This document shows positions 1 to 64,000 of a DNA stretch of 64,000 bases, piece by piece. A program made the translations under genes and the position numbers. This DNA is from Sphingomonas pruni NBRC 15498 (lineage in GTDB: Bacteria > Pseudomonadota > Alphaproteobacteria > Sphingomonadales > Sphingomonadaceae). Below the pieces are notes generated by a model. That model worked only from the letters and a program-made list of their open reading frames with translations, did no database searches and was not told the origin of the DNA. The stretch spans positions 51,494 to 115,493 of the forward strand of contig NZ_BCYZ01000007.1 in the NCBI RefSeq assembly GCF_001598455.1, written 5' to 3'. Position 1 is the stretch's first letter, and the number at the start of each line of letters is the position of its first letter.

Positions 1-477
1 CGTTCAAAACCCCCTGCCGCTTCCACCGGCTGGACTGGCCGCCGATCAGCGACCCAGCAGGCTCGTATAGTCCAATCATTGGCGCCGGCGGCTTTGGAGG
101 GTGTCGATGAGCTATTAGAAATACATGAGCGGGCTCTTCACAACGGAGGGCCGGTCGAGCCCGCCCAGCAAGAGGCAATCGATCGACTGAAAGAGCTACA
201 TTCCGCGATTGGGGAATTGATTCAAGCTGCAGAGAACAACCTAACGTTGGATGATCGTCTTAAAAAAGTTCGCGATCTCAAGAAGCGAACGTTTGTGTGG
301 GCAAAAGAAGGATATCAGCTCACTGTGGCAAGCCTTCCGCTGACATCTAGCTCTACGTTTATCGCCGCGGGCGTAATGTTCCTCGTGAACGCGATGGTGA
401 AGGATCTCGCAGCCGCAGCCACAATAGGTGCCGTGGCTTCATCTGCCCACGTCGTAGCAGCGAACAAGCGCCAGTAG
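1..477 (+). CDS. Hypothetical protein, 5'-truncated by the window edge
   Basis: The frame is open from base 1 (RSKPPAASTG...) to TAG at 475-477, so the gene probably begins outside the window. A TTG at 79 is the first start-like codon but has no clear ribosome binding site. The visible protein has a charged, helical N-terminal part (heptad-like Leu/Glu pattern around ELLEIHERAL and AIDRLKELHS) and ends in two hydrophobic stretches (SSTFIAAGVMFLVNAM and AAAATIGAVASSAHVVA), suggesting a small membrane-anchored coiled-coil protein. It has more A/T-rich codons (CTA, TTA, ATA, AGA) than its neighbours, which may mean transfer. I do not recognise a family. Confidence 0.6.
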   Translation, partial: RSKPPAASTGWTGRRSATQQARIVQSLAPAALEGVDELLEIHERALHNGGPVEPAQQEAIDRLKELHSAIGELIQAAENNLTLDDRLKKVRDLKKRTFVWAKEGYQLTVASLPLTSSSTFIAAGVMFLVNAMVKDLAAAATIGAVASSAHVVAANKRQ

Positions 478-484
478 GCCTTTC

Positions 485-1201
485 TCATCTTCTGGCTGCA
501 CCCAACCACCGATCCCCCATCCAAACCAGCAACGCCCAGGCCGTCCCGAAACACCAGCCCGCCAGGACGTCGCTCGGCCAATGCACGCCGAGATAGACCC
601 GGCTCATCCCGATCAGCACCGCGAGCGCGCTGAAGAAGGCGACCACCGCCACGCTCCCTGCCCTGCCCCGCCAACTGCTGCGGTCGATCCCCTCCGCCAA
701 CATCAATGCGAGCGTCAGATAGACCGCCGACGAGATCATCGCGTGGCCGCTTGGGAAGCTGGCATTGGTCACCTGGACCAGATGCGGGACGAGCTCGGGG
801 CGCGGGCGCGCGATCCAGTGTTTGAGCAGGCCGTCGATCACCGAACTGCCGATCAGCGACAGCGCGATGCCCGCCGCCTCCGGCCTTTTGCCCGCGCCGA
901 TCAGCCAGGCGATACCGGCCACGCCGAACAGCCACAGCAAGGTGTAACCGCCGAGCGCGCTGATATCGACCGCCGACTGCAACAGCCATGACGGGCCGAT
1001 CGGGGTTTGCGGATGCCCCGGCACGCGGAGCGCGAGCAGCAGGCGAGTGTCGAACGAGAACCCCTCCCCTTCGATCAGCTCGTCGGCCAAGTGCACGCCG
1101 AACAGGAGCAGCGACACCGCGAACAGGACGAGCGCGGGCCAGGCCCAGCCGCCGCGTCGCGCGGGGGTGGTCACCTGTTCCATATCGTCCGCGTCGGCCA
1201 T
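485..1201 (-). CDS. PAP2 superfamily membrane phosphatase
   Basis: The 238-residue protein carries the three phosphatase signatures of the type 2 phosphatidic acid phosphatase family in order: KHWIARPRP (KX6RP), FPSGHAM (PSGH) and SRVYLGVHWPSD (SRX5HX3D). About six hydrophobic segments surround them, as in bacterial undecaprenyl-diphosphate or phosphatidylglycerophosphate phosphatases. It probably acts at the outer face of the inner membrane on a lipid phosphate; the exact substrate cannot be told. It ends 8 bases from the convergent upstream gene, and its start region is divergent from a small secreted protein gene with a repeat in between. Confidence 0.92.
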   Translation of the reverse strand: MADADDMEQVTTPARRGGWAWPALVLFAVSLLLFGVHLADELIEGEGFSFDTRLLLALRVPGHPQTPIGPSWLLQSAVDISALGGYTLLWLFGVAGIAWLIGAGKRPEAAGIALSLIGSSVIDGLLKHWIARPRPELVPHLVQVTNASFPSGHAMISSAVYLTLALMLAEGIDRSSWRGRAGSVAVVAFFSALAVLIGMSRVYLGVHWPSDVLAGWCFGTAWALLVWMGDRWLGAARR

Positions 1202-1256
1202 CTATCCTCCAACGCGCGAACCCTCGCATGGCTGCCAGGTCGGCGCCAGACATCTC

Positions 1257-1323
1257 CCTTCCCGTTTACGGGAGGGGTTGGGGGAGGGCATGTTGCGACG
1301 ACCGCCGACCGACATGCCCTCCC
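1257..1323. repeat. Palindromic REP-like element, family A
   Basis: This intergenic element starts with a small palindrome (tcccgtttacggga) followed by ggggttgggggagggc. A perfect 12-base inverted pair, gggagggcatgt at 1282-1293 and acatgccctccc at 1312-1323, closes it. The same motif recurs at 6590-6614, 54131-54228 and 56012-56110. It lies between the divergent PAP2 and Arg/Asp-rich secreted protein genes. Confidence 0.75.
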
Positions 1324-1391
1324 AGCATCGCTGCGCGGTCGCGCCTCCAACTCCGATGGCGAATGTGAACCTGTCAGAGACGGGTCGTTCA

Positions 1392-1416
1392 GGAACCATA
1401 ACGCCTGCGAACCGTA
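1392..1416 (+). promoter_or_regulatory. Candidate EcfG-type stress promoter (GGAAC-N16-CGTA)
   Basis: GGAAC at 1392-1396 is followed after 16 bases by CGTA at 1413-1416. The alphaproteobacterial general stress sigma factor EcfG recognises GGAAC-N16/17-CGTT, so this is one mismatch away. The expected start of transcription lies about 30 bases before the ATG at 1455. Identification is by motif only. Confidence 0.4.
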
Positions 1417-1454
1417 GCGTTAGGAACGGTCCATATCGGACCAGGAGAGGTTAC

Positions 1455-1811
1455 ATGAAAACGTTCCTGATAGCGGCTGGCCTGATGGCCACCATGCTGG
1501 GCGTTACGCCAGCGGTTGCAGCGCCCGCCGCGGGCAACGCGCCGGGGATCGAAGCACCGCAGTCGCACGGCGACTGGCGTGATAATCGGCGCGATGATCG
1601 CGGAATGGATCGGCGCGATGACCGCGGCGACCGCCGGATGGATCGTCGCGACGATCGCCGTGGCGATCATTGGAACAATGGCCGACGCGACGGTCGCCAG
1701 GATCGCTGGAACAACGGTCGCGGCAATCGCTGGGGCTGGAATGCGCGCCGTTGCCATAACGAGCGCCACCACGGCCGCTGGGTCCGCGTCTGCGGGCGCA
1801 ACTGGCGCTGA
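1455..1811 (+). CDS. Small secreted Arg/Asp-rich repeat protein
   Basis: ATG 1455 follows a good ribosome binding site (aggagagg, 1443-1450). The 118-residue product has a clear signal peptide (MKTFLIAAGLMATMLGVTPA, cleaved near AVAAPA). Its mature region is dominated by short charged repeats of the type DRRDDRG and RWNNGRGNRW, ending in a basic Cys-containing tail (RRCHNERHHGRW). Such low-complexity periplasmic proteins are common in sphingomonads and have no assigned function. A rho-independent terminator follows at 1825. The repeats could mediate polyanion or metal binding, but that is inference. Confidence 0.8.
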   Translation: MKTFLIAAGLMATMLGVTPAVAAPAAGNAPGIEAPQSHGDWRDNRRDDRGMDRRDDRGDRRMDRRDDRRGDHWNNGRRDGRQDRWNNGRGNRWGWNARRCHNERHHGRWVRVCGRNWR

Positions 1812-1824
1812 TCCGATAAACTGG

Positions 1825-1853
1825 AAAGGGGCGGCCGGTTGGTCGCCCCTTTT
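1825..1853 (+). terminator. Rho-independent terminator
   Basis: A 9-base stem aaaggggcg (1825-1833) and cgccccttt (1844-1852) with a 10-base loop is followed by a T-rich tail. It sits just after the stop of the Arg/Asp-rich secreted protein gene. Confidence 0.8.
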
Positions 1854-1931
1854 CATTTCACCACAAATTCTTGCCGTCGATCACCGTCACTGGCCAGCGA
1901 TCTCGACCGCGTTGCGCGCGATCGTCTCGGA

Positions 1932-2294
1932 TCAGCCCTCTACCGCCATCAGCGTCGAGCCGACGAAGCGCTCGTCCTCGGGCTCGTAGACCGAGCTGGT
2001 CACGAAATCGCGCTCGTCGAGCCGCAGGCCGACCAGGCCGTCGAGCTTGAACAGCCCGACCTTTTCCTCGCGCGGGCGCTGCCCGTCGCGCTCGATCGTC
2101 ACCGCGGCGACATAGAGCGCGTCGTTCTTGGTGAACAAGGCATGCGGCGCCAGGATCACCGCCATGCGGTTATAGGTCGCCGCGACGCACTTCTTGCGAA
2201 CGATCCCTTCCAGGATGACGGGGGCGCCGCCATTCGGGGCGGGATCGGTTTTCTCGGCGAGGTACATGACTCGGATATAGCGCATATGCTGCAT
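1932..2294 (-). CDS. Conserved hypothetical protein
   Basis: I chose the ATG at 2294 (MQHMRYIRVMYLAEKTDP, about 120 residues). The frame stays open to a TTG at 2438, but that extension overlaps the promoter zone of the divergent gene at 2487 and reads like non-coding sequence. The product is soluble, with a mixed beta pattern (GGAPVILEGIVRKKCVAATYN, KNDALYVAAVTIERDG, EKVGLFKLDGLVGLRLDERDF) and no signal peptide or membrane segment. I do not recognise the family. Nothing in the neighbourhood suggests a role. Confidence 0.55.
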   Translation of the reverse strand: MQHMRYIRVMYLAEKTDPAPNGGAPVILEGIVRKKCVAATYNRMAVILAPHALFTKNDALYVAAVTIERDGQRPREEKVGLFKLDGLVGLRLDERDFVTSSVYEPEDERFVGSTLMAVEG

Positions 2295-2486
2295 TGCAGC
2301 AAGAATGTTGGGACGCGGCGGTTCGAAATGCAGCGTTTCCAGGCGATACGCCCGTAACGCCGGGTATTGCGCATAGGGATCGACAGAACGGCCACGGACA
2401 GCCGATGGCCAAGGTTTTTCCCACCGATCTTGCTGCAAAGCGCTCTATCGCAAAACTTTTTGTTACTGCGCGCCCTGGAGACCCTC

Positions 2487-3731
2487 ATGAACCGCAACAG
2501 AGCGCTAGCGATTTCAACGGCCCTGATACTGGCCTGGGTCGGCGCACGATCGCTGGCGCAGGATACCTTTCTTCCTTCGACCGTCGAGGCAGCGCGAAAG
2601 GCCCTTGGCAAAGGCAACTACCTTAGGGCGATCGACAGCTTGAAAAGCGCGGCTGCCCCGGTTGAGGATAAGGCGGGGGACCCAATTGCGAAGCAGATCT
2701 GGGAGCAGTTCAGCCCGTTCATCACAAACGAGCTCGCGGCGGTCGACTACGATCCGACGGGCGCGGATGACATGCTGGGCGCCGGCTGGTCGGACAAGAT
2801 TTCCCGCGCCTCGTCTCGCGATGCGATTGAAGAAATCGTGCGCCGGGCGAAGGCAACCAACATCGTCATTCTGAACGAGGCGCATACCAGCCCGCGCGAC
2901 AGGGCGTTCGCCCTGGAGGTTGCCCGCGCGCTTCGGCCGCTCGGTTATTCGTTATTGGCCGTCGAAGCCCTCAGAAACTATCCGGTCGCTGGCGACCCTC
3001 TCTCTGGTGCCGATCGGCTCAAGCGGGATGGCTTCGCCCGTTTGAGCACGGGCGATTATACGCGCGACCCGGTTTTTGCCGGCTTCCTGCGAGGCGCGAT
3101 GTCATTGGGTTACGACCCGGTCGCCTATGAGGAGACCAAGGAGCAGATGAGACCTGGCGAAGGCACCATCGAACGCGAAAAGGCACAGGCCCAGAATCTC
3201 TTCTCTAGTGTCTTCTCCAAAAGTCCCAAGGCGAAGACCTTGGTCTATGTCGGGTTGAGTCACGCCGCAGAAATGCCGGTAAATGGGACGGAGCGGATGG
3301 CCGGCATCCTAAAGCGCCTGACGAAGGTCGATCCGCTGACCATCGACCAGGCGACAGTCACCGACCTGACTCCCGGGGCGAGGCGGGCTTACGATCTGGC
3401 GTCCGCCAAGATCGGAAAGCGCTCGGGTATCCTCTTCGACGACCGCAAGCCGCTCGTGCTTGGGCTCTATGAAGGCGCTGTGGATCTGCAGGTGATCCAT
3501 CCACGGCGGGCGTACCGGCGCGGTCGTCCGACCTGGTTGGCGGCGCTAGGCGGCCGACCGGTCCCAATCCCGAAGGGCCTATGGCCCACCGTCGGCCGCC
3601 GCCTCGTACAGGTCTTTTCCGCGAATGCCCCGCGCGATGCGGTACCGCTCGACCAAGTAGTTGTGACGGCAGGAAAGCCCGTCCCAGCCCTGTTCGCGCC
3701 TGCTGTGCCTCTTCGCTTTGAGACTCAATAA
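2487..3731 (+). CDS. Secreted EreA/ChaN/TraB-like (Tiki superfamily) protein
   Basis: ATG 2487 follows ctggag and begins a signal peptide (MNRNRALAISTALILAWVGA, cut near SLAQ-DT), giving 414 residues. Around residues 125-135 lies VILNEAHTSPRD, which resembles the LGE-x-H signature of the erythromycin esterase, ChaN and TraB/Tiki group. Further support is LLAVEALRNYP, an acidic YEETKEQM segment and LVYVGLSHAAEMP, where a late histidine is expected. These folds bind haem or metals or act as hydrolases; the activity here is unknown. Codon use is somewhat less GC-rich than in flanking core genes. Confidence 0.6.
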   Translation: MNRNRALAISTALILAWVGARSLAQDTFLPSTVEAARKALGKGNYLRAIDSLKSAAAPVEDKAGDPIAKQIWEQFSPFITNELAAVDYDPTGADDMLGAGWSDKISRASSRDAIEEIVRRAKATNIVILNEAHTSPRDRAFALEVARALRPLGYSLLAVEALRNYPVAGDPLSGADRLKRDGFARLSTGDYTRDPVFAGFLRGAMSLGYDPVAYEETKEQMRPGEGTIEREKAQAQNLFSSVFSKSPKAKTLVYVGLSHAAEMPVNGTERMAGILKRLTKVDPLTIDQATVTDLTPGARRAYDLASAKIGKRSGILFDDRKPLVLGLYEGAVDLQVIHPRRAYRRGRPTWLAALGGRPVPIPKGLWPTVGRRLVQVFSANAPRDAVPLDQVVVTAGKPVPALFAPAVPLRFETQ

Positions 3732-3751
3732 TAAAAGGCCGCCCGGGCTGA

Positions 3752-4138
3752 TCAGTCGTCGCGTTCCTCGATCGTCACGCGGTCGGGATAGAAAGCGAGA
3801 TGACCGCGGATCTCGGCGACCGCGTCGTGCGGTTCTTCATAGGTCCAGATCGCATTCTCGCCACGATCGATACCCGGAATCGACAAATAGGACGCCTCGC
3901 CCTTGTACGGACACCAAGTGTGATGATCGCTCCGCTCGAGCGCCCCGAGATCGGCGTCCGCGCGCGGGACATATTGCACTGCGGGATAGCTCGCTTCCTT
4001 GAGCGTTAAGGCGCGGCGCGTGTCGGCGATCACCTTGCCACCGGCGCTGACGACGACGCGCTTCGGGTTGGGCGTCACGGTGATCGGATGGTCGGGGCCC
4101 GGGATCAATGTGCGGCGGGCAGTGGCGGTATCGGACAT
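3752..4138 (-). CDS. DUF427 domain protein
   Basis: The 128-residue soluble protein matches the DUF427 pattern: a beta-rich N-terminus (PKRVVVSAGGKVIADTRRAL), an SYPAVQYVP segment, the hallmark TWCPYKGEASYLSI and a C-terminal FYPDRVTIE strand. The family is widespread and uncharacterised, though the Cys/Lys of the CPYKG motif are invariant. The start has an upstream ggaggatcg. It is convergent with the Tiki-like gene and lies 50 bases after the GH92 gene on the same strand, so both may share a transcript. Confidence 0.88.
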   Translation of the reverse strand: MSDTATARRTLIPGPDHPITVTPNPKRVVVSAGGKVIADTRRALTLKEASYPAVQYVPRADADLGALERSDHHTWCPYKGEASYLSIPGIDRGENAIWTYEEPHDAVAEIRGHLAFYPDRVTIEERDD

Positions 4139-4188
4139 GACGATCCTCCTAGGGGGAGCCCGTCAAATGGGTCCGCCCCCTGCCCCAC

Positions 4189-6522
4189 TCAATAGCCGCT
4201 CATCGAATAAGGCCGCGAGGCGATGCTGGTTCCCCAGGTCTTGTTGGGCGTCGCCGACATGGTGAAGCGGAGCGTGCCGCCGCGCATGATCTCGTCATGC
4301 CCGATCCACACGCGATCGAGGGGTTTGCCGTTGAGCGAGACTGCGCCGACATAGCGATTGGCCGGCGACATGCTGTCGGCAAGGACGGTGAAGCGTTTGC
4401 CATTGGGCAGGTTGAGCGTCGCGCGGTCGACGAACGGACGACCGATGACATATTGCCCACTGCCGGGTGCGACCGGGTAAAAGCCGAGCGAGGTGAACAC
4501 CAGCCAGGCCGACATCTGGCCGAGATCGTCATTGCCCGCCAGGCCATCGGGGGTCGGCTTGTACTGGCTGTCGACGATCTGCTTGAGCCGCTCCTGCGTC
4601 CGCCACGGCGCGCCGGCATAGGCATAGAGATAGGCGACGTGGTGGCTCGGCTCGTTGCCATGGATATATTGGCCGATCAGCCCGGCAATGTCTTCGGCAT
4701 GGCTGTAATCGACCTTCGAATTGTCGAAATCGAACATCGCGTCGAGCTTCTTGACCGTCGCCGCGTCGCCGCCGAGCAGCTTGATCAGCCCGCCCTGGTC
4801 GTGCGGCATGAACCACGAATATTGCCAGGCATTGCCCTCGGTATAATCCGATCCGTAGTTGATCGCGGTCGGATCGAACGGGGTGCGGTAGCTGCCGTCG
4901 CTCTTGCGCGCGCGCAGCCAGCCGGTCTGGATATCGAAGCTGTTGCGCCAATAAGCGGCGCGCTTCTCGAACGTCTCAGCGACGCCATTGCGCCCGAGCT
5001 TGCGCGCCATCCGTGCGATCGTCCAGTCGTCGAACGCATATTCGACCGTCTTCGATGCCGCCTCGGGCTCGCGGTCGATCGGCACGTAACCGAGCTTCAT
5101 ATAGTCGCCCAGGCCGCCATAAGGGGCATAGGTCGCGCTCGCGACCATCGCGTCGAGCGCCTTGTTGGCGTCGAATCCCTTGATGCCCTTCAAATAGGCG
5201 TCGGCGATGACCGGCACGGCGTGATAGCCGATCATGCACCACGTCTCCTGACCCTGGAACTGCCAGACGGGCAAGATGCCGTACGGGCTCTCGCTTTGGC
5301 TCGCGAGCAACGAGCGCACGACGTCGGTCGAGGTCTGTTGCGGCTGGATGATCGTCAGCAGCGGATGTTCGGCGCGGAACGTGTCCCACAGCGAAAAGGT
5401 CGATCGGAAGGTGAAGCCGTCCGCCTTGTGGACCTGATCGTCCGGTCCGCGATAACGGCCGTCGGCATCGCCGGCGATGCTCGGCGCCATCATCGCATGA
5501 TAGAGCGCGGTATAGACCGATTTGCGGATGCCCGGCTCGGCCTGAATGTCGACCGCGCCGAGCGCCTTGGCCCAGGCCGTTTCCGTCCTGGCGCGGATCG
5601 CGTCGAACCCGCCCGGCTCGCTGTCGAGGTTGCGGATCGCGCCGTCCTCATCGACGCTGGAGATCGCCACCCTGACCTCGAGCGGCGCGTCGAGCCGGCC
5701 GAAATCGAGCCGCGCGACCAATGCCCTGCCCTTGATCTCGGCGATGTCGCTGCCGGTACGGCCGGGGCCCTTGAAGCCCTTATACGGGATATCGGTCTCG
5801 CGATTGACGAACTCATGCCCGGTGAGCGGCCGCGAGAAACGCATCGCGAAGAACAATTTGCGCCCGGGCGCCCAACCGCGCGTCTCGCGCCCGCCGGTCA
5901 GCGTGCCGTCGGCGCGGAGGCGGACCGACGACCAGGACACCTTGCCGGGATAATTGTACAGGCTGGAGCGCAGGTCGAGCACGAGGTGGGCGGGATTAAC
6001 CCGCTCGAACGTATAGCGGTGGACGCCTATCCGTGTCCCGGCGGTCAGCTCGGCACGCACGCCGGCATCGGTCAAATTGACCGCATAATAGCCGGGCGAC
6101 GCCACCTCGCCCTGATGGCTGAAGCGCGATCGGTAGCCGCTGCCCGGCTTGGCGGGATCGCCCGGTTCGAGCGGCACCGCGTCACCCGACACCGGCATGA
6201 CCAGAAAGTCGCCCAAGTCGGAATGACCCGATCCCGAAAAATGCGTCTGGCTGAAACCCTGGATAGTCGGGTCGTCATAGCGATAGCCTGCAGCGTGGCC
6301 GTAACAGGTGCGGATCACGCACGTCGCGTCGGTGTCCGGCGATACCTGCATCATCCCGAACGGCGACACCGCGCCCGGGAACGTATGCCCTTCTCCCCCC
6401 GTCCCGATGAACGGATCGACCGCGGCGACGGCGCCCGACGGCGCGGCCTGGGCGATCGGGGAGAGGAGCAGCCCGCACATGGCGACCATGGCAGGAAGAC
6501 GGCGGGGGAGGAGCATCGGCAT
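4189..6522 (-). CDS. GH92 family alpha-mannosidase, secreted
   Basis: The ATG at 6522 gives 777 residues; a TTG at 6534 is the only other nearby option. A signal peptide (LPAMVAMCGLLLSPIAQA) precedes VDPFIGTGGEGHTFPGAVSPFGMMQ, the N-terminal signature of glycoside hydrolase family 92. The C-terminal (alpha/alpha)6 domain holds GNDDLGQMSAW near residue 660 and SLGFYPVAPGSGQYVIG, both typical of the family, whose members are calcium-dependent exo-acting mannosidases. It likely trims mannose from yeast mannan or glycoprotein glycans in the periplasm. No TonB receptor or other glycosidase is adjacent, so this is not an obvious polysaccharide utilisation locus. Confidence 0.93.
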   Translation of the reverse strand: MPMLLPRRLPAMVAMCGLLLSPIAQAAPSGAVAAVDPFIGTGGEGHTFPGAVSPFGMMQVSPDTDATCVIRTCYGHAAGYRYDDPTIQGFSQTHFSGSGHSDLGDFLVMPVSGDAVPLEPGDPAKPGSGYRSRFSHQGEVASPGYYAVNLTDAGVRAELTAGTRIGVHRYTFERVNPAHLVLDLRSSLYNYPGKVSWSSVRLRADGTLTGGRETRGWAPGRKLFFAMRFSRPLTGHEFVNRETDIPYKGFKGPGRTGSDIAEIKGRALVARLDFGRLDAPLEVRVAISSVDEDGAIRNLDSEPGGFDAIRARTETAWAKALGAVDIQAEPGIRKSVYTALYHAMMAPSIAGDADGRYRGPDDQVHKADGFTFRSTFSLWDTFRAEHPLLTIIQPQQTSTDVVRSLLASQSESPYGILPVWQFQGQETWCMIGYHAVPVIADAYLKGIKGFDANKALDAMVASATYAPYGGLGDYMKLGYVPIDREPEAASKTVEYAFDDWTIARMARKLGRNGVAETFEKRAAYWRNSFDIQTGWLRARKSDGSYRTPFDPTAINYGSDYTEGNAWQYSWFMPHDQGGLIKLLGGDAATVKKLDAMFDFDNSKVDYSHAEDIAGLIGQYIHGNEPSHHVAYLYAYAGAPWRTQERLKQIVDSQYKPTPDGLAGNDDLGQMSAWLVFTSLGFYPVAPGSGQYVIGRPFVDRATLNLPNGKRFTVLADSMSPANRYVGAVSLNGKPLDRVWIGHDEIMRGGTLRFTMSATPNKTWGTSIASRPYSMSGY

Positions 6523-6587
6523 GCTCAGCTTCAAGCACAGCGCGCGCCTCGCGCCAAGGTTGCCGGTGAAATCAGATCATTAGCACA

Positions 6588-6615
6588 AGCCCTCTCCCGT
6601 TTACGGGAGAGGGCA
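6588..6615. repeat. Half element of REP-like family A
   Basis: A single hairpin, ccctctcccgt / acgggagaggg around tt, matches the first half of the family A elements. It lies between the divergent GH92 and DUF985 genes. Confidence 0.6.
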
Positions 6616-6682
6616 AGCGCATGCGACGTTTGCTCCCGACCAATAGCCATTTTGGGGTTGTCCTGACCCGATCCCCGGGAGC

Positions 6683-7093
6683 ATGGACCGGCGCATGCCG
6701 CATCCGCTCGTCGCTCGCCTGAACCTCGCCCCGCATCCCGAGGGCGGGTGGTTCCGGGAGACGATGCGTACGTCCGATCCGCACGGCGGCCGCGATCTCG
6801 CCACGGCGATCCTGTTCCTGCTCGATTCCGGCGAACGCTCGCACTGGCACCGGGTCGACGCGGCCGAATTGTGGATCTGGAACGATGGCCAGCCGCTCAC
6901 GTTGCTGATCCATGACGATGGCGAAACGCGCGACCACCACCTGGGCCCCGACAATCCGCAAGTGCTGGTTCCGGCCAATGCCTGGCAGGCGGCCGAGCCG
7001 CGCGACGGCTGGGCATTGGTCAGCTGCGTAGTGACGCCGGGCTTCGATTTCGCCGGGTTCGAGCTGGCGCCGCCCGGATGGAGCCCGGCATGA
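6683..7093 (+). CDS. DUF985 family cupin
   Basis: The protein (136 residues from ATG 6683, or 132 from ATG 6695) is a single cupin of the DUF985 type: PHPEGGWFRET at the N-terminus, HWHRVDAAELWIWNDG (metal-site histidines and glutamate), and VLVPANAWQAAEP with a C-terminal TPGFDFAGFEL. The family has a sugar-isomerase-like barrel with no firm function. Its TGA overlaps the ATG of the next gene (ATGA), so it is translationally coupled to an MFS exporter. Confidence 0.88.
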   Translation: MDRRMPHPLVARLNLAPHPEGGWFRETMRTSDPHGGRDLATAILFLLDSGERSHWHRVDAAELWIWNDGQPLTLLIHDDGETRDHHLGPDNPQVLVPANAWQAAEPRDGWALVSCVVTPGFDFAGFELAPPGWSPA

Positions 7094-8532
7094 GCGAGCA
7101 TATCGACCTCCACGACCCCGAAATAGAGCCCGCGCACAGCGATGGCGTCGCCCTGCCGCGGCGTTATCTCGCGATCGGCGCCCTATGCTGCGGGACCGCG
7201 CTGATCATCATCGACGGCGGCATCGCCAATGTCGCGCTGCCCTCGATCGCGCGCGACCTTAAGGTCGATTCGAGCTCAGTCGTCGCGATCGTCACCGTCT
7301 ACCAATTGATGCTCGTCATGCTGCTCCTGCCCTTCGCCGGGCTCGGCGAACGGATCGGCCTGAAACGCATGTATCAGGTCGGGCAGCTGATCTTCACGGT
7401 CGCGACGTTGCTCTGCTTCTTCGCCAAGAGCCTGCCCTTCCTGCTCGTCGTCCGTGCAGCGCAGGCGATCGGCGCGGCGGGCGCGCTCAGCGTGTCATCG
7501 GCGCTGATCCGCTCGACCTATCCGTCGCAGCAATTGGGCCGTGGCTTGGGCATCAACTCGGTGATCGTGTCGAGCTCGGCGGCCGCCGCGCCGACGATCG
7601 GCGGGTTGGTGCTGGCCGTCGCGCCATGGCCCTGGGTATTCGCCTGCGCGATTCCGTTCGCTCTCCTCAGCTTGCTGCTTGGCCGCGCGCTGCCCGATCC
7701 GAAGCCGCGCCACGCCAATTTCGACCTGCTCGGCGCGGTGATGTGCGCGGCGATGTTCGGGCTGATCATTGGCGGCGCGGAAAGCGCGGTACACGGCGAT
7801 AGCCCGATCGTGTCGGCGGCGATCGTCGCGACCGGCGCGCTGATCGGCTATTATTTCGTCCGGCGCGAACGCGGCGACGCCAATCCGATCCTGCCGCTCG
7901 ATCTGCTCGACCGCCCGGTCATCGCGCTGTCAGTGATAGGCGCCTACACCGCGTTCATCGCGTCGATGACGTTGCTGTTGTCGACGCCGTTCCGCCTGAC
8001 GCAGGAATTCGGCTTCAGCGCGGCAATGGTCGGCGCGGCGATCGCGCCCTGGCCGCTGACCAACATGATCGTGGCACCGATGGCCGGCTGGCTGTCGGAT
8101 CGCATCCCTGCCGGGCTGCTCGGCGGCATTGGCATGTGCATCAGCATCACTGCATTGCTGCTGATCGCCTTCCTGCCTGCCCATCCCAGCTATTTCGACA
8201 TCGCCTGGCGGATGGCCTTGTGCGGATCGGGGTTCGGTACCTTCATGCCTCCCAATGCGCGCCTGATCATCGGCAGCGCCCCACGCGAGCGCGCGGCAGC
8301 GGCGGGCGGGCTGATCTCGACCGTGCGTCTGACCGGGCAGACCACCGGAGCGACATTGGTAGCCCTCCTGCTGGCGCTGGGCGTCGGATCGGGCCGCGTC
8401 CCCCCGTTGGTGTCGGTCGGACTCGCCGCGGTCGCGGGGCTCTGCAGCATCGCGCGCCTACGCCCTTCGATCCGCAATCCTACGCGGACCGAAGTTCAGA
8501 GCGACGTGCCGACGCTCAAGACGACGCGCTGA
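7090..8532 (+). CDS. MFS transporter, DHA2 (EmrB/QacA-like) drug:H+ antiporter family
   Basis: ATG 7090 overlaps the stop of the cupin gene (ATGA), giving 480 residues. A short hydrophilic N-terminus is followed by about 13-14 hydrophobic helices. IIDGGIANVALPSIARDL corresponds to the DHA2 motif D1 (LDxTxVNVALP), and GLGERIGLKRMYQVG to the MFS loop 2-3 motif. It would export a small molecule using the proton gradient. The 84-base gap to the halogenase gene allows co-transcription, so export of a halogenated metabolite is possible but is inference. Confidence 0.9.
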   Translation: MSEHIDLHDPEIEPAHSDGVALPRRYLAIGALCCGTALIIIDGGIANVALPSIARDLKVDSSSVVAIVTVYQLMLVMLLLPFAGLGERIGLKRMYQVGQLIFTVATLLCFFAKSLPFLLVVRAAQAIGAAGALSVSSALIRSTYPSQQLGRGLGINSVIVSSSAAAAPTIGGLVLAVAPWPWVFACAIPFALLSLLLGRALPDPKPRHANFDLLGAVMCAAMFGLIIGGAESAVHGDSPIVSAAIVATGALIGYYFVRRERGDANPILPLDLLDRPVIALSVIGAYTAFIASMTLLLSTPFRLTQEFGFSAAMVGAAIAPWPLTNMIVAPMAGWLSDRIPAGLLGGIGMCISITALLLIAFLPAHPSYFDIAWRMALCGSGFGTFMPPNARLIIGSAPRERAAAAGGLISTVRLTGQTTGATLVALLLALGVGSGRVPPLVSVGLAAVAGLCSIARLRPSIRNPTRTEVQSDVPTLKTTR

Positions 8533-8616
8533 AGACCTCACACTCCCACTCGAGTAGGCGGGTGAGGGGTCCCGGCGAACCATTGCGCAGACACGCAAAA
8601 TCGGCATGACAGTGCA

Positions 8617-10122
8617 ATGAGCGACACCCAGCGCAGCATCGTGATCCTTGGCGGCGGCACCGCCGGGTGGATGGCGGCCAATCTGATCGCGCACCATCTG
8701 GCACAGGCAGTCAAGATCACCGTGATCGAATCCCCGGAGATCGGGATCGTCGGCGTCGGCGAAGGTTCGACGCCACAATTGAAGGCCTTTTTCGACACGC
8801 TCGGCATCGCCGAAGCCGAATGGATGCCGCGCTGCAACGCGACGTATAAGACCGGGATCGGCTTTCGCGGCTGGTCCGAAGTGCCGGGGTTCGAGGGCTA
8901 TTTCCACCCCTTCCCCACCGAACTCGACGGCTTCACCGCGCCAGCCTTTTTTATCAATGCCTATGCGCGGCGGCACAATGCCGATGTCTGGGCGCACCCC
9001 GATCGCTTCTTCCTGCCGGCGGCGCTCGCTGCCCGGCGACTGGCACCGCTCGTCCCTGAAAGCTTCCCGTTCGGGATTGGCTATGGCTATCATTTCGACG
9101 CGCATCTGGTCGGCGCTTTCCTGCGCGACCATGCGATCCGATTGGGCGTCCGCCACCTTCAGCATCGTGTCGTCGATGTCGCGGTTGCCGATGGCCAGGT
9201 CCGCCACCTCGTCGCCGAGGACGGTGTCATCATCGCCGGCGACTTCTTCGTCGACTGTAGCGGCTTCCGCTCGGTCATCGCGCAAGGAGCGCTGGGCGTC
9301 CCGTTTCTGCCGTTCGGCGCCAATTTGTACAACGACAGCGCAGTGGTGATGCCGACACCACGTGACGCATCCGGCACCAATTGCCAGACTCTCTCGACCG
9401 CGATGCGGCATGGCTGGGCTTGGGACATCCCGCTCACCAGCCGAACCGGTAACGGTTATGTCTACGCCAGCGATTATTGCTCGGCGGATGATGCGGAGAC
9501 CGACTTGCGCGGGCATCTCGGACTGCTCGACTCACCCGTCGAGGCGCGCCACCTGAAGATGAAGGTTGGCCGCGTCGCCGAAAGTTGGGCGGGCAATTGT
9601 CTCGCGCTCGGCCTGGCGCAAGGGTTCATCGAACCGCTCGAGGCGACTGCGCTGCACATCGTGCAGGTGACGGTCGAAGGATTCCTCCACGCCTGGCGCG
9701 ACAGCGATTTCACGCCCAGGCTTCGCGATGAGTTCAACCAGATGATCGCCGCGCGCTACGAAGGCATTCGCGATTATATCGTGTGCCATTATCGCATGAG
9801 CCGGCGCACCGACACGGACTATTGGCGCGACAACGCTACGAACCAGCATCTTTCGGACTCGCTCAAGGCGATCATCACCTGCTGGTTCACCGGCGGCGAT
9901 CTCGAAAAGGAGATCACGCAGCAAGGCATCGCGGGCTATTACCCGCCACAGTCGTGGCATTGTCTGCTCGCCGGCTATGGGCAGTTTCCCGATCCGGCGT
10001 GGATCTCGTCGGACGTGCCGCGCCCGCCTACCGACATGGCAGCGATCGACGATTTCATCGCGAGATGCGCGCTGAATTTTTCGTCGCATGATGAGGCGCT
10101 GGCGGCGTTGGGCGTCGGCTAA
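8617..10122 (+). CDS. Flavin-dependent (tryptophan-type) halogenase
   Basis: The 501-residue protein has the features of FADH2-dependent halogenases: a Rossmann GGGTAGW at residues 12-18, VGVGEGSTPQL at 45-55, the catalytic lysine at position 78 (NATYKTGIGF), a WxWxIP motif (GWAWDIP, near residue 266) and the EPLEATAL region near 339-345, where Glu342 matches the active-site glutamate. The Ser that follows this Glu in PrnA is Ala here. The partner flavin reductase is not adjacent. Substrate is unknown; sphingomonad relatives are often linked to outer-membrane receptors rather than to indole alkaloid pathways. Confidence 0.92.
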   Translation: MSDTQRSIVILGGGTAGWMAANLIAHHLAQAVKITVIESPEIGIVGVGEGSTPQLKAFFDTLGIAEAEWMPRCNATYKTGIGFRGWSEVPGFEGYFHPFPTELDGFTAPAFFINAYARRHNADVWAHPDRFFLPAALAARRLAPLVPESFPFGIGYGYHFDAHLVGAFLRDHAIRLGVRHLQHRVVDVAVADGQVRHLVAEDGVIIAGDFFVDCSGFRSVIAQGALGVPFLPFGANLYNDSAVVMPTPRDASGTNCQTLSTAMRHGWAWDIPLTSRTGNGYVYASDYCSADDAETDLRGHLGLLDSPVEARHLKMKVGRVAESWAGNCLALGLAQGFIEPLEATALHIVQVTVEGFLHAWRDSDFTPRLRDEFNQMIAARYEGIRDYIVCHYRMSRRTDTDYWRDNATNQHLSDSLKAIITCWFTGGDLEKEITQQGIAGYYPPQSWHCLLAGYGQFPDPAWISSDVPRPPTDMAAIDDFIARCALNFSSHDEALAALGVG

Positions 10123-10182
10123 CGCCCCCGCTTAAGGGAGGGCGAAATCAGAAGCTGAGCAAAAAATCCGAACATCGCGTCC

Positions 10183-10286
10183 GACGCGGGAGTAAATCCC
10201 GCGTCGTCGGTCGGGTTGGTTTCACCAACCCGCCGACCGGACGGTCGCGTCGCTACGGCGACCGGCGAGCAGCGCTGCTGCTCGCC
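10183..10286. repeat. Cluster of three hairpins between convergent genes
   Basis: Three stem-loops follow each other: gacgcggga/tcccgcgtc (10183-10205), cgggttgg/ccaacccg (10212-10232, with an outer cggt/accg pair) and ggcgagcag/ctgctcgcc (10264-10286). They lie between the convergent halogenase and DUF885 genes and may act as a bidirectional transcription stop or be a REP-like composite. Confidence 0.7.
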
Positions 10287-10294
10287 TCGCTCCG

Positions 10295-12067
10295 TCAGAA
10301 CACCGACTTCGCTTCGGTCCCCATCATCGCGCCGCGCACCAGCGGGATCGGCGGGCCGCCATAGGACAGGAACTGATCGTGGAACTGCTTCCACGCCTTG
10401 CGGCCGCCGCGCGTAGCGGTCCAGTCGTCACGCAGCTTGCGGATCATCAGCTTGCCCAGCGTGTAGTTGAGGTACGCCGGATCATAGGTGCCGCGTGCCG
10501 CCTGCTGGTCCGAATTGCCTTCGTCCTGATAGCATTGCTCGCGGAACATCTTGAACGAATCCGCCTGGGTCATGCCGCGCGCATGCATGCTGATCGCCGA
10601 CAGGAAGCGGCAATCGCGCAGCAAGGCGTTGGACAATTCGCCGATATGCGTCTCGGGGTCGCCATTCCCCAGCCCGGCATCCCACATCATTTCCTCGGCA
10701 TAATGCGCCCAGCCCTCCGCATAAGCATAACCCACGAACAGCTGACCGAAGAGCGACGGTGAGCGATTGGCGTGGAGGAACTGGACGAAGTGCCCCGGCA
10801 TCACTTCGTGGACCGAGGTGAATAGCAGGTCCATCTTGCCGGGCACGAAACCGAGCTGCTTGGCCTTGGGCCAGCTCGGGTCGGGCGGCGAGATGTAATA
10901 GACCGACGGGATGCCCTTATCGAACGGCCCGGGCGGATCGATATAGGCCGAATTCTGCCGATTATAGGGCGGGCTTTCCTCGACCAAAGCCTGTTCGGTG
11001 CCGGGGATCGAGACGATGTCGTGCGACACCACGAACTGGCGCAGCATCGGGATCTGGCGCCGCGCCTCGGCCACCGGATCGTTTCCGGCCGGCTTGTTCG
11101 CGGACATCTTGTCCATGCACGCCTGGATCGTCTTCTTCGGCGCGTATTTGGCGCAGGCTTGCTTTAGCGCTTCCTGGTTCTTGGCCAGGTCAACCTTGCC
11201 CGCGGCCTCAAGCTGGTCGAGCGGCGTGTCGACGCCCTCTGTCTCGGCGAGCATGCGCTGGAACTTCTCGGGTCCCAGGGCGAAATCCTTGGTCGCGGTC
11301 TTCTTCTGATTGCCAAGCCATTTGGCGAGGTCGCTGGTCACGATTGCGGCCGCTTCGGACGCGTCCTTCAGATCCTTCTGCATCTTCTTGTCGTGGACGC
11401 TGGCGAACGCCTTGCGCGCGTCGCCGCGGTAATAATCGGCGAATCCGTTGAACGCGGCGACACCATATTTGATGAAGCTCTCCGGCATCGGCGTGCGCAA
11501 ATTGGTACGGATATTCCACACCGCCGACGGCACCTGGCGGAAGAACTTGATCAGTGCCTCCATCCGGACCTTCGCCGGCGCGTAAGGCCGCGCGATATAG
11601 GTGTTGGGATCGAGGCCGTTGCCGACATAATAAGCCGGATTGGTGTGCGGCTGGTCGGCATCTTCCAGCCAGAACAGTTTCCCGCGCGCGACCTGGATCA
11701 GATAATCGCGCTCGAATCCGTCCTCCTTGGACAGCTTGGCCTTGTCGAACGCCTGGGCATCGGTGATCGCCTTGTGCAGGAAATCGGCCTGCGCCTTCAG
11801 TCCGGCCGGACTCCAATCGGGCATCACCCCGTCAAATTCATGCTTGCCCTGATAGACCGCGAAGGCCGGGTCGAGCTTGAACCAACCGTTGATGAAGCCG
11901 TCGCGGAACTGCGCCCATTGCGGCGACGGTGTGGTCGGCGCCGCTGCATTCGTGTTGGCGACGGCGGTTTCGTTGACATTGGTCGCGTTGACGTTGGTGG
12001 AGTTGGTGGACGAATGACACGACGCCAGCGCGATACAGGCGACCGCGCCCAGCAGCTTGAACTTCAT
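10295..12067 (-). CDS. DUF885 family lipoprotein, putative zinc peptidase
   Basis: The start MKFKLLGAVACIALASC ends in a lipobox with Cys17, so the protein should be lipid-anchored. A low-complexity linker rich in Asn/Thr/Val (NSTNVNATNVNETAVANTNA) follows. The rest matches DUF885, including HEVMPGH near residue 418 (HExxPGH zinc motif) and YAEGWAHYAEEM near 447, which supplies the third ligand. Family members are predicted gluzincin-type carboxypeptidases or oligopeptidases. At 590 residues it is of normal length. It lies upstream of no obvious partner. Confidence 0.9.
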   Translation of the reverse strand: MKFKLLGAVACIALASCHSSTNSTNVNATNVNETAVANTNAAAPTTPSPQWAQFRDGFINGWFKLDPAFAVYQGKHEFDGVMPDWSPAGLKAQADFLHKAITDAQAFDKAKLSKEDGFERDYLIQVARGKLFWLEDADQPHTNPAYYVGNGLDPNTYIARPYAPAKVRMEALIKFFRQVPSAVWNIRTNLRTPMPESFIKYGVAAFNGFADYYRGDARKAFASVHDKKMQKDLKDASEAAAIVTSDLAKWLGNQKKTATKDFALGPEKFQRMLAETEGVDTPLDQLEAAGKVDLAKNQEALKQACAKYAPKKTIQACMDKMSANKPAGNDPVAEARRQIPMLRQFVVSHDIVSIPGTEQALVEESPPYNRQNSAYIDPPGPFDKGIPSVYYISPPDPSWPKAKQLGFVPGKMDLLFTSVHEVMPGHFVQFLHANRSPSLFGQLFVGYAYAEGWAHYAEEMMWDAGLGNGDPETHIGELSNALLRDCRFLSAISMHARGMTQADSFKMFREQCYQDEGNSDQQAARGTYDPAYLNYTLGKLMIRKLRDDWTATRGGRKAWKQFHDQFLSYGGPPIPLVRGAMMGTEAKSVF

Positions 12068-12154
12068 TGGACTCTCCGAACCTTATAGGAGGGAGTGCTG
12101 CCAGATTGCGCGGCACGACGCCAGTGCGCTTGCTTCAGATCAACGCGCGGCCGC

Positions 12155-12472
12155 TTATTTGAGCGGGACGACAACCTCGTTGGGATTAACCACGTTGAGC
12201 TGCTTGCGGGTCAATTCGTCGGCCATGTCCGGATCGACCTTGTTCGGATCGAGCAACTGAACGCGATTGGCGAGCACCGTCTGCTTCTGCTTGAGCTCGG
12301 CAAGCTGCTGCTGCTTTTTGGCGAGCAGCCGCTGGTAATCGCCATAGGCTAGCGCGCCGTTGCTGCCGACAATCGCATAGGTACCGAAAAACGCCATGAT
12401 CCCCAGCGCGAGCGCGGGAAAGGCGGCACGACGAAAAACGGAACCAAAGGTGGTGCGGCGACGGGACGACAT
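12155..12472 (-). CDS. ftsB: Cell division protein FtsB/DivIC family
   Basis: The 105-residue protein has a basic N-terminus, one membrane helix (residues about 16-36, AAFPALALGIMAFFGTYAIVG) and a coiled coil rich in Lys/Gln/Leu (LLAKKQQQLAELKQKQTVL), followed by LDPNKVDPDMADELTRKQL. This is the layout of FtsB/DivIC, which joins FtsL and FtsQ in the divisome. It lies downstream of eno on the same strand, the eno-ftsB order common in proteobacteria. Confidence 0.9.
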   Translation of the reverse strand: MSSRRRTTFGSVFRRAAFPALALGIMAFFGTYAIVGSNGALAYGDYQRLLAKKQQQLAELKQKQTVLANRVQLLDPNKVDPDMADELTRKQLNVVNPNEVVVPLK

Positions 12473-12619
12473 CTTGGGTTCGTCTTGTCGCGCACCACGA
12501 CTCGCGGATCAACCCCGTATTTACCATGTGCCGCCGAATCGAATCGGATTGGCGATGAACTGAATCGCGCGTGGCAGGAGTGTCACAAGCTAGCCGGCAC
12601 CTCGGCCTTGTGCCGCGTT

Positions 12620-12677
12620 CGAGCGTTGGCTTGCCCCCAGCAAGCCAAGATCGTGTCCGGGGACATGATCTCGCTCG
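12620..12677. repeat. Nested inverted repeat, possible three-way junction
   Basis: An outer pair cgagcg/cgctcg (12620-12625, 12672-12677) encloses two hairpins: ttggcttgc/gcaagccaa (12626-12634, 12640-12648) and gatc-gtgtcc/ggacat-gatc. The 279-base gap between eno and ftsB holds this structure and nothing else I can identify. Confidence 0.65.
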
Positions 12678-12751
12678 AACACCAACTGTCCACGACTCCA
12701 GCCGTTGTTGCGCGTTGGATGCCGCGTCGAGCCCGGCATGACGGTCGAGAG

Positions 12752-14044
<1,293 letters not shown>

Positions 14045-14135
14045 CTAGATTGGGGTAACAGGAATTGACTTGGGGCGTCGCGGCGGCGCTCTAACGGCTT
14101 CGCGCGCGGGCGGCAAATCGCTTGTCTCGCAGGAC

Positions 14136-14160
14136 GGAACCGGCAGGCGCCGCCTTGGTT
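14136..14160 (+). promoter_or_regulatory. Candidate EcfG-type stress promoter (GGAAC-N16-GGTT)
   Basis: GGAAC at 14136-14140 and GGTT at 14157-14160 are separated by 16 bases, one mismatch from the EcfG consensus GGAAC-N16/17-CGTT. It lies about 60 bases before the first gene of an envelope protein operon whose homologues are often stress-induced. Confidence 0.5.
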
Positions 14161-14220
14161 GTCGATATGGAACACAGATTGTCGACCCCCGTCGACAGCG
14201 AACCAGTAAGGAAGAGTATC

Positions 14221-14709
14221 ATGGCCGATACCGCATCGAACGAGACGCCGAACGGCACCGCGACTGGCTCCACCTCCGGTGGCACGACCAGCGAGAAGCC
14301 GAACGCGACCCAGGCGCTCAAGGACAATGTGATCAAGTTCGCCAATGACGCGGGCGAAAAGGCGAAAGGCTATGCCGAGGACGGCAAGAGCCGCGCCGGC
14401 ACCGCGCTCGATGAATTGGCGAAGATGCTGCAGGACGCGGCCGGCACGGTCGATGAAAAGGTCGGCGAGCAATATGGCCAATATGCCCGATCCGCCGCCG
14501 ACGCGGTCGCCAACTTCTCCGGCGCGCTCAAGGAAAAGCAGGTCGACGACATTATCGACGATGCCCGCGAATTCGTGAAGAAGAGCCCGGCGGTGGCGAT
14601 CGGCACGGCGGCGGCGATCGGTTTCGTCCTGGCGCGGCTGGTCAAGGCAGGACTCGACGGTCAGGCCGACAAAGAGTCGGACAAGCCGTCGACCGACACC
14701 AAAGCCTGA
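14221..14709 (+). CDS. DUF883/ElaB-YqjD-like membrane-anchored protein
   Basis: ATG 14221 follows aaggaag (14208-14214), giving 162 residues. A Thr/Ser/Asn-rich N-terminus precedes a long amphipathic helical region (ALKDNVIKFANDAGEKAKG, YARSAADAVANFSGALKEKQ) and a C-terminal membrane helix (SPAVAIGTAAAIGFVLARLV) of the ElaB/YqjD type. In E. coli such proteins bind membranes and, for YqjD, ribosomes in stationary phase. It heads an operon with a holin-like protein and a DUF3618 protein, and has an EcfG-like promoter upstream. Confidence 0.8.
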   Translation: MADTASNETPNGTATGSTSGGTTSEKPNATQALKDNVIKFANDAGEKAKGYAEDGKSRAGTALDELAKMLQDAAGTVDEKVGEQYGQYARSAADAVANFSGALKEKQVDDIIDDAREFVKKSPAVAIGTAAAIGFVLARLVKAGLDGQADKESDKPSTDTKA

Positions 14710-14721
14710 TCCGAGCCGCGC

Positions 14722-15078
14722 GTGGAGGGGGAGCCGCAGCCTGAGGAAAGCATCCCGTCGTTGGTCAGCCGACTGATCGACGATGGCGAGAATTTCGTCC
14801 GGGCGGAGATCAAACTCTATCGCGCGCGGCTTTTTGCTCGGTTGGATGAGGCCCGCAACGCGATCCTCCTGGCAATCGGCGCGCTGGTGCTGGCGCAAGC
14901 GGTATTGGTGGCGGCGCTGGTCGGGTTGCTGATGACCTTGAACTGGCTGGTCGGGCCCGGCTGGGCGACGTTGATCGTCGTCGGCGGCGGCGTGCTGGTT
15001 ACCGTGATCATGGGCTGGGGCGCTTGGCTGCTGATCAAGAAGGCGACCGAGATCAAGGACAAGGACGACCGGCCGTGA
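14722..15078 (+). CDS. Phage holin family / YqjE-like membrane protein
   Basis: The GTG at 14722 gives 118 residues with two long hydrophobic helices (AILLAIGALVLAQAVLVAAL and ATLIVVGGGVLVTVIMGWGA) and charged ends. The pattern, SLVSRLIDDGENFVRAEIKLYRAR then two helices, fits the DUF1469/YqjE holin-like family, which is not a phage product despite the name. It sits 12 bases after the DUF883 gene, and its TGA overlaps the GTG of the next gene. Confidence 0.82.
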   Translation: MEGEPQPEESIPSLVSRLIDDGENFVRAEIKLYRARLFARLDEARNAILLAIGALVLAQAVLVAALVGLLMTLNWLVGPGWATLIVVGGGVLVTVIMGWGAWLLIKKATEIKDKDDRP

Positions 15079-15362
15079 GCCTGATCGACACCGAACTGGC
15101 CAAGGCGGAAAACAACTCAGTCGATGCGCGTCGTCAATTGGCCAAGACCGTCGTCGCGCTGCAATCGAGGCTCAAACCCAGTGCCCTCGCTCGCGACGCG
15201 GTGGAGGAGTTGAAAGAGGTCGGTGGCGAAATGGCGCGGTCGGGGATCGAGTCGGTGAAGCGCAATCCCCTGCCCACCGTCGGCATCGCCGCGCTGTTGA
15301 CCGCATTTATCGCGCGCAAACCGCTCGCGCGGCTGCTCCGAAGGCAACCGACCGACGTATGA
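15075..15362 (+). CDS. DUF3618 domain protein
   Basis: The start is a GTG at 15075 that overlaps the previous stop (GTGA), giving 95 residues. The N-terminal ARRQLAKTVVALQSRLKPSAL is the DUF3618 helix pair, and the C-terminus holds a short hydrophobic helix (PLPTVGIAALLTAFIA) and a basic end. The family co-occurs with DUF883 and holin-like genes in alphaproteobacteria, suggesting a joint membrane-associated function. The stop overlaps an in-frame ATG of the next reading frame. Confidence 0.8.
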   Translation: MSLIDTELAKAENNSVDARRQLAKTVVALQSRLKPSALARDAVEELKEVGGEMARSGIESVKRNPLPTVGIAALLTAFIARKPLARLLRRQPTDV

Positions 15363-15394
15363 AGAGTTCGACCCCATATAAGAGGGACATGGAT

Positions 15395-15862
15395 ATGACC
15401 GAGACAGCAACCCCACAGAACGCAGAAACCAACCAGACCGGCCGCATGGAAAGCGCCCTGGCGACCGCCCGCGGTGCGACCAGCGACGCGCTGCATGAAA
15501 CGCGCAAGGTGGCGGAACGCGCCGGCAAGGCGATCGAGTCCAATCCGCTGGCGGTGGTCGCCGGTGGCATTGCGATTGGGCTCGCGGCGGGTGCCCTGCT
15601 GCCCAAGACCAAGCGCGAGAGCGAGTTGCTCGGCCCGGTGGGCAAGCGCTTGACCGGCGTCGCGGCCGGCGCCGCCGAAGCCGCGCGCGATGCCGCCAAG
15701 GCGGAGCTCGGCTCGCTGCCGCTCAGCAAGGACGCCGCCAAGGCGCAGGTGTCGAAGCTGATCGATCAGGTCGCCAAGGCGGTATCGAGCGCCGGAGAAG
15801 CCGCGCTCAACAGCAGCCCTGTCGCGGCGACGGAGATCAAGCCGGCAAAGAAGTCCAAATAG
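15395..15862 (+). CDS. YqjD-like membrane protein of the DUF883 operon
   Basis: Of three candidate ATGs (15359, 15389, 15395) the last has the best spaced ribosome binding site (agaggg, 15381-15386), giving 155 residues; 15359 would overlap the previous stop by four bases. The protein repeats the operon theme: a helical segment (RGATSDALHETRKVAERAGK), a hydrophobic helix after SNPLAVVAGGIAIGLAAGALL, and an Ala/Lys-rich C-terminal helix ending in KPAKKSK. It is probably a membrane-anchored stress protein. Confidence 0.75.
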   Translation: MTETATPQNAETNQTGRMESALATARGATSDALHETRKVAERAGKAIESNPLAVVAGGIAIGLAAGALLPKTKRESELLGPVGKRLTGVAAGAAEAARDAAKAELGSLPLSKDAAKAQVSKLIDQVAKAVSSAGEAALNSSPVAATEIKPAKKSK

Positions 15863-15902
15863 GAGCTTCAATGCCGCGGTGCGCCTCGTTATGGGGTGGG
15901 GC

Positions 15903-16133
15903 ATGAGCAAGCTCCACCTCGTATTCGGCGGCCGCGTCAAGGATCCGCGCACGCTCGATTTCGATCAGACGACCATCGAGGTCGTCGGTATCTATCCCGA
16001 TTACGCTTCGGCCGAAAAGGCTTGGCGCGCCGCGGCACAGCGCACGGTCGACGATGCCGAGATGAAGTTCGTGGTGGTTCACCTCCATCGCTTGCTCGAG
16101 CCGGACCCCGAGTTGCAGAAGCCGCACGGCTGA
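15903..16133 (+). CDS. DUF4170 domain protein
   Basis: ATG 15903 (MSKLHLVFGGRVKDP) is preceded by a G-rich ggggtggggc. The 76-residue protein matches DUF4170: HLVFGGRV at the N-terminus, DFDQTTIEVVGIYPDYASAEKAWRAAAQRTVDDA and a C-terminal HRLLEPD. The family is confined mainly to alphaproteobacteria and has no known role. It follows the envelope operon by 40 bases and may be its last gene. Confidence 0.85.
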   Translation: MSKLHLVFGGRVKDPRTLDFDQTTIEVVGIYPDYASAEKAWRAAAQRTVDDAEMKFVVVHLHRLLEPDPELQKPHG

Positions 16134-16161
16134 AGGGCGACCGGCGAGGCCAATCCTCATC

Positions 16162-16271
16162 ATCGTCATCCTGGCCTTGTGCCGGGATCCGCATAGACTC
16201 GCCGGCTGAACCACGCCTCTTGTCTGACGAGTGTCTCCCGGCAGACCCCGGCACAAGGCCGGGGTGACGAT
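16162..16271. repeat. MITE-like inverted repeat element, family D
   Basis: Arms at 16162-16189 and 16244-16271 are inverted copies matching at about 25 of 28 positions (core ggccttgtgccggg / cccggcacaaggcc), with outer ends atcgtca / tgacgat. The element of about 110 bases lies between convergent DUF4170 and rhomboid genes. Confidence 0.75.
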
Positions 16272-16295
16272 AGGGCATAACGGCTAAAGCAACCT

Positions 16296-16931
16296 TCAAG
16301 CCTTGCGATAGCGCCACAACAACAGCGGGCGGGCCAGGATCAGGCCGACGACGAACCCGCCGATATGCGCGCCGATCGCGACCGGCTGGCCCATCATCGT
16401 CGTGACCCCGATCAGCAGGTTGATGCCGGTCCAGGCCAAACCCAGCCATAAAGCATGGACCAAGCCGGCGGGCAGCGGCCCAACGCCTTGCGTGCGGCTC
16501 CCGCCGTAGAGCATCGCATAAGCCGCCACGAGCGCGGAGATCGCGCCGCTCGCGCCTATCATCGGCATGACCCCAGTCGGATCCTGCGCCCATTGTCCGG
16601 CCGCAGCGGCATAAGCCCCGATCACATAGAGCGCCGCAACGCTGACCGACCCGATCGCACGCTCGGCCTCGCGTCCGCAATAGACCAGCATCACCATGTT
16701 GAAGAAGAGATGGAGCCACCCGCCATGGAGCAAGGTGGCGCTGAGCGGAGTCAGCCAGACGGGCACGAGCCAGCCAGCATAATTGGCGATCGGCACGTCG
16801 GGCACGCGGCCGGGAATGAACCCGCCGGTCACTGCGGCGACATCGGGCGCGACGAACAGGATCGCGCAGACCGACACGACGACGGTCAGGATCGCGATCC
16901 CGTACGTCGCCGGCGCGTCGCGGAGATGCAT
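16296..16931 (-). CDS. Rhomboid family intramembrane serine protease
   Basis: The 211-residue membrane protein has about six helices. Rhomboid hallmarks are present: HGGWLHLFFNMVML (the Asn/His helix 2 region), IGASGAIS with the catalytic serine of GxSG, and AHIGGFVVGLI with the catalytic histidine. It would cleave membrane proteins within the inner membrane. It starts 5 bases after the greA stop on the same strand, so it is probably the last gene of the carA-carB-greA run. Confidence 0.93.
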   Translation of the reverse strand: MHLRDAPATYGIAILTVVVSVCAILFVAPDVAAVTGGFIPGRVPDVPIANYAGWLVPVWLTPLSATLLHGGWLHLFFNMVMLVYCGREAERAIGSVSVAALYVIGAYAAAAGQWAQDPTGVMPMIGASGAISALVAAYAMLYGGSRTQGVGPLPAGLVHALWLGLAWTGINLLIGVTTMMGQPVAIGAHIGGFVVGLILARPLLLWRYRKA

Positions 16932-16936
16932 CGGGG

Positions 16937-17413
16937 TTAGATGAACTCGATCTTGGAGACGACGTAATAGCGGTCGCCTGCCGGCACCGACACTTCGACC
17001 TCGTCATCGACCTTGCGACCGATCAACGCACGGCCGAGCGGCGAGTTGTACGAGATACGGCCGCTCTTGGCGTCCGCCTCGGTCTGACCGACAATCTGGT
17101 ATTTGACCGGCTTGTCGTCGTCGTCGAGCAAGGTCACCGTCGCGCCGAACACGACCTTGTCGCCCGACAATTCCTTCGGGTCGATGATCTGCGCGCGGCT
17201 GAGCTTGTCCTCGATGTCGGCGATTGACGCCTCGATCTGGCCCTGACGCTCCTTGGCGGCGTGATATTCGGCGTTTTCCGACAAATCGCCGTGCGCGCGG
17301 GCCTCCTCGATCGCATCGACGATCTGGGGCCGCTCGTCTTTGAGACGGCGCAGATCCGCAGTGAGCTTTTCATAGCCCTCTTGCAGCATCGGCATCTTCT
17401 CAACAGTCGCCAT
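16937..17413 (-). CDS. greA: Transcription elongation factor GreA
   Basis: The ATG at 17413 gives the usual 158 residues ([21 protein letters not shown]). It shows the N-terminal antiparallel coiled coil with the acidic tip ([20 protein letters not shown]), then the FKBP-like C-terminal domain ([22 protein letters not shown]). GreA rescues backtracked RNA polymerase. A longer frame to 17557 exists but would overlap the 3' end of carB, so it is not used. Confidence 0.97.
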
Positions 17414-17495
17414 AACCCCTGGTCCCTCGTTCCAAATATTCATCCCCAAGCGGCCCGTTCCCGAACCGCCCGCACCTGTTTCTCTTGTGAGGGGA

Positions 17496-20818
<3,323 letters not shown>

Positions 20819-20819
<1 letters not shown>

Positions 20820-21067
20820 TATCGGGTTACCAGCAAACCTTGTTTATGCAGATCATTGTAAATGCAGTCTTCCTTGCGAGCGTGATCCGGCACGGTGTCC
20901 GGAACATATGCCGCCCAGGCATCGCCTGCTTTGGTCGGCTTCAGATCTTCGACCCCACATCGCTTCGCGGCGTCGATGATCTGCTTTTCGTCGGCCCAAT
21001 TATACTCGCTCCCCCAAAAACAGCCTGATAGGAGCAGCATTCCCACCACGGCGGGAATGCGTTTCAC
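20819..21067 (-). CDS. Small lipoprotein between carA and carB
   Basis: The 82-residue product starts [16 protein letters not shown], a short signal peptide with lipobox LSGC and lipidated Cys16. The mature part is hydrophilic with Cys37 and Cys68 that could pair. It overlaps the carA stop by four bases and its TAA overlaps the carB ATG by one base, so it is locked into the carAB operon. I do not recognise the family; a link to carbamoyl phosphate synthesis is not expected for an envelope lipoprotein, so co-expression may be its only tie. Confidence 0.82.
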
Positions 21068-22227
21068 TTCAGCCCGTCCACAAACCGCTCGAACAGATAG
21101 AAACTGTCCTGCGGGCCGGGGCTCGCCTCCGGGTGGTATTGCACGCTGAACGCGGGGCGGTCGGTCAGCTCCAGCCCGGCATTCGAGCCGTCGAACAGCG
21201 ACACGTGCGTCTCGCGGGCATTGGCCGGCAGGCTGTCGCGTTCGACCGCGAAGCCGTGGTTCATGCTGGTGATCTCGACCCGGCCATCGCTGAGGCGCTT
21301 GACCGGATGGTTGGCGCCGCGATGGCCCTGGAACATCTTGGTCGTTGACGCGCCGACCGCCAGCCCGAGCAATTGGTGGCCAAGGCAGATGCCGAACAGC
21401 GGGATGTTGGTTTCGAGCAGCTGCTGGATCACCGGCACGGCATATTCGCCGGTCGCGGCGGGATCGCCCGGGCCGTTCGACAGGAAGATGCCGTCGGGCT
21501 TCAGCGCCATGACCTGATCGAAGGTCGCGGTCGCGGGAACCACGCTGACCTTGGCGCCGGCCTTGACCAAATTGCGGAAGATGTTGCGCTTGGAGCCGTA
21601 GTCGATGGCGACGACGTGGGGGCGGTCATCCTCGCGCCCTTCAGCACCATAGCCGAAGCCTAGCCGCCAGACGCCGCCTTCCCAGCCGTAATCCATCTCG
21701 GTGGTGACCGCGATCGCCAGGTCCATGCCTTCGAGCCCCGGCCAGGCGCGCGCCATGTCGAGCAACAGCGGCACATCGAACTTGCCGTCGGCGGCGTGCG
21801 CGATGATACCGTTGGGGGCGCCGCCGGTGCGAATCCGCTTGGTCAGCGCGCGCGTGTCGATGCCCGCCAGGCCGACCCGCGCATGGCGCTTCATCCAGTC
21901 GTCGAGCCGCTCGACCGAGCGGAAGTTGCTGGGCGCGGTCACGTCCTCGCGCACGATCATGCCGAGCGCATGCGGCATGTCGGCCTCCACGTCGTCGGGA
22001 TTGGCGCCGACATTGCCGATATGCGGGAAGGTGAAGGTGATGATCTGACCGGCGAAGCTCGGATCGGTCATGATCTCTTGATAGCCGGTCATCGCGGTGT
22101 GGAAGCAGACCTCACCAACGGCTTGACCCTCGGCCCCGAATCCCCTGCCCCATAACACGTCGCCCGATGCTAGAACGAGGCATCCGGTCGCCCCAGCGGG
22201 CACGTCGAAAGGCTTGGCGTCGGCCAT
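21064..22227 (-). CDS. carA: Carbamoyl-phosphate synthase small subunit
   Basis: The 387-residue glutaminase subunit supplies ammonia to CarB. It shows the N-terminal CPSase domain (GEVCFHTAMTGYQEIMTDPSF) and a class I glutamine amidotransferase domain with the nucleophile cysteine in LFGICLGHQLL and the His/Glu pair in VQYHPEASPGP. It begins the carA-lipoprotein-carB-greA-rhomboid run and is divergent from yqeY. Confidence 0.99.
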   Translation of the reverse strand: MADAKPFDVPAGATGCLVLASGDVLWGRGFGAEGQAVGEVCFHTAMTGYQEIMTDPSFAGQIITFTFPHIGNVGANPDDVEADMPHALGMIVREDVTAPSNFRSVERLDDWMKRHARVGLAGIDTRALTKRIRTGGAPNGIIAHAADGKFDVPLLLDMARAWPGLEGMDLAIAVTTEMDYGWEGGVWRLGFGYGAEGREDDRPHVVAIDYGSKRNIFRNLVKAGAKVSVVPATATFDQVMALKPDGIFLSNGPGDPAATGEYAVPVIQQLLETNIPLFGICLGHQLLGLAVGASTTKMFQGHRGANHPVKRLSDGRVEITSMNHGFAVERDSLPANARETHVSLFDGSNAGLELTDRPAFSVQYHPEASPGPQDSFYLFERFVDGLK

Positions 22228-22332
22228 TGCGGGCGGGCACTCCGATTGGTTTGGGCAGCGATGTCGCTAAGACCCGGCAGCTAGACCCCTACCCCCCTCG
22301 CGTCAACCGGCTGCCGTCGCTATGTGGGCCTG

Positions 22333-22785
22333 ATGATAAGAGATGACATCAAGAACGCGCTGATCACCGCCATGAAAGGCGGAGACAAGCAGGGAACCGC
22401 CGCGATCCGCCTGATCCAGAGCGCGATCAAGAACCGCGACATCGAGGAGCGCACCAAATCTCAGCCGACCGAGGACGATGTGCTGGTCACCGAAGTGCTG
22501 CAGAAAATGGTCAAGCAGCGCCGCGAATCGATCGAGATGTACGTGAAGGGCGGCCGCCAGGAGCTTGCCGATGTCGAGCAAGGCGAGATCGATGTGATCG
22601 AGCGGTTCTTGCCGGCGCAGATGAGCGAGGCGGAGACCAGCGCGGCGATCGAGGCGATCAAGGCCGAGCTGGGTGCCAGCGGCATGAAGGACATGGGCCG
22701 CGTGATGGCGGAACTGAAGGCCCGGCATGCGCAGAATCTCGATATGTCCAAGGCGAGCGGACTGGTGAAGGCGGCGTTGAGCTAG
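22333..22785 (+). CDS. GatB/YqeY domain protein
   Basis: ATG 22333 (MIRDDIKNALITAMKGGDKQ) gives 150 residues; a GTG nine bases earlier is less likely. The all-helical protein matches the YqeY family, which resembles the tRNA-binding tail of the amidotransferase subunit GatB: RLIQSAIKNRDIEER, LQKMVKQRRESIEMY, IDVIERFLPAQMSEAE and the end MAELKARHAQNLDMSKAS. YqeY commonly lies between carA and dnaG in alphaproteobacteria; here clpP and an ArsR pair intervene on the other strand. Confidence 0.93.
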   Translation: MIRDDIKNALITAMKGGDKQGTAAIRLIQSAIKNRDIEERTKSQPTEDDVLVTEVLQKMVKQRRESIEMYVKGGRQELADVEQGEIDVIERFLPAQMSEAETSAAIEAIKAELGASGMKDMGRVMAELKARHAQNLDMSKASGLVKAALS

Positions 22786-22823
22786 CAATCAATCTGGAAG
22801 GCAGATCGCGAACGATTCCCTGG

Positions 22824-22926
22824 CTCGTCATCCCCGCGGAATCCCTGCCGTCACCCCAGCGAAAGCTGGGGTCTCTGGCGGTGACTCGATGCGGCTTGAG
22901 ATCCCAGCTTTCGCTGGGATGACGAG
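22824..22926. repeat. MITE-like inverted repeat element, family C
   Basis: Outer arms ctcgtcatccc (22824-22834) and gggatgacgag (22916-22926) are a perfect 11-base inverted pair. Within them cccagcgaaagctggg and its inverted copy occur at about 22855 and 22903. The 275-base gap between yqeY and clpP holds this element and no gene. Confidence 0.8.
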
Positions 22927-23060
22927 TTTTGGAAATGAATCGCTTTAAGAACAGGGCTTATTGGGGTTACTCGACCTAACCATCCCGAGCCCTTTTTCCG
23001 GAAAGTGGCGGAGTGACCCTAACCGAGTCTTCACGCCGGACCGCACGCAGGCCTCGCACT

Positions 23061-23687
23061 TCAGCCGCTTCCATCGCCCCCCATCGTACCAACCTCCCGC
23101 TCCGTCAGGATGCGGTCGATCAGTCCCCATTGCATCGCTTCCTCCGCGGTCATGAAGCGGTCGCGATCCATCGCGCGCTCGAACTCCTCAACGGTCCGCC
23201 CGCAATGCTCGGCATAGAGCCGGATCATGCGCCGCTTGGTGCGAAGGATTTCCTCGGCGTGGATCAGCATGTCCGACGCCTGCCCCTGGAAGCCGCCCGA
23301 CGGCTGGTGGATGAGGATGCTGGCGTTGGGCAAGGCCGCGCGTTCGCCGGCTGCGCCCGCCATCAGCAGGAACGAGCCCATCGATCGCGCCGTCCCCATG
23401 CAGAGCGTGTGAACCGGTGCGCGGATATATTGCATGGTGTCGTACATCGCGAGGCCGCTGGTCACGACGCCGCCAGGCGAATTGACGTAAAGCTGGATCG
23501 GTTTGCGGGGATTTTCGGCCTCCAGGAACAGCAATTGGGCACAGACCAGCGCGGCCACGGCGTCGTTCACTTCTCCATTCAGGAAGATGATTCGCTCGCG
23601 CAGCAGGCGCGAATAGATATCGAAAGAGCGTTCGCCCCGGCTGGATTGCTCGATAACCATGGGGACGAGTTGCATCGCTTCGCGCAT
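23061..23687 (-). CDS. clpP: ATP-dependent Clp protease proteolytic subunit (second-type ClpP)
   Basis: The ATG at 23687 has a clear aggag just upstream and gives 208 residues; an earlier in-frame start would overlap the next gene. The Ser102-His127-Asp176 triad is intact ([25 protein letters not shown]), each five residues beyond the E. coli positions. It would form the tetradecameric chamber fed by ClpX or ClpA. No clpX or tig is adjacent, and the usual Ala before the SMG is Arg, so this may be an extra ClpP rather than the main clpP-clpX copy. Confidence 0.93.
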
Positions 23688-23731
23688 CGGCGAACTCCTA
23701 TGTGCTGAAATTTCTGCGGTGATTCGCGGCG

Positions 23732-24091
23732 TCAGGCGGCGAGCATCATCCACGGGCCGTTATTGTTCGCCGCCCGCACCGTCCGCGGAACCAACCGCTT
23801 GTCTGTCAGGCCGTGAACCACTCTCAGGATCGCGCCGCCGTCCGCGCCGGGCCTGACCTGGAAGGTAACCACGCTTTCGAGGAACGGCGGTTCGCTGTCG
23901 CGAATCGCGTAGCGGATCTCCTCGCCCGGTGCCGAAAAGACCGGATCGGCATCGGCCAGATCCCCCGCAGGTAGCCATTTGTCGCGAAAGCCAGGGACGC
24001 TGATCGCGCGCCAGACCTTTTCCGGCGGGGCATCGAGCTCATATTCGAACACCAGATCCGCAGCCTGCTTTTCGGTCTCGGTATCGCTCAT
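23732..24091 (-). CDS. SRPBCC (AHSA1-like) domain protein
   Basis: The ATG at 24091 overlaps the stop of the ArsR gene (ATGA), giving 119 residues. It has the START/SRPBCC pattern of ArsR-coupled proteins: [24 protein letters not shown] at the N-terminus and a C-terminal strand-helix segment. ArsR-SRPBCC pairs are common; the SRPBCC partner often binds a hydrophobic ligand, but its ligand is unknown here. Confidence 0.85.
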
Positions 24092-24402
24092 GGCTCCATG
24101 TCCTTCAGCAAGATCTTCAACGCATCGATCCGCGCGGGCCAGTAAGCGCGGTACTTGGTCAACCATGTGGCGATGAGCGCCAGCCCCTCCGGGTCGACCT
24201 CGTAGTTCACGAAACGCCCCTGCCGCTCTTCGCGGACGAGCCGTGCGGAGCGCAGCACGGCGAGGTGCTGCGACATTGCCGGCTGGCTGATCTTCATGCC
24301 GTCCCGCAAGGCGCTGGCATTCATGCTCCCGCTCGCCAGTTTCTCGAAGATCGCGCGGCGGGTCGGGTCGGCCAGAGCCTTGAACAGCTCATTCTCCATC
24401 AT
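24088..24402 (-). CDS. ArsR family transcriptional regulator
   Basis: ATG 24402 (MMENELFKALADPTRRAIFE) gives 104 residues. The winged helix-turn-helix is typical of the SdpR-like, metal-free ArsR branch: ALRDGMKISQPAMSQHLAVL as recognition region, then RQGRFVNYEVDPEGL for the wing. No CxC metal motif is present, so it probably senses something other than metal. It is coupled to the SRPBCC gene, and a perfect inverted repeat at its start suggests autoregulation. Confidence 0.92.
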   Translation of the reverse strand: MMENELFKALADPTRRAIFEKLASGSMNASALRDGMKISQPAMSQHLAVLRSARLVREERQGRFVNYEVDPEGLALIATWLTKYRAYWPARIDALKILLKDMEP

Positions 24403-24407
24403 GCCAA

Positions 24408-24429
24408 CAGATAAGCGCATACTTATCTG
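24408..24429. promoter_or_regulatory. Probable ArsR operator (inverted repeat)
   Basis: cagataag (24408-24415) and cttatctg (24422-24429) form a perfect 8-base inverted repeat with a 6-base spacer, 5 bases before the ArsR start codon and about 80 bases before dnaG. The position and symmetry fit a dimeric ArsR repressor acting on its own gene. Confidence 0.65.
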
Positions 24430-24509
24430 ATTCGCAATGCCGAAATGGAGATTTCGCTGCGGTTGCCAAACCCCGCGGCCATGCGGCAATAGCGTGATAT
24501 AATGCGCGG

Positions 24510-26372
24510 GTGAGTCTCACCCCCGCCTTTCTCGACGAACTCCGCGCACGGACCTTGCTGTCCGCGCTGATCGGCAAGACGGTCAAGCTGACCAAGGCGG
24601 GTCGCGAGTATAAGGGCTGCTGTCCGTTCCATAACGAGAAGACGCCGAGCTTTTACGTCAACGACGACAAGAGCTTCTATCACTGCTTCGGCTGCTCGGC
24701 ACATGGCGACGCGATCCGCTGGATGACCGATCAGCAGGGTCTGCCGTTCATCGACGCGGTCAAGGAGCTCGCCCAGGCCGCCGGGATGGAAATGCCCGCG
24801 CAGGACCGCCAGTCGGTCGAACGCGCCGAGCGGGCCAAGGGCCTGCATGATCTGATGGCCGATGCCGCACAATTCTTCACCGATCAGCTGAACGGTATCG
24901 CCGGCGCCGAAGCGCGCGCGCTGCTGGAGCGGCGCGGCATCAAGGCGGAGACCGCGCGCACCTTCGGCATGGGGTATTCGCCGGATTCGCGCGGCAAGCT
25001 GCGCGAGGCGCTCAAAAGCTACGGCGATCCCGCGCTGATCGAAGCGGGCATGCTGATCAAGGTCGACGACAAGGATCCGTACGACCGCTTCCGCGGACGG
25101 CTGATGATCCCGATCCGCGACGCGCGCGGGCGCGTGATCGCGTTCGGCGGGCGCGTGATCGACGCCAAAGGAAATAGGGGGGGCGAGCCCAAATATCTCA
25201 ACTCCCCCGACACGCCGCTCTTCGACAAGGGCCGTACGCTCTACAATCTCGATCGCGCGGCCCCCGCCAGCCGTAAATCCGGCCGCGTCATCGTGGTCGA
25301 AGGCTATATGGACGTGATCGCGCTCGCCCAGGCCGGGTTCGGCGAAGCGGTGGCGCCGCTCGGCACTGCCTTGACTGAGCATCAGCTCGAGCGGCTGTGG
25401 CGGTTGTCGGACGTGCCGATCCTGTGTTTCGACGGCGATGCGGCGGGACAGAAAGCCGCGATCCGCGCGGCATTGCGCGCGCTGCCCGGTCTCGCGCCGG
25501 GACGCAGCCTGCGTTTCGTGACCTTGCCCGAGGGACAGGATCCCGACGATCTTGTCCGCGCCCGCGGTCCTTCCGCGTTCGACGCATTGCTCGAAAAGCC
25601 TGAATCGCTGGTCGATCGGTTATGGGCGCACGAATACGCCGCCGAGCCGCTCGACACACCCGAGCAACGCGCGGGGCTCAAGCGCCGGTTGATGACCCAT
25701 GCCGAGGCGATCGCCGATCCCGACGTGCGCCACGAATATCAGGCCGAATTCCGCCGCCGCATCGACGATCTATTCGCGCGCCCGCAGCGCGATTTCACGC
25801 CGCGCCAATTCACCCCGCGCCGGCCGGGCACCAAATGGGTGCCTCCCCTGCCGCCGGCTACGTCCCAGGCCAAGGCGGTGCGCGCCGCCGGGATCGACCG
25901 GCTACTCGCCAAGGCGGTACTTGCCGGACTGATCCGCCATCCTGCGGAAATCGCACGGCATATGGAAGTACTCGGTAGCCTCAAACTGGCCGACGGCGCG
26001 CTGGGGCGATTGTTCGAGGCCGTGGTCGATCTGGCGCTCGAGGACCGGGCGCTTGATAGCCAGCGCCTGATCACCATATTGGGCTCATCAGGACTTGGTC
26101 AGATAACAACCGATCTGCTGAGAGCCGATGCCACACCCTATTCCTTTACCCAGGATGGTGCAGAGCCCGAGCGGGCCAGCGCCGACCTGGACGAGGCGAT
26201 AGCGATCATGGTGGCGCGGCCCGAAGTCGATGCGGCGCTGGCGCAGGCGACATCCGAACTGGAAATGTCCGCGTCGGATGAAGCTTTCCAACGGCAAATG
26301 GAACTGTTGCGCGAGCAACGAGCTTTGGAACTGCGGCTTGCAAATCTGATACAAGCGAACAATGACGCGTAA
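24510..26372 (+). CDS. dnaG: DNA primase
   Basis: The GTG at 24510 gives 620 residues. The CHC2 zinc finger (CPFHNEKTPSF ... YHCFGCSAHGD) comes first, then the catalytic core and the TOPRIM domain with VVEGYMDVIAL and the acidic DGDAAGQKA. The C-terminal helicase-binding domain is helical and ends LRLANLIQANNDA. It makes RNA primers for replication. It lies just upstream of rpoD, the macromolecular synthesis arrangement. Confidence 0.98.
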   Translation: MSLTPAFLDELRARTLLSALIGKTVKLTKAGREYKGCCPFHNEKTPSFYVNDDKSFYHCFGCSAHGDAIRWMTDQQGLPFIDAVKELAQAAGMEMPAQDRQSVERAERAKGLHDLMADAAQFFTDQLNGIAGAEARALLERRGIKAETARTFGMGYSPDSRGKLREALKSYGDPALIEAGMLIKVDDKDPYDRFRGRLMIPIRDARGRVIAFGGRVIDAKGNRGGEPKYLNSPDTPLFDKGRTLYNLDRAAPASRKSGRVIVVEGYMDVIALAQAGFGEAVAPLGTALTEHQLERLWRLSDVPILCFDGDAAGQKAAIRAALRALPGLAPGRSLRFVTLPEGQDPDDLVRARGPSAFDALLEKPESLVDRLWAHEYAAEPLDTPEQRAGLKRRLMTHAEAIADPDVRHEYQAEFRRRIDDLFARPQRDFTPRQFTPRRPGTKWVPPLPPATSQAKAVRAAGIDRLLAKAVLAGLIRHPAEIARHMEVLGSLKLADGALGRLFEAVVDLALEDRALDSQRLITILGSSGLGQITTDLLRADATPYSFTQDGAEPERASADLDEAIAIMVARPEVDAALAQATSELEMSASDEAFQRQMELLREQRALELRLANLIQANNDA

Positions 26373-26406
26373 AATTACGCACAGCGCGTAAAACCGAGGG
26401 CAATTG

Positions 26407-28440
26407 ATGGTGAAGACGACTATGGCGGAAGCGGCAGAACCGGCTGAGACGGGCGACGCTCCGCTGATCGATCTCAACGATGCGGATATCAAGAAGCTGG
26501 TCGCTCGCGCCAAGAAGCGCGGGTACATCACCGTCGATCAGCTCAACGAGATGCTGCCGCAGGACCAGATGTCGTCCGAGCAGATCGAGGACGTGATGTC
26601 CGCGCTCAACGAAATGGGCGTCAACGTCGTCGAGAATGAGGAAGGCGGCGAGGACGGCGAGGATCAGAAGGAAGAGGACGAGGATATCGACCCGGTCGAT
26701 TCGTCCGAGGAAAACGCCCCCGCGCTCGAAACCAAGAAGAAGGAAACGATCGACCGCACCGACGATCCGGTGCGCATGTATTTGCGTGAGATGGGCGCGG
26801 TCGAATTGCTCAGCCGCGAAGGCGAAATCGCCATCGCCAAGCGGATCGAGGCCGGCCGCGACACGATGATTCTGGGCCTGTGCGAATCGCCGATCACCTT
26901 CAACGCGATCATCGACTGGTCGACCGCGCTCAACGAAGGCACGATGCAGTTGCGCGAGATCCTCGATCTCGACGCGATGCTGTCCAAGGGTCCGTCGGCC
27001 GAGCAGGTCGAGGGCGCCGAGGACGACGATTCGGGCGAGATCAGCGAGAAGACCGCCGGCACCAGCTTCAAGGAAGAGGAAGAGGTCGAGGAGGTCCAGT
27101 CGGCCGACGAGGACGAGGACGACATGACCGAGCGTCGTGCGCCACGCATCTCGGACGACGAGGAAGAGGACAACACGCTCAGCCTCGCGCAGATGGAAGA
27201 GCAGCTCAAGCCGATGGCGCTCGAGCGGTTCGCCAACATCACGTCGATCTACAAGAAATTCTCCAAGATGCAGGGGCAGCGCCTCGACGCGATGGGCGCC
27301 GGTGGCGAATTGTCTGCGGCGGAAGAGCGCAAATATCAGAAGCTGCGCGAAGATCTGACCGCCGAGGTCGAGAGCGTGCAGTTCCACCAGGCGAAGATCG
27401 AATATCTCGTCGACCAGCTGTACAGCTTCAACCGGCGCCTGACCGCGCTGGGCGGGCAGATGCTGCGCCTGGCCGAGCGTCACAAAGTAAGCCGCGCCGA
27501 CTTCCTCAACCGCTATCAGGGTCACGAGCTCGACGATTCGTGGCTGGCGACGGTCGGCGGCCTCGACAAGAAGTGGACCGCTTTCGCCGCCAACGAGGCC
27601 GGATCGGTCGACCGTATCCGCGGTGAGATCAGCGAGATCTCGCAACAGACCGGCATGGCGCTCCCCGAATTCCGCCGCATCGTCAACATGGTGCAGAAGG
27701 GCGAGCGCGAGGCGCGCATTGCCAAGAAGGAGATGGTCGAGGCTAACTTGCGCCTCGTGATCTCGATCGCCAAGAAATACACCAATCGCGGTCTGCAGTT
27801 CCTGGACCTCATCCAGGAAGGCAATATCGGCCTGATGAAGGCGGTCGATAAGTTCGAATATCGCCGCGGTTACAAATTCTCGACCTATGCGACCTGGTGG
27901 ATTCGTCAGGCGATCACGCGTTCGATCGCCGATCAGGCGCGGACCATCCGCATCCCGGTCCATATGATCGAGACGATCAACAAGTTGGTGCGGACCAGCC
28001 GCCAGTTCCTGCACGAGCAAGGCCGCGAGCCCACGCCCGAGGAAATGGCCGAGCGCCTGTCGATGCCGCTCGAAAAGGTCCGTAAGGTGATGAAGATCGC
28101 CAAGGAGCCGATCTCCCTCGAAACGCCGATCGGCGACGAGGAGGATTCGCACCTGGGCGATTTCATCGAGGACAAGAATGCGGTGATCCCGGTCGACGCC
28201 GCGATCCAGGCCAACCTGAAGGAAACGGTGACCCGCGTGCTGGCATCGCTCACCCCGCGCGAGGAACGCGTGCTGCGCATGCGCTTCGGCATCGGGATGA
28301 ACACCGACCACACGCTGGAGGAAGTCGGCCAGCAGTTCTCGGTCACCCGCGAGCGTATCCGCCAGATCGAGGCGAAGGCGCTGAGGAAGCTCAAGCATCC
28401 GAGCCGGTCGCGGAAGATGCGCAGCTTCCTCGACCAGTAA
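26407..28440 (+). CDS. rpoD: RNA polymerase sigma factor RpoD (sigma-70)
   Basis: This primary sigma factor (677 residues from ATG 26407) shows region 1.1 ([13 protein letters not shown]), region 1.2 ([23 protein letters not shown]), a long acidic non-conserved insert (about residues 190-255, rich in Asp/Glu), region 2 ([20 protein letters not shown] and [20 protein letters not shown]), region 3 and region 4 ([17 protein letters not shown] and the [23 protein letters not shown]). It recognises housekeeping promoters. A strong terminator follows. Confidence 0.99.
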
Positions 28441-28461
28441 TCTCAATCGCCGAACGAAAAG

Positions 28462-28495
28462 AGGCCGCGACGGGAAACCGCCGCGGCCTTTTTTT
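28462..28495 (+). terminator. Rho-independent terminator of rpoD
   Basis: Stem aggccgcg (28462-28469) pairs with cgcggcct (28482-28489) and is followed by a run of seven T. It lies 20 bases after the rpoD stop. Confidence 0.92.
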
Positions 28496-28526
28496 CCCCT
28501 CTCCAGCTCGCGGGAAAGGGCTCTAC

Positions 28527-29411
28527 CTATTTCAACGGCAGGAACAGTTCCGCGACCGCGTCATGGACCGGCGCATCCGGGGGAAAGGCAAGATATCGCC
28601 GACAATAGATCGGGAAATCGCGCACTTCCTCGCCGCTCGCCGGTAGCCAGTCACGATAGAGAAAGAGCGCGGCGGGCTCCAAATTGTTGGTGGCGCCAAC
28701 CACGCGGAGCACCGCGCAGCGTCCGCCGGGGATGACGCCGGCTGTCATCCCCTCTTCGTTCGGCGCGATCGGCTGGTCGGTTCCGACGCACAGGTCCATG
28801 GCATAATCGGCCGCGACCGCGGGCGTTCGCTCGGATCGGAAGACGTTGATCGTCGGGCTGGTCGCGGGCGACAGACCGGCGGCCTTGCGCCAGGCGATGA
28901 ACCGCTGGATCGTATTGCCCAGCGTCGCCCGGTCGCCCCGATGCTCCATGATCGCCACCGGCATCGGCGGCACGTCGCGGATCGTCACGGCGTCATGGGT
29001 AAAGGTATTCTGCATCAGCTTGCTCCTCGCAATGTCGAGAGGCCCGAAGGCCGCAAGCCACGGCTCCCAATCGGGAGATTTCCGGAACGATGACGGCGAC
29101 TGCCCGAACCGTTGCCGAAAGGCGCGGGCAAAGGCATCGGGCGGGTCGTAACCGGCGTCCATCGCGATGTCCGTGACGCTGTCCGCGCCGCACTGAGCGA
29201 GCTGATGCGACGCCCGCTTCATCCGGGCGAGTTGGACATAGCGGTGCAGGGACAGTTCGAACGTCGCCATGAACTGCCGGTGGAAATGGAATTTCGAAAA
29301 AGCCGCGACGCGGCTCACAGTTTCCAGATCGAGATCGCCGTCGAGATGCTGGTCGATATAGTCCAGCACCCGCTGCATCCGGTCCTGATAGTTTCGAAGC
29401 GCCGCCTTCAT
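28527..29411 (-). CDS. AraC family regulator with GyrI-like effector domain
   Basis: The 294-residue protein has an N-terminal AraC-type double helix-turn-helix (LETVSRVAAFSKFHFHRQF and VTDIAMDAGYDPPDAFARAFRQRFGQSPSSFR) and a C-terminal GyrI-like small-molecule-binding domain (VTIRDVPPMPVAIMEHRGD; YAMDLCVGTDQPI; LYRDWLPASGEEVRDFPIY). This MarA/Rob-like layout usually controls multidrug or stress genes. It converges on rpoD; its target is not apparent here. Confidence 0.92.
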   Translation of the reverse strand: MKAALRNYQDRMQRVLDYIDQHLDGDLDLETVSRVAAFSKFHFHRQFMATFELSLHRYVQLARMKRASHQLAQCGADSVTDIAMDAGYDPPDAFARAFRQRFGQSPSSFRKSPDWEPWLAAFGPLDIARSKLMQNTFTHDAVTIRDVPPMPVAIMEHRGDRATLGNTIQRFIAWRKAAGLSPATSPTINVFRSERTPAVAADYAMDLCVGTDQPIAPNEEGMTAGVIPGGRCAVLRVVGATNNLEPAALFLYRDWLPASGEEVRDFPIYCRRYLAFPPDAPVHDAVAELFLPLK

Positions 29412-29535
29412 CGTACTCCTCCGTGGCGGCGCCAGTTAGTCGGTCATGGCGACGGCTTGCTCGACCGATCTTGCGGTTTGGATGGATCGATCGCCGAGGC
29501 GCAACGAGCCCACATTGTCGCGATCGCGCCCGCTT

Positions 29536-30891
29536 TCAGAATGCCACGTATGGTCCACCAACGCCCCCGGCCGGTCGGCCCTCGATCGCAGTGAACACCG
29601 TCCGACCAAAGAAGAACGGAACACCGAAGTCGAAGCTGTTGGCGAACGGCAATGGCGGTTTGACGAGCGTAGGGTTGACGCCGAGCCCGGGCGCGACGGT
29701 CGATGATCCGGAGACGTTCAGCGGGCTGTACAGCTCGAACGCCCCACTGGCCGTCACGCCATTGGTCGCCGTCAGCAAAGGCGAAAGCGGCGTCGCCATC
29801 GGCGGGCAATAAAAGGCGATCAAGCTGGCATCGGTGCAGGGATTGAGGCTGGTATCGATGAAATAATAGTCGTTGCTGCCGCTATCGAGGAAGCTCTGCG
29901 TCAACTGCTTGCCGTTATAGGTCGCGGCGAGCGTCCCCGGCCCCAGCCTGCTCGTCGAGGTGGTCAACGGCAGTACATTGGCAGCGCTCAAGCTGTTATC
30001 GGCTTGCGTGCCGATGCCGAACGTGACGGTGCCGGTCAGCGATGTCGCCCCGGACTGCGCGACCGCCGGCAGCGAGACGATCGTTCCGTTATTGTCGGTA
30101 GCGAAGGCCGCGACCGGATTGGGCAATTGCTGGAACGGCGCGGTGACGTTGGCGGCGCGGGCGATGATGCTGCTGCAGCCGCTGCTCGGGCAATCATAAT
30201 AGATCGCACCCGACGAGCCGCCATTGACCGTGCAATAACTGCCGCAATCGGTGGTCGTCGTACCGACGCCGATAATCCCGTTGGCGCCGAAATCCTGCAC
30301 CGTCGTGATAGCGGTGCCGCCGCCTGAGGAGCAGCCGGATGGTATGCTGGCGAAGGTACCGCCGTCTCCGATCGCCTGGAAAGGCATGTTGGCGACCTTC
30401 TCCCCCGCGATCGAGAAGTCTGCCGTACGCACCGACCCGAACGCATAGGAATTCACGTACTGATAGCATTCGCCGACCGGATTGCTCGATGCGTCGGTCT
30501 CGGTCGGCAGCGCCGCGAGCAGGCCGGCGTTGAGCACGGGCTTGATAATACGCAGGCCGACCGAGCCGGTATCAAGGATGACATGGTCGATCGTCTGGCA
30601 ATTGATGGTCGAACCCGGCGCGCAGATTGTGACCGACACATAAGGCTCGTTGAACGCTGTATAGGCCCCGGCGCCGGTATTGAGCGCGGCCGGGCCCGCA
30701 TCGAGCGTGACCATCGCCGTGTTTGCCGTCGGAGTCGGTGTTGGCGCAGGGGTCGGCGTTGGCGTCGGCGAGGGGGTTGGAGTCGGCGCCGGCGCCACGG
30801 CGATCGGGCCCGAGGATCCGGTCCCGCCGCCGCCACACGCGGCGAGCGCCAATGCGATCATCATCCCGCCGAGATGCTTGCAGACCTTCAT
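29536..30891 (-). CDS. DUF3443 family lipoprotein with aspartyl-protease-like motifs
   Basis: ATG 30891 overlaps the previous stop (ATGA). The 451-residue product starts with a lipoprotein signal (GGMMIALALAAC), then a Pro/Thr linker built of PTPTPSPTP units, then the DUF3443 domain. Two motifs resemble the paired aspartates of pepsin-like proteases: VILDTGSVGLRI and QSFLDSGSNDYYFID. Many cysteines occur (NCQ, GECYQ, DCGSYC, DCPSSGC), consistent with an extracytoplasmic disulphide-bonded protein. Proteolytic activity has not been shown for the family as far as I know. Confidence 0.85.
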   Translation of the reverse strand: MKVCKHLGGMMIALALAACGGGGTGSSGPIAVAPAPTPTPSPTPTPTPAPTPTPTANTAMVTLDAGPAALNTGAGAYTAFNEPYVSVTICAPGSTINCQTIDHVILDTGSVGLRIIKPVLNAGLLAALPTETDASSNPVGECYQYVNSYAFGSVRTADFSIAGEKVANMPFQAIGDGGTFASIPSGCSSGGGTAITTVQDFGANGIIGVGTTTTDCGSYCTVNGGSSGAIYYDCPSSGCSSIIARAANVTAPFQQLPNPVAAFATDNNGTIVSLPAVAQSGATSLTGTVTFGIGTQADNSLSAANVLPLTTSTSRLGPGTLAATYNGKQLTQSFLDSGSNDYYFIDTSLNPCTDASLIAFYCPPMATPLSPLLTATNGVTASGAFELYSPLNVSGSSTVAPGLGVNPTLVKPPLPFANSFDFGVPFFFGRTVFTAIEGRPAGGVGGPYVAF

Positions 30892-31367
30892 GGTTGCTCC
30901 GCAAGATCGCCGGGCGAAAATCCGACGGGCGCCAGCGAAGGGATGAACGCCACCCCGTGGAACCACCCCATATGGCCGCCGGCCTGGATCTGGAGGTCGG
31001 GCTGCGCGACTTGCGGCGGCCGGCGCAGCGAGTGCATCTGTCGCGCTGTCGCTATGCTATTTGCCTGAAACGTCGAGAAATAGGATCCGAGCAGCGTCTT
31101 GAGGTCGGGCTTACCCGGCCCCGACCAAGTTACCGCGAAAACCACTCCCGCGGCGTTTGTGAACTCCCGTACCGAACCACCGTTTGGGCGCATGAGCTCG
31201 TGGCGCGTGTAGCGACCCATCGCGACCGAGTTCATGCTGACCGCAATTCGCCCGCGATCGACGGCTACGCTGGAAACCGAGCCCCCGAGCTTGGCCGACG
31301 CGGCGGTGGAGAAACACAGGCAGCATGCCGCGAGGCCAAGTGCACCAGCGCGATGGATCAGAGACAC
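30888..31367 (-). CDS. DUF2844 family secreted protein
   Basis: I chose the GTG at 31367 (VSLIHRAGALGLAACCLCF) with ggaggg upstream, giving 159 residues; a TTG at 31385 is alternative. After a signal peptide (cut near TAASA-KLG) the protein is beta-rich and matches DUF2844: KLGGSVSSV, YTRHELMRPNGGSVREFTNAAGVVFAVTWSGPGKPDL and the C-terminal GWFHGVAFIPSLAPVG. DUF2844 genes typically precede DUF3443 genes, as here, so the two probably work together in the envelope. Confidence 0.82.
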   Translation of the reverse strand: MSLIHRAGALGLAACCLCFSTAASAKLGGSVSSVAVDRGRIAVSMNSVAMGRYTRHELMRPNGGSVREFTNAAGVVFAVTWSGPGKPDLKTLLGSYFSTFQANSIATARQMHSLRRPPQVAQPDLQIQAGGHMGWFHGVAFIPSLAPVGFSPGDLAEQP

Positions 31368-31509
31368 GGGCGAGCAACCCTCCAAACGCTACGCGGTTTC
31401 GAACTCGCCGCGACGGATCGGCAGCCTATTCCTCGACGGAGGCAAGTCAACGCCTGTTCGGAAGGCGGCGATCGGCGACGCCACGCGAACGTCTTCCGCC
31501 TCTGCCTGC

Positions 31510-33201
31510 CTATTTCTTCGTGTCGCTGTACACCGCGACGCTCGGCGCGACGGGATCTAGCAGGACCCAGAGGGCAATACCCGTGGCAACGGCCAGCAAT
31601 GCCGCTACCACCATCAGTGCCCGTCGCGGTTCGGGCATCAGCGGCAAGAGCAAAACCGCGCTGATCGCCAGCGGAATCGCGGCCGCCATCGGCATGCCGG
31701 GACCGACCGCCTGCATCAGGAAAAAGCCGAGCCCCATCATATAGCCGACGCCCAGCATCGCGGCGACGATGGTCGTGGCAATGCCAACGCCCCTCCCCGC
31801 AAAGCGATCGATCGCCAGCGCCGCGCCGCCGAGCATCACCGGCACAACGAACGGATAGGAGGCGGTTGGCGCCACTGCCTGCATGATTGCGCCCAGCACC
31901 AGCAACGGGACCGCGGCACCGGCAATGCTGCCCACGCGCGACGGCAGCCAATGGCGGATCATCAGAAAGGCGGCGAGGCAGACGAGAAGCGCCTGAACCT
32001 GAAGCCGGGGAATCGCCGCGAGCCGATCGTAATAATTGACCTTGCCCCACGCGCCCGAAATCCCGTTGACGATGTAGAGCCCTGCCATCGCGACAAGGAT
32101 CAGCGCGAGCAGCATGGCCGCTCCCTTCGCAACCTCTCCGACCGTCGCCCGCCGCCACGCCGCAGCGCCGTAACCGACCGCGCCGATCGCCAGGAACACC
32201 CAGCCCAGCGCCGCCGGATAGCTGATGAAGACCAGCCCGTAAGCGTCGAAAAAGGTGCGATCGGCCGCCCTGCCCGGCAGCGCCGGCGCGTCAGCCAGCG
32301 CAAGCGTCAAATCGAGCGTCTGACGCCCCATGTCCTGTAACGCGCCCTGGTCGAGCGCATCGGGAGTCGCCAACGGCGAATGGTAGAGCCCCGAGCGGCC
32401 GATGAACGCGAAATTGAATCCGGGATAGCCACTTTGCTTGGCCACCGTCAGGTCGGTGGAATTGGGCAGCTTCTTGTAGATGAACACGCTGAGGGAGGTG
32501 GAGACCGGCCGGCGCACGGCCCGGCCGAACAGGTCCATCATCGCGCCATTGTCGCTGCCGGTCTCGAACATCGTCGCCCGCCCGCCACCGCCGCGCGTCT
32601 CCAGATTGACGATCACGCCGACATGTCCGCGGCGAGGGTCACCAGCGAAGAATGATTTGGCGCCCTCCAGCCCCAGTTCCTCGCCATCGGTGAACAGGAC
32701 CATCACATCTCGCCGTGGTTGGCCGCCTGCCCTGATCGCGCGGATCGTCTCGAGCACCGATGCCACGCCCGCGCCGTCATCGGCCGCGGCGGGCGATCCC
32801 CAGACGCTGTCGTGATGCGCCATCAGCAGGACGGCCGGTTGTGCGCGATCGTGCCCGGGCAGGATCGCGACGATATTGGTGAGCGGCGGCGCCGGCTCGA
32901 CCGCCCCGCGCCAACCATCGAGGCGTTTTTTGGCCGGTGGGCTCATCGTGCCGGTAGCCGTGGCGACTTCCATCTCCATGCTTTTGAGACGGGAGATCAG
33001 ATAATCGCGCACCTGCGCGTCCCCGGCGCTGCCGGTCGGGTGCGGCGCGCGGCCGATCACGCGGACGTCCGCCATCGCCCGAGTCGCCGAGAAAGCCGTG
33101 GCGGGAGCATCGGCCGCCGCCGGACCCGGCGGCGTCGTCGCCACGATCGCCAGGATTACCGCACCGGCCAGCGCGATCAGCGCTCCCCACCATCTCGTCA
33201 T
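31510..33201 (-). CDS. M28 family membrane-bound metallopeptidase
   Basis: The 563-residue protein has an N-terminal anchor (WGALIALAGAVILAIVATT), then an M28 aminopeptidase domain with zinc ligands in LLMAHHDSVWGSPAAADDGAG, LFTDGEELGLEGAK and a late GLYHSP histidine. The C-terminal half has about eight to ten membrane helices. This resembles eukaryotic ERMP1/Fxna-type and some bacterial M28 proteins. The catalytic domain should face the periplasm. Substrate is unknown. Confidence 0.88.
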   Translation of the reverse strand: MTRWWGALIALAGAVILAIVATTPPGPAAADAPATAFSATRAMADVRVIGRAPHPTGSAGDAQVRDYLISRLKSMEMEVATATGTMSPPAKKRLDGWRGAVEPAPPLTNIVAILPGHDRAQPAVLLMAHHDSVWGSPAAADDGAGVASVLETIRAIRAGGQPRRDVMVLFTDGEELGLEGAKSFFAGDPRRGHVGVIVNLETRGGGGRATMFETGSDNGAMMDLFGRAVRRPVSTSLSVFIYKKLPNSTDLTVAKQSGYPGFNFAFIGRSGLYHSPLATPDALDQGALQDMGRQTLDLTLALADAPALPGRAADRTFFDAYGLVFISYPAALGWVFLAIGAVGYGAAAWRRATVGEVAKGAAMLLALILVAMAGLYIVNGISGAWGKVNYYDRLAAIPRLQVQALLVCLAAFLMIRHWLPSRVGSIAGAAVPLLVLGAIMQAVAPTASYPFVVPVMLGGAALAIDRFAGRGVGIATTIVAAMLGVGYMMGLGFFLMQAVGPGMPMAAAIPLAISAVLLLPLMPEPRRALMVVAALLAVATGIALWVLLDPVAPSVAVYSDTKK

Positions 33202-33405
33202 GGTGTTCCTCCCCCCGTCTCACGCCAGTTGCTACAGGCGATAGGCGGGACCGGCAAGGACGCGCGCCCAGAAGGCGCTGCGGCGAAACGCCCGATTTAT
33301 GTGTCGGTTGCGACATACTTAAGTCCGCATAAACCGCGTCTTTACGTGGTTCGGTATATCCCTTTGTCCCAGAGTGCGCGGAGTCACATTGGACATTGGG
33401 GAACC

Positions 33406-34071
33406 ATGTCAGTCGAAACACTATCATTTGATCGCCGCGGTGGCGGATGGAGCGTGCTCGCCACGCTCGCCGACGCCGATGGCAGCGCACGCCACCCGTT
33501 CATCCGCGCCATGTGCGCTCCGGGTGCTCCGACGCGCGACCTCGCTGATGCGATCCACCTGCTGTGCGCCTTGCACGGGCGCCATCCGGGCGTGATCGAT
33601 CATGCGGTCGGCCATGGGCACAGCCAGACGGCCCAGCCGTGGCTGGAAGCCGCGTCCGAAGCGTTCGCCGACGAACGCGCCTTGCTCGCACGTCTGACCG
33701 CCGCGGCGGGACCGATCCCCTCCACCCCCGGCCAGGCCGAATCGGAAGCCGCCGTCAATGCGCAACGCCACGCGCTGGACATGCTGGCACAGTCCGATCG
33801 CGTCGGGTGCGCGGTCGGCGCCTCGATTGCCTTGGTCCTCGACTGGCACGCGGTGCGCGCGCTGATGGGAGCCGCCGCCGATCGCGCCGGCTTCGCCCCG
33901 CTGCCGTCGAACCTGCCGATCGATGCGGAGACGCAGACGATCGCGGTGACATTGGCGGCCGAGGCGCCGGTCGAGCGCGCGATGAGCTTTGGCGCGCAAC
34001 AGCTGCTCGCCCAGCATCGCGCGCTGTGGGACCTGGCCGAAGCGCGCAAGAGCGCCCGCGACCGCAGCTGA
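33406..34071 (+). CDS. Conserved hypothetical protein upstream of moxR
   Basis: ATG 33406 follows gggg at 33398-33401, giving 221 residues. The protein is soluble and mostly helical, with an N-terminal SFDRRGGGWSVLATLADADG, a His-rich HGRHPGVIDHAVGHGHSQT segment and a long C-terminal helix (FGAQQLLAQHRALWDLAEAR). I do not recognise a characterised family. It starts a rightward cluster with a MoxR ATPase, DUF817, CHAP and VWA genes, so it may belong with them. Confidence 0.75.
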   Translation: MSVETLSFDRRGGGWSVLATLADADGSARHPFIRAMCAPGAPTRDLADAIHLLCALHGRHPGVIDHAVGHGHSQTAQPWLEAASEAFADERALLARLTAAAGPIPSTPGQAESEAAVNAQRHALDMLAQSDRVGCAVGASIALVLDWHAVRALMGAAADRAGFAPLPSNLPIDAETQTIAVTLAAEAPVERAMSFGAQQLLAQHRALWDLAEARKSARDRS

Positions 34072-34166
34072 GGGTGCCGCAATAGGGGTCGTGAGTCCCC
34101 AAGCTTGCGTTTCCGAGCACACCCGCCTTAAGCAAACCCGAGTTTCGAAAAATTTCGGGGACAGCA

Positions 34167-35027
34167 ATGATTCGCTTCGAAGGCACCCAGAGCTATGTCG
34201 CGACCGAGGACCTGAAGGTCGCGGTCAACGCCGCGGTGACTCTGCGCCGTCCATTGCTGGTCAAGGGCGAGCCGGGCACCGGCAAGACGGTGCTCGCCTA
34301 TGAGATCGCCAAGGCGGTCAACGCGCCGTTGATCGAGTGGAACGTCAAGTCGACGACCAAGGCGCAGCAGGGCCTGTATGAGTATGACGCGGTCGCCCGG
34401 CTGCGCGACGGCCAGCTCGGTGACGAGCGCGTCCACGACATTTCGAACTACATCCGCAAGGGCAAATTGTGGGAGGCGTTCACCGCGCCCCAGGTCCCCG
34501 TGCTGCTGATCGACGAGATCGACAAGGCTGATATCGAATTCCCCAACGACCTGCTCCAGGAACTCGATCGCATGGAATTCCATGTCTACGAGACCAAGGA
34601 GACGGTGCGCGCAGCCGAGCGTCCAATCGTCGTCATCACCTCGAACAACGAGAAGGAACTGCCCGACGCATTCCTGCGCCGGTGCTTTTTCCACTATATC
34701 AAATTCCCCGACCGCGACACGATGCAGGCGATCGTCGACGTCCACTTCCCCGGCATCCAGAAGATCCTGGTGTCGAAGGCGATGGACATTTTCTACGACG
34801 TTCGCGACGTGCCCGGCCTCAAGAAGAAGCCATCGACCAGCGAATTGCTCGACTGGCTGAAGCTGCTGCTACATGAGGACATGCCGCTCGACGTGCTGCA
34901 GAATCGCGACCCGACCAAAGCGATCCCGCCGCTCCACGGCGCACTGCTCAAGAACGAGCAGGACGTAATGCTGTTCGAACGGCTGGCCTTCATGGCCAAG
35001 CGCCAGCAAGGCGGCGGTCCGCGCTGA
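34167..35027 (+). CDS. MoxR family AAA+ ATPase
   Basis: The 286-residue protein shows a Walker A (VKGEPGTGKTVLAYE, residues about 32-46), Walker B (VLLIDEIDKAD), sensor 1 (VVITSNNEKELPDAFLRRC with the arginine finger region) and a C-terminal lid. It lies in the MoxR branch of AAA+ proteins, chaperone-like ATPases that pair with VWA proteins to mature metal enzymes or secreted proteins. The VWA partner is the CoxE-like gene about 1.6 kb downstream, with two genes between. Confidence 0.95.
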   Translation: MIRFEGTQSYVATEDLKVAVNAAVTLRRPLLVKGEPGTGKTVLAYEIAKAVNAPLIEWNVKSTTKAQQGLYEYDAVARLRDGQLGDERVHDISNYIRKGKLWEAFTAPQVPVLLIDEIDKADIEFPNDLLQELDRMEFHVYETKETVRAAERPIVVITSNNEKELPDAFLRRCFFHYIKFPDRDTMQAIVDVHFPGIQKILVSKAMDIFYDVRDVPGLKKKPSTSELLDWLKLLLHEDMPLDVLQNRDPTKAIPPLHGALLKNEQDVMLFERLAFMAKRQQGGGPR

Positions 35028-35098
35028 TTTCTCGCGCGTAGCCGCCAAGCCAGCCGGGACATCTTGACGGCCGGCGGCAAATCGCGCCGATACGACTG

Positions 35099-35974
35099 GT
35101 GATCGAGCCTCCCCAACTGCGCGGTGCCACCCGTTTCGCCCGCGTTCGTGCTCGGCTCGAGGCGGCGCAGCCGACCAGCGGGTGGAAGTCGTGGGTCTAC
35201 GAATTCCTGCTGTTCGGGTTCAAGCAAGGCTGGGCCTGCCTGTTCGGTGCGCTGATGCTTGCGCTGCTGCTCGGCGCGCACCTTTTCTATCCCGATGACG
35301 CGCCGCTCGCTCGCAACGATTTCGTGACGCTGGCGGCGATCGCGATTCAAATCGGCATGCTCGCCTTCCGGCTGGAGAATTGGGAAGAGGCACGGGTGAT
35401 CCTGGCGTTCCACGTCACCGGAACGATCATGGAGCAGTTCAAAACCCAGGCTGGCTCGTGGAATTATCCGGCGGGCGGCGTGCTCCATATCGGGCTGGTC
35501 CCGTTATACTCGGGATTCATGTACGCCGCGGTGGGCAGCTATATTGCACGCATCTGGCGCATCTTCGGAATCCATTTCGATCACTGGCCATCGAGGCGCG
35601 CGCTGATCGCGCTCGCCGTCGCGATCTATATCAATTTCTTCTCCCACCACTGGCTTCCTGACATCCGCTGGCTGCTGTTCGCAGTGATCGTGTTGATGTT
35701 CTGGCGCTCGCGCTTCTATTTCACGCCGTTCCGCCGCGAACGCTGGATGCCAGTGCTGCTCGGTTTCTTCCTGGTCGCCCTGTTCATCTGGTTCGCCGAG
35801 AACATCAGCACCTTCGCCCATGCCTGGTCGTATCCCAATCAGCGCCATGGTTGGGCGATGGTCAGTCCGGCCAAGCTCGGCTCCTGGTATCTGCTGATGA
35901 TCATCTCGGTCGTGATGGTGTCGCTGATCCATCATAACGCAGACGAAACAAATATACGGTCACCGGCGGATTAA
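35099..35974 (+). CDS. DUF817 family membrane protein
   Basis: GTG 35099 gives 291 residues with about eight membrane helices. DUF817 landmarks are present: YEFLLFGFKQGWACLFGAL, FKTQAGSWNYP, PLYSGFMYAAVGSYIARIWR and FFSHHWLPDIRW. The family is uncharacterised. It sits 71 bases after moxR and 50 before the CHAP gene, in the same direction. Confidence 0.87.
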   Translation: MIEPPQLRGATRFARVRARLEAAQPTSGWKSWVYEFLLFGFKQGWACLFGALMLALLLGAHLFYPDDAPLARNDFVTLAAIAIQIGMLAFRLENWEEARVILAFHVTGTIMEQFKTQAGSWNYPAGGVLHIGLVPLYSGFMYAAVGSYIARIWRIFGIHFDHWPSRRALIALAVAIYINFFSHHWLPDIRWLLFAVIVLMFWRSRFYFTPFRRERWMPVLLGFFLVALFIWFAENISTFAHAWSYPNQRHGWAMVSPAKLGSWYLLMIISVVMVSLIHHNADETNIRSPAD

Positions 35975-36024
35975 CCCCGTCCGCCAACCATCCGGTCAGG
36001 CAACCGTCCCTATGGCGGTCCGGC

Positions 36025-36594
36025 ATGAGGAGATACCCCCCCCATCTCCGCGTGCCGGCGGCTGCTCTTGCCCTGTTGGCGGGCGTAGCCGCCCCAGCGC
36101 GCGCCGGAACATTGCTCGACTATGTCGGGCAGTGCGTGCCGTTCGCACGAGCGGCATCCGGCATCCAGATCTACGGCGATGCCTGGACCTGGTGGGGTCA
36201 AGCCGAGGGTCGATATCGCCGCGGCCAGACCCCGCGCGCTGGCGCGGTGGTTGTCTTTCGTAAGACGGCGCGGCTGCCGCTAGGCCACGTCGCGGTGATC
36301 AGCCGCGTGGTCGACAACCGGGTGGCGATGGTCACCCACGCCAATTGGTCGCGGATGAATGGCGAGCGCGGCCATGCCGAACAGGACGTCACGCTGACCG
36401 ACGTCAGCCCCGACAACGACTGGAGCGAAGTGCGCGTATGGTATCGCGATGCCGAGGGGTTGGGATCGACCAGCTTTCCGCTCTACGGTTTCATCTATCC
36501 CGTCTTGACCGACGGTGAGAAAGTGAAAGCGGCGCCGGAATTGACCGGCCGCGATCCCGATTATGTCGGTGCGCTGATCGACGCCTATCGCTGA
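36025..36594 (+). CDS. Secreted CHAP domain amidase/peptidase
   Basis: The 189-residue protein has a signal peptide (LRVPAAALALLAGVAAPARA) followed by a CHAP domain. Visible landmarks are the nucleophile cysteine in YVGQCVPFARAASG, GDAWTWW, PLGHVAVISRVVDN with the catalytic histidine, and VTHANW with the supporting Asn. CHAP proteins cleave peptidoglycan peptides or amide bonds. Placement in the MoxR/VWA cluster suggests an envelope function. Confidence 0.9.
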   Translation: MRRYPPHLRVPAAALALLAGVAAPARAGTLLDYVGQCVPFARAASGIQIYGDAWTWWGQAEGRYRRGQTPRAGAVVVFRKTARLPLGHVAVISRVVDNRVAMVTHANWSRMNGERGHAEQDVTLTDVSPDNDWSEVRVWYRDAEGLGSTSFPLYGFIYPVLTDGEKVKAAPELTGRDPDYVGALIDAYR

Positions 36595-36654
36595 AACCTG
36601 GTCGTCGCCGCTGGGCTATTGAGTACCGCACTCGGGGTGCGTAAGACCATACCC

Positions 36655-37833
36655 ATGTTTCTGAACTTCCTCGACGAGCTTCGCGCCGCCGGCATTCCGG
36701 CAAGCATGAAGGAGCACCTCATCCTGCTCGAAGCGCTCGACAGGGACGTGATCGATCGCACGCCGGAGGATTTCTATTATCTCAGCCGCGCAGTCTATGT
36801 GAAGGACGAAGGCCTGCTCGACCGCTTCGATCAGGTCTTTGCCAAGGTCTTCAAGGGCATCGCCACGACCTATGGCACCCAGCCTGCGGAAATCCCCGCC
36901 GACTGGCTGAAGGCGATCGCCGAGAAATATCTCTCGCCCGAGGAGATGGAGCAGATCAAGTCGCTCGGCTCGTGGGACGAGATCATGGAAACGCTCAAGA
37001 AGCGCCTGGAGGAACAGGAAAAGCGCCATCAGGGCGGCAACAAATGGATCGGCACCGGCGGCACCAGCCCCTATGGCAATTCGGGCTACAATCCGGAAGG
37101 CGTGCGGATCGGCGGCGAATCGAAGCACGGGCGCGCGATCAAGGTGTGGGACCAGCGCGAGTTCAAGAATCTCGACAGCACGCGCGAGCTGGGCACCCGT
37201 AACATCAAGATCGCGCTCCGCCGCCTGCGCCGCTTCGCTCGCGAGGGATCGGCCGACGAACTCGATCTCGACGCGACGATCGAGGGCACCGCGCGGCAGG
37301 GCTGGCTCGACATCCATATGCGGCCTGAGCGGCACAATGCCGTCAAATTGCTGCTGTTCCTCGACGTCGGCGGATCGATGGATCCGTGGGTCAAGCTCTG
37401 CGAGGAATTGTTCTCGGCGGCGACGTCCGAGTTCAAGAACATGGAGTTCTTCTACTTCCACAATTGCCCCTATGAAGGCGTGTGGAAGGACAATCGCCGC
37501 CGCTTCACCGAGCGCACGCCGACCTGGGACGTGCTGCACAAATTCGGTCACGATTATAAGCTCGTGATCGTCGGCGACGGATCGATGAGCCCCTACGAGA
37601 TCACGCACCCTGGCGGCTCGGTCGAACATTTCAACGAGGAATCGGGCGCGGTGTGGCTGCACCGGCTGAACACCACATATCCCGCCGCGGTCTGGCTCAA
37701 CCCGATCAAGGAGGAGCAATGGGGGTATTCGCAATCGATCAAGATCGTCCGCGAACTGATGAACGACCGCATGTACCCGCTGACACTCGCGGGACTCGAT
37801 GATGCGATGCGCGAGCTGACGCGCAAGAGGTAA
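36655..37833 (+). CDS. VWA domain protein, CoxE-like
   Basis: ATG 36655 (MFLNFLDELRAAGIPASMKE) gives 392 residues. The CoxE-like VWA domain has a variant MIDAS, FLDVGGSMD, with VIVGDGSMSPYEI later. The N-terminal half is helical and acidic with a Gly-rich linker (GGNKWIGTGGTSPYGNSGYN). Such proteins act with MoxR ATPases. Together with the moxR gene this is probably a two-part chaperone; the client is not evident. Confidence 0.92.
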   Translation: MFLNFLDELRAAGIPASMKEHLILLEALDRDVIDRTPEDFYYLSRAVYVKDEGLLDRFDQVFAKVFKGIATTYGTQPAEIPADWLKAIAEKYLSPEEMEQIKSLGSWDEIMETLKKRLEEQEKRHQGGNKWIGTGGTSPYGNSGYNPEGVRIGGESKHGRAIKVWDQREFKNLDSTRELGTRNIKIALRRLRRFAREGSADELDLDATIEGTARQGWLDIHMRPERHNAVKLLLFLDVGGSMDPWVKLCEELFSAATSEFKNMEFFYFHNCPYEGVWKDNRRRFTERTPTWDVLHKFGHDYKLVIVGDGSMSPYEITHPGGSVEHFNEESGAVWLHRLNTTYPAAVWLNPIKEEQWGYSQSIKIVRELMNDRMYPLTLAGLDDAMRELTRKR

Positions 37834-37859
37834 GACTGAAGTCTAGAACAAGTCGAGCG

Positions 37860-38006
37860 TTAGCACGCCTCGAGCTGCGTGAGTTTTTCCTGAAACTTCT
37901 CGGCGAGCTCCAGCCTGCGGGCGCGCGCTTCTGCGGTCACCGCATTCTTCGCGGCGATGCGCTCCTGCGCGACCCGGCGCGCATAAAAACGAATATCTGA
38001 TTCCAT
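37860..38006 (-). CDS. Small conserved hypothetical protein
   Basis: The ATG at 38006 gives 48 residues, MESDIRFYARRVAQERIAAK ... ending KFQEKLTQLEAC, a single charged helix. Small proteins of this pattern (short FY-RR start, AVTAEARARR-LELAE core) occur in sphingomonads; no role is known. A longer frame to 38087 is possible but the extra part looks non-coding. Confidence 0.6.
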   Translation of the reverse strand: MESDIRFYARRVAQERIAAKNAVTAEARARRLELAEKFQEKLTQLEAC

Positions 38007-38144
38007 TGGTGCGATCCCGATCCCCGCGATTCGGTTATCCACAGACCATGTCACGCTAATGACGCGATGCACCCGTTTTGGGATCAAAGGGGAGCGACTC
38101 GCGATAGAATGCGGTTTTGAGGGCGTTTTCGGCCTATCCGATGG

Positions 38145-39341
38145 TCAATAGAGCAGGTGTGGGCGCCGCGCTTCGGCCCAGACTGCCTCATCGGGAACGG
38201 TGAGCGAATCGAGATCGCCCGGCAGCGCCGCCGCATCGTCGACCCATTCGCGCAGATCGGGACCGCCGTTGATGACGTCGATCGCCAGTTTGTCGAAGAC
38301 ATATTCATACGCGAAATCGCGCCAGAGATCGTAATCGCCGTACAGCGTACGGATCGCCTTGAATGCCAGCGCTTGCACCCGCCACGGGCGGAACGCGTCG
38401 TGATCGTACGCGGCACCCTCTGCGTGGATGAACACGCCGCTGCACAACCGACCGACATGCTTGTGAAAAGTCGGCTGAAACCAGATGTCGCGCAGCGTGC
38501 AGCCTTCGAGCCATTGCGGCGCGAATCGTCGCATCTCCGCGATCAAGGCGCGGGCGTCGATATCGGGCGCACCGAACAGTTCGAGCGGGCGTGTGGTCCC
38601 CCGCCCCTCGCTCAAATTCGTGCCTTCGAGCATCACCGTCCCTGCATAAGCGCGGGCCATATTGACGTTGGCGGCATTGGGGCTGGGATTGATCCAGGGC
38701 CGCTCGGGGGGCCAACCGAAACCGGGCGCGGCATCGGGTTGCCAGCCCTCCATCGCGATTACGCGATAGTCCACATCGAGCTTGTAATTGTCGATGAACC
38801 AATGCCCCATCTCGCCCAGGGTCATGCCGTGCCGCATCGGCATCGGCCCCGCCCCGACGAAGCTTTCCCAGCCGGGCCGCAGGGTCAGTCCCTCGATCGG
38901 GCGGCCCGCGGGATTGGGGCGATCGAGCACCCAGACCGATTTGCCATGCGTCGCCGCTGCTTCGAGCACGTAGAGCAAGGTCGTGACGAACGTGTAGATG
39001 CGGCAGCCGACATCCTGAAGGTCGATCAGAATCGTATCGAACGTGCCCATCGACTGGCCAGTTGGCCGACGTACCTCGCCGTATAAACTGAACACCGGCA
39101 TGCCGTAGGTCGGATCGGTGAAGTCGGGCGACTCCATCATATTGTCCTGCAGGTCGCCGCGCACGCCGTGCTGCGGGCCAAACACCGCCGAGACGTTGAG
39201 CCCCGTTGCGACCAGCGCGTCGAGCGAATGCGTCAGGTCCGCGGTGACCGAAGCGGGGTGCGCAAGCAAGGCGACACGCTTGCCCTCGAGCGGTTTGCAA
39301 AGGTCAGGCTCAGCGAGGAGCCGGTCGATACCGAATTTCAC
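38145..39341 (-). CDS. DUF1343 family protein, NamZ-like exo-muramidase
   Basis: The 398-residue protein matches DUF1343: FGIDRLL, LLAHPASV, VFGPQHGVRGDLQDNM, IDLQDVGCRIYTF, VLDRPNP and GTNLSEGRGTTRPLELFGAP. The characterised member, NamZ of B. subtilis (GH171), is an exo-N-acetylmuramidase in peptidoglycan recycling. No signal peptide is visible, so this form should be cytoplasmic and act on imported muropeptides. Confidence 0.9.
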   Translation of the reverse strand: MKFGIDRLLAEPDLCKPLEGKRVALLAHPASVTADLTHSLDALVATGLNVSAVFGPQHGVRGDLQDNMMESPDFTDPTYGMPVFSLYGEVRRPTGQSMGTFDTILIDLQDVGCRIYTFVTTLLYVLEAAATHGKSVWVLDRPNPAGRPIEGLTLRPGWESFVGAGPMPMRHGMTLGEMGHWFIDNYKLDVDYRVIAMEGWQPDAAPGFGWPPERPWINPSPNAANVNMARAYAGTVMLEGTNLSEGRGTTRPLELFGAPDIDARALIAEMRRFAPQWLEGCTLRDIWFQPTFHKHVGRLCSGVFIHAEGAAYDHDAFRPWRVQALAFKAIRTLYGDYDLWRDFAYEYVFDKLAIDVINGGPDLREWVDDAAALPGDLDSLTVPDEAVWAEARRPHLLY

Positions 39342-39350
39342 GATGCAACG

Positions 39351-39442
39351 CCCCTTACTCTACGCCTTCCCGGCGAAGGCCGGGGCCCAGCCTCGGCCCG
39401 ATCGTAACTGGGCCCCGGCCTTCGCCGGGGAAGCGTAAGGGG
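39351..39442. repeat. Compact MITE-like element, family B
   Basis: Arms 39361-39390 and 39408-39437 are inverted copies matching at 28 of 30 positions (core ggcgaaggccggggcccag / ctgggccccggccttcgcc). An outer ccccttac (39351-39358) and gtaagggg (39435-39442) extend the pairing. The element fills the space between the DUF1343 start and the stop of the DOMON-like gene. Confidence 0.85.
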
Positions 39443-39964
39443 TCAAGCCCGATCAGGCGCAGCCAAGTGCGCGAGGAAGCAATTCGCGTTGTGGAAGTCA
39501 GGTGGGCCGTCAGGATGTTGGAGCGCCCAATAGGATTTGGTTCCATCGGTAGCTTCGATGACCACTGTCAGGCCGAGAAGCCAGTCGGCATCGGCGATGT
39601 CGTTCAGCTCAACGTCCGCGGCCAGCGTCGGCGATTGCCAGGACAAGTGGGGAACCGCCGCGGCGTTCCGCATGCCCGCGCGATGGCCGGTGAACTGATA
39701 GGACGCCCACCGACCCGACGGCGAGAGATTGATTTCGACGTAACCCACCTGCCCCGCGGGCTGGACGAAGGCCTCGAAACAGGTGTGCATCCACAGCTCA
39801 TCGGTCCGCGCCGGCGGCCTCGGCTCGGGCCACAGTACGCGATCGAGCGCGCCATCTACTGTGTAGCGCAGCGACAGGATCGCGCCGTTTCGAGCGATTT
39901 CGACTCCAATCGCCGTTACAGCGAGACTTGGAAAAGCAGGATGCGGGACCAGCCGCTCACGCAT
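39443..39964 (-). CDS. DOMON-like domain protein
   Basis: I used the ATG at 39964 (MRERLVPHPAFPSLAVTAIG, 173 residues); an ATG at 40003 overlapping the upstream stop would add 13 residues encoded by a repeat arm. The beta-sandwich protein shows DELWMHTCFEAFV, VGYVEINLSPSGRWASYQF and the end YWALQHPDGPPDFHNANCF, as in DOMON-like type 2 domains of alphaproteobacteria. Such domains bind haem or sugar. No signal peptide is seen. Confidence 0.8.
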   Translation of the reverse strand: MRERLVPHPAFPSLAVTAIGVEIARNGAILSLRYTVDGALDRVLWPEPRPPARTDELWMHTCFEAFVQPAGQVGYVEINLSPSGRWASYQFTGHRAGMRNAAAVPHLSWQSPTLAADVELNDIADADWLLGLTVVIEATDGTKSYWALQHPDGPPDFHNANCFLAHLAAPDRA

Positions 39965-39987
39965 CCCCGGCGAAGGCCGGGGCCCAG
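39961..39987 (+). repeat. Family B repeat arm, right-pointing copy
   Basis: The core ggcgaaggccggggcccag is identical to the left arm of the element at 39351-39442. It lies immediately beyond the 3' end of the GIY-YIG gene and includes the likely start codon of the DOMON-like gene. It is inverted with respect to the arm at 40313-40342. Confidence 0.8.
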
Positions 39988-39999
39988 TTGCGACGTCAA

Positions 40000-40290
40000 T
40001 CATGGCAGCGCGATCCGATCAAACAAATCTTCCCACTCCGGGTTCATGCCCTCGATCTCGCGCAGCTTCCAGGCGCGTTGCCATTCCTTCATCTGCCGCT
40101 CGCGGAGCCGAGCGGCCGCGAGTTCTGAATGTTCCTCGTACCAAACTAGGATCTTGCAGCCATATCGTTTGGTGAAGCCGTCGATCACACCGTTGCGATG
40201 TTCGTAGGCGCGGCGAACGAGGTCGTCCGTCGATCCCATATAGATCGTGCCGTTCCGCCCACTCGCCATGATGTAAACATAGGACGGCAT
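40000..40290 (-). CDS. GIY-YIG nuclease family protein
   Basis: The ATG at 40290 ([20 protein letters not shown]) gives 96 residues, close to the usual size of single-domain URI/YhbQ-like GIY-YIG proteins. The GIY and YIG strands are YVYIM and IYMGS, followed by [11 protein letters not shown] with the conserved arginine, and a C-terminal NPEWEDLF. The family includes nucleases that cut DNA once. The gene is bracketed by inverted family B repeat arms at 39961-39987 and 40313-40342, which suggests it belongs to a small element. Confidence 0.9.
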
Positions 40291-40312
40291 TTCCATCGCA
40301 AGGTTCCCGACG

Positions 40313-40342
40313 CTGGGCCCCGGCCTCCGCCGGGGAGGCGTA
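40313..40342 (-). repeat. Family B repeat arm, left-pointing copy
   Basis: This arm matches 28 of 30 positions of the right arm at 39408-39437 and is inverted relative to 39961-39987. It lies 22 bases upstream of the GIY-YIG start codon and 54 bases before rimO. Confidence 0.8.
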
Positions 40343-40396
40343 TTTGTTGCTGCTCTAGTAAAATTAGCGGATGTCGCCTATGTGCGCGGCCTTCCA

Positions 40397-41725
40397 ATGG
40401 CTACTATTCTCCCCTCCCCGCCCCGCGTGGGCATGGTCTCGCTCGGCTGTCCCAAGAACCTGGTCGACAGCGAGCGCATCCTGACCAAGCTGCGCAGCGA
40501 CGGCTATCAGATTTCGCCGGACTATGCCGGCGCGGACGTCGTATTGGTCAATACGTGCGGCTTCCTCGATTCCGCCAAGGAGGAAAGCCTGGAAGCGATC
40601 GGGGAGGCGATTGCCGAGAATGGCCGCGTCATCGTCACCGGCTGCATGGGCAAGGAAGCCGAGGTCATCCGCACCCGCTTCCCCGACGTACTCGCGATCA
40701 CCGGCGCGCACGAATATGAGCAGGTCGTGGGCGCGGTGCACGACGCGGCGCCGATGCCGCCCAACGCCTTTCTCAACCTTGTGCCCGAAAGCGGACTCAA
40801 GCTCACCCCGCGCCATTACAGCTATCTGAAAATCTCCGAGGGCTGCAACCATCGCTGCGCCTTCTGCATCATCCCGTCACTGCGCGGCGACCTGGTCAGC
40901 CGGCGTCCCGATGCGATCCTGCGTGAGGCTGAAAAGCTGGTCGAAGCGGGGACCAAGGAACTGCTGGTCATCAGCCAGGACACCTCTGCTTACGGTGTCG
41001 ACATCAAGCACCATCCGCGCATGTGGCACGGCCAGGAAGTCCGCGCCCACATGACCGACCTGGCGCGCGAGCTCGGCAAGATCGCGCCCTGGGTGCGGCT
41101 GCACTATGTCTATCCTTACCCGCATGTCGATCAGGTCATCCCGCTGATGGCCGAGGGGTTGGTGCTGCCCTATCTCGACATTCCGTTCCAGCATGCCAGC
41201 CGCAACGTGCTCAAGCTGATGCGCCGCCCGGCAAATGAGGCGAAAGTGCTCGAGCGGATCAAGTCGTGGCGCGCGATCGCCCCCGACATCGCGATCCGCT
41301 CGACCTTCGTGGTCGGCTTCCCTGGCGAGACCGACGAAGATTTCGAGTATCTGCTCGATTGGCTCGACGAGGCTCAGCTCGATCGCGTCGGCGCGTTCCG
41401 CTTCGAGCCGGTCGAGGGCGCCGCGGCGAACGCCCTGCCCAATCCGGTGCCCGAAGAGGTCAAGGAAGAGCGCTACGCCCGGATCATGGAAAAGACCGCG
41501 GCGATCAGCGCGGCCAAGCTCGCCGCCAAGGTCGGTCGCACTCTGCCGGTGATCATCGACGCGGTCGATGAGGATGGCGGTGCCACTGGCCGCAGCCAAG
41601 CCGACGCACCCGAGATCGACGGTGAGGTGTTCCTGCGCGATGCCGGACATCTCGCGGTCGGCGATATCACCCCGGTACTGATCGAGGACGCCGATGAGCA
41701 CGATTTGTACGGCGTGCCGGCCTGA
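40397..41725 (+). CDS. rimO: Ribosomal protein S12 methylthiotransferase RimO
   Basis: ATG 40397 ([21 protein letters not shown]) gives 442 residues. It has the N-terminal MTTase domain ([38 protein letters not shown] with three cluster cysteines), the radical SAM motif CNHRCAFC with RGDLVSR, the RimO-type [11 protein letters not shown] and a C-terminal TRAM domain ([20 protein letters not shown]). It adds a methylthio group to an aspartate of ribosomal protein S12. Confidence 0.98.
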
Positions 41726-41809
41726 TTTGTCGGGTATGTCGGGCTGATCTGTCCCGATCTCGGACAGGGCTATTGCCAGATGCCGCGCGCCACCTAACAG
41801 AGTGGCGTC

Positions 41810-42811
41810 ATGAAGATATCGGCTATCCTGTTCGGGCTGATAGTGGCGCTGATCGCGCCCGCGGCGTCGGCGCAAGTCGTGTCCGCGCCGTTGCAGAAGA
41901 TCGTCACGCCGGTCGATCCGATGACGATGGGCACCGACGATTTCGCCCGGCTGGCAAATCCCGCGATCTGGGACGGGCTGTCGGTCAACCGCATCGAGTT
42001 CCGCGAGGATCGCGCGTTCTGGCGGCTCTATCGCATCGTCAATCTGCGCCATCCTGACGGCCCGTTGTGGTTCGTTCCGCACGACAACGAGAATGCCGCA
42101 TTCCAGGCGGCGGTGTTCGCGGTGCGATCCTATGGCGGCGTCGTTATCGCGATCGAGGAAGCGCGCTCGGTCGACGGGCCCGACAGCCGAATGAATCCCG
42201 ATGTTGCTTATGGCCGCGCAATCGACCCGAACCGCAATTTCCGCGACGATACGCCCAATTACGCTGCCACCGTCCTGGCGGACCTGGGCGCTCCGCCGCG
42301 GCTGATCGTCGCGCTCCACACCAACGAGCCCGGGTACAGCGCTTCGGAATCGACCTGCACGCCGCCCGACGCGGGCTATACCGGCAAGGGCGAGATTTCT
42401 GTCCTGTTGTGCAGCGACCTCTATTCGCCGCGGCCATCGATCAGCGCCGCCTGGCCGTTCGACGATACCGACAGCGTCGCCATCGTCTCCTATCTTGGCG
42501 ACCGTAGCCCATCGAGCGGCTTCTGCGCGCGGCCGCTGTCCGATGCCGACATGAACATCATGTTCGAGCATGTCGTACAGAGCGACGGATCGCTGTCCAA
42601 CTACGCTTTGTTCCGCGGCCTGCCCTATGTGAATCTGGAGACCCAGGATCGTGGCACCGATCCGATCGGACTTGGTGATGCGCGATCGCGGCTGCTCGCA
42701 ATGATCGGCACGGTGATGAGGCGTTGCGCGCCGGTCCAAGGCATCGCGCTACGGCTACCAGCTCCGCCGGTCCGCACGCAGCCTTCCGCCAAGCGCAAGA
42801 AGCATCATTAA
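41810..42811 (+). CDS. Secreted M14-like zinc carboxypeptidase fold protein
   Basis: The 333-residue protein has a signal peptide (MKISAILFGLIVALIAPAAS, cut near ASAQ). Three motifs fit the M14 carboxypeptidase active site in order: HDNE at residues 91-94 (HxxE), DPNRNF at 139-144 (as in carboxypeptidase A DPNRNW) and LHTN with His170 as third zinc ligand. The C-terminal glutamate was not assigned. It may trim peptidoglycan or peptides in the periplasm. Its stop overlaps the convergent LysR stop by a few bases. Confidence 0.6.
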   Translation: MKISAILFGLIVALIAPAASAQVVSAPLQKIVTPVDPMTMGTDDFARLANPAIWDGLSVNRIEFREDRAFWRLYRIVNLRHPDGPLWFVPHDNENAAFQAAVFAVRSYGGVVIAIEEARSVDGPDSRMNPDVAYGRAIDPNRNFRDDTPNYAATVLADLGAPPRLIVALHTNEPGYSASESTCTPPDAGYTGKGEISVLLCSDLYSPRPSISAAWPFDDTDSVAIVSYLGDRSPSSGFCARPLSDADMNIMFEHVVQSDGSLSNYALFRGLPYVNLETQDRGTDPIGLGDARSRLLAMIGTVMRRCAPVQGIALRLPAPPVRTQPSAKRKKHH

Positions 42812-43650
42812 GCGAGCAATTCGCGGATCGTTGCTGCCTCGGGCAAGGCTAACGCTCCCCCGATGCCGCAAAGATACAGCGTATTCGGAGCCCGTCCCGC
42901 GTTTGCGGGCTCAAGCCCGGCGGCAAGGCAGGCGTCGAGCGGAGCGATCGTCGCCCCCCGTCCGGCGCGGACGCTGATCAGGGCTTCTTCCAGTTCGCTG
43001 CAATGGTCGTGACGGATCAGTGACCCGGGCTGGCAGCCGAACACGCGGTCGAACCAATGACCGAACACATAATCATATTCGTCATAAGTGACGAAGCGTA
43101 GCCGCTCGATCGCATCGAGACTGCTGACATCACCGACAGCGCCCACCAGCACGGCTTCTTCGCCGGCAAGCTCGACCGATTCGACCGGTACCGCGGTCAC
43201 CGCGCGATACGTGACGGCCAGGTCGATCTCCCCTGCCAGCAACGCCGCAAGCAGATCGTCGTGCGATCCGGTGCGAAACAGGATCGGCCGCTCACCCGGC
43301 ATGGTTGCGAACAGACGCGGCGCGAGCCGGTAGCGGCCGAAGCCGGTCACCGCACCGATCCTGAGCGGCGTGACGAACCCTTCGTCGCGATTGAGATAGA
43401 CTCGCACCCGGTCGATCTCGTCGAGCGCGCGGCCGATCGTATCGAACAGCACCCGTCCTTGCGGCGTCAGCCGAAGCGAGCGGCCCGATCGCTCCATCAG
43501 CGTCACCCCGACATCGCGCTCGAACCGGCGGAGATCGGCATGGACCGCCGGTGCCGACTTGCCGATAGCGCGTGCCGCCGCGGCGATCCCGCCGGCGCGC
43601 GCAACCGCGTGGAATATCGCCGCCCGTCGCAGATCCGCACCCTCGAACAT
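42808..43650 (-). CDS. LysR family transcriptional regulator
   Basis: The 280-residue protein has the LysR winged helix at the N-terminus (FHAVARAGGIAAAARAIGKSAPAVHADLRRFERDVGVTLMER) and a substrate-binding domain (PLRIGAVTGFGRYRLAPRL). It is divergent from the secreted two-repeat protein gene at 43736, with 85 bases between, so it may control that gene. It is convergent with the M14-like gene. Confidence 0.93.
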   Translation of the reverse strand: MFEGADLRRAAIFHAVARAGGIAAAARAIGKSAPAVHADLRRFERDVGVTLMERSGRSLRLTPQGRVLFDTIGRALDEIDRVRVYLNRDEGFVTPLRIGAVTGFGRYRLAPRLFATMPGERPILFRTGSHDDLLAALLAGEIDLAVTYRAVTAVPVESVELAGEEAVLVGAVGDVSSLDAIERLRFVTYDEYDYVFGHWFDRVFGCQPGSLIRHDHCSELEEALISVRAGRGATIAPLDACLAAGLEPANAGRAPNTLYLCGIGGALALPEAATIRELLA

Positions 43651-43735
43651 TCCGCTTTACCTAACGATTATCTCCTATCTTTCGAATTACGGAATTATCG
43701 ATGCGAGTCTAGATTGCGAGCGAAGGAGAAATCCG

Positions 43736-44395
43736 ATGCTTGTCCGAACGTTGCTCGCCTGTCTGCCGATCGCCATCCCCGCCGTCGCGGCCGCGCAATC
43801 GGGCGGCACTGCGCATCTCTATGCATACACGGTGAAGGACCGGGCGGCGTTCGAAGCCGGCTATCGTCAACATCTGCGCTGGCATGCGGCGCATGCAGAT
43901 AGGCTCGCCTGGTTTGCGTGGGACGTGACGCACGGCGATCGCGCGGGCGTCTTTGTCGATGGCACGTTCGGGACGACACCCGACGGTCTCGCGGGCCGCC
44001 CCGATCCCAAGGGCGACGTTGCCGACTTCCGGGCCAATGCCGGCCCCTATGTTTCCGCGACCGGCGATGAAGGTTGGGAATTGTGGCGCGAAGCGAGCCG
44101 CGTGACGCCGCTCGAACAGCGGCGACCGTTGGCCTATGCGCACGTCTATATGATTGCGGCGGAGGATAAGGCCGCCTTCGAGGCCGCGGTTGCCGCTCAA
44201 CAGCTGCAAGGCGCGACCTGGTATCGCAGCCTCGATGGCGCGCCAGGACGCTATCTGCTGATGCTCCCGGCACGGTCGCGCGGCGCTCCGCCGCCTTTGT
44301 CGCTGAGCGGCGGCCCGGTGCGCACGCTCCGCGCCGAAACCTGGCAGTACGTGCCGCGCCTCGCGCTCATGCCTGGCGCGCCGCTGCTCCCCTGA
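43736..44395 (+). CDS. Secreted hypothetical protein with an internal duplication
   Basis: ATG 43736 follows aaggaga. A signal peptide (LVRTLLACLPIAIPAVAAAQ) precedes two similar halves: HLYAYTVKDRAAFEAGYRQH near residue 28 and HVYMIAAEDKAAFEAAVAAQ near 140, each followed by beta-rich sequence. The pattern recalls dimeric alpha-beta barrel (NIPSNAP/ABM-like) folds in tandem. I do not recognise a named family. It lies divergent from a LysR gene and 59 bases before a serine hydrolase gene. Confidence 0.75.
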   Translation: MLVRTLLACLPIAIPAVAAAQSGGTAHLYAYTVKDRAAFEAGYRQHLRWHAAHADRLAWFAWDVTHGDRAGVFVDGTFGTTPDGLAGRPDPKGDVADFRANAGPYVSATGDEGWELWREASRVTPLEQRRPLAYAHVYMIAAEDKAAFEAAVAAQQLQGATWYRSLDGAPGRYLLMLPARSRGAPPPLSLSGGPVRTLRAETWQYVPRLALMPGAPLLP

Positions 44396-44454
44396 TTGCG
44401 CGCGGCGAATGGCGGCTTATAGCGAGCGGGCCACTCATTCGGAGCGACCCGTCG

Positions 44455-45858
44455 ATGCGCTTTCTGCCGCTTGCCCTGCTTCTCGTTGCCACGCCCGCCA
44501 TCGCGCAGGACCTCGCCCCAGCCGACACCACCAAGGTCGATGCGATCGTCACCGACACCTTGGCGCGCAACGGCGTGCCCTCGGCGTCGATCGCGATCGT
44601 GCGCGGCGGACGGATCGTCTATGCCAAGGCCTATGGCAAGCAATCGGAGACGGTCGCGACGCCGCGCAGCGAGGCGCCGTACCAGATCGCCTCGATCTCC
44701 AAGCAATTCACTGCCGCCGCGATCCTGATGCTGGAGGATGAGGGCAAGATCAGCCTCGACGATACTGTCGCCAAATGGGTGCCCGGCATCACCGACGGCG
44801 ACAAGATCACTATCCGCCAGCTGCTCAGCCACACGTCGGGCCTGCAGGATTACTGGCCGCAGGATTACAGCTTCGCGGCGATGGAAAAGCCGGTCACGCC
44901 GCAGCAGATCGTCGACCGCTGGGCGAAGAAGCCGCTCGATTTCGCGCCGGGCACGCAATGGCAATATTCGAATACCGGCTATGTCGTCGCCGGGATGATC
45001 GTCGAAAAGGCGGCAGGCAAGCCGCTCCTCGCCTATCTGCAGGACAAGGTGTTCAAACCGTTGGGCATGAAGGTGATCGACCAGGATCTGGCGGTCGGCA
45101 AAGGCTTTCCGCAAGGCTATCACCGCTATGCGCTCGGCCCCGTTCGGGTAGAAAAGCCGGCGGCACGCGGTTGGCTCTTTGCCGCGGGCGAACTCGCCAT
45201 GTCGGCAAGCGATCTCGCCAAATGGGATATCGCGCGACTGAACCGCAGCGTGATGCCGGCGGATGACTGGCAGACGCAGGAAACGCCGGTCCTGCTAACC
45301 AGCGGCAAGTCGACCAATTACGGCCTGGGGGTCTTCACGGGCACCGCCAAGGGGCATCGTTACGTCGAACATACCGGCGAGGCGGTCGGCTTTCTGTCCG
45401 AGAATATCGTCTATCCCGATGACAAGGCGGCCGTCGTGGTGCTGGTCAATTCGGACTTTTCCGACGCCTTTACCGGCATTGCGAGCCAGATTTCCGAGCT
45501 GATACTGCCGCCGGCCAGCGGACCTGCGGCCGCCGGCGACGCCGAGACGGCGAAGACCGCGCAGGCGCGCGCGATCTTCGACCAATTGCGCACGGGCAAA
45601 CTCGATCGGGCAACGATGACCGAGGATGCCAATTACTATTTCGACGCCACCGCGATCGGCGATTACCGCGACAGCCTGGGCAAGCTCGGTGACCCGACGT
45701 CATTCACGCTGGCGCGGCCCGCGCGGCTGCGCGGCGGCTTCGTCAACCGCAATTACAGCGTCACTTACCCGAACGGTACCAAGCTGTCGGTGGTGACCTA
45801 TGCCGAGCCCGAGGGGGCCGGACGCTACGAACAGTTCATCGTGATGCCGGCCGATTGA
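44455..45858 (+). CDS. Secreted serine hydrolase of the class C beta-lactamase family
   Basis: The 467-residue protein has a signal peptide (MRFLPLALLLVATPAIAQ). The penicillin-binding/AmpC-like motifs are present: SISK at residue 80 (SxxK nucleophile and base), YSN near 171 (YxN) and HTGEAVGF (the KTG equivalent, here HTG, as in esterase-like members). A C-terminal domain of about 120 residues follows. It is more likely a D-amino peptidase or esterase than a true beta-lactamase. Confidence 0.92.
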   Translation: MRFLPLALLLVATPAIAQDLAPADTTKVDAIVTDTLARNGVPSASIAIVRGGRIVYAKAYGKQSETVATPRSEAPYQIASISKQFTAAAILMLEDEGKISLDDTVAKWVPGITDGDKITIRQLLSHTSGLQDYWPQDYSFAAMEKPVTPQQIVDRWAKKPLDFAPGTQWQYSNTGYVVAGMIVEKAAGKPLLAYLQDKVFKPLGMKVIDQDLAVGKGFPQGYHRYALGPVRVEKPAARGWLFAAGELAMSASDLAKWDIARLNRSVMPADDWQTQETPVLLTSGKSTNYGLGVFTGTAKGHRYVEHTGEAVGFLSENIVYPDDKAAVVVLVNSDFSDAFTGIASQISELILPPASGPAAAGDAETAKTAQARAIFDQLRTGKLDRATMTEDANYYFDATAIGDYRDSLGKLGDPTSFTLARPARLRGGFVNRNYSVTYPNGTKLSVVTYAEPEGAGRYEQFIVMPAD

Positions 45859-45901
45859 GCCGCGTTTCTCCGATCGACCCGCTTACCAACGAGACACTCG
45901 C

Positions 45902-47290
45902 ATGACCGACTTTGCCGCCCTCCTCCAACCAGACCGCGGCCAGTCCGCGCGCACGATCGAGGTCGTCCATCCCGACGGATTTGCCGACTGGCTGGCCGCG
46001 CAACCGCCGCGCGTGCGTGCGATGGTCGCCGCCGCCCGCGTGACGGGCAAGGCGGGCAACAAGGCGATCCTGCCCGGCGAGGGCGTCGAGGACTGGTCGG
46101 TGCTGCACCTCTGTGACGAGGATGCCAACTCGCCATGGCGGATCGCATCCCAGCCCGATTTCCTGCCGGAGGGAACCTATCGACTGAAGGGCGGCGATGT
46201 CGGACCCGCCGGCCTCGGCTGGCTGCTCGCGCAGCATCGTTTCGATAAATATACCAAGCCTGACAAGGACAGTGCGCCACGCGTCCTGTTGAGCAGCGAT
46301 CCTGCCGCGATCGACGAGACAGTCAGGCTGGCGCAGGCGACCGCTCTGGTTCGCGACCTGGTCAATCTCGGCTCGTCCGACATGGGACCTGCCGAGCTCG
46401 AGGCCGAGGCGGCGAAGCTGGCCAAGACATTCGACGCCACGCTGACGGTCACGCGCGGCGATGCGCTAGCGACGGGCTATCCGATGATCGACGCCGTCGG
46501 ACGCGCCGCCGCCAAGCACCGCGCGCCGCGGTTGATCGAGATCGAATGGGGCAATCCCAAACATCCGCGCGTTGCGGTGCTCGGCAAGGGCGTCTGCTTC
46601 GATTCGGGCGGTCTCGATATCAAGCCAGCGAGCGGCATGCGCCTGATGAAGAAGGACATGGGTGGTGCCGCCCACGCGCTGGCGCTGGCCAATTTGATCA
46701 TGGGAGCGCGGCTGCCCATCCGCCTGCACGTGCTGATCCCGGCGGTCGAGAATGCGATTTCGGCCGATGCCTTCCGCCCCGGCGACGTGCTGAAGACGCG
46801 CAAAGGATTGACCGTCGAGAACACCAACACCGATGCCGAGGGGCGGCTGGTGCTCGGCGATGCGCTGACCAAGGCGGGTGAAGCGAAGCCCGAGCTGGTG
46901 ATCGACTATGCCACGCTGACCGGCGCGGCCCGCGTCGCGCTCGGCCCCGATCTGCCCGCAACCTTTATCAGCGACGACGCGCTGGCGTCCGACCTGATCG
47001 GGGCCGGCACCGCGGTCCACGACCCGTTGTGGCGGCTGCCGCTATGGGACGGTTATGACGAATATCTCAAATCCGACATCGCCGACCTGATCAACGCGCC
47101 CGACAATGGCTATGCCGGCGCGGTCACCGCTGCCCTGTTCCTGCGCCGCTTCGCGCCCGAGGGCGTGCCCTGGGCGCACCTCGACACCTTCGCGTGGCGG
47201 CCGACCGCCAAGCCGGGACGTCCCAAGGGCGGCGATGCTCTGGGCGTGCGCGCCGCCTGGGCGATGCTGAAGAAGCGCTACGCAAGCTAA
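45902..47290 (+). CDS. Leucyl aminopeptidase family (M17)
   Basis: The 462-residue protein has the M17 signatures: GKGVCFDSGGLDIKPASGM and MKKDMGGAAHALALA (metal-binding lysine and aspartates), then NTDAEGRLVLGDAL, the family pattern. The N-terminal regulatory domain is present. It removes N-terminal residues from peptides in the cytoplasm using two metal ions. It lies 43 bases after the serine hydrolase. Confidence 0.96.
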   Translation: MTDFAALLQPDRGQSARTIEVVHPDGFADWLAAQPPRVRAMVAAARVTGKAGNKAILPGEGVEDWSVLHLCDEDANSPWRIASQPDFLPEGTYRLKGGDVGPAGLGWLLAQHRFDKYTKPDKDSAPRVLLSSDPAAIDETVRLAQATALVRDLVNLGSSDMGPAELEAEAAKLAKTFDATLTVTRGDALATGYPMIDAVGRAAAKHRAPRLIEIEWGNPKHPRVAVLGKGVCFDSGGLDIKPASGMRLMKKDMGGAAHALALANLIMGARLPIRLHVLIPAVENAISADAFRPGDVLKTRKGLTVENTNTDAEGRLVLGDALTKAGEAKPELVIDYATLTGAARVALGPDLPATFISDDALASDLIGAGTAVHDPLWRLPLWDGYDEYLKSDIADLINAPDNGYAGAVTAALFLRRFAPEGVPWAHLDTFAWRPTAKPGRPKGGDALGVRAAWAMLKKRYAS

Positions 47291-47301
47291 GCTGAGCCAT
47301 G

Positions 47302-47329
47302 CGCCTCCCCAGCGAAGGTCGGGGAGGCG
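47302..47329. terminator. Hairpin between convergent genes, related to family B repeats
   Basis: cgcctcccc (47302-47310) and ggggaggcg (47321-47329) pair around the loop agcgaaggtc, which resembles the family B core. It lies just after the M17 gene and before the end of the convergent DUF937 gene, so it may end both transcripts. Confidence 0.6.
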
Positions 47330-47344
47330 TTAATAGAAAACCGG

Positions 47345-47965
47345 TCAAGCCGACCGACCGCCGCCGCGCACCATGCCGAGGATGTCGTCGAGCGGATTGC
47401 CGTCGTGATTGGCGTCGAGCATCGACGCCAGCCCGCCGAGGCTGCCGAAGATGCCGCCGGTCGGCGCGGCAGGTGCCGCCGGGGCGGCGGGCGCGGCGCT
47501 CGCGCCGCTGCCGGCAATCATCGAGGTGAGCACGCTCGCGGCGATGCCGCCGAGCATGCCGCCGCCCATCTTTTTCGCTACCTGTTGCGCGACCAGCCCG
47601 GCGACGATCGGCAGCATCGCCTTCAGGACCGTGTCGCTGATCCCGGTTTGCGCCGAGGCGGCCGTGGCGACCGAGCGGCTGACATCCTTCGACCCGAAAA
47701 TCTGGCCGAGCACGGCATTGCCGGCATCGGTGTCGGTGGCGGGGGAAGTGGTCGTGGCAGCAATACCGGCGACCGATCCAAGGCCGCCGCCCTGTTCGAC
47801 CTTCTTCAATCCGCCAAGCACGGCCGGTAGCAGGGCGCCGACCGCGGCATTGGCCTGATCTGGCGTCAGCCCGAATTGCTGCGCGAGCGCACCGACATCG
47901 ACTTGCGGTGCTGCCCCGGCGTCACCGCCGGTCGCCTGCTGTAGAAGCTGTCCCAGGATATCCAT
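47345..47965 (-). CDS. DUF937 domain protein
   Basis: The 206-residue protein matches DUF937 with the N-terminal FGLTPDQANAAVGALLPAVLGGLKK and the middle NAVLGQIFGSKDVSRSVATAASAQTG-type repeat. An Ala/Pro-rich linker precedes a C-terminal LDANHDGNPLDDI, which resembles an EF-hand or dockerin calcium loop. The family is uncharacterised. It has no signal peptide. Confidence 0.87.
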   Translation of the reverse strand: MDILGQLLQQATGGDAGAAPQVDVGALAQQFGLTPDQANAAVGALLPAVLGGLKKVEQGGGLGSVAGIAATTTSPATDTDAGNAVLGQIFGSKDVSRSVATAASAQTGISDTVLKAMLPIVAGLVAQQVAKKMGGGMLGGIAASVLTSMIAGSGASAAPAAPAAPAAPTGGIFGSLGGLASMLDANHDGNPLDDILGMVRGGGRSA

Positions 47966-47998
47966 GACTGCGACTCCTTGAACGCGAACCGCCCGCGA

Positions 47999-48556
47999 TC
48001 AGGCGGCGGTCGAGCGTACCGCGTCGATCAGGACGAAGGCAATGCGCGCGAGGTGATCCGACCTGTTTTCCCACCCATGCGGCGTTCCCCGCTGGATCAG
48101 GATGTCGCCCGCGTGCAGAACCGTCTCGTCGCGGTCCATCACCGCGACGATCTCGCCCTGCAGCACGATCGCGTAATCGACCGTGTCGGTAGTGTGCATG
48201 CTCGCCGAGCGCGTGCTGCCCTCGTGGTGATCGGCATCGGGATAGAGCGCGGCGAACACCGCCTTGACCATCGCCGCGCGCTGTTCGGGCGTCGCGTCGC
48301 CGATCGGCGGGAAGTCGATCACACGGAGCACCGTGCCGCGATTTGGCGGCAGCACGCCGCGATGCTCGGCAATGTCGTCGGGCGCGTCGATCGCGCTCGG
48401 TGCCGCATGCGTGAGCCACATATTGGTGCTGCGATAGGTCGAACCCGGCAGGACGAACTCGGCTGGGCTGGGTCCGTCCTGGACGATGTAAGACTGGCCG
48501 TCCGCATCGATCGCGGTAACGACGCGGTGTGGCGCCGGCAGAGGTCCGTCGGTCAT
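47999..48556 (-). CDS. Cupin domain protein
   Basis: ATG 48556 overlaps the tpiA stop (ATGA), giving 185 residues. The C-terminal half carries the cupin pattern: STRSASMHTTDTVDYAIVL, GEIVAVMDRDETVLHAGDIL and RGTPHGWENRSDHLARIAF, with His/Asp/His as candidate metal ligands. The N-terminus (MTDGPLPAPHRVVTAIDADG) is typical of a small group of alphaproteobacterial cupins. Its coupling to tpiA is odd and may only reflect operon structure. Confidence 0.87.
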   Translation of the reverse strand: MTDGPLPAPHRVVTAIDADGQSYIVQDGPSPAEFVLPGSTYRSTNMWLTHAAPSAIDAPDDIAEHRGVLPPNRGTVLRVIDFPPIGDATPEQRAAMVKAVFAALYPDADHHEGSTRSASMHTTDTVDYAIVLQGEIVAVMDRDETVLHAGDILIQRGTPHGWENRSDHLARIAFVLIDAVRSTAA

Positions 48557-49305
48557 GCCGACAGCGCCTTGGCCGCCTGGATGATCGGGACGAATTTGTC
48601 CGCGGTCAGGCTGGCGCCGCCGACCAGCGCGCCGTCGACATTCTCGAGCGCCAGGATTTCCGCGGCGTTGGCGGGGTTGGCCGATCCGCCGTAGAGAATG
48701 CGCATGTCGGATGCGCCGTCGCCGATCATTTGCTGCAGCTTGGCACGTATGATCGCGTGAATCGCCGCGATCTCGTCCATCGTCGGGGTCCGACCGGTGC
48801 CGATCGCCCAGCACGGCTCATAGGCAACCGTCAGCCAGTCGCCATGCGCATCGTCGGGCAAGGATTCCTCGGTCTGCGCCCGCACGATATGCGCCGCGCG
48901 GCCGGCATCGCGCTCTTGCTGCGTTTCGCCGACGCAGAGGATGACCTTCAAGCCATGGCGATGCGCTGTCGCCGCCTTGAGATAAACGTCATGGCTGGTT
49001 TCGTGCTGATCGCTGCGGCGTTCGGAATGGCCGACGATGGTGAAAGCGGCGCCCGCTTCCCTGACCATGCCAGCCGAAACGCAGCCGGTATGTGCGCCAT
49101 CGTCGTCCTGATGCACGTCCTCCGCGCCGATCGCCAGATTCGGCGCGCGGGCATGAGCCGGCGCGATCAGCGTCGCCGGCACCGCGACCGCGACGTCGAT
49201 CCCCGGCGCCGCGGCGGCGGCGGCCGCGATGCCGTCGAGTTCGGCCAGTGCCGCAAGGCTGCCGTTCATCTTCCAATTGCCTGCGATCAGCTTGCGCCGT
49301 GTCAT
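48553..49305 (-). CDS. tpiA: Triose-phosphate isomerase
   Basis: The ATG at 49305 has gggagg upstream and gives 250 residues, the normal length. Catalytic landmarks are NWKMNG (Lys), VGHSERR (His) and VAYEPCWAIGTG (Glu), with the phosphate loop ILYGGSANPANA. It interconverts dihydroxyacetone phosphate and glyceraldehyde 3-phosphate. It is divergent from ppiD. Confidence 0.98.
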   Translation of the reverse strand: MTRRKLIAGNWKMNGSLAALAELDGIAAAAAAAPGIDVAVAVPATLIAPAHARAPNLAIGAEDVHQDDDGAHTGCVSAGMVREAGAAFTIVGHSERRSDQHETSHDVYLKAATAHRHGLKVILCVGETQQERDAGRAAHIVRAQTEESLPDDAHGDWLTVAYEPCWAIGTGRTPTMDEIAAIHAIIRAKLQQMIGDGASDMRILYGGSANPANAAEILALENVDGALVGGASLTADKFVPIIQAAKALSA

Positions 49306-49471
49306 GTGTCCTCCCGTTTTATGTATCCCCCGATAACGCCCACAAGAGCGTGCGCAAGCGTCGTGCTCGATGCTCGGCACAGCGTTGCCAGGCATGATCT
49401 CAGGGCATTGCCGGTTATGAGCACACGTCCTAAAGCGTCCGCTCGTTTTTCAGGACCAACGATCGGGCCCC

Positions 49472-51448
49472 ATGCTCACTTTCTTTCGCAAGATCATCTT
49501 TTCGCGCATCGGCGCGCTCGTCACGCTGGTCGTCGTCGGCCTGATCGGCGTAGCATTCGGGCTGGGCGACGTCACGGGCCTGAGGTCCAACTCGCTAGGC
49601 GGACAGAGCGCCGCGACCGCGGCGACCGTCGGCAGCGACACCGTTTCGGTGACCGATCTGCGCAATACCACCGACGGCATGCTCAACATGTATCGCAACC
49701 AGGCGCCGCAGCTCACCATGGCCGAATTCATCAGCCGTGGCGGACTCGACGGTCCGTTCGAAAGCCGCCTGACCTCGATGGCGATGGAACAGTTCGGCCA
49801 CAGCCAGGGCATCCGCGTCGGCAAGTCGTTGATCGACAACCAGATCGCGAACATTCCCGGCGTTCGAGGGCTGGACGGCAAGTTCGACAAGGACAATTAC
49901 AACCGCCTGCTGGCGATGCTGAAGTCCAACGACCAGCAATTTCACGAGCAAATGGGCCGCGACCTGATGACCCAGTTGATGCTCGGCCCGATCGCGGCCA
50001 ATGCGACGGACAAGTTCAAGGGTCCGGCAGGCGTAGCGACGTTCTACGCATCGATGCTGCTCGAAAAGCGCAACGGCACCGTCGCCTTTGTCGACACCAA
50101 GAAGATGCCGGCGGGCGCGCCGGTCACCGATGCCGAGGCGCAAGCTTATTACACCCGCAACGCGCCGCGCTACACGATCCCCGAACGCCGCTCGGCCCGC
50201 TACGCGCTGATCACGCTCGACGAACTCAAGAAGCGCGCCACGCCGACCGACGACGAGATCGCCAAGGCTTATCAAGCGCAGAAGGCGAAGTTCGACGCGG
50301 GTGAAAACCGCTCGCTCAAGCAGGTCGTGTTGCAGGACCAGAAAGCCGCCACCGATCTCGCGGCGAAGGTCCGCGCCGGCACGGCGATCGAAGCCGCCGC
50401 CAAGGCGCTGGGCCTCGAGGCAGCGGCGATCAACGACGTCAACAAGACGGCTTATGCCGGCCAGGCGACGCCCGCCTTGGCCGATCAGGTGTTCGGCGCC
50501 GCGCAAGGTGCGGTGATCGGCCCGGTCAAGACGCCGCTCGGCTGGGTGGTCGCGCATCTCGACAAGATCACCAAGGTCGCGGGCAAGACGCTCGACCAGG
50601 CCAAGCCCGATCTGGTCAAGGAACTCACCGACCAGAAACTGGCGACCATTGCGCAGGCCCTGCGCGATCAGATCGAGGATGCGATCACCAATCGCCAGAC
50701 GCTCGACCAGATCGCGGCCAAGCTCAGCCTGACCGTCCAGACGACGGCGCCGCTGACCGCCAACGGCACCGATCCGACGGCTGCGACTCCGGTCAAGCCC
50801 GATCTCAACCAAGCGGCGCTCTACCAACTCGCCTTCCAGTCGGAGACCGATGACGATCCTCAGCTGGTGCCCTATGGCCAGGACGGCAGCTTTGCGGTCG
50901 CGAAGCTCGACAAGGTGATCCCGGCGGCGGCACGGCCGTTCACAACGATTGCCGACCAGGTGAAGAAGGACGTGGTCGTCGACCGCCAGGTCAAGGCCGC
51001 GCGCGATGTCGCCAACGCGATCACCGGCAAGGTCAACAAGGGCGTCCCGCTCGCCCAGGCGATGGCCGATTCGGGCATCAAGCTCGATGCGACCAAGCCG
51101 ATATCGGCCAATCGCGCGCAACTTTTCGCGTCCAAGCAGCCGCCCGCCCCGCTCGTCCTGCTCTTCAGCAAGCCCAAGGGCAGCGCGTCGCTGGTGGAGG
51201 CGCCTTATAAGGGCGGATGGTTCGTCATCGTCGTCGACTCGGTCGAAAAGGGCAACGCGGCCGGCAATGCGCAATTGGTCGACAAGATGCGCGGCGATCT
51301 GGGCGCGAGCCTGGGCGACGAATATCGCCAGCAATTCGCCCGCGCGGTACGCGACAAGATCGGCGTGAAGAAGAACGACGCCGCGATCGCCGCATTGCGC
51401 CGCGACCTGCTCGGTCAGGGCAGCGACGGCAGCGACCAGCAGCAATAA
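49472..51448 (+). CDS. ppiD: PpiD-like peptidyl-prolyl isomerase
   Basis: The 658-residue protein has one N-terminal membrane anchor (IGALVTLVVVGLIGVAFGLG), a SurA_N-like chaperone domain and a parvulin region (about residues 275-370: KQVVLQDQKAATDLAAKVRA, GPVKTPLGWVVAHLDKI). This is the layout of PpiD, a periplasmic folding factor at the inner membrane. Its stop is only 4 bases before the trpE start. Confidence 0.93.
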   Translation: MLTFFRKIIFSRIGALVTLVVVGLIGVAFGLGDVTGLRSNSLGGQSAATAATVGSDTVSVTDLRNTTDGMLNMYRNQAPQLTMAEFISRGGLDGPFESRLTSMAMEQFGHSQGIRVGKSLIDNQIANIPGVRGLDGKFDKDNYNRLLAMLKSNDQQFHEQMGRDLMTQLMLGPIAANATDKFKGPAGVATFYASMLLEKRNGTVAFVDTKKMPAGAPVTDAEAQAYYTRNAPRYTIPERRSARYALITLDELKKRATPTDDEIAKAYQAQKAKFDAGENRSLKQVVLQDQKAATDLAAKVRAGTAIEAAAKALGLEAAAINDVNKTAYAGQATPALADQVFGAAQGAVIGPVKTPLGWVVAHLDKITKVAGKTLDQAKPDLVKELTDQKLATIAQALRDQIEDAITNRQTLDQIAAKLSLTVQTTAPLTANGTDPTAATPVKPDLNQAALYQLAFQSETDDDPQLVPYGQDGSFAVAKLDKVIPAAARPFTTIADQVKKDVVVDRQVKAARDVANAITGKVNKGVPLAQAMADSGIKLDATKPISANRAQLFASKQPPAPLVLLFSKPKGSASLVEAPYKGGWFVIVVDSVEKGNAAGNAQLVDKMRGDLGASLGDEYRQQFARAVRDKIGVKKNDAAIAALRRDLLGQGSDGSDQQQ

Positions 51449-51452
51449 AGCG

Positions 51453-52961
51453 ATGGTCGAAGGAGCCGACGCTGCGCTGACCGCACTCGCGGCCGGGCGC
51501 CCCGCGCTCGTCTGGCGGCGCCAGGTCGCGGATACCGAGACGCCGGTCGCCGCCGCACTGAAACTGATCGAGCCCGAGCGGGGCGACTTCCTGCTTGAGT
51601 CGGTCGAAGGCGGCGCGGTGCGCGGGCGTCACAGCCTGTTGGGGCTCGCGCCCGATCTGGTGTTCCGCGCGGACGGCGAGCGGGCGGCGATCAATCGCCA
51701 TTGGCTGACCGATCGCACCGCGTTCGAGCCTTGCGCCGAACCGACGCTGGCCGCGTTCCGCTCGCTCGTCGCCTCGTGCCGGATGGACGACGTTCCGCCC
51801 GAACTGCCGCGCGCATTGGCCTGCCTGGTCGGCTATTTCGGCTATGAGACGGTCGGACTGGTCGAGGACCTGCCCCGGCCCGCGGATCCCGGGCTTGGCC
51901 TGCCGGACATGATCTTCGTGCGGCCGACAACAGTGTTGATCTTCGATCGGCTGGCCGATCAATTGTTCCTGGTGGCGCCACTCTGGCCCGATAGTGGCAT
52001 CTCCCCCGAGGCGGCGCTTGCGCTTGCCGAGGAACGGATCGACGGCGTCGCCGCCAAGCTGGCGAGCGCCCCGATCCCGGCGGCGCCGCGCAGCGACCCG
52101 AGCGACATCGCGCTGACCCCGGTCCTGCCGGACGGCGCGTATCGCGAGATGGTGCTGAGAGCGAAGGACTATATCGCTGCCGGCGATATCTTTCAGGTCG
52201 TCCTGGCGCAGCGTTTCACCGCACCTTTCGCCCTGCCGCCGATCGAACTCTATCGCGCGCTTCGCCGCGTAAACCCCTCGCCATTCCTCTATTTCCTCGA
52301 CTTGCCCGACTTCGCGCTGTCGGGATCCAGTCCCGAGATCCTGGTGCGCGTGCGCGACGGCGAGGTAACGATCCGCCCGATCGCCGGCACGCGCCCGCGT
52401 GGCAAATCGGCGACCGAGGACGAGGAGAATCGCCGCTCGCTGCTCGCCGATCCCAAGGAACGCGCCGAGCATCTGATGCTGCTCGACCTCGGCCGCAACG
52501 ATGCCGGGCGCGTCGCCGCGCCCGGTACAGTCAAGGTGACCGACAGCTATACGATCGAGATGTACAGCCATGTGATGCACATCGTCTCGAACGTGGTCGC
52601 CGAACTCGATGGCAACAAGGACGCGGTCGACGCTCTCTTCGCAGGGTTTCCGGCCGGGACGGTTTCAGGCGCGCCGAAGGTTCGCGCTTGCCAGGTCATC
52701 GCCGAGTTGGAGCCCGAAGCACGCGGCGCCTATGCCGGCGGGGTCGGCTATTTCTCCCCGGACGGATCGATGGATTCGTGCATCGTGCTGAGGACGGCAG
52801 TGGTCAAGGACGGCGTCATGCATGTCCAAGCCGGTGCCGGGATCGTCGCCGACAGCGACCCGGTCTACGAACAGCGTGAGTGCGAGGCCAAAGCGGGCGC
52901 GCTGCTCGCCGCAGCCCGCGAGGCGATCGCCCGGGCGGGCGACGCCCGCTTCGGGCAATAG
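51453..52961 (+). CDS. trpE: Anthranilate synthase component I
   Basis: The 502-residue enzyme makes anthranilate from chorismate using ammonia from TrpG. It has the TrpE N-terminal domain and the chorismate-binding C-terminal domain: SGSSPEILVRVRDGEVTIRP, IAGTRPRGKSATEDEENRRS, LLDLGRNDAGRVAAPGTVKV and FPAGTVSGAPKVRACQVI. It starts 4 bases after ppiD, without its own obvious promoter or leader peptide. Confidence 0.98.
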   Translation: MVEGADAALTALAAGRPALVWRRQVADTETPVAAALKLIEPERGDFLLESVEGGAVRGRHSLLGLAPDLVFRADGERAAINRHWLTDRTAFEPCAEPTLAAFRSLVASCRMDDVPPELPRALACLVGYFGYETVGLVEDLPRPADPGLGLPDMIFVRPTTVLIFDRLADQLFLVAPLWPDSGISPEAALALAEERIDGVAAKLASAPIPAAPRSDPSDIALTPVLPDGAYREMVLRAKDYIAAGDIFQVVLAQRFTAPFALPPIELYRALRRVNPSPFLYFLDLPDFALSGSSPEILVRVRDGEVTIRPIAGTRPRGKSATEDEENRRSLLADPKERAEHLMLLDLGRNDAGRVAAPGTVKVTDSYTIEMYSHVMHIVSNVVAELDGNKDAVDALFAGFPAGTVSGAPKVRACQVIAELEPEARGAYAGGVGYFSPDGSMDSCIVLRTAVVKDGVMHVQAGAGIVADSDPVYEQRECEAKAGALLAAAREAIARAGDARFGQ

Positions 52962-52963
52962 CT

Positions 52964-53386
52964 TTACTGGTCGTCCGACTGACCGTTGGCCTTGGCGCGG
53001 CGCTCAGCCGCCCAGGCCCGCGCCGCCGAGCGCGCGCAGCCGGTCTGGCCACCCGATCCCACTGGTGAGCAAGTATCGGGAAGGCCCGCAGCCTCTCGGC
53101 TGGTCTGTTCGTCGGCAGCGACGCGATTGACCCAGCTTTGCCGTGCGGGCGGGATCGGGCCGGCGCCGCGCAATGCCTTCGGGATGCGATAGGGATCGTC
53201 CACGGTCGTGCACACGACGATTTCGTCGCCAGTGGATGGCGGGCATTTCTGATCGGGCTCGACGATCACGGACCGGATTCGCTTGACGGGCTGGCCGGTA
53301 TCGGCCTGCTTATCGGTCTTATCCTGTGCCATCGCACCGACGGGGACGGTCAGTAGAGCCAAAGCGGCAAACGCAGTACGAATCAT
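52964..53386 (-). CDS. Secreted hypothetical protein between trpE and trpG
   Basis: The ATG at 53386 gives 140 residues with a signal peptide (MIRTAFAALALLTVPVGAMA). The mature part holds CPPSTGDEIVVCTTVDDPYR then IPKALR, a pattern I know from many sphingomonad periplasmic proteins, and a second Cys pair near the C-terminus. The gene is on the strand opposite to trp and separates trpE from trpG. Its function is unknown. Confidence 0.82.
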   Translation of the reverse strand: MIRTAFAALALLTVPVGAMAQDKTDKQADTGQPVKRIRSVIVEPDQKCPPSTGDEIVVCTTVDDPYRIPKALRGAGPIPPARQSWVNRVAADEQTSREAAGLPDTCSPVGSGGQTGCARSAARAWAAERRAKANGQSDDQ

Positions 53387-53530
53387 CGATGCGACCTTTC
53401 CTTGGGCACTTGAACGCGCCCTAGATAGGATCGATCCCGTATCATTCCAGCGCTGGGCAGGCCGAAACACGGCAAAACGAGGGCGTGACGACGATTGTCG
53501 CGGTGCAGCGAAAGCGCTAGCGGGGCGGCA

Positions 53531-54115
53531 ATGATTTTGGTGATCGACAATTACGACAGCTTCACCTGGAACCTGGTCCATTATCTGATGGAGCTCGGGC
53601 AGGACGTGCAGGTCGTGCGAAACGACGCGCTGACCGCGCGCGACGCCCTGGCGAGCAATGCCGAGGCGTTCCTGATCTCGCCCGGCCCCTGCACTCCCAA
53701 CGAAGCCGGAGTCAGCCTGGACCTGGTCGCCGCCGCTGCCGAGGCGGGGCGGCCGCTGCTTGGCGTGTGCCTGGGGCACCAGTCGATCGGCCAGCATTTC
53801 GGCGGCCATGTCGTGCGCGGCGGGCTGATGCACGGCAAGACGTCCGCGATCACGCATGACGCGACCGGCGTGTTCAAGGGCGTCCCCTCGCCATTCCAGG
53901 CGACCCGCTACCATTCGCTGGTGGTCGAGGATGTCCCCGCCGAGTTGATCGTCAATGCCCGCGCCGAGGATGGCTTCGTAATGGGCTTCCGTCACGCGAG
54001 CCTGCCGATCCATGGCGTGCAATTCCATCCCGAAAGCATCGCTACCGAGCACGGGCATCAATTGCTCGCCAATTTCCTCGAGCTTGCCGGTCTGAAGGCG
54101 AAGGCGCTGGCGTGA
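53531..54115 (+). CDS. trpG: Anthranilate synthase component II (glutamine amidotransferase)
   Basis: ATG 53531 ([19 protein letters not shown]) gives 194 residues. The class I amidotransferase triad is visible: nucleophile Cys in [12 protein letters not shown] and His/Glu in [13 protein letters not shown], with [12 protein letters not shown]. It supplies ammonia to TrpE. The trpG-trpD-trpC order follows. Confidence 0.98.
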
Positions 54116-54130
54116 TGGTGGGACACCATT

Positions 54131-54228
54131 CTCCCCTCCCGTTTACGGGAGGGGTCGGGGGAGGGTCTGTTATCCAGGCCGACCTTGGAACACGCCCTCC
54201 CCTAGCCCCTCCCACAAGCGGGAGGGGA
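54131..54228. repeat. Bipartite REP-like element, family A, before trpD
   Basis: cctcccgtttacgggagg followed by ggtcgggggagggt forms one half; the inverted half is gccctcccctagcccctccc, then acaagcgggagggg. The final ggagggg serves as the ribosome binding site of trpD. Confidence 0.8.
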
Positions 54229-54230
54229 AT

Positions 54231-55226
54231 ATGACGACCTTGGCCCCCCTCCCCGATCCCTCGACTCCCCTGTCACGCGAATCGGCGGCACAGGCATTCG
54301 CTGACATCCTCGACGCCAAGACCTCCGAAGAGGCGATCGCTGAATTCCTGATCGCGCTGACCGATCGTGGGGAGACCAGCATCGAGATCGCCGAGGCGGC
54401 CCGCGCCTTGCGCGATCGACTGATCCCGATCGACGCGCCTGCCAATGCGATCGATGTCTGCGGCACCGGCGGCGATGGCCATCACACGCTCAACGTCTCG
54501 ACCGCGGTGAGTCTGGTGGTCGCGGCGAGCGGCATCCCCGTCGCCAAGCACGGAAATCGAGCGGCAAGCTCGAAGGCAGGCGCCGCCGATACGCTGGAGG
54601 CGCTGGGGCTCGACATGGAACGCGCCGGCGCGCTCGCCCAGGCGACGCTCAACGATCTCGGCATCTGCTTTCTGTTCGCCGCCAACCATCATCCGGCAAT
54701 GAAGCGCATCACGCCGATCCGCCGCCGCATCGGTCGCCGCACGATCTTCAACCTGATGGGTCCGCTCGCCAATCCGGCGCATGTCACGCGCCAGCTGATC
54801 GGCATCGCGCGGCCCGATTACACCACAACCTATGCCGAGGCGCTCGAGCAGCTCGGCACCGAAGCGGCGCTCGTCGTGTCGGGCGAGGAAGGGCTCGACG
54901 AGGTATCCGGCGCGGGCCCGACCGTCGCCGTCAGCGTCGGCCGACTGTCGCTGCCGGGGCACATCACGCCTGAAGATGCCGGGCTGCCGCGGCATCCTAT
55001 CGCCGCGATCCATGGCGGCGACCCTGCGTATAACGCCGCGGCACTGCGCCGATTGTTGCAGGGCGAGCATGGCGCCTATCGCGATGCCGTGCTGATCAAC
55101 GCCGCCGCGGCGTTGGTCGTCGCGGGCGCCGCCGACACGCTCGCAGAAGGTGCCGAGGAAGCCGCCGAGACGCTCGACAAGGGCCTCGCCAATGCGCTGC
55201 TCGATTGCTGGATCGCTTATAAATGA
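54231..55226 (+). CDS. trpD: Anthranilate phosphoribosyltransferase
   Basis: The 331-residue enzyme joins anthranilate with phosphoribosyl pyrophosphate. Signature segments are [41 protein letters not shown] and [11 protein letters not shown]. The ATG is preceded by ggagggg, which belongs to the family A repeat. Its stop overlaps the trpC start (ATGA). Confidence 0.98.
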
Positions 55227-56011
55227 CCAATATCCTCGACCGTATTCTCGAAACCAAGCGTGCCGAAGTCGCCGCGAAGAAGGCCACGACGTCGCTCGCC
55301 AGCCTGGAAGCGATGATCAGCCGGCGCGACACGCCGCGCGGGTTCAGAAAGGCGCTCGACAAGAAGGCGAAGGCCGGCCCGGCACTGATTGCCGAGGTCA
55401 AGAAAGCTAGCCCCTCCAAAGGCGTGATCCGCGAAAATTTCGATCCGTCGGCGCACGCGCTCGCGTACCTCAAGGGCGGGGCCACCTGCCTGTCAGTGCT
55501 GACCGACGAACGATATTTCCAGGGGGACGATTCCTATCTCGCGCTGATCCACCAGACCGTGCCACTGCCCCTGCTACGCAAGGATTTCATGATAGATCCG
55601 TGGCAAGCGCACGAAAGCCGCGCGCTCGGCGCCGATGCGATCTTGATCATCGTCGCGGCGCTCGACGACGCGCGCATGGCCGAGATCGAGGCGGCGGCGA
55701 CCGATTGCGGGCTCGACGTCCTGGTCGAAGTCCATGACGAGAAGGAACTCGACCGCGCGCTCAAGCTCAAGTCGCGGCTGATCGGGGTCAACAATCGCGA
55801 TCTGCGCGATTTCACGGTCAGCTTCGATCGGACGTACGAGTTGGTCGGCCAGGCACCGAAGGATTGCACGTTCGTCGCCGAAAGCGGCCTGTCCTCGCGC
55901 GCCGATCTCGACGCGATGCGCGCCCATGGGGTGAACTGCTTCCTGGTCGGCGAGAGCCTGATGCGCGCGGAAAATATTGCTGCGGCGACAAGGGAGTTGC
56001 TGGGGGCCTAA
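55223..56011 (+). CDS. trpC: Indole-3-glycerol phosphate synthase
   Basis: The 262-residue TIM-barrel enzyme shows the family motifs [62 protein letters not shown] and [12 protein letters not shown]. It makes indole-3-glycerol phosphate. It is a separate TrpC, not fused to TrpF. Confidence 0.98.
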
Positions 56012-56056
56012 TCTCCCCTCCCGCTTGCGGGAGGGGTCGGGGGAGGGCATGTCTCG

Positions 56057-56575
<519 letters not shown>

Positions 56576-56642
56576 TCCTTTGATCAGCTTGGCGCGGCAC
56601 AGCGCTGGCGGTGGAGCGATGCGCTGTGGCATGGCGTAAACG

Positions 56643-57830
56643 ATGAACCCGCTACTCTCCGTCGCCGATGCCCAGGCCCGTTTGTTCGCGCTGGCGCCGT
56701 GCGTCGCCAGCGAGCGCGTGCCACTCGCCGCGGCAGCGGGGCGCTGGACCGCCGAACCAGTGATCGCCCTGCGCGCCCAGCCCGGCGCCGACCTGTCGTC
56801 GATGGATGGCTATGCGATCCGGTTCGACGACTTGCCAGGACCCTGGCGCGTGATCGGCGAGAGTGCCGCGGGACGTGCCTTTGGCGGCTCGATCGGGCGC
56901 GGAGAGGCGGTGCGGATCTTCACCGGCGCGGCCATGCCCGCGGGCGCCGACAGCGTGCTCGTCCAGGAGGAGGCCGACCACGATGGCGATACTTTAACCC
57001 TTGCCGGCGAGGGACCGCCACGTCGCGGTGCGAGCGTGCGGCGCAGGGGACTAGATTTTGACCAAGACACGGAGCTGATCGCGGCCGGCACTCGCCTCAC
57101 CCCCGCCGCGATCGCGCTCGCGGCCACCGGCGGGCATGGGGCGCTCAAGGTCAACCGTCGCTTGCGCATCGTCGTCCTGGCAACCGGCGATGAGCTTGTC
57201 GCGCCCGGCACGGCGAGCGACGATCCGTTGGCGCTTCCTGAGGGCAATAGCGCGATGCTGGCGGCGATGCTCGCCGACCTGCCCGTCGATGTAACCGTGG
57301 CCGGGATCGTTCCCGATCAACTCGACGCGTTGGTCGCCGCGTTCTCCGGCGCCAGCGCCGATATCGTCGTCACCACGGGTGGGGCATCGGTCGGCGATCA
57401 CGACCTCGTCCGCCCCGCGCTCGAGGCGGCGGGCGGAGCCGTGGATTTCTGGCGCATCGCAGTCCGGCCGGGAAAACCGATGCTCGCGGGTCGCCTGACG
57501 AACGCCATGGTGCTGGGCCTGCCGGGCAATCCGGTATCGGCCTTCGTCACCGCCACTCTGTTCCTGCGTCCGCTGATCGCGGCGATGGCCGGCGCAGCCG
57601 ATCCGTTGCCGCACCCGCTCCGCGCGGAGCTCGCCGAACCCCTTCCCGCCAACGACCACCGCCAGGATTATCTGCGTGGAACGTTCGTCGACGGCCGGGT
57701 CTCGGCTGCCGCCATGCAGGACAGTTCGATGCTCGCGACGCTGGCGCGCGCGATGTGTCTGATCGTCCGGCCGCCACACGCACCGCCCGCCGCCATCGGC
57801 GATACAGTGGACATCCTGCCGCTCGCTTGA
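56643..57830 (+). CDS. moeA: Molybdopterin molybdenumtransferase MoeA
   Basis: The 395-residue protein has MoeA landmarks: [60 protein letters not shown] and [12 protein letters not shown]. It inserts molybdate into molybdopterin. It follows moaC by 67 bases in the same direction and precedes lexA. Confidence 0.97.
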
Positions 57831-57843
57831 CTTGGTCCGTAAC

Positions 57844-57869
57844 GTTCCGTAAAAGTTCCGCGTCTGTTC
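57844..57869 (+). promoter_or_regulatory. Tandem overlapping SOS boxes (LexA operator)
   Basis: Three GTTC half-sites at 57844-57847, 57855-57858 and 57866-57869 are each separated by exactly 7 bases. GTTC-N7-GTTC is the alphaproteobacterial LexA box, so two overlapping boxes lie 18-43 bases before the lexA ATG. Confidence 0.88.
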
Positions 57870-57886
57870 TGGACGGAGGAACGTCG

Positions 57887-58558
57887 ATGCTCACCAAGAA
57901 GCAGCATGAGCTGATCTGCTTCATCAACGATCGCTTGAACGAAACCGGCGTGTCGCCGTCGTTCGAGGAGATGAAGGAGGCGCTCGACCTCAAGTCGAAG
58001 TCTGGCGTGCATCGCCTGATCTCGGCGCTCGAGGAGCGGCAGTTCCTGCGGCGCCTGCCCAACCGGGCGCGCGCGCTCGAGGTGTTGAAGATGCCGGAGC
58101 GTGCCGACAGCAAGCGTCCGGCTGCGGCTCAGCCCAAACCGAACAATTTCCGCCCCGCCCCAGAACCCGCCAATGACGTGATCGAGATTCCGCTGCACGG
58201 CCGGATCGCGGCCGGTGTGCCGATCGAGGCGTTCGAGGGATCGTCGATGCTCCCCGTCCCCGCCGCCCTGCTTGGCAGCGGCGAGCATTATGCGCTGGAA
58301 GTCGCCGGTGACTCGATGGTCGAGGCCGGCATCCTCGACGGCGATTACGCGCTGATCCGCCGCACCGACGTGGCGCGCGACGGTGAGATCGTCGTCGCGC
58401 TGATCGAGGACAGCGAGGCGACGCTCAAATATTTCCGCCGCGAAGGCGCTATGGTGCGGCTTGATCCGGCCAATCGCTCCTACGACCCGCAGCGTTATGC
58501 GCCTCAGCAGGTGCGAATCCAGGGCCGCCTGGCCGGCCTGTTGCGCCGCTACGACTGA
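57887..58558 (+). CDS. lexA: LexA repressor
   Basis: ATG 57887 follows ggagga and gives 223 residues. The N-terminal winged helix reads [20 protein letters not shown]; the self-cleavage site is Ala109-Gly110 ([11 protein letters not shown]) with Ser143 (AGDSM) and Lys181 (TLKYF) as the dyad. It represses the SOS genes and its own promoter. Confidence 0.98.
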
Positions 58559-60785
58559 TTGTCGACCGACGATTGATCCAGGGGTGACGATCACCGGGCT
58601 GACGGACAGTGACGATCCGCCCGCTGGCCAGGCTGATCGCCATTCCGCCGGTGCGGCGCAGGAACGGCGCATCGAGCTTTAGCCATGTCGGCCGGCACGC
58701 TGACGGCAATCGCCGGTCGCTGACGACGATGTCCGCCGCGCGGCACGCGGCGATCAACTGGTCGGACGGCAATTGGTACAGGCTGCGTGTCGCCAGCACG
58801 CGGAATGTCCGTCCTCCCGATTGCACCAGAGCGAGGCATGCGTCCGGCGTGCACGTGGCGAAGGGCTGATCGGACAGCAGCAGCGCTTCCCCATCCACGC
58901 CCGCATTCTGGGTCATTGTGTCGCGGGTGTAATCCCCGGCCTTGTCGCGCAGGATCGCGACCCCGCCATCCGGCGTCCGTACCGCGAGATGCTGGCCGTC
59001 GCCCGAGATCAGCAGATCAGGTGCCGGGATCGTCAGCGCCCAGACCGCGCCCATCGCCATCGGCGCAAGTCCGGCAAAACGCACCCGTGAGCGCCACAGC
59101 ATCAGCCACAGCAATCCCAGGATCATCAGCCCGAACGCGCCTGCCGGCATGCCGGGCAGCATCGCCACCGACCCAGGCGCTTTGGCCGCGGTGCGCGCGA
59201 TCCAAAGCAACAGGTCGAGCGCGTGCGCGGTCACCCACCAGAAGGGTGCGCCCAGGCCGATCGCGTCACCGGCAAGCGCCAGCGCCTCGGCCGGCATGAT
59301 GACGAACGTCGTCAGCGGGATGGCGATGATATTGGCGACGACGCCGTACATGCCCTCCTTATGGAAATGATAGAGCGCGATAGGCGCCAGCGCGGCTTCC
59401 ACGACCAGACCTGTAAGCAGTAACGATCCGACTTCGCGGGCGACGCGGCGGCGCCAGGCCTCGTCTCGTTTCTCGAACAATCGCTTGATCCGCGGCTGCT
59501 CGTGGAAAGCGATCAGCGATCCGACTGCGGCGAAGCTGAGCTGGAAGCTCGGCCCGGCGAGCGCCTCGGGCCAGATCAGCAGAACGATGAAGGCGCCGGC
59601 CGCGACCAGCCGCAAGGTTATCGCCTCGCGTCCCATCGCCAGCGCCGCCAAGACCAACAACGCCGCGATGCACGACCGCGCCGTCGGCACCTGGCTCCCC
59701 GTGAGCAACGTGTATCCGATCGCGGCGATCGCACCCGCGCCGGCAGCGACCACCGGAATCCGGACCCGCAATGCCAACCACGGCCATAAGGCGAGCAGGC
59801 GCGTGACCGCCCAGATCGTCGCGACGACCACTGCGGTGATATGCAATCCGCTTACCGATAACAGATGCGCAAGGCCCGAGCGTCGCATCGCGTCCGCATC
59901 GTCCAGCGAAATCGCGCCTTCGTCGCCCGCGGCAAGCGCGGCGGCGATCCCGCCAGCGCTGCCTTCCACCTTACTCTGGATATGCGCCGCCAATGCCGCG
60001 CGCAGGCCGTTCGACTCCTTACCAGCTGCGATCACCTTCACCGGCGCGTTCCCCTTGCCGGTCGCGCCTAGCCCGGCGAACCACGCGACTTGCCGAAAGT
60101 CGTAAGCGCCGGGCACCGTTGCTTCGTCGGGCGGCATCAGTCGTGTCTGCAGCTTGATGATCGCGCCCGGTCCAAGCCCGACCGGCACGTCCGTGTTGGC
60201 GATATTCACCCGCACGTGCGGCGGCAGCTGGAGCGGCGGCCGCGGCCGATCGTCGCATCGCCGCCCTCCGGCGCCATGAGGCGCGCCGCGTTCCTTGCTG
60301 CAATTCGGACGTTTCGGACTGGCGACTGCCTGCGCCGAGATCGGCGTTAAGCTCACCCGAACGAGCTCGCGCGCCGGCAGCGGCTCGATATTCTCAACCC
60401 GCGCGGCCAGCATGACGATCGCGGGTCGCGCTAGGACCGGTTGCGCGACATAGCTGGCGCGCCACCACGCCAGCCCGACACCCATGGCCGCCAGCGCGGC
60501 GGCGAGCGCCACCGCACGACTGGCCCGCCCGCCTTGCCCGATCGCGACCGCCGCCAACGCGACGCCGGCCAGCGCGAGCATGGCGGCGGTCCATTGCACC
60601 GGATCATCGAGCACGAACCACAAGGCGATACCGCCGCCCAACGCGACCGGCAGCCACAAAGGGAGTTGATCGCGCTCCCCCTCCAACCCATGTTCGAGTG
60701 CAAGGCGTGCACGCGTACATCGTGCCGCCAGCGTTTGAAGCGGCCGGAACCGCGTGCTAGGGCGCGCGGCGGCGACGGTCGCCAT
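58449..60785 (-). CDS. comEC: ComEC/Rec2 family DNA uptake channel
   Basis: The 778-residue membrane protein has an N-terminal DUF4131 region, then the Competence domain with [33 protein letters not shown] and a C-terminal metallo-beta-lactamase-like remnant ([26 protein letters not shown]). It forms the inner-membrane channel for DNA uptake. A basic Cys-containing insert lies near residues 155-180, and the last 37 residues overlap lexA on the other strand. Confidence 0.92.
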
Positions 60786-60813
60786 CAGTCATCCAGCCTG
60801 GGAGCATGCGCGG

Positions 60814-62250
60814 TTGAGCGCCAGTTCTGACTCCGGGGCGCCCACAGCCGGCGCACCCGTCACCAACGTCGTCACCCGGTTCGCGCCTTCGCCAACCGGC
60901 TTTCTGCATATTGGCGGCGCGCGCACCGCGTTGTTCAATCTGCTGTTCGCGCGACACCACGGGGGCAAATTCCTCCTGCGCATCGAGGATACCGATCGCG
61001 CGCGATCGACACAGCCCGCAATTGACGCCATTTTGGCGGGGATGCGCTGGCTCGACCTAGAATGGGACGGGCCCGAAATCTATCAATTCTCGCGCGCCGC
61101 CCGTCATGCGGAAGTCGCGCACCAAATGGTGGAAAAGGGCGCAGCGTATCGCTGCTACCTGACCCAGGAAGAGCTCGCCCAGATGCGCGCCGAGGCGGAA
61201 GCGGCGAAGAAGCCGCTCCGGATCCGCTCGCCCTGGCGCGACCGCGTACCCAATGATCCGCAAGCCCCGCACGTCATTCGCCTGAAGGCGCCAAATGAGG
61301 GTGCGACGACTATCCAAGATCGCGTCCAGGGCGAGGTCACCGTCCAGAACAGCGAAATCGACGATCTCGTCCTGCTGCGATCGGACGGTACGCCTACCTA
61401 TATGCTGGCCGTCGTCGTCGACGACCACGACATGGGCGTGACGCACGTCATCCGCGGGGACGATCACCTCAACAACGCGTTCCGTCAGTTGCCGATCTAT
61501 CGTGCGATGGGTTGGCCGGACCCCATCTACGCCCATATCCCGCTGATCCATGGTCCCGATGGCGCGAAGCTTTCCAAGCGCCACGGCGCTTTGGGCGTTG
61601 ACGCCTATCGCGACGAGATGGGGTTGTTGCCAGAAGCGGTCGACAATTACCTGCTGCGTCTGGGCTGGGGACATGGCGATGACGAGATCATCAGCCGCGC
61701 CCAGGCGATAGAATGGTTCGATCTCGACGGCGTCGGAAAATCACCAAGTCGGTTCGATTTGAAGAAACTGGAGAACCTGAACGGTCATTATATCCGCGAA
61801 GCGGACGATGCCCGTCTGGCCGATCTCGTCGCCGCGCGAATCCCGCTCGACCTGACCCCGCCGCAGCTCGACCTGTTGCGCCGCACCATGCCGTTCCTCA
61901 AGCCGCGCGCCGCCAATCTGATCGAATTGGCCGAGGGCAGCATGTTCCTTTTCCACGCCCGGCCGTTGCCGATGCACGCAGATGCAGCAATGTTGCTCCA
62001 GGGTGACGCACCTGAGCTGCTCAAGCGCGTTCACACGGCGCTTGACGCCGTCGCCGACTGGGATACGGAGGCGCTCGAAAACGCGGTTCGGCAAGTCGCC
62101 GAAGACGCCGGGGTCAAGCTCGGCCAGGTCGCGCAGCCGCTCCGTGCGGCGCTGACCGGCAGGCGCACCTCCCCTGGCATTTTCGACGTGCTCGCCGTCC
62201 TCGGCCGCGAAGAAAGCCTGGGCCGCATATCCGACCGGATGGCGGCCTGA
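60814..62250 (+). CDS. gltX: Glutamyl-tRNA synthetase
   Basis: I chose the TTG at 60814 (gggag at 60800-60804), giving 478 residues; no ATG or GTG lies nearer the conserved start. The class I motifs are [20 protein letters not shown] (HIGH) and [10 protein letters not shown] (KMSKS). It charges tRNA-Glu, and possibly tRNA-Gln since alphaproteobacteria use the amidotransferase route. It is divergent from comEC by 28 bases. Confidence 0.97.
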
Positions 62251-62268
62251 ACATCGAAGGAACCTGAT

Positions 62269-63546
62269 ATGGCCGACACGAACACCCTCAAGTTCGGGGA
62301 TCACGACTATCCGGTGATGTCCGGCTCGGTCGGCCCGCAGGTAGTCGATATCCGCAAGCTGTACAGCGAAACGGGTATGTTCACTTACGATCCGGGTTTC
62401 ACCTCGACGGCGAGCTGCGAATCGGCGCTGACCTATATCGACGGCGATGAGGGCGTTCTGCTTCACCGCGGCTATCCGATCGGCCAGCTCGCCGAGCAAT
62501 CGAGCTTCATGGAAGTGAGCTATCTGCTGTTGAACGGCGAATTGCCGTCCAAGGGCGAGCTCGACGAATTCACCCACACGATCACCCGCCACACGATGCT
62601 GCACGAGCAGCTGGCGACCTTCTATCGCGGCTTCCGTCGCGACGCGCACCCGATGGCGATCATGTGCGGCGTGGTCGGCGCGCTGTCGGCTTTCTATCAC
62701 GATTCGACCGACATCAACGATCCGCGCCAGCGGATGATCGCCTCGCACCGGCTGATCGCCAAGATGCCGACGATCGCGGCGATGGCGTATAAGTACAGCG
62801 TCGGACAGCCGTTCCTCTATCCGGACAATTCGCTGAGTTACACCGGCAATTTCCTGCGCATGACGTTCGGCGTGCCGGCCGAGCCCTATCACGTGAACCC
62901 GATCGTCGAGCGCGCGCTCGACCGCATCTTCATCCTCCACGCCGATCACGAGCAGAATGCGTCGACCTCGACCGTCCGCCTCGCCGGATCGTCGGGCGCC
63001 AACCCGTTCGCGTGCATCGCGGCGGGCATCGCCTGCCTGTGGGGCCCGGCGCATGGCGGCGCCAACGAAGCCGCGCTGAACATGTTGCGTGAGATCGGAA
63101 CGCCCGATCGCATCCCGGAATTCATCGCCCGTGCGAAGGACAAGAACGACCCGTTCCGCCTGATGGGCTTCGGTCACCGCGTCTACAAGAATTACGATCC
63201 GCGCGCGACGGTGATGCAAAAGACCGTGCGCGAGGTGTTCGATGCGCTGAAGGTCAACGATCCGGTGTTCGAGGTCGCGCTGCAGCTCGAGCACATGGCG
63301 CTCAACGATCCCTATTTCATCGAAAAGAAACTGTTCCCGAACGTCGATTTCTATTCGGGGGTGATCCTGTCGGCGATCGGTTTCCCGACGACGATGTTCA
63401 CCGCGTTGTTCGCGCTCGCCCGCACCGTCGGCTGGGTCGCGCAATGGAACGAGATGATCAGCGATCCGGCGCAGAAGATCGGCCGCCCGCGCCAGCTCTA
63501 CACCGGCCCGACGCAGCGCGATTACGTCGAGATCGGCAAGCGCTGA
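62269..63546 (+). CDS. gltA: Citrate synthase (type II)
   Basis: The 425-residue enzyme condenses acetyl-CoA and oxaloacetate. Seen are [20 protein letters not shown] with the catalytic His, [30 protein letters not shown] and [13 protein letters not shown] with the catalytic Asp region. It follows gltX by 18 bases. Its TGA overlaps the ATG of a small membrane protein gene. Confidence 0.99.
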
Positions 63547-63731
63547 TGCGCTTGCTACTCCAGATCGTCGGTGCGCTTTGCATCGCGATGGGGTTGTTAT
63601 GGGTGGGCCAGGGCCTCGGCCTGGTCCACTGGCCGGCATCGAGTTTCATGCTCGACATGCGCATCTGGGCGCTCTGGGGCGCGTTGCTGGCTGCGGGCGG
63701 TATCGTGCTGGTGTGGATCGGGCGGCGCTAG
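63546..63731 (+). CDS. Small membrane protein downstream of gltA
   Basis: The ATG shares a base with the gltA stop (TGATG), giving 61 residues. Two hydrophobic helices (LLLQIVGALCIAMGLLWVGQ and IWALWGALLAAGGIVLVWIG) flank a short loop. The coupling makes it a likely real gene. No family is recognised. Confidence 0.7.
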   Translation: MRLLLQIVGALCIAMGLLWVGQGLGLVHWPASSFMLDMRIWALWGALLAAGGIVLVWIGRR

Positions 63732-63782
63732 CGTCGCGACTATTCCGATCTGCGGCGCGTGTGGCTGGCCGATAGAAGTTCT

Positions 63783-63985
63783 CGCACAAAGCCACGAAGG
63801 CGCGAAGATTCGGTTCGCGCAGAGGCGCAGAGAGCGTTGAGATTATGCACGCTACGGCGCGCTTTCGCCTTAGGGAAATTGATGGCTGCCGACGCAGCCG
63901 GGCGACACACCTCTGCGTCCGCTGCGCCTCTGCGCGAAATCGCTTTTCTTTGTGTCTTCGTGGCTTCGTGCGAGCCAAATCTTAC
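63783..63985. repeat. Large imperfect inverted repeat
   Basis: cacaaagccacgaag and gcgcagaggcgcagag on the left match inverted copies (cttcgtggcttcgtg, ctgcgcctctgcgcg) on the right. The last 269 bases of the window hold this repeat and no gene. Confidence 0.7.
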
Positions 63986-64000
63986 GTTAGAGCGCGATAA

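Follow-up and report, generated by a model that had tools for sequence, protein, structure and literature searches.

Members of the Ssn family, published in 2025, are reportedly GIY-YIG enzymes that act site-specifically on single-stranded DNA at repeats (NTS) abundant in Neisseria, where they are said to tune DNA uptake or recombination. In the RAYT/REPIN system, as set out in PMC3116915, a distinct enzyme gene lies beside each group of repeats and several enzyme/repeat pairs occur in a genome; the repeats are mostly inverted doublets, which are the proposed spreading unit, and the RAYT gene is single-copy and apparently unable to move itself. The widespread CGTC-tagged REPs are short stem-loops, arranged mainly as head-to-head dimers and most prevalent in alpha-Proteobacteria (Di Nocera et al. 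2013, PMC3733652); in that survey, no transposase gene was associated with CGTC REPs, and the CGTC-1 repeats of Neisseria were equated with dRS3. A search for GIY-YIG together with REP, REPIN, RAYT, dRS3 or Ssn, covering part of the literature through titles and the openings of abstracts, returned no description of such an association; one paper in which GIY-YIG and REP terms coincided (PMC9465073) was, in the part available, unrelated to any gene/repeat association and was set aside.

The window, i.e., the whole stretch of DNA analysed, comprises 64,000 nt of the genome of Sphingomonas pruni NBRC 15498 (labelled G000; G000:C7:51494-115493). It contains a gene for a GIY-YIG nuclease on the reverse strand (40000..40296; Pfam PF01541, E = 3.2e-13), which encodes 98 aa rather than the 96 residues given in an earlier, sequence-only reading. 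The gene is placed between two arms of a repeat, family 1, that were delimited by arm alignment, pattern search and folding; the left arm is on the forward strand (39959..39987) and the right arm is inverted, on the reverse strand (40313..40342). The left arm has an outer ACGCAT, a stem of CCCCGGC/GCCGGGG, a GAAG loop and a CCCAG tail. The two arms (39959-39987 and 40313-40341) are complementary at 93%, with 325 nt between them, and the unit of approximately 380 bp consists of the nuclease gene and both arms, with nothing else. A gene-less, REPIN-like inverted pair (39361..39437, unstranded; defined by arm alignment and fold) lies between the neighbouring namZ-like gene and a gene here called the DUF gene; its arms, 39361-39390 and 39408-39437, are likewise complementary at 93% and are 17 nt apart. 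Direct matches connect the two pairs, 39408-39437 with 40313-40342 (93% over 30 nt) and 39362-39390 with 39959-39987 (93% over 29 nt). The sequence-only reading had described inverted arms around the gene that match those of a compact element nearby, and had taken the unit of about 380 bases to hold the GIY-YIG gene alone; the alignments bear out both points. Folded as single-stranded DNA, the gene-less unit reached -39 kcal/mol (z = -8.1); less striking values were obtained when each of the gene unit's two arms was folded singly (z = -2.6 and -1.9).

Both units are embedded among conserved neighbours. The namZ-like gene (38145..39341, reverse strand; PF07075 and PF20732) is followed by the DUF gene (39443..39964, reverse strand), which has homologues in 73 of 151 genomes of the genus (E = 1e-10) and for which Pfam and NCBIfam searches gave no match. 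The likely native start codon of the DUF gene falls within the left arm of the gene unit, and its longest open reading frame (39443-40003) begins inside the repeat unit. Beyond the other side of the unit is rimO (40382..41725, forward strand; TIGR01125, above cut-off). Elsewhere in the window there is a single REP arm of family 3 (16240..16269, reverse strand; pattern match with one mismatch), the repeat family that brackets a different GIY-YIG gene in the same genome, on G000:C17. A search of the whole window against Rfam at gathering thresholds returned no family.

Structural prediction gave the 98-aa protein a confident GIY-YIG fold (AlphaFold2, mean pLDDT 94.8), and PF01541 was its sole Pfam match; NCBIfam returned none. 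In Foldseek, the UPF0213 protein 1zg2 was the only solved structure with E < 0.001 (E = 7.9e-4), followed by Slx1 and the UvrC nuclease domain (E = 0.02 to 0.06), while sequence matches among solved structures were to 1zg2 (E = 3.8e-8), 1ywl (E = 1.1e-4) and UvrC. Across an alignment of 16 sequences, Y8, R29, H33, E66 and N85 were invariant and Y19 nearly so; we take these positions to correspond to the catalytic residues of I-TevI.

There are three small GIY-YIG genes in G000, of which the other two are 41–42% identical to the window gene. Each is bracketed by inverted arms, and the three arm families are distinct: CCCCGGCGAAGGCCGGGGCCCAG for family 1 of the window, CGTCATCCCCGCGAAAGCGGGGACCCA for family 2 (arms of 32 nt, 100%) and CGTCACTCCGGCCTTGTGCCGGGGTCTGCC for family 3 (arms of 44 nt, 91%). 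Searching G000 with each pattern, allowing up to three mismatches, produced 109 copies of family 1 (52+57; two, 1+1, for the reversed control), 24 of family 2 and 10 of family 3 (no control matches in either case). The family-1 arms are beyond chance, because there were 52+57 matches against 1+1, and family 1 outnumbers the other two hairpin-repeat families examined in this genome. When arms were paired (for family 1, from 89 of 100 listed places, with 11 three-mismatch places excluded and nine more of the 109 unlisted), the 89 family-1 arms formed 42 gene-less inverted pairs, three singles and one gene-bearing pair 348 nt apart. The 24 arms of family 2 formed eight gene-less pairs, six singles and one gene pair 356 nt apart; the 10 arms of family 3 gave eight singles and one gene pair 372 nt apart, and the pattern used yielded no gene-less pair of this family in G000. 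The predominance of inverted doublets, a trait of RAYT/REPIN, therefore held for families 1 and 2 and not for family 3. In each family the sole inverted pair wider than 130 nt was the one that holds the nuclease, so that the arms are not placed at random with respect to the gene.

Comparison of 18 gene-less family-1 pairs with the gene unit showed a shared organisation, i.e., outer ends that are mostly ACGCYT or near to it, a hairpin, CCCAG and a variable middle. None of the three arm families carries a GTAG tag. A CGTC tag lies outside the stem in families 2 and 3 and is absent from family 1, where mostly ACGCYT is found; family 1 does have an unpaired tail of the CCA type (CCCAG after the stem). 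The outer tag of clade-1 arms was also observed to differ among genomes of the genus (GCCT, TGTT, CCTT, ACCA), and a gene related to clade 1, G011_C15, keeps CGTC; the tag is therefore not needed in all members. There is one nuclease gene per repeat family in G000, and G022 has two with family-1 arms, at two sites.

Homologues of the three G000 proteins were found in 44 of 61 genomes. Of 122 places, 118 were taken on and 117 located, comprising 90 strong (at least 80 bits) and 27 weak matches; the last four weak matches and G012:C134 were left out, and several weak matches are fragments of the main clade. Bracketing was assessed by local alignment of the 250 nt upstream to the reverse complement of the 250 nt downstream, with a score of at least 18 as the threshold. 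Inverted repeats were found around 72 of the 90 strong homologues, the other 18 showing none at this threshold, and around 21 of the 27 weak ones (some being fragments). Among random intervals the threshold was reached by 27 of 1183, and among real ORFs, which are the fairer control and were taken from 48 relative loci of at least 9 kb, by six of 382 (small ORFs, 1/183). The result was repeated in named genomes, where the best 80 loci, mostly from Pseudomonadota, were taken and 79 scored (one was at a contig end): 58 loci were bracketed, as compared with 8 of 192 control ORFs and 7 of 751 intervals. The expectation that homologues would mostly be flanked by arms was thus upheld in both sets.

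Bracketed loci outside Pseudomonadota included records titled Dehalococcoidia (L308), Desulfobacteraceae (L306), Desulfobacterales (L334), Candidatus Uhrbacteria (L326) and FCPU426 (L328); those of Planctomycetota (L307), Kerfeldbacteria (L285, L325), Acetothermia (L310) and Sulfurovum (L339) scored below the threshold. The nearest named homologues of the window protein, among the best loci listed, were mostly from Sphingomonas, and a homologue from Neisseria sp. (L322), 53% identical to the window protein, lies among CGTC-type repeats. Homologues (E = 1e-15) occur in 76 of 299 genomes drawn from the phylum, and a protein search produced at least 8000 candidates, all at E = 1e-10 or better. 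Of the nearest hairpins, 89 had the tag directed away from the gene and 40 had it directed towards the gene, with 18 unclear; arm orientation is therefore not uniform, and some nuclease genes have a whole repeat pair on each side.

A second, divergent GIY-YIG clade was also observed among the weak matches (about 35–48 bits; L173, L178, L177, L181, L183 and others). Of the 19 weak matches that are not fragments, 13 reach the threshold for bracketing, with arms that represent variants of a different repeat class, CCGTTCGYCCTGAG...GTCGAAGG. The gene-between-arms layout may hold for another REP superfamily.

The correspondence between nuclease and arms was considered in 87 of the 90 strong genes, three with internal stops being dropped; when these were ordered by the protein tree, neighbouring genes often had a common arm family. 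For the 57 of 87 genes with a matching repeat hairpin on both sides, arm similarity to the nearest protein from another genome and another site had a median score of 22 (n = 57), compared with 10 for genes within one genome (30 pairs); this difference was significant (p = 3.5e-5), with genes and genomes treated as independent and kinship uncorrected here and in the copy-number tests below. A general correlation of protein and arm similarity over all 1462 cross-site pairs was weak (Spearman 0.09, a value equalled or exceeded in 98 of 2000 permutations) and this form of the claim was dropped, the nearest-relative form being kept. Since arms were alike only above 70% protein identity (16 pairs) and the overall correlation was weak, arm specificity seems to change fast.

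In both families tested, the number of repeats follows the presence of the nuclease. Family-1 arms had a median of 53 copies in genomes of the genus with a clade-1 nuclease (n = 11) and 2 in those without (n = 26, with G012, whose clade-1-like copy is split in two, counted here; p = 2.8e-4). For the ATGCTGAAC family, the medians were 7 with the corresponding nuclease clade (n = 7) and 0 without it (n = 30; p = 8.6e-5). Many family-1 arms were nonetheless found in certain genomes where no clade-1 gene was found (G029, 96; G017, 50; G031, 38), as well as in two such genomes that are incomplete (G035, 100; G020, 64). No family-1 arms were found in 24 genomes of other genera. In G029, other sequence with a possible ORF (L138 1-575) was observed where G032 has a family-1 nuclease (L108 5600-6400).

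These patterns were interpreted as follows. The GIY-YIG protein would recognise the hairpin of its own repeat family and nick it on single strands, for instance on the lagging-strand template; the cut repeat would then be re-inserted through the repair systems of the host, since DNA hydrolysis by a GIY-YIG enzyme should involve no covalent intermediate. The copy that carries the gene would be a repeat pair whose arms enclose the nuclease; it would rarely move and be kept at a few sites, as RAYT genes are. For the window, it is rather probable, from comparison of sequences, that the nuclease recognises and nicks family-1 hairpins in single-stranded DNA and so helps to copy gene-less pairs around the genome. 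The wider proposition, that a pan-bacterial set of mobile repeats depends for its movement on a dedicated GIY-YIG nuclease, which hydrolytically nicks the hairpins of its own repeats on single-stranded DNA, rather than on a transposase, is more tentative and somewhat less likely than not. The sequence-only reading had likened the locus to REP sequences tended by RAYT transposases, and this analogy, of a GIY-YIG nuclease paired with its own repeats, has held up, given the bracketed homologues, the non-random arms and the sites that lack a unit.

Such sites were identified by comparing one genome per species. The gene order namZ, DUF gene, rimO is conserved among relatives, and in G000, G106 and G022 a gene unit separates the DUF gene from rimO; G067 has a truncated piece, and the G106 copy has two in-frame stops. 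Among 29 relatives' loci, 17 had both the DUF gene and rimO but gave no GIY-YIG match in the interval, and in 10 of the 29 rimO was not found within the stretch examined; the DUF-rimO spacing was about 200 nt or less in 13 of these 17, which include G064 and G156, where rimO is 97% and 98% identical respectively. The gene-less pair at the namZ/DUF junction was absent from all six relatives aligned, though extra bases beside the pair blur the exact junction. At another site, G032 has just a gene-less family-1 pair in the position where G029 carries a GIY-YIG gene flanked by repeats of its own.

Overall, 59 of 88 nuclease genes share a syntenic site with another. A tree of 96 columns, with weak resolution, placed the three rimO-site genes in one group (support 93), which adjoins the 10 clade-1 genes found at a second site; 13 genomes have that second site occupied, and G022 has genes at both, on different contigs. 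At least 13 site changes were required across the 59 site-labelled genes, on this poorly resolved tree and with 29 of the 88 genes unlabelled. On these comparisons the gene unit moves rarely and is patchily lost. The mobile nuclease unit proposed in the sequence-only reading is therefore sustained in part: empty sites and site changes agree with it, but the unit does not move freely, being single-copy per family in G000 and, for 59 of 88 genes, at a syntenic site common to another gene, and at the window's own site the unit is broken or truncated in two relatives (G106 and G067). A separate observation concerns G024 and G034 at one syntenic site (L118/L086), where the flanks are 94–95% alike, the GIY-YIG alleles are 73% identical at the DNA level, and the two alleles have different repeats alongside.

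Gene-less pairs were compared in the same manner. Seven of 17 family-1 pairs of G000 were inspected visually against G064 and G114. G064 had a family-1 pair at L008, L030 and L024 (where the right flank alone matched) and another repeat type at L010 and L019 (where the left flank alone matched); no alignment was obtained at L022, and at L016 there was a single arm where G000 has a pair. The latter looks like a deletion of the segment between direct CCCCGGC copies of the two arms, an event of a kind that would turn doublets into singlets. G114 had a pair at L010 and none at L030, and at L024 it lacked the family-1 pair but kept a neighbouring repeat pair also present in G000; its remaining sites were other sequence or could not be aligned. 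Over 200 kb compared between G024 and G034, there were 12 family-1-type pairs in G024, of which six had both flanks together in G034 (five with spacing within 10 nt and one shorter by 36 nt), three had flanks that matched apart and three were without a flank match. None of the six well-flanked sites was without the pair's length, so no fresh family-1 insertion was seen in these 200 kb; longer differences were present at other repeat types. The one clean pair indel between these very close genomes, a difference of 100 nt in another repeat family, is better explained by loss, because the pair is present in the more distant G018 as well. The junctions compared were poorly resolved and established no target-site duplication. 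Turnover of repeat pairs is, as judged from these alignments, real but slow.

One alternative is that the protein is a domesticated host nuclease, for which the repeats are cut or binding sites used in tuning DNA uptake or recombination and have spread by other means. That no well-flanked family-1-type site of G024 lacked the pair's length in G034 (0/6) is consistent with this alternative, as are the many genes that remain at common syntenic sites and the Neisseria homologue among CGTC-type repeats. It would not, however, lead one to expect inverted arms around the gene or at least 13 site changes among 59 labelled genes (given the poorly resolved tree), nor that repeat copy number would follow the presence of the nuclease; it is regarded as unlikely, if the most serious of the alternatives. 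The unit could otherwise be an ordinary autonomous transposon of about 380 bp, with the gene-less pairs as its MITEs. A unit made up of just a gene and its arms, the sites without it, and the occurrence of related nuclease clades at two sites, of which G022 has both filled, on different contigs, all suit a transposon; one gene copy per repeat family in G000, fixed sites common to 59 of 88 genes and no established target duplication do not, and together make this explanation improbable. It is more improbable still that the repeats are mobilised by a different transposase, for example a RAYT, with the GIY-YIG gene as a passenger. RAYTs are proposed to move REPINs in other bacteria (PMC3116915); however, a profile search placed the RAYT-type transposase PF01797 in 10 of 61 genomes and in neither G000 nor the other 10 genomes with a family-1 nuclease, and 58 of the 79 named loci of the nuclease family have bracketing arms. 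A RAYT was accordingly rejected as the mobiliser of the window repeats. Coincidence, i.e., common intergenic REP hairpins flanking the nuclease by chance, might be suggested by the abundance of family-1 arms in G000, but is refuted by the ORF controls (1 of 183 small ORFs bracketed, against 72 of 90 GIY-YIG genes).

If the nuclease does spread its repeats, it is convergent with RAYT/REPIN through an unrelated fold and chemistry. On the wider, pan-bacterial proposition, it would represent a second, independently evolved solution to the role that RAYTs have for GTAG REPs, and the GIY-YIG nuclease would be the long-missing partner of the CGTC REPs. Two CGTC families and the untagged family of the window each have their own GIY-YIG nuclease between their arms, and the arrangement recurs in several phyla; the spreader of CGTC-type REPs thereby becomes a directly testable question, for which the three families supply natural enzyme/hairpin pairs for studies of specificity.

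The described systems resemble this locus to differing degrees. UPF0213 proteins (1zg2, 1ywl) have a GIY-YIG-type fold and a similar size in common with the window protein, and their sequence match is weak. The Ssn family is presumably the same protein family as the window nuclease, which supports the inferred chemistry and limits the novelty; it is therefore doubtful that, as the sequence-only reading had supposed, there is no described system of this kind. The likeness consists of a small, single-domain GIY-YIG protein and a specific, abundant genomic repeat, the cleavage of single-stranded DNA being predicted here. The CGTC REPs share with families 2 and 3 of G000 a short stem-loop that begins with CGTC; they differ in that G000 has a GIY-YIG gene between the arms, and in that family 1 of the window is without the tag. 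From RAYT/REPIN the locus differs in its enzyme, a GIY-YIG nuclease (PF01541 match alone) rather than an HUH/tyrosine transposase, and in the tags of the window genome, which are CGTC-type or absent where those of RAYT REPs are GTAG. In organisation the two are nevertheless alike: cognate repeats flank a single-copy gene that seemingly does not move by itself, several enzyme/repeat pairs coexist in G000, and the repeats of families 1 and 2 occur mostly as inverted doublets.
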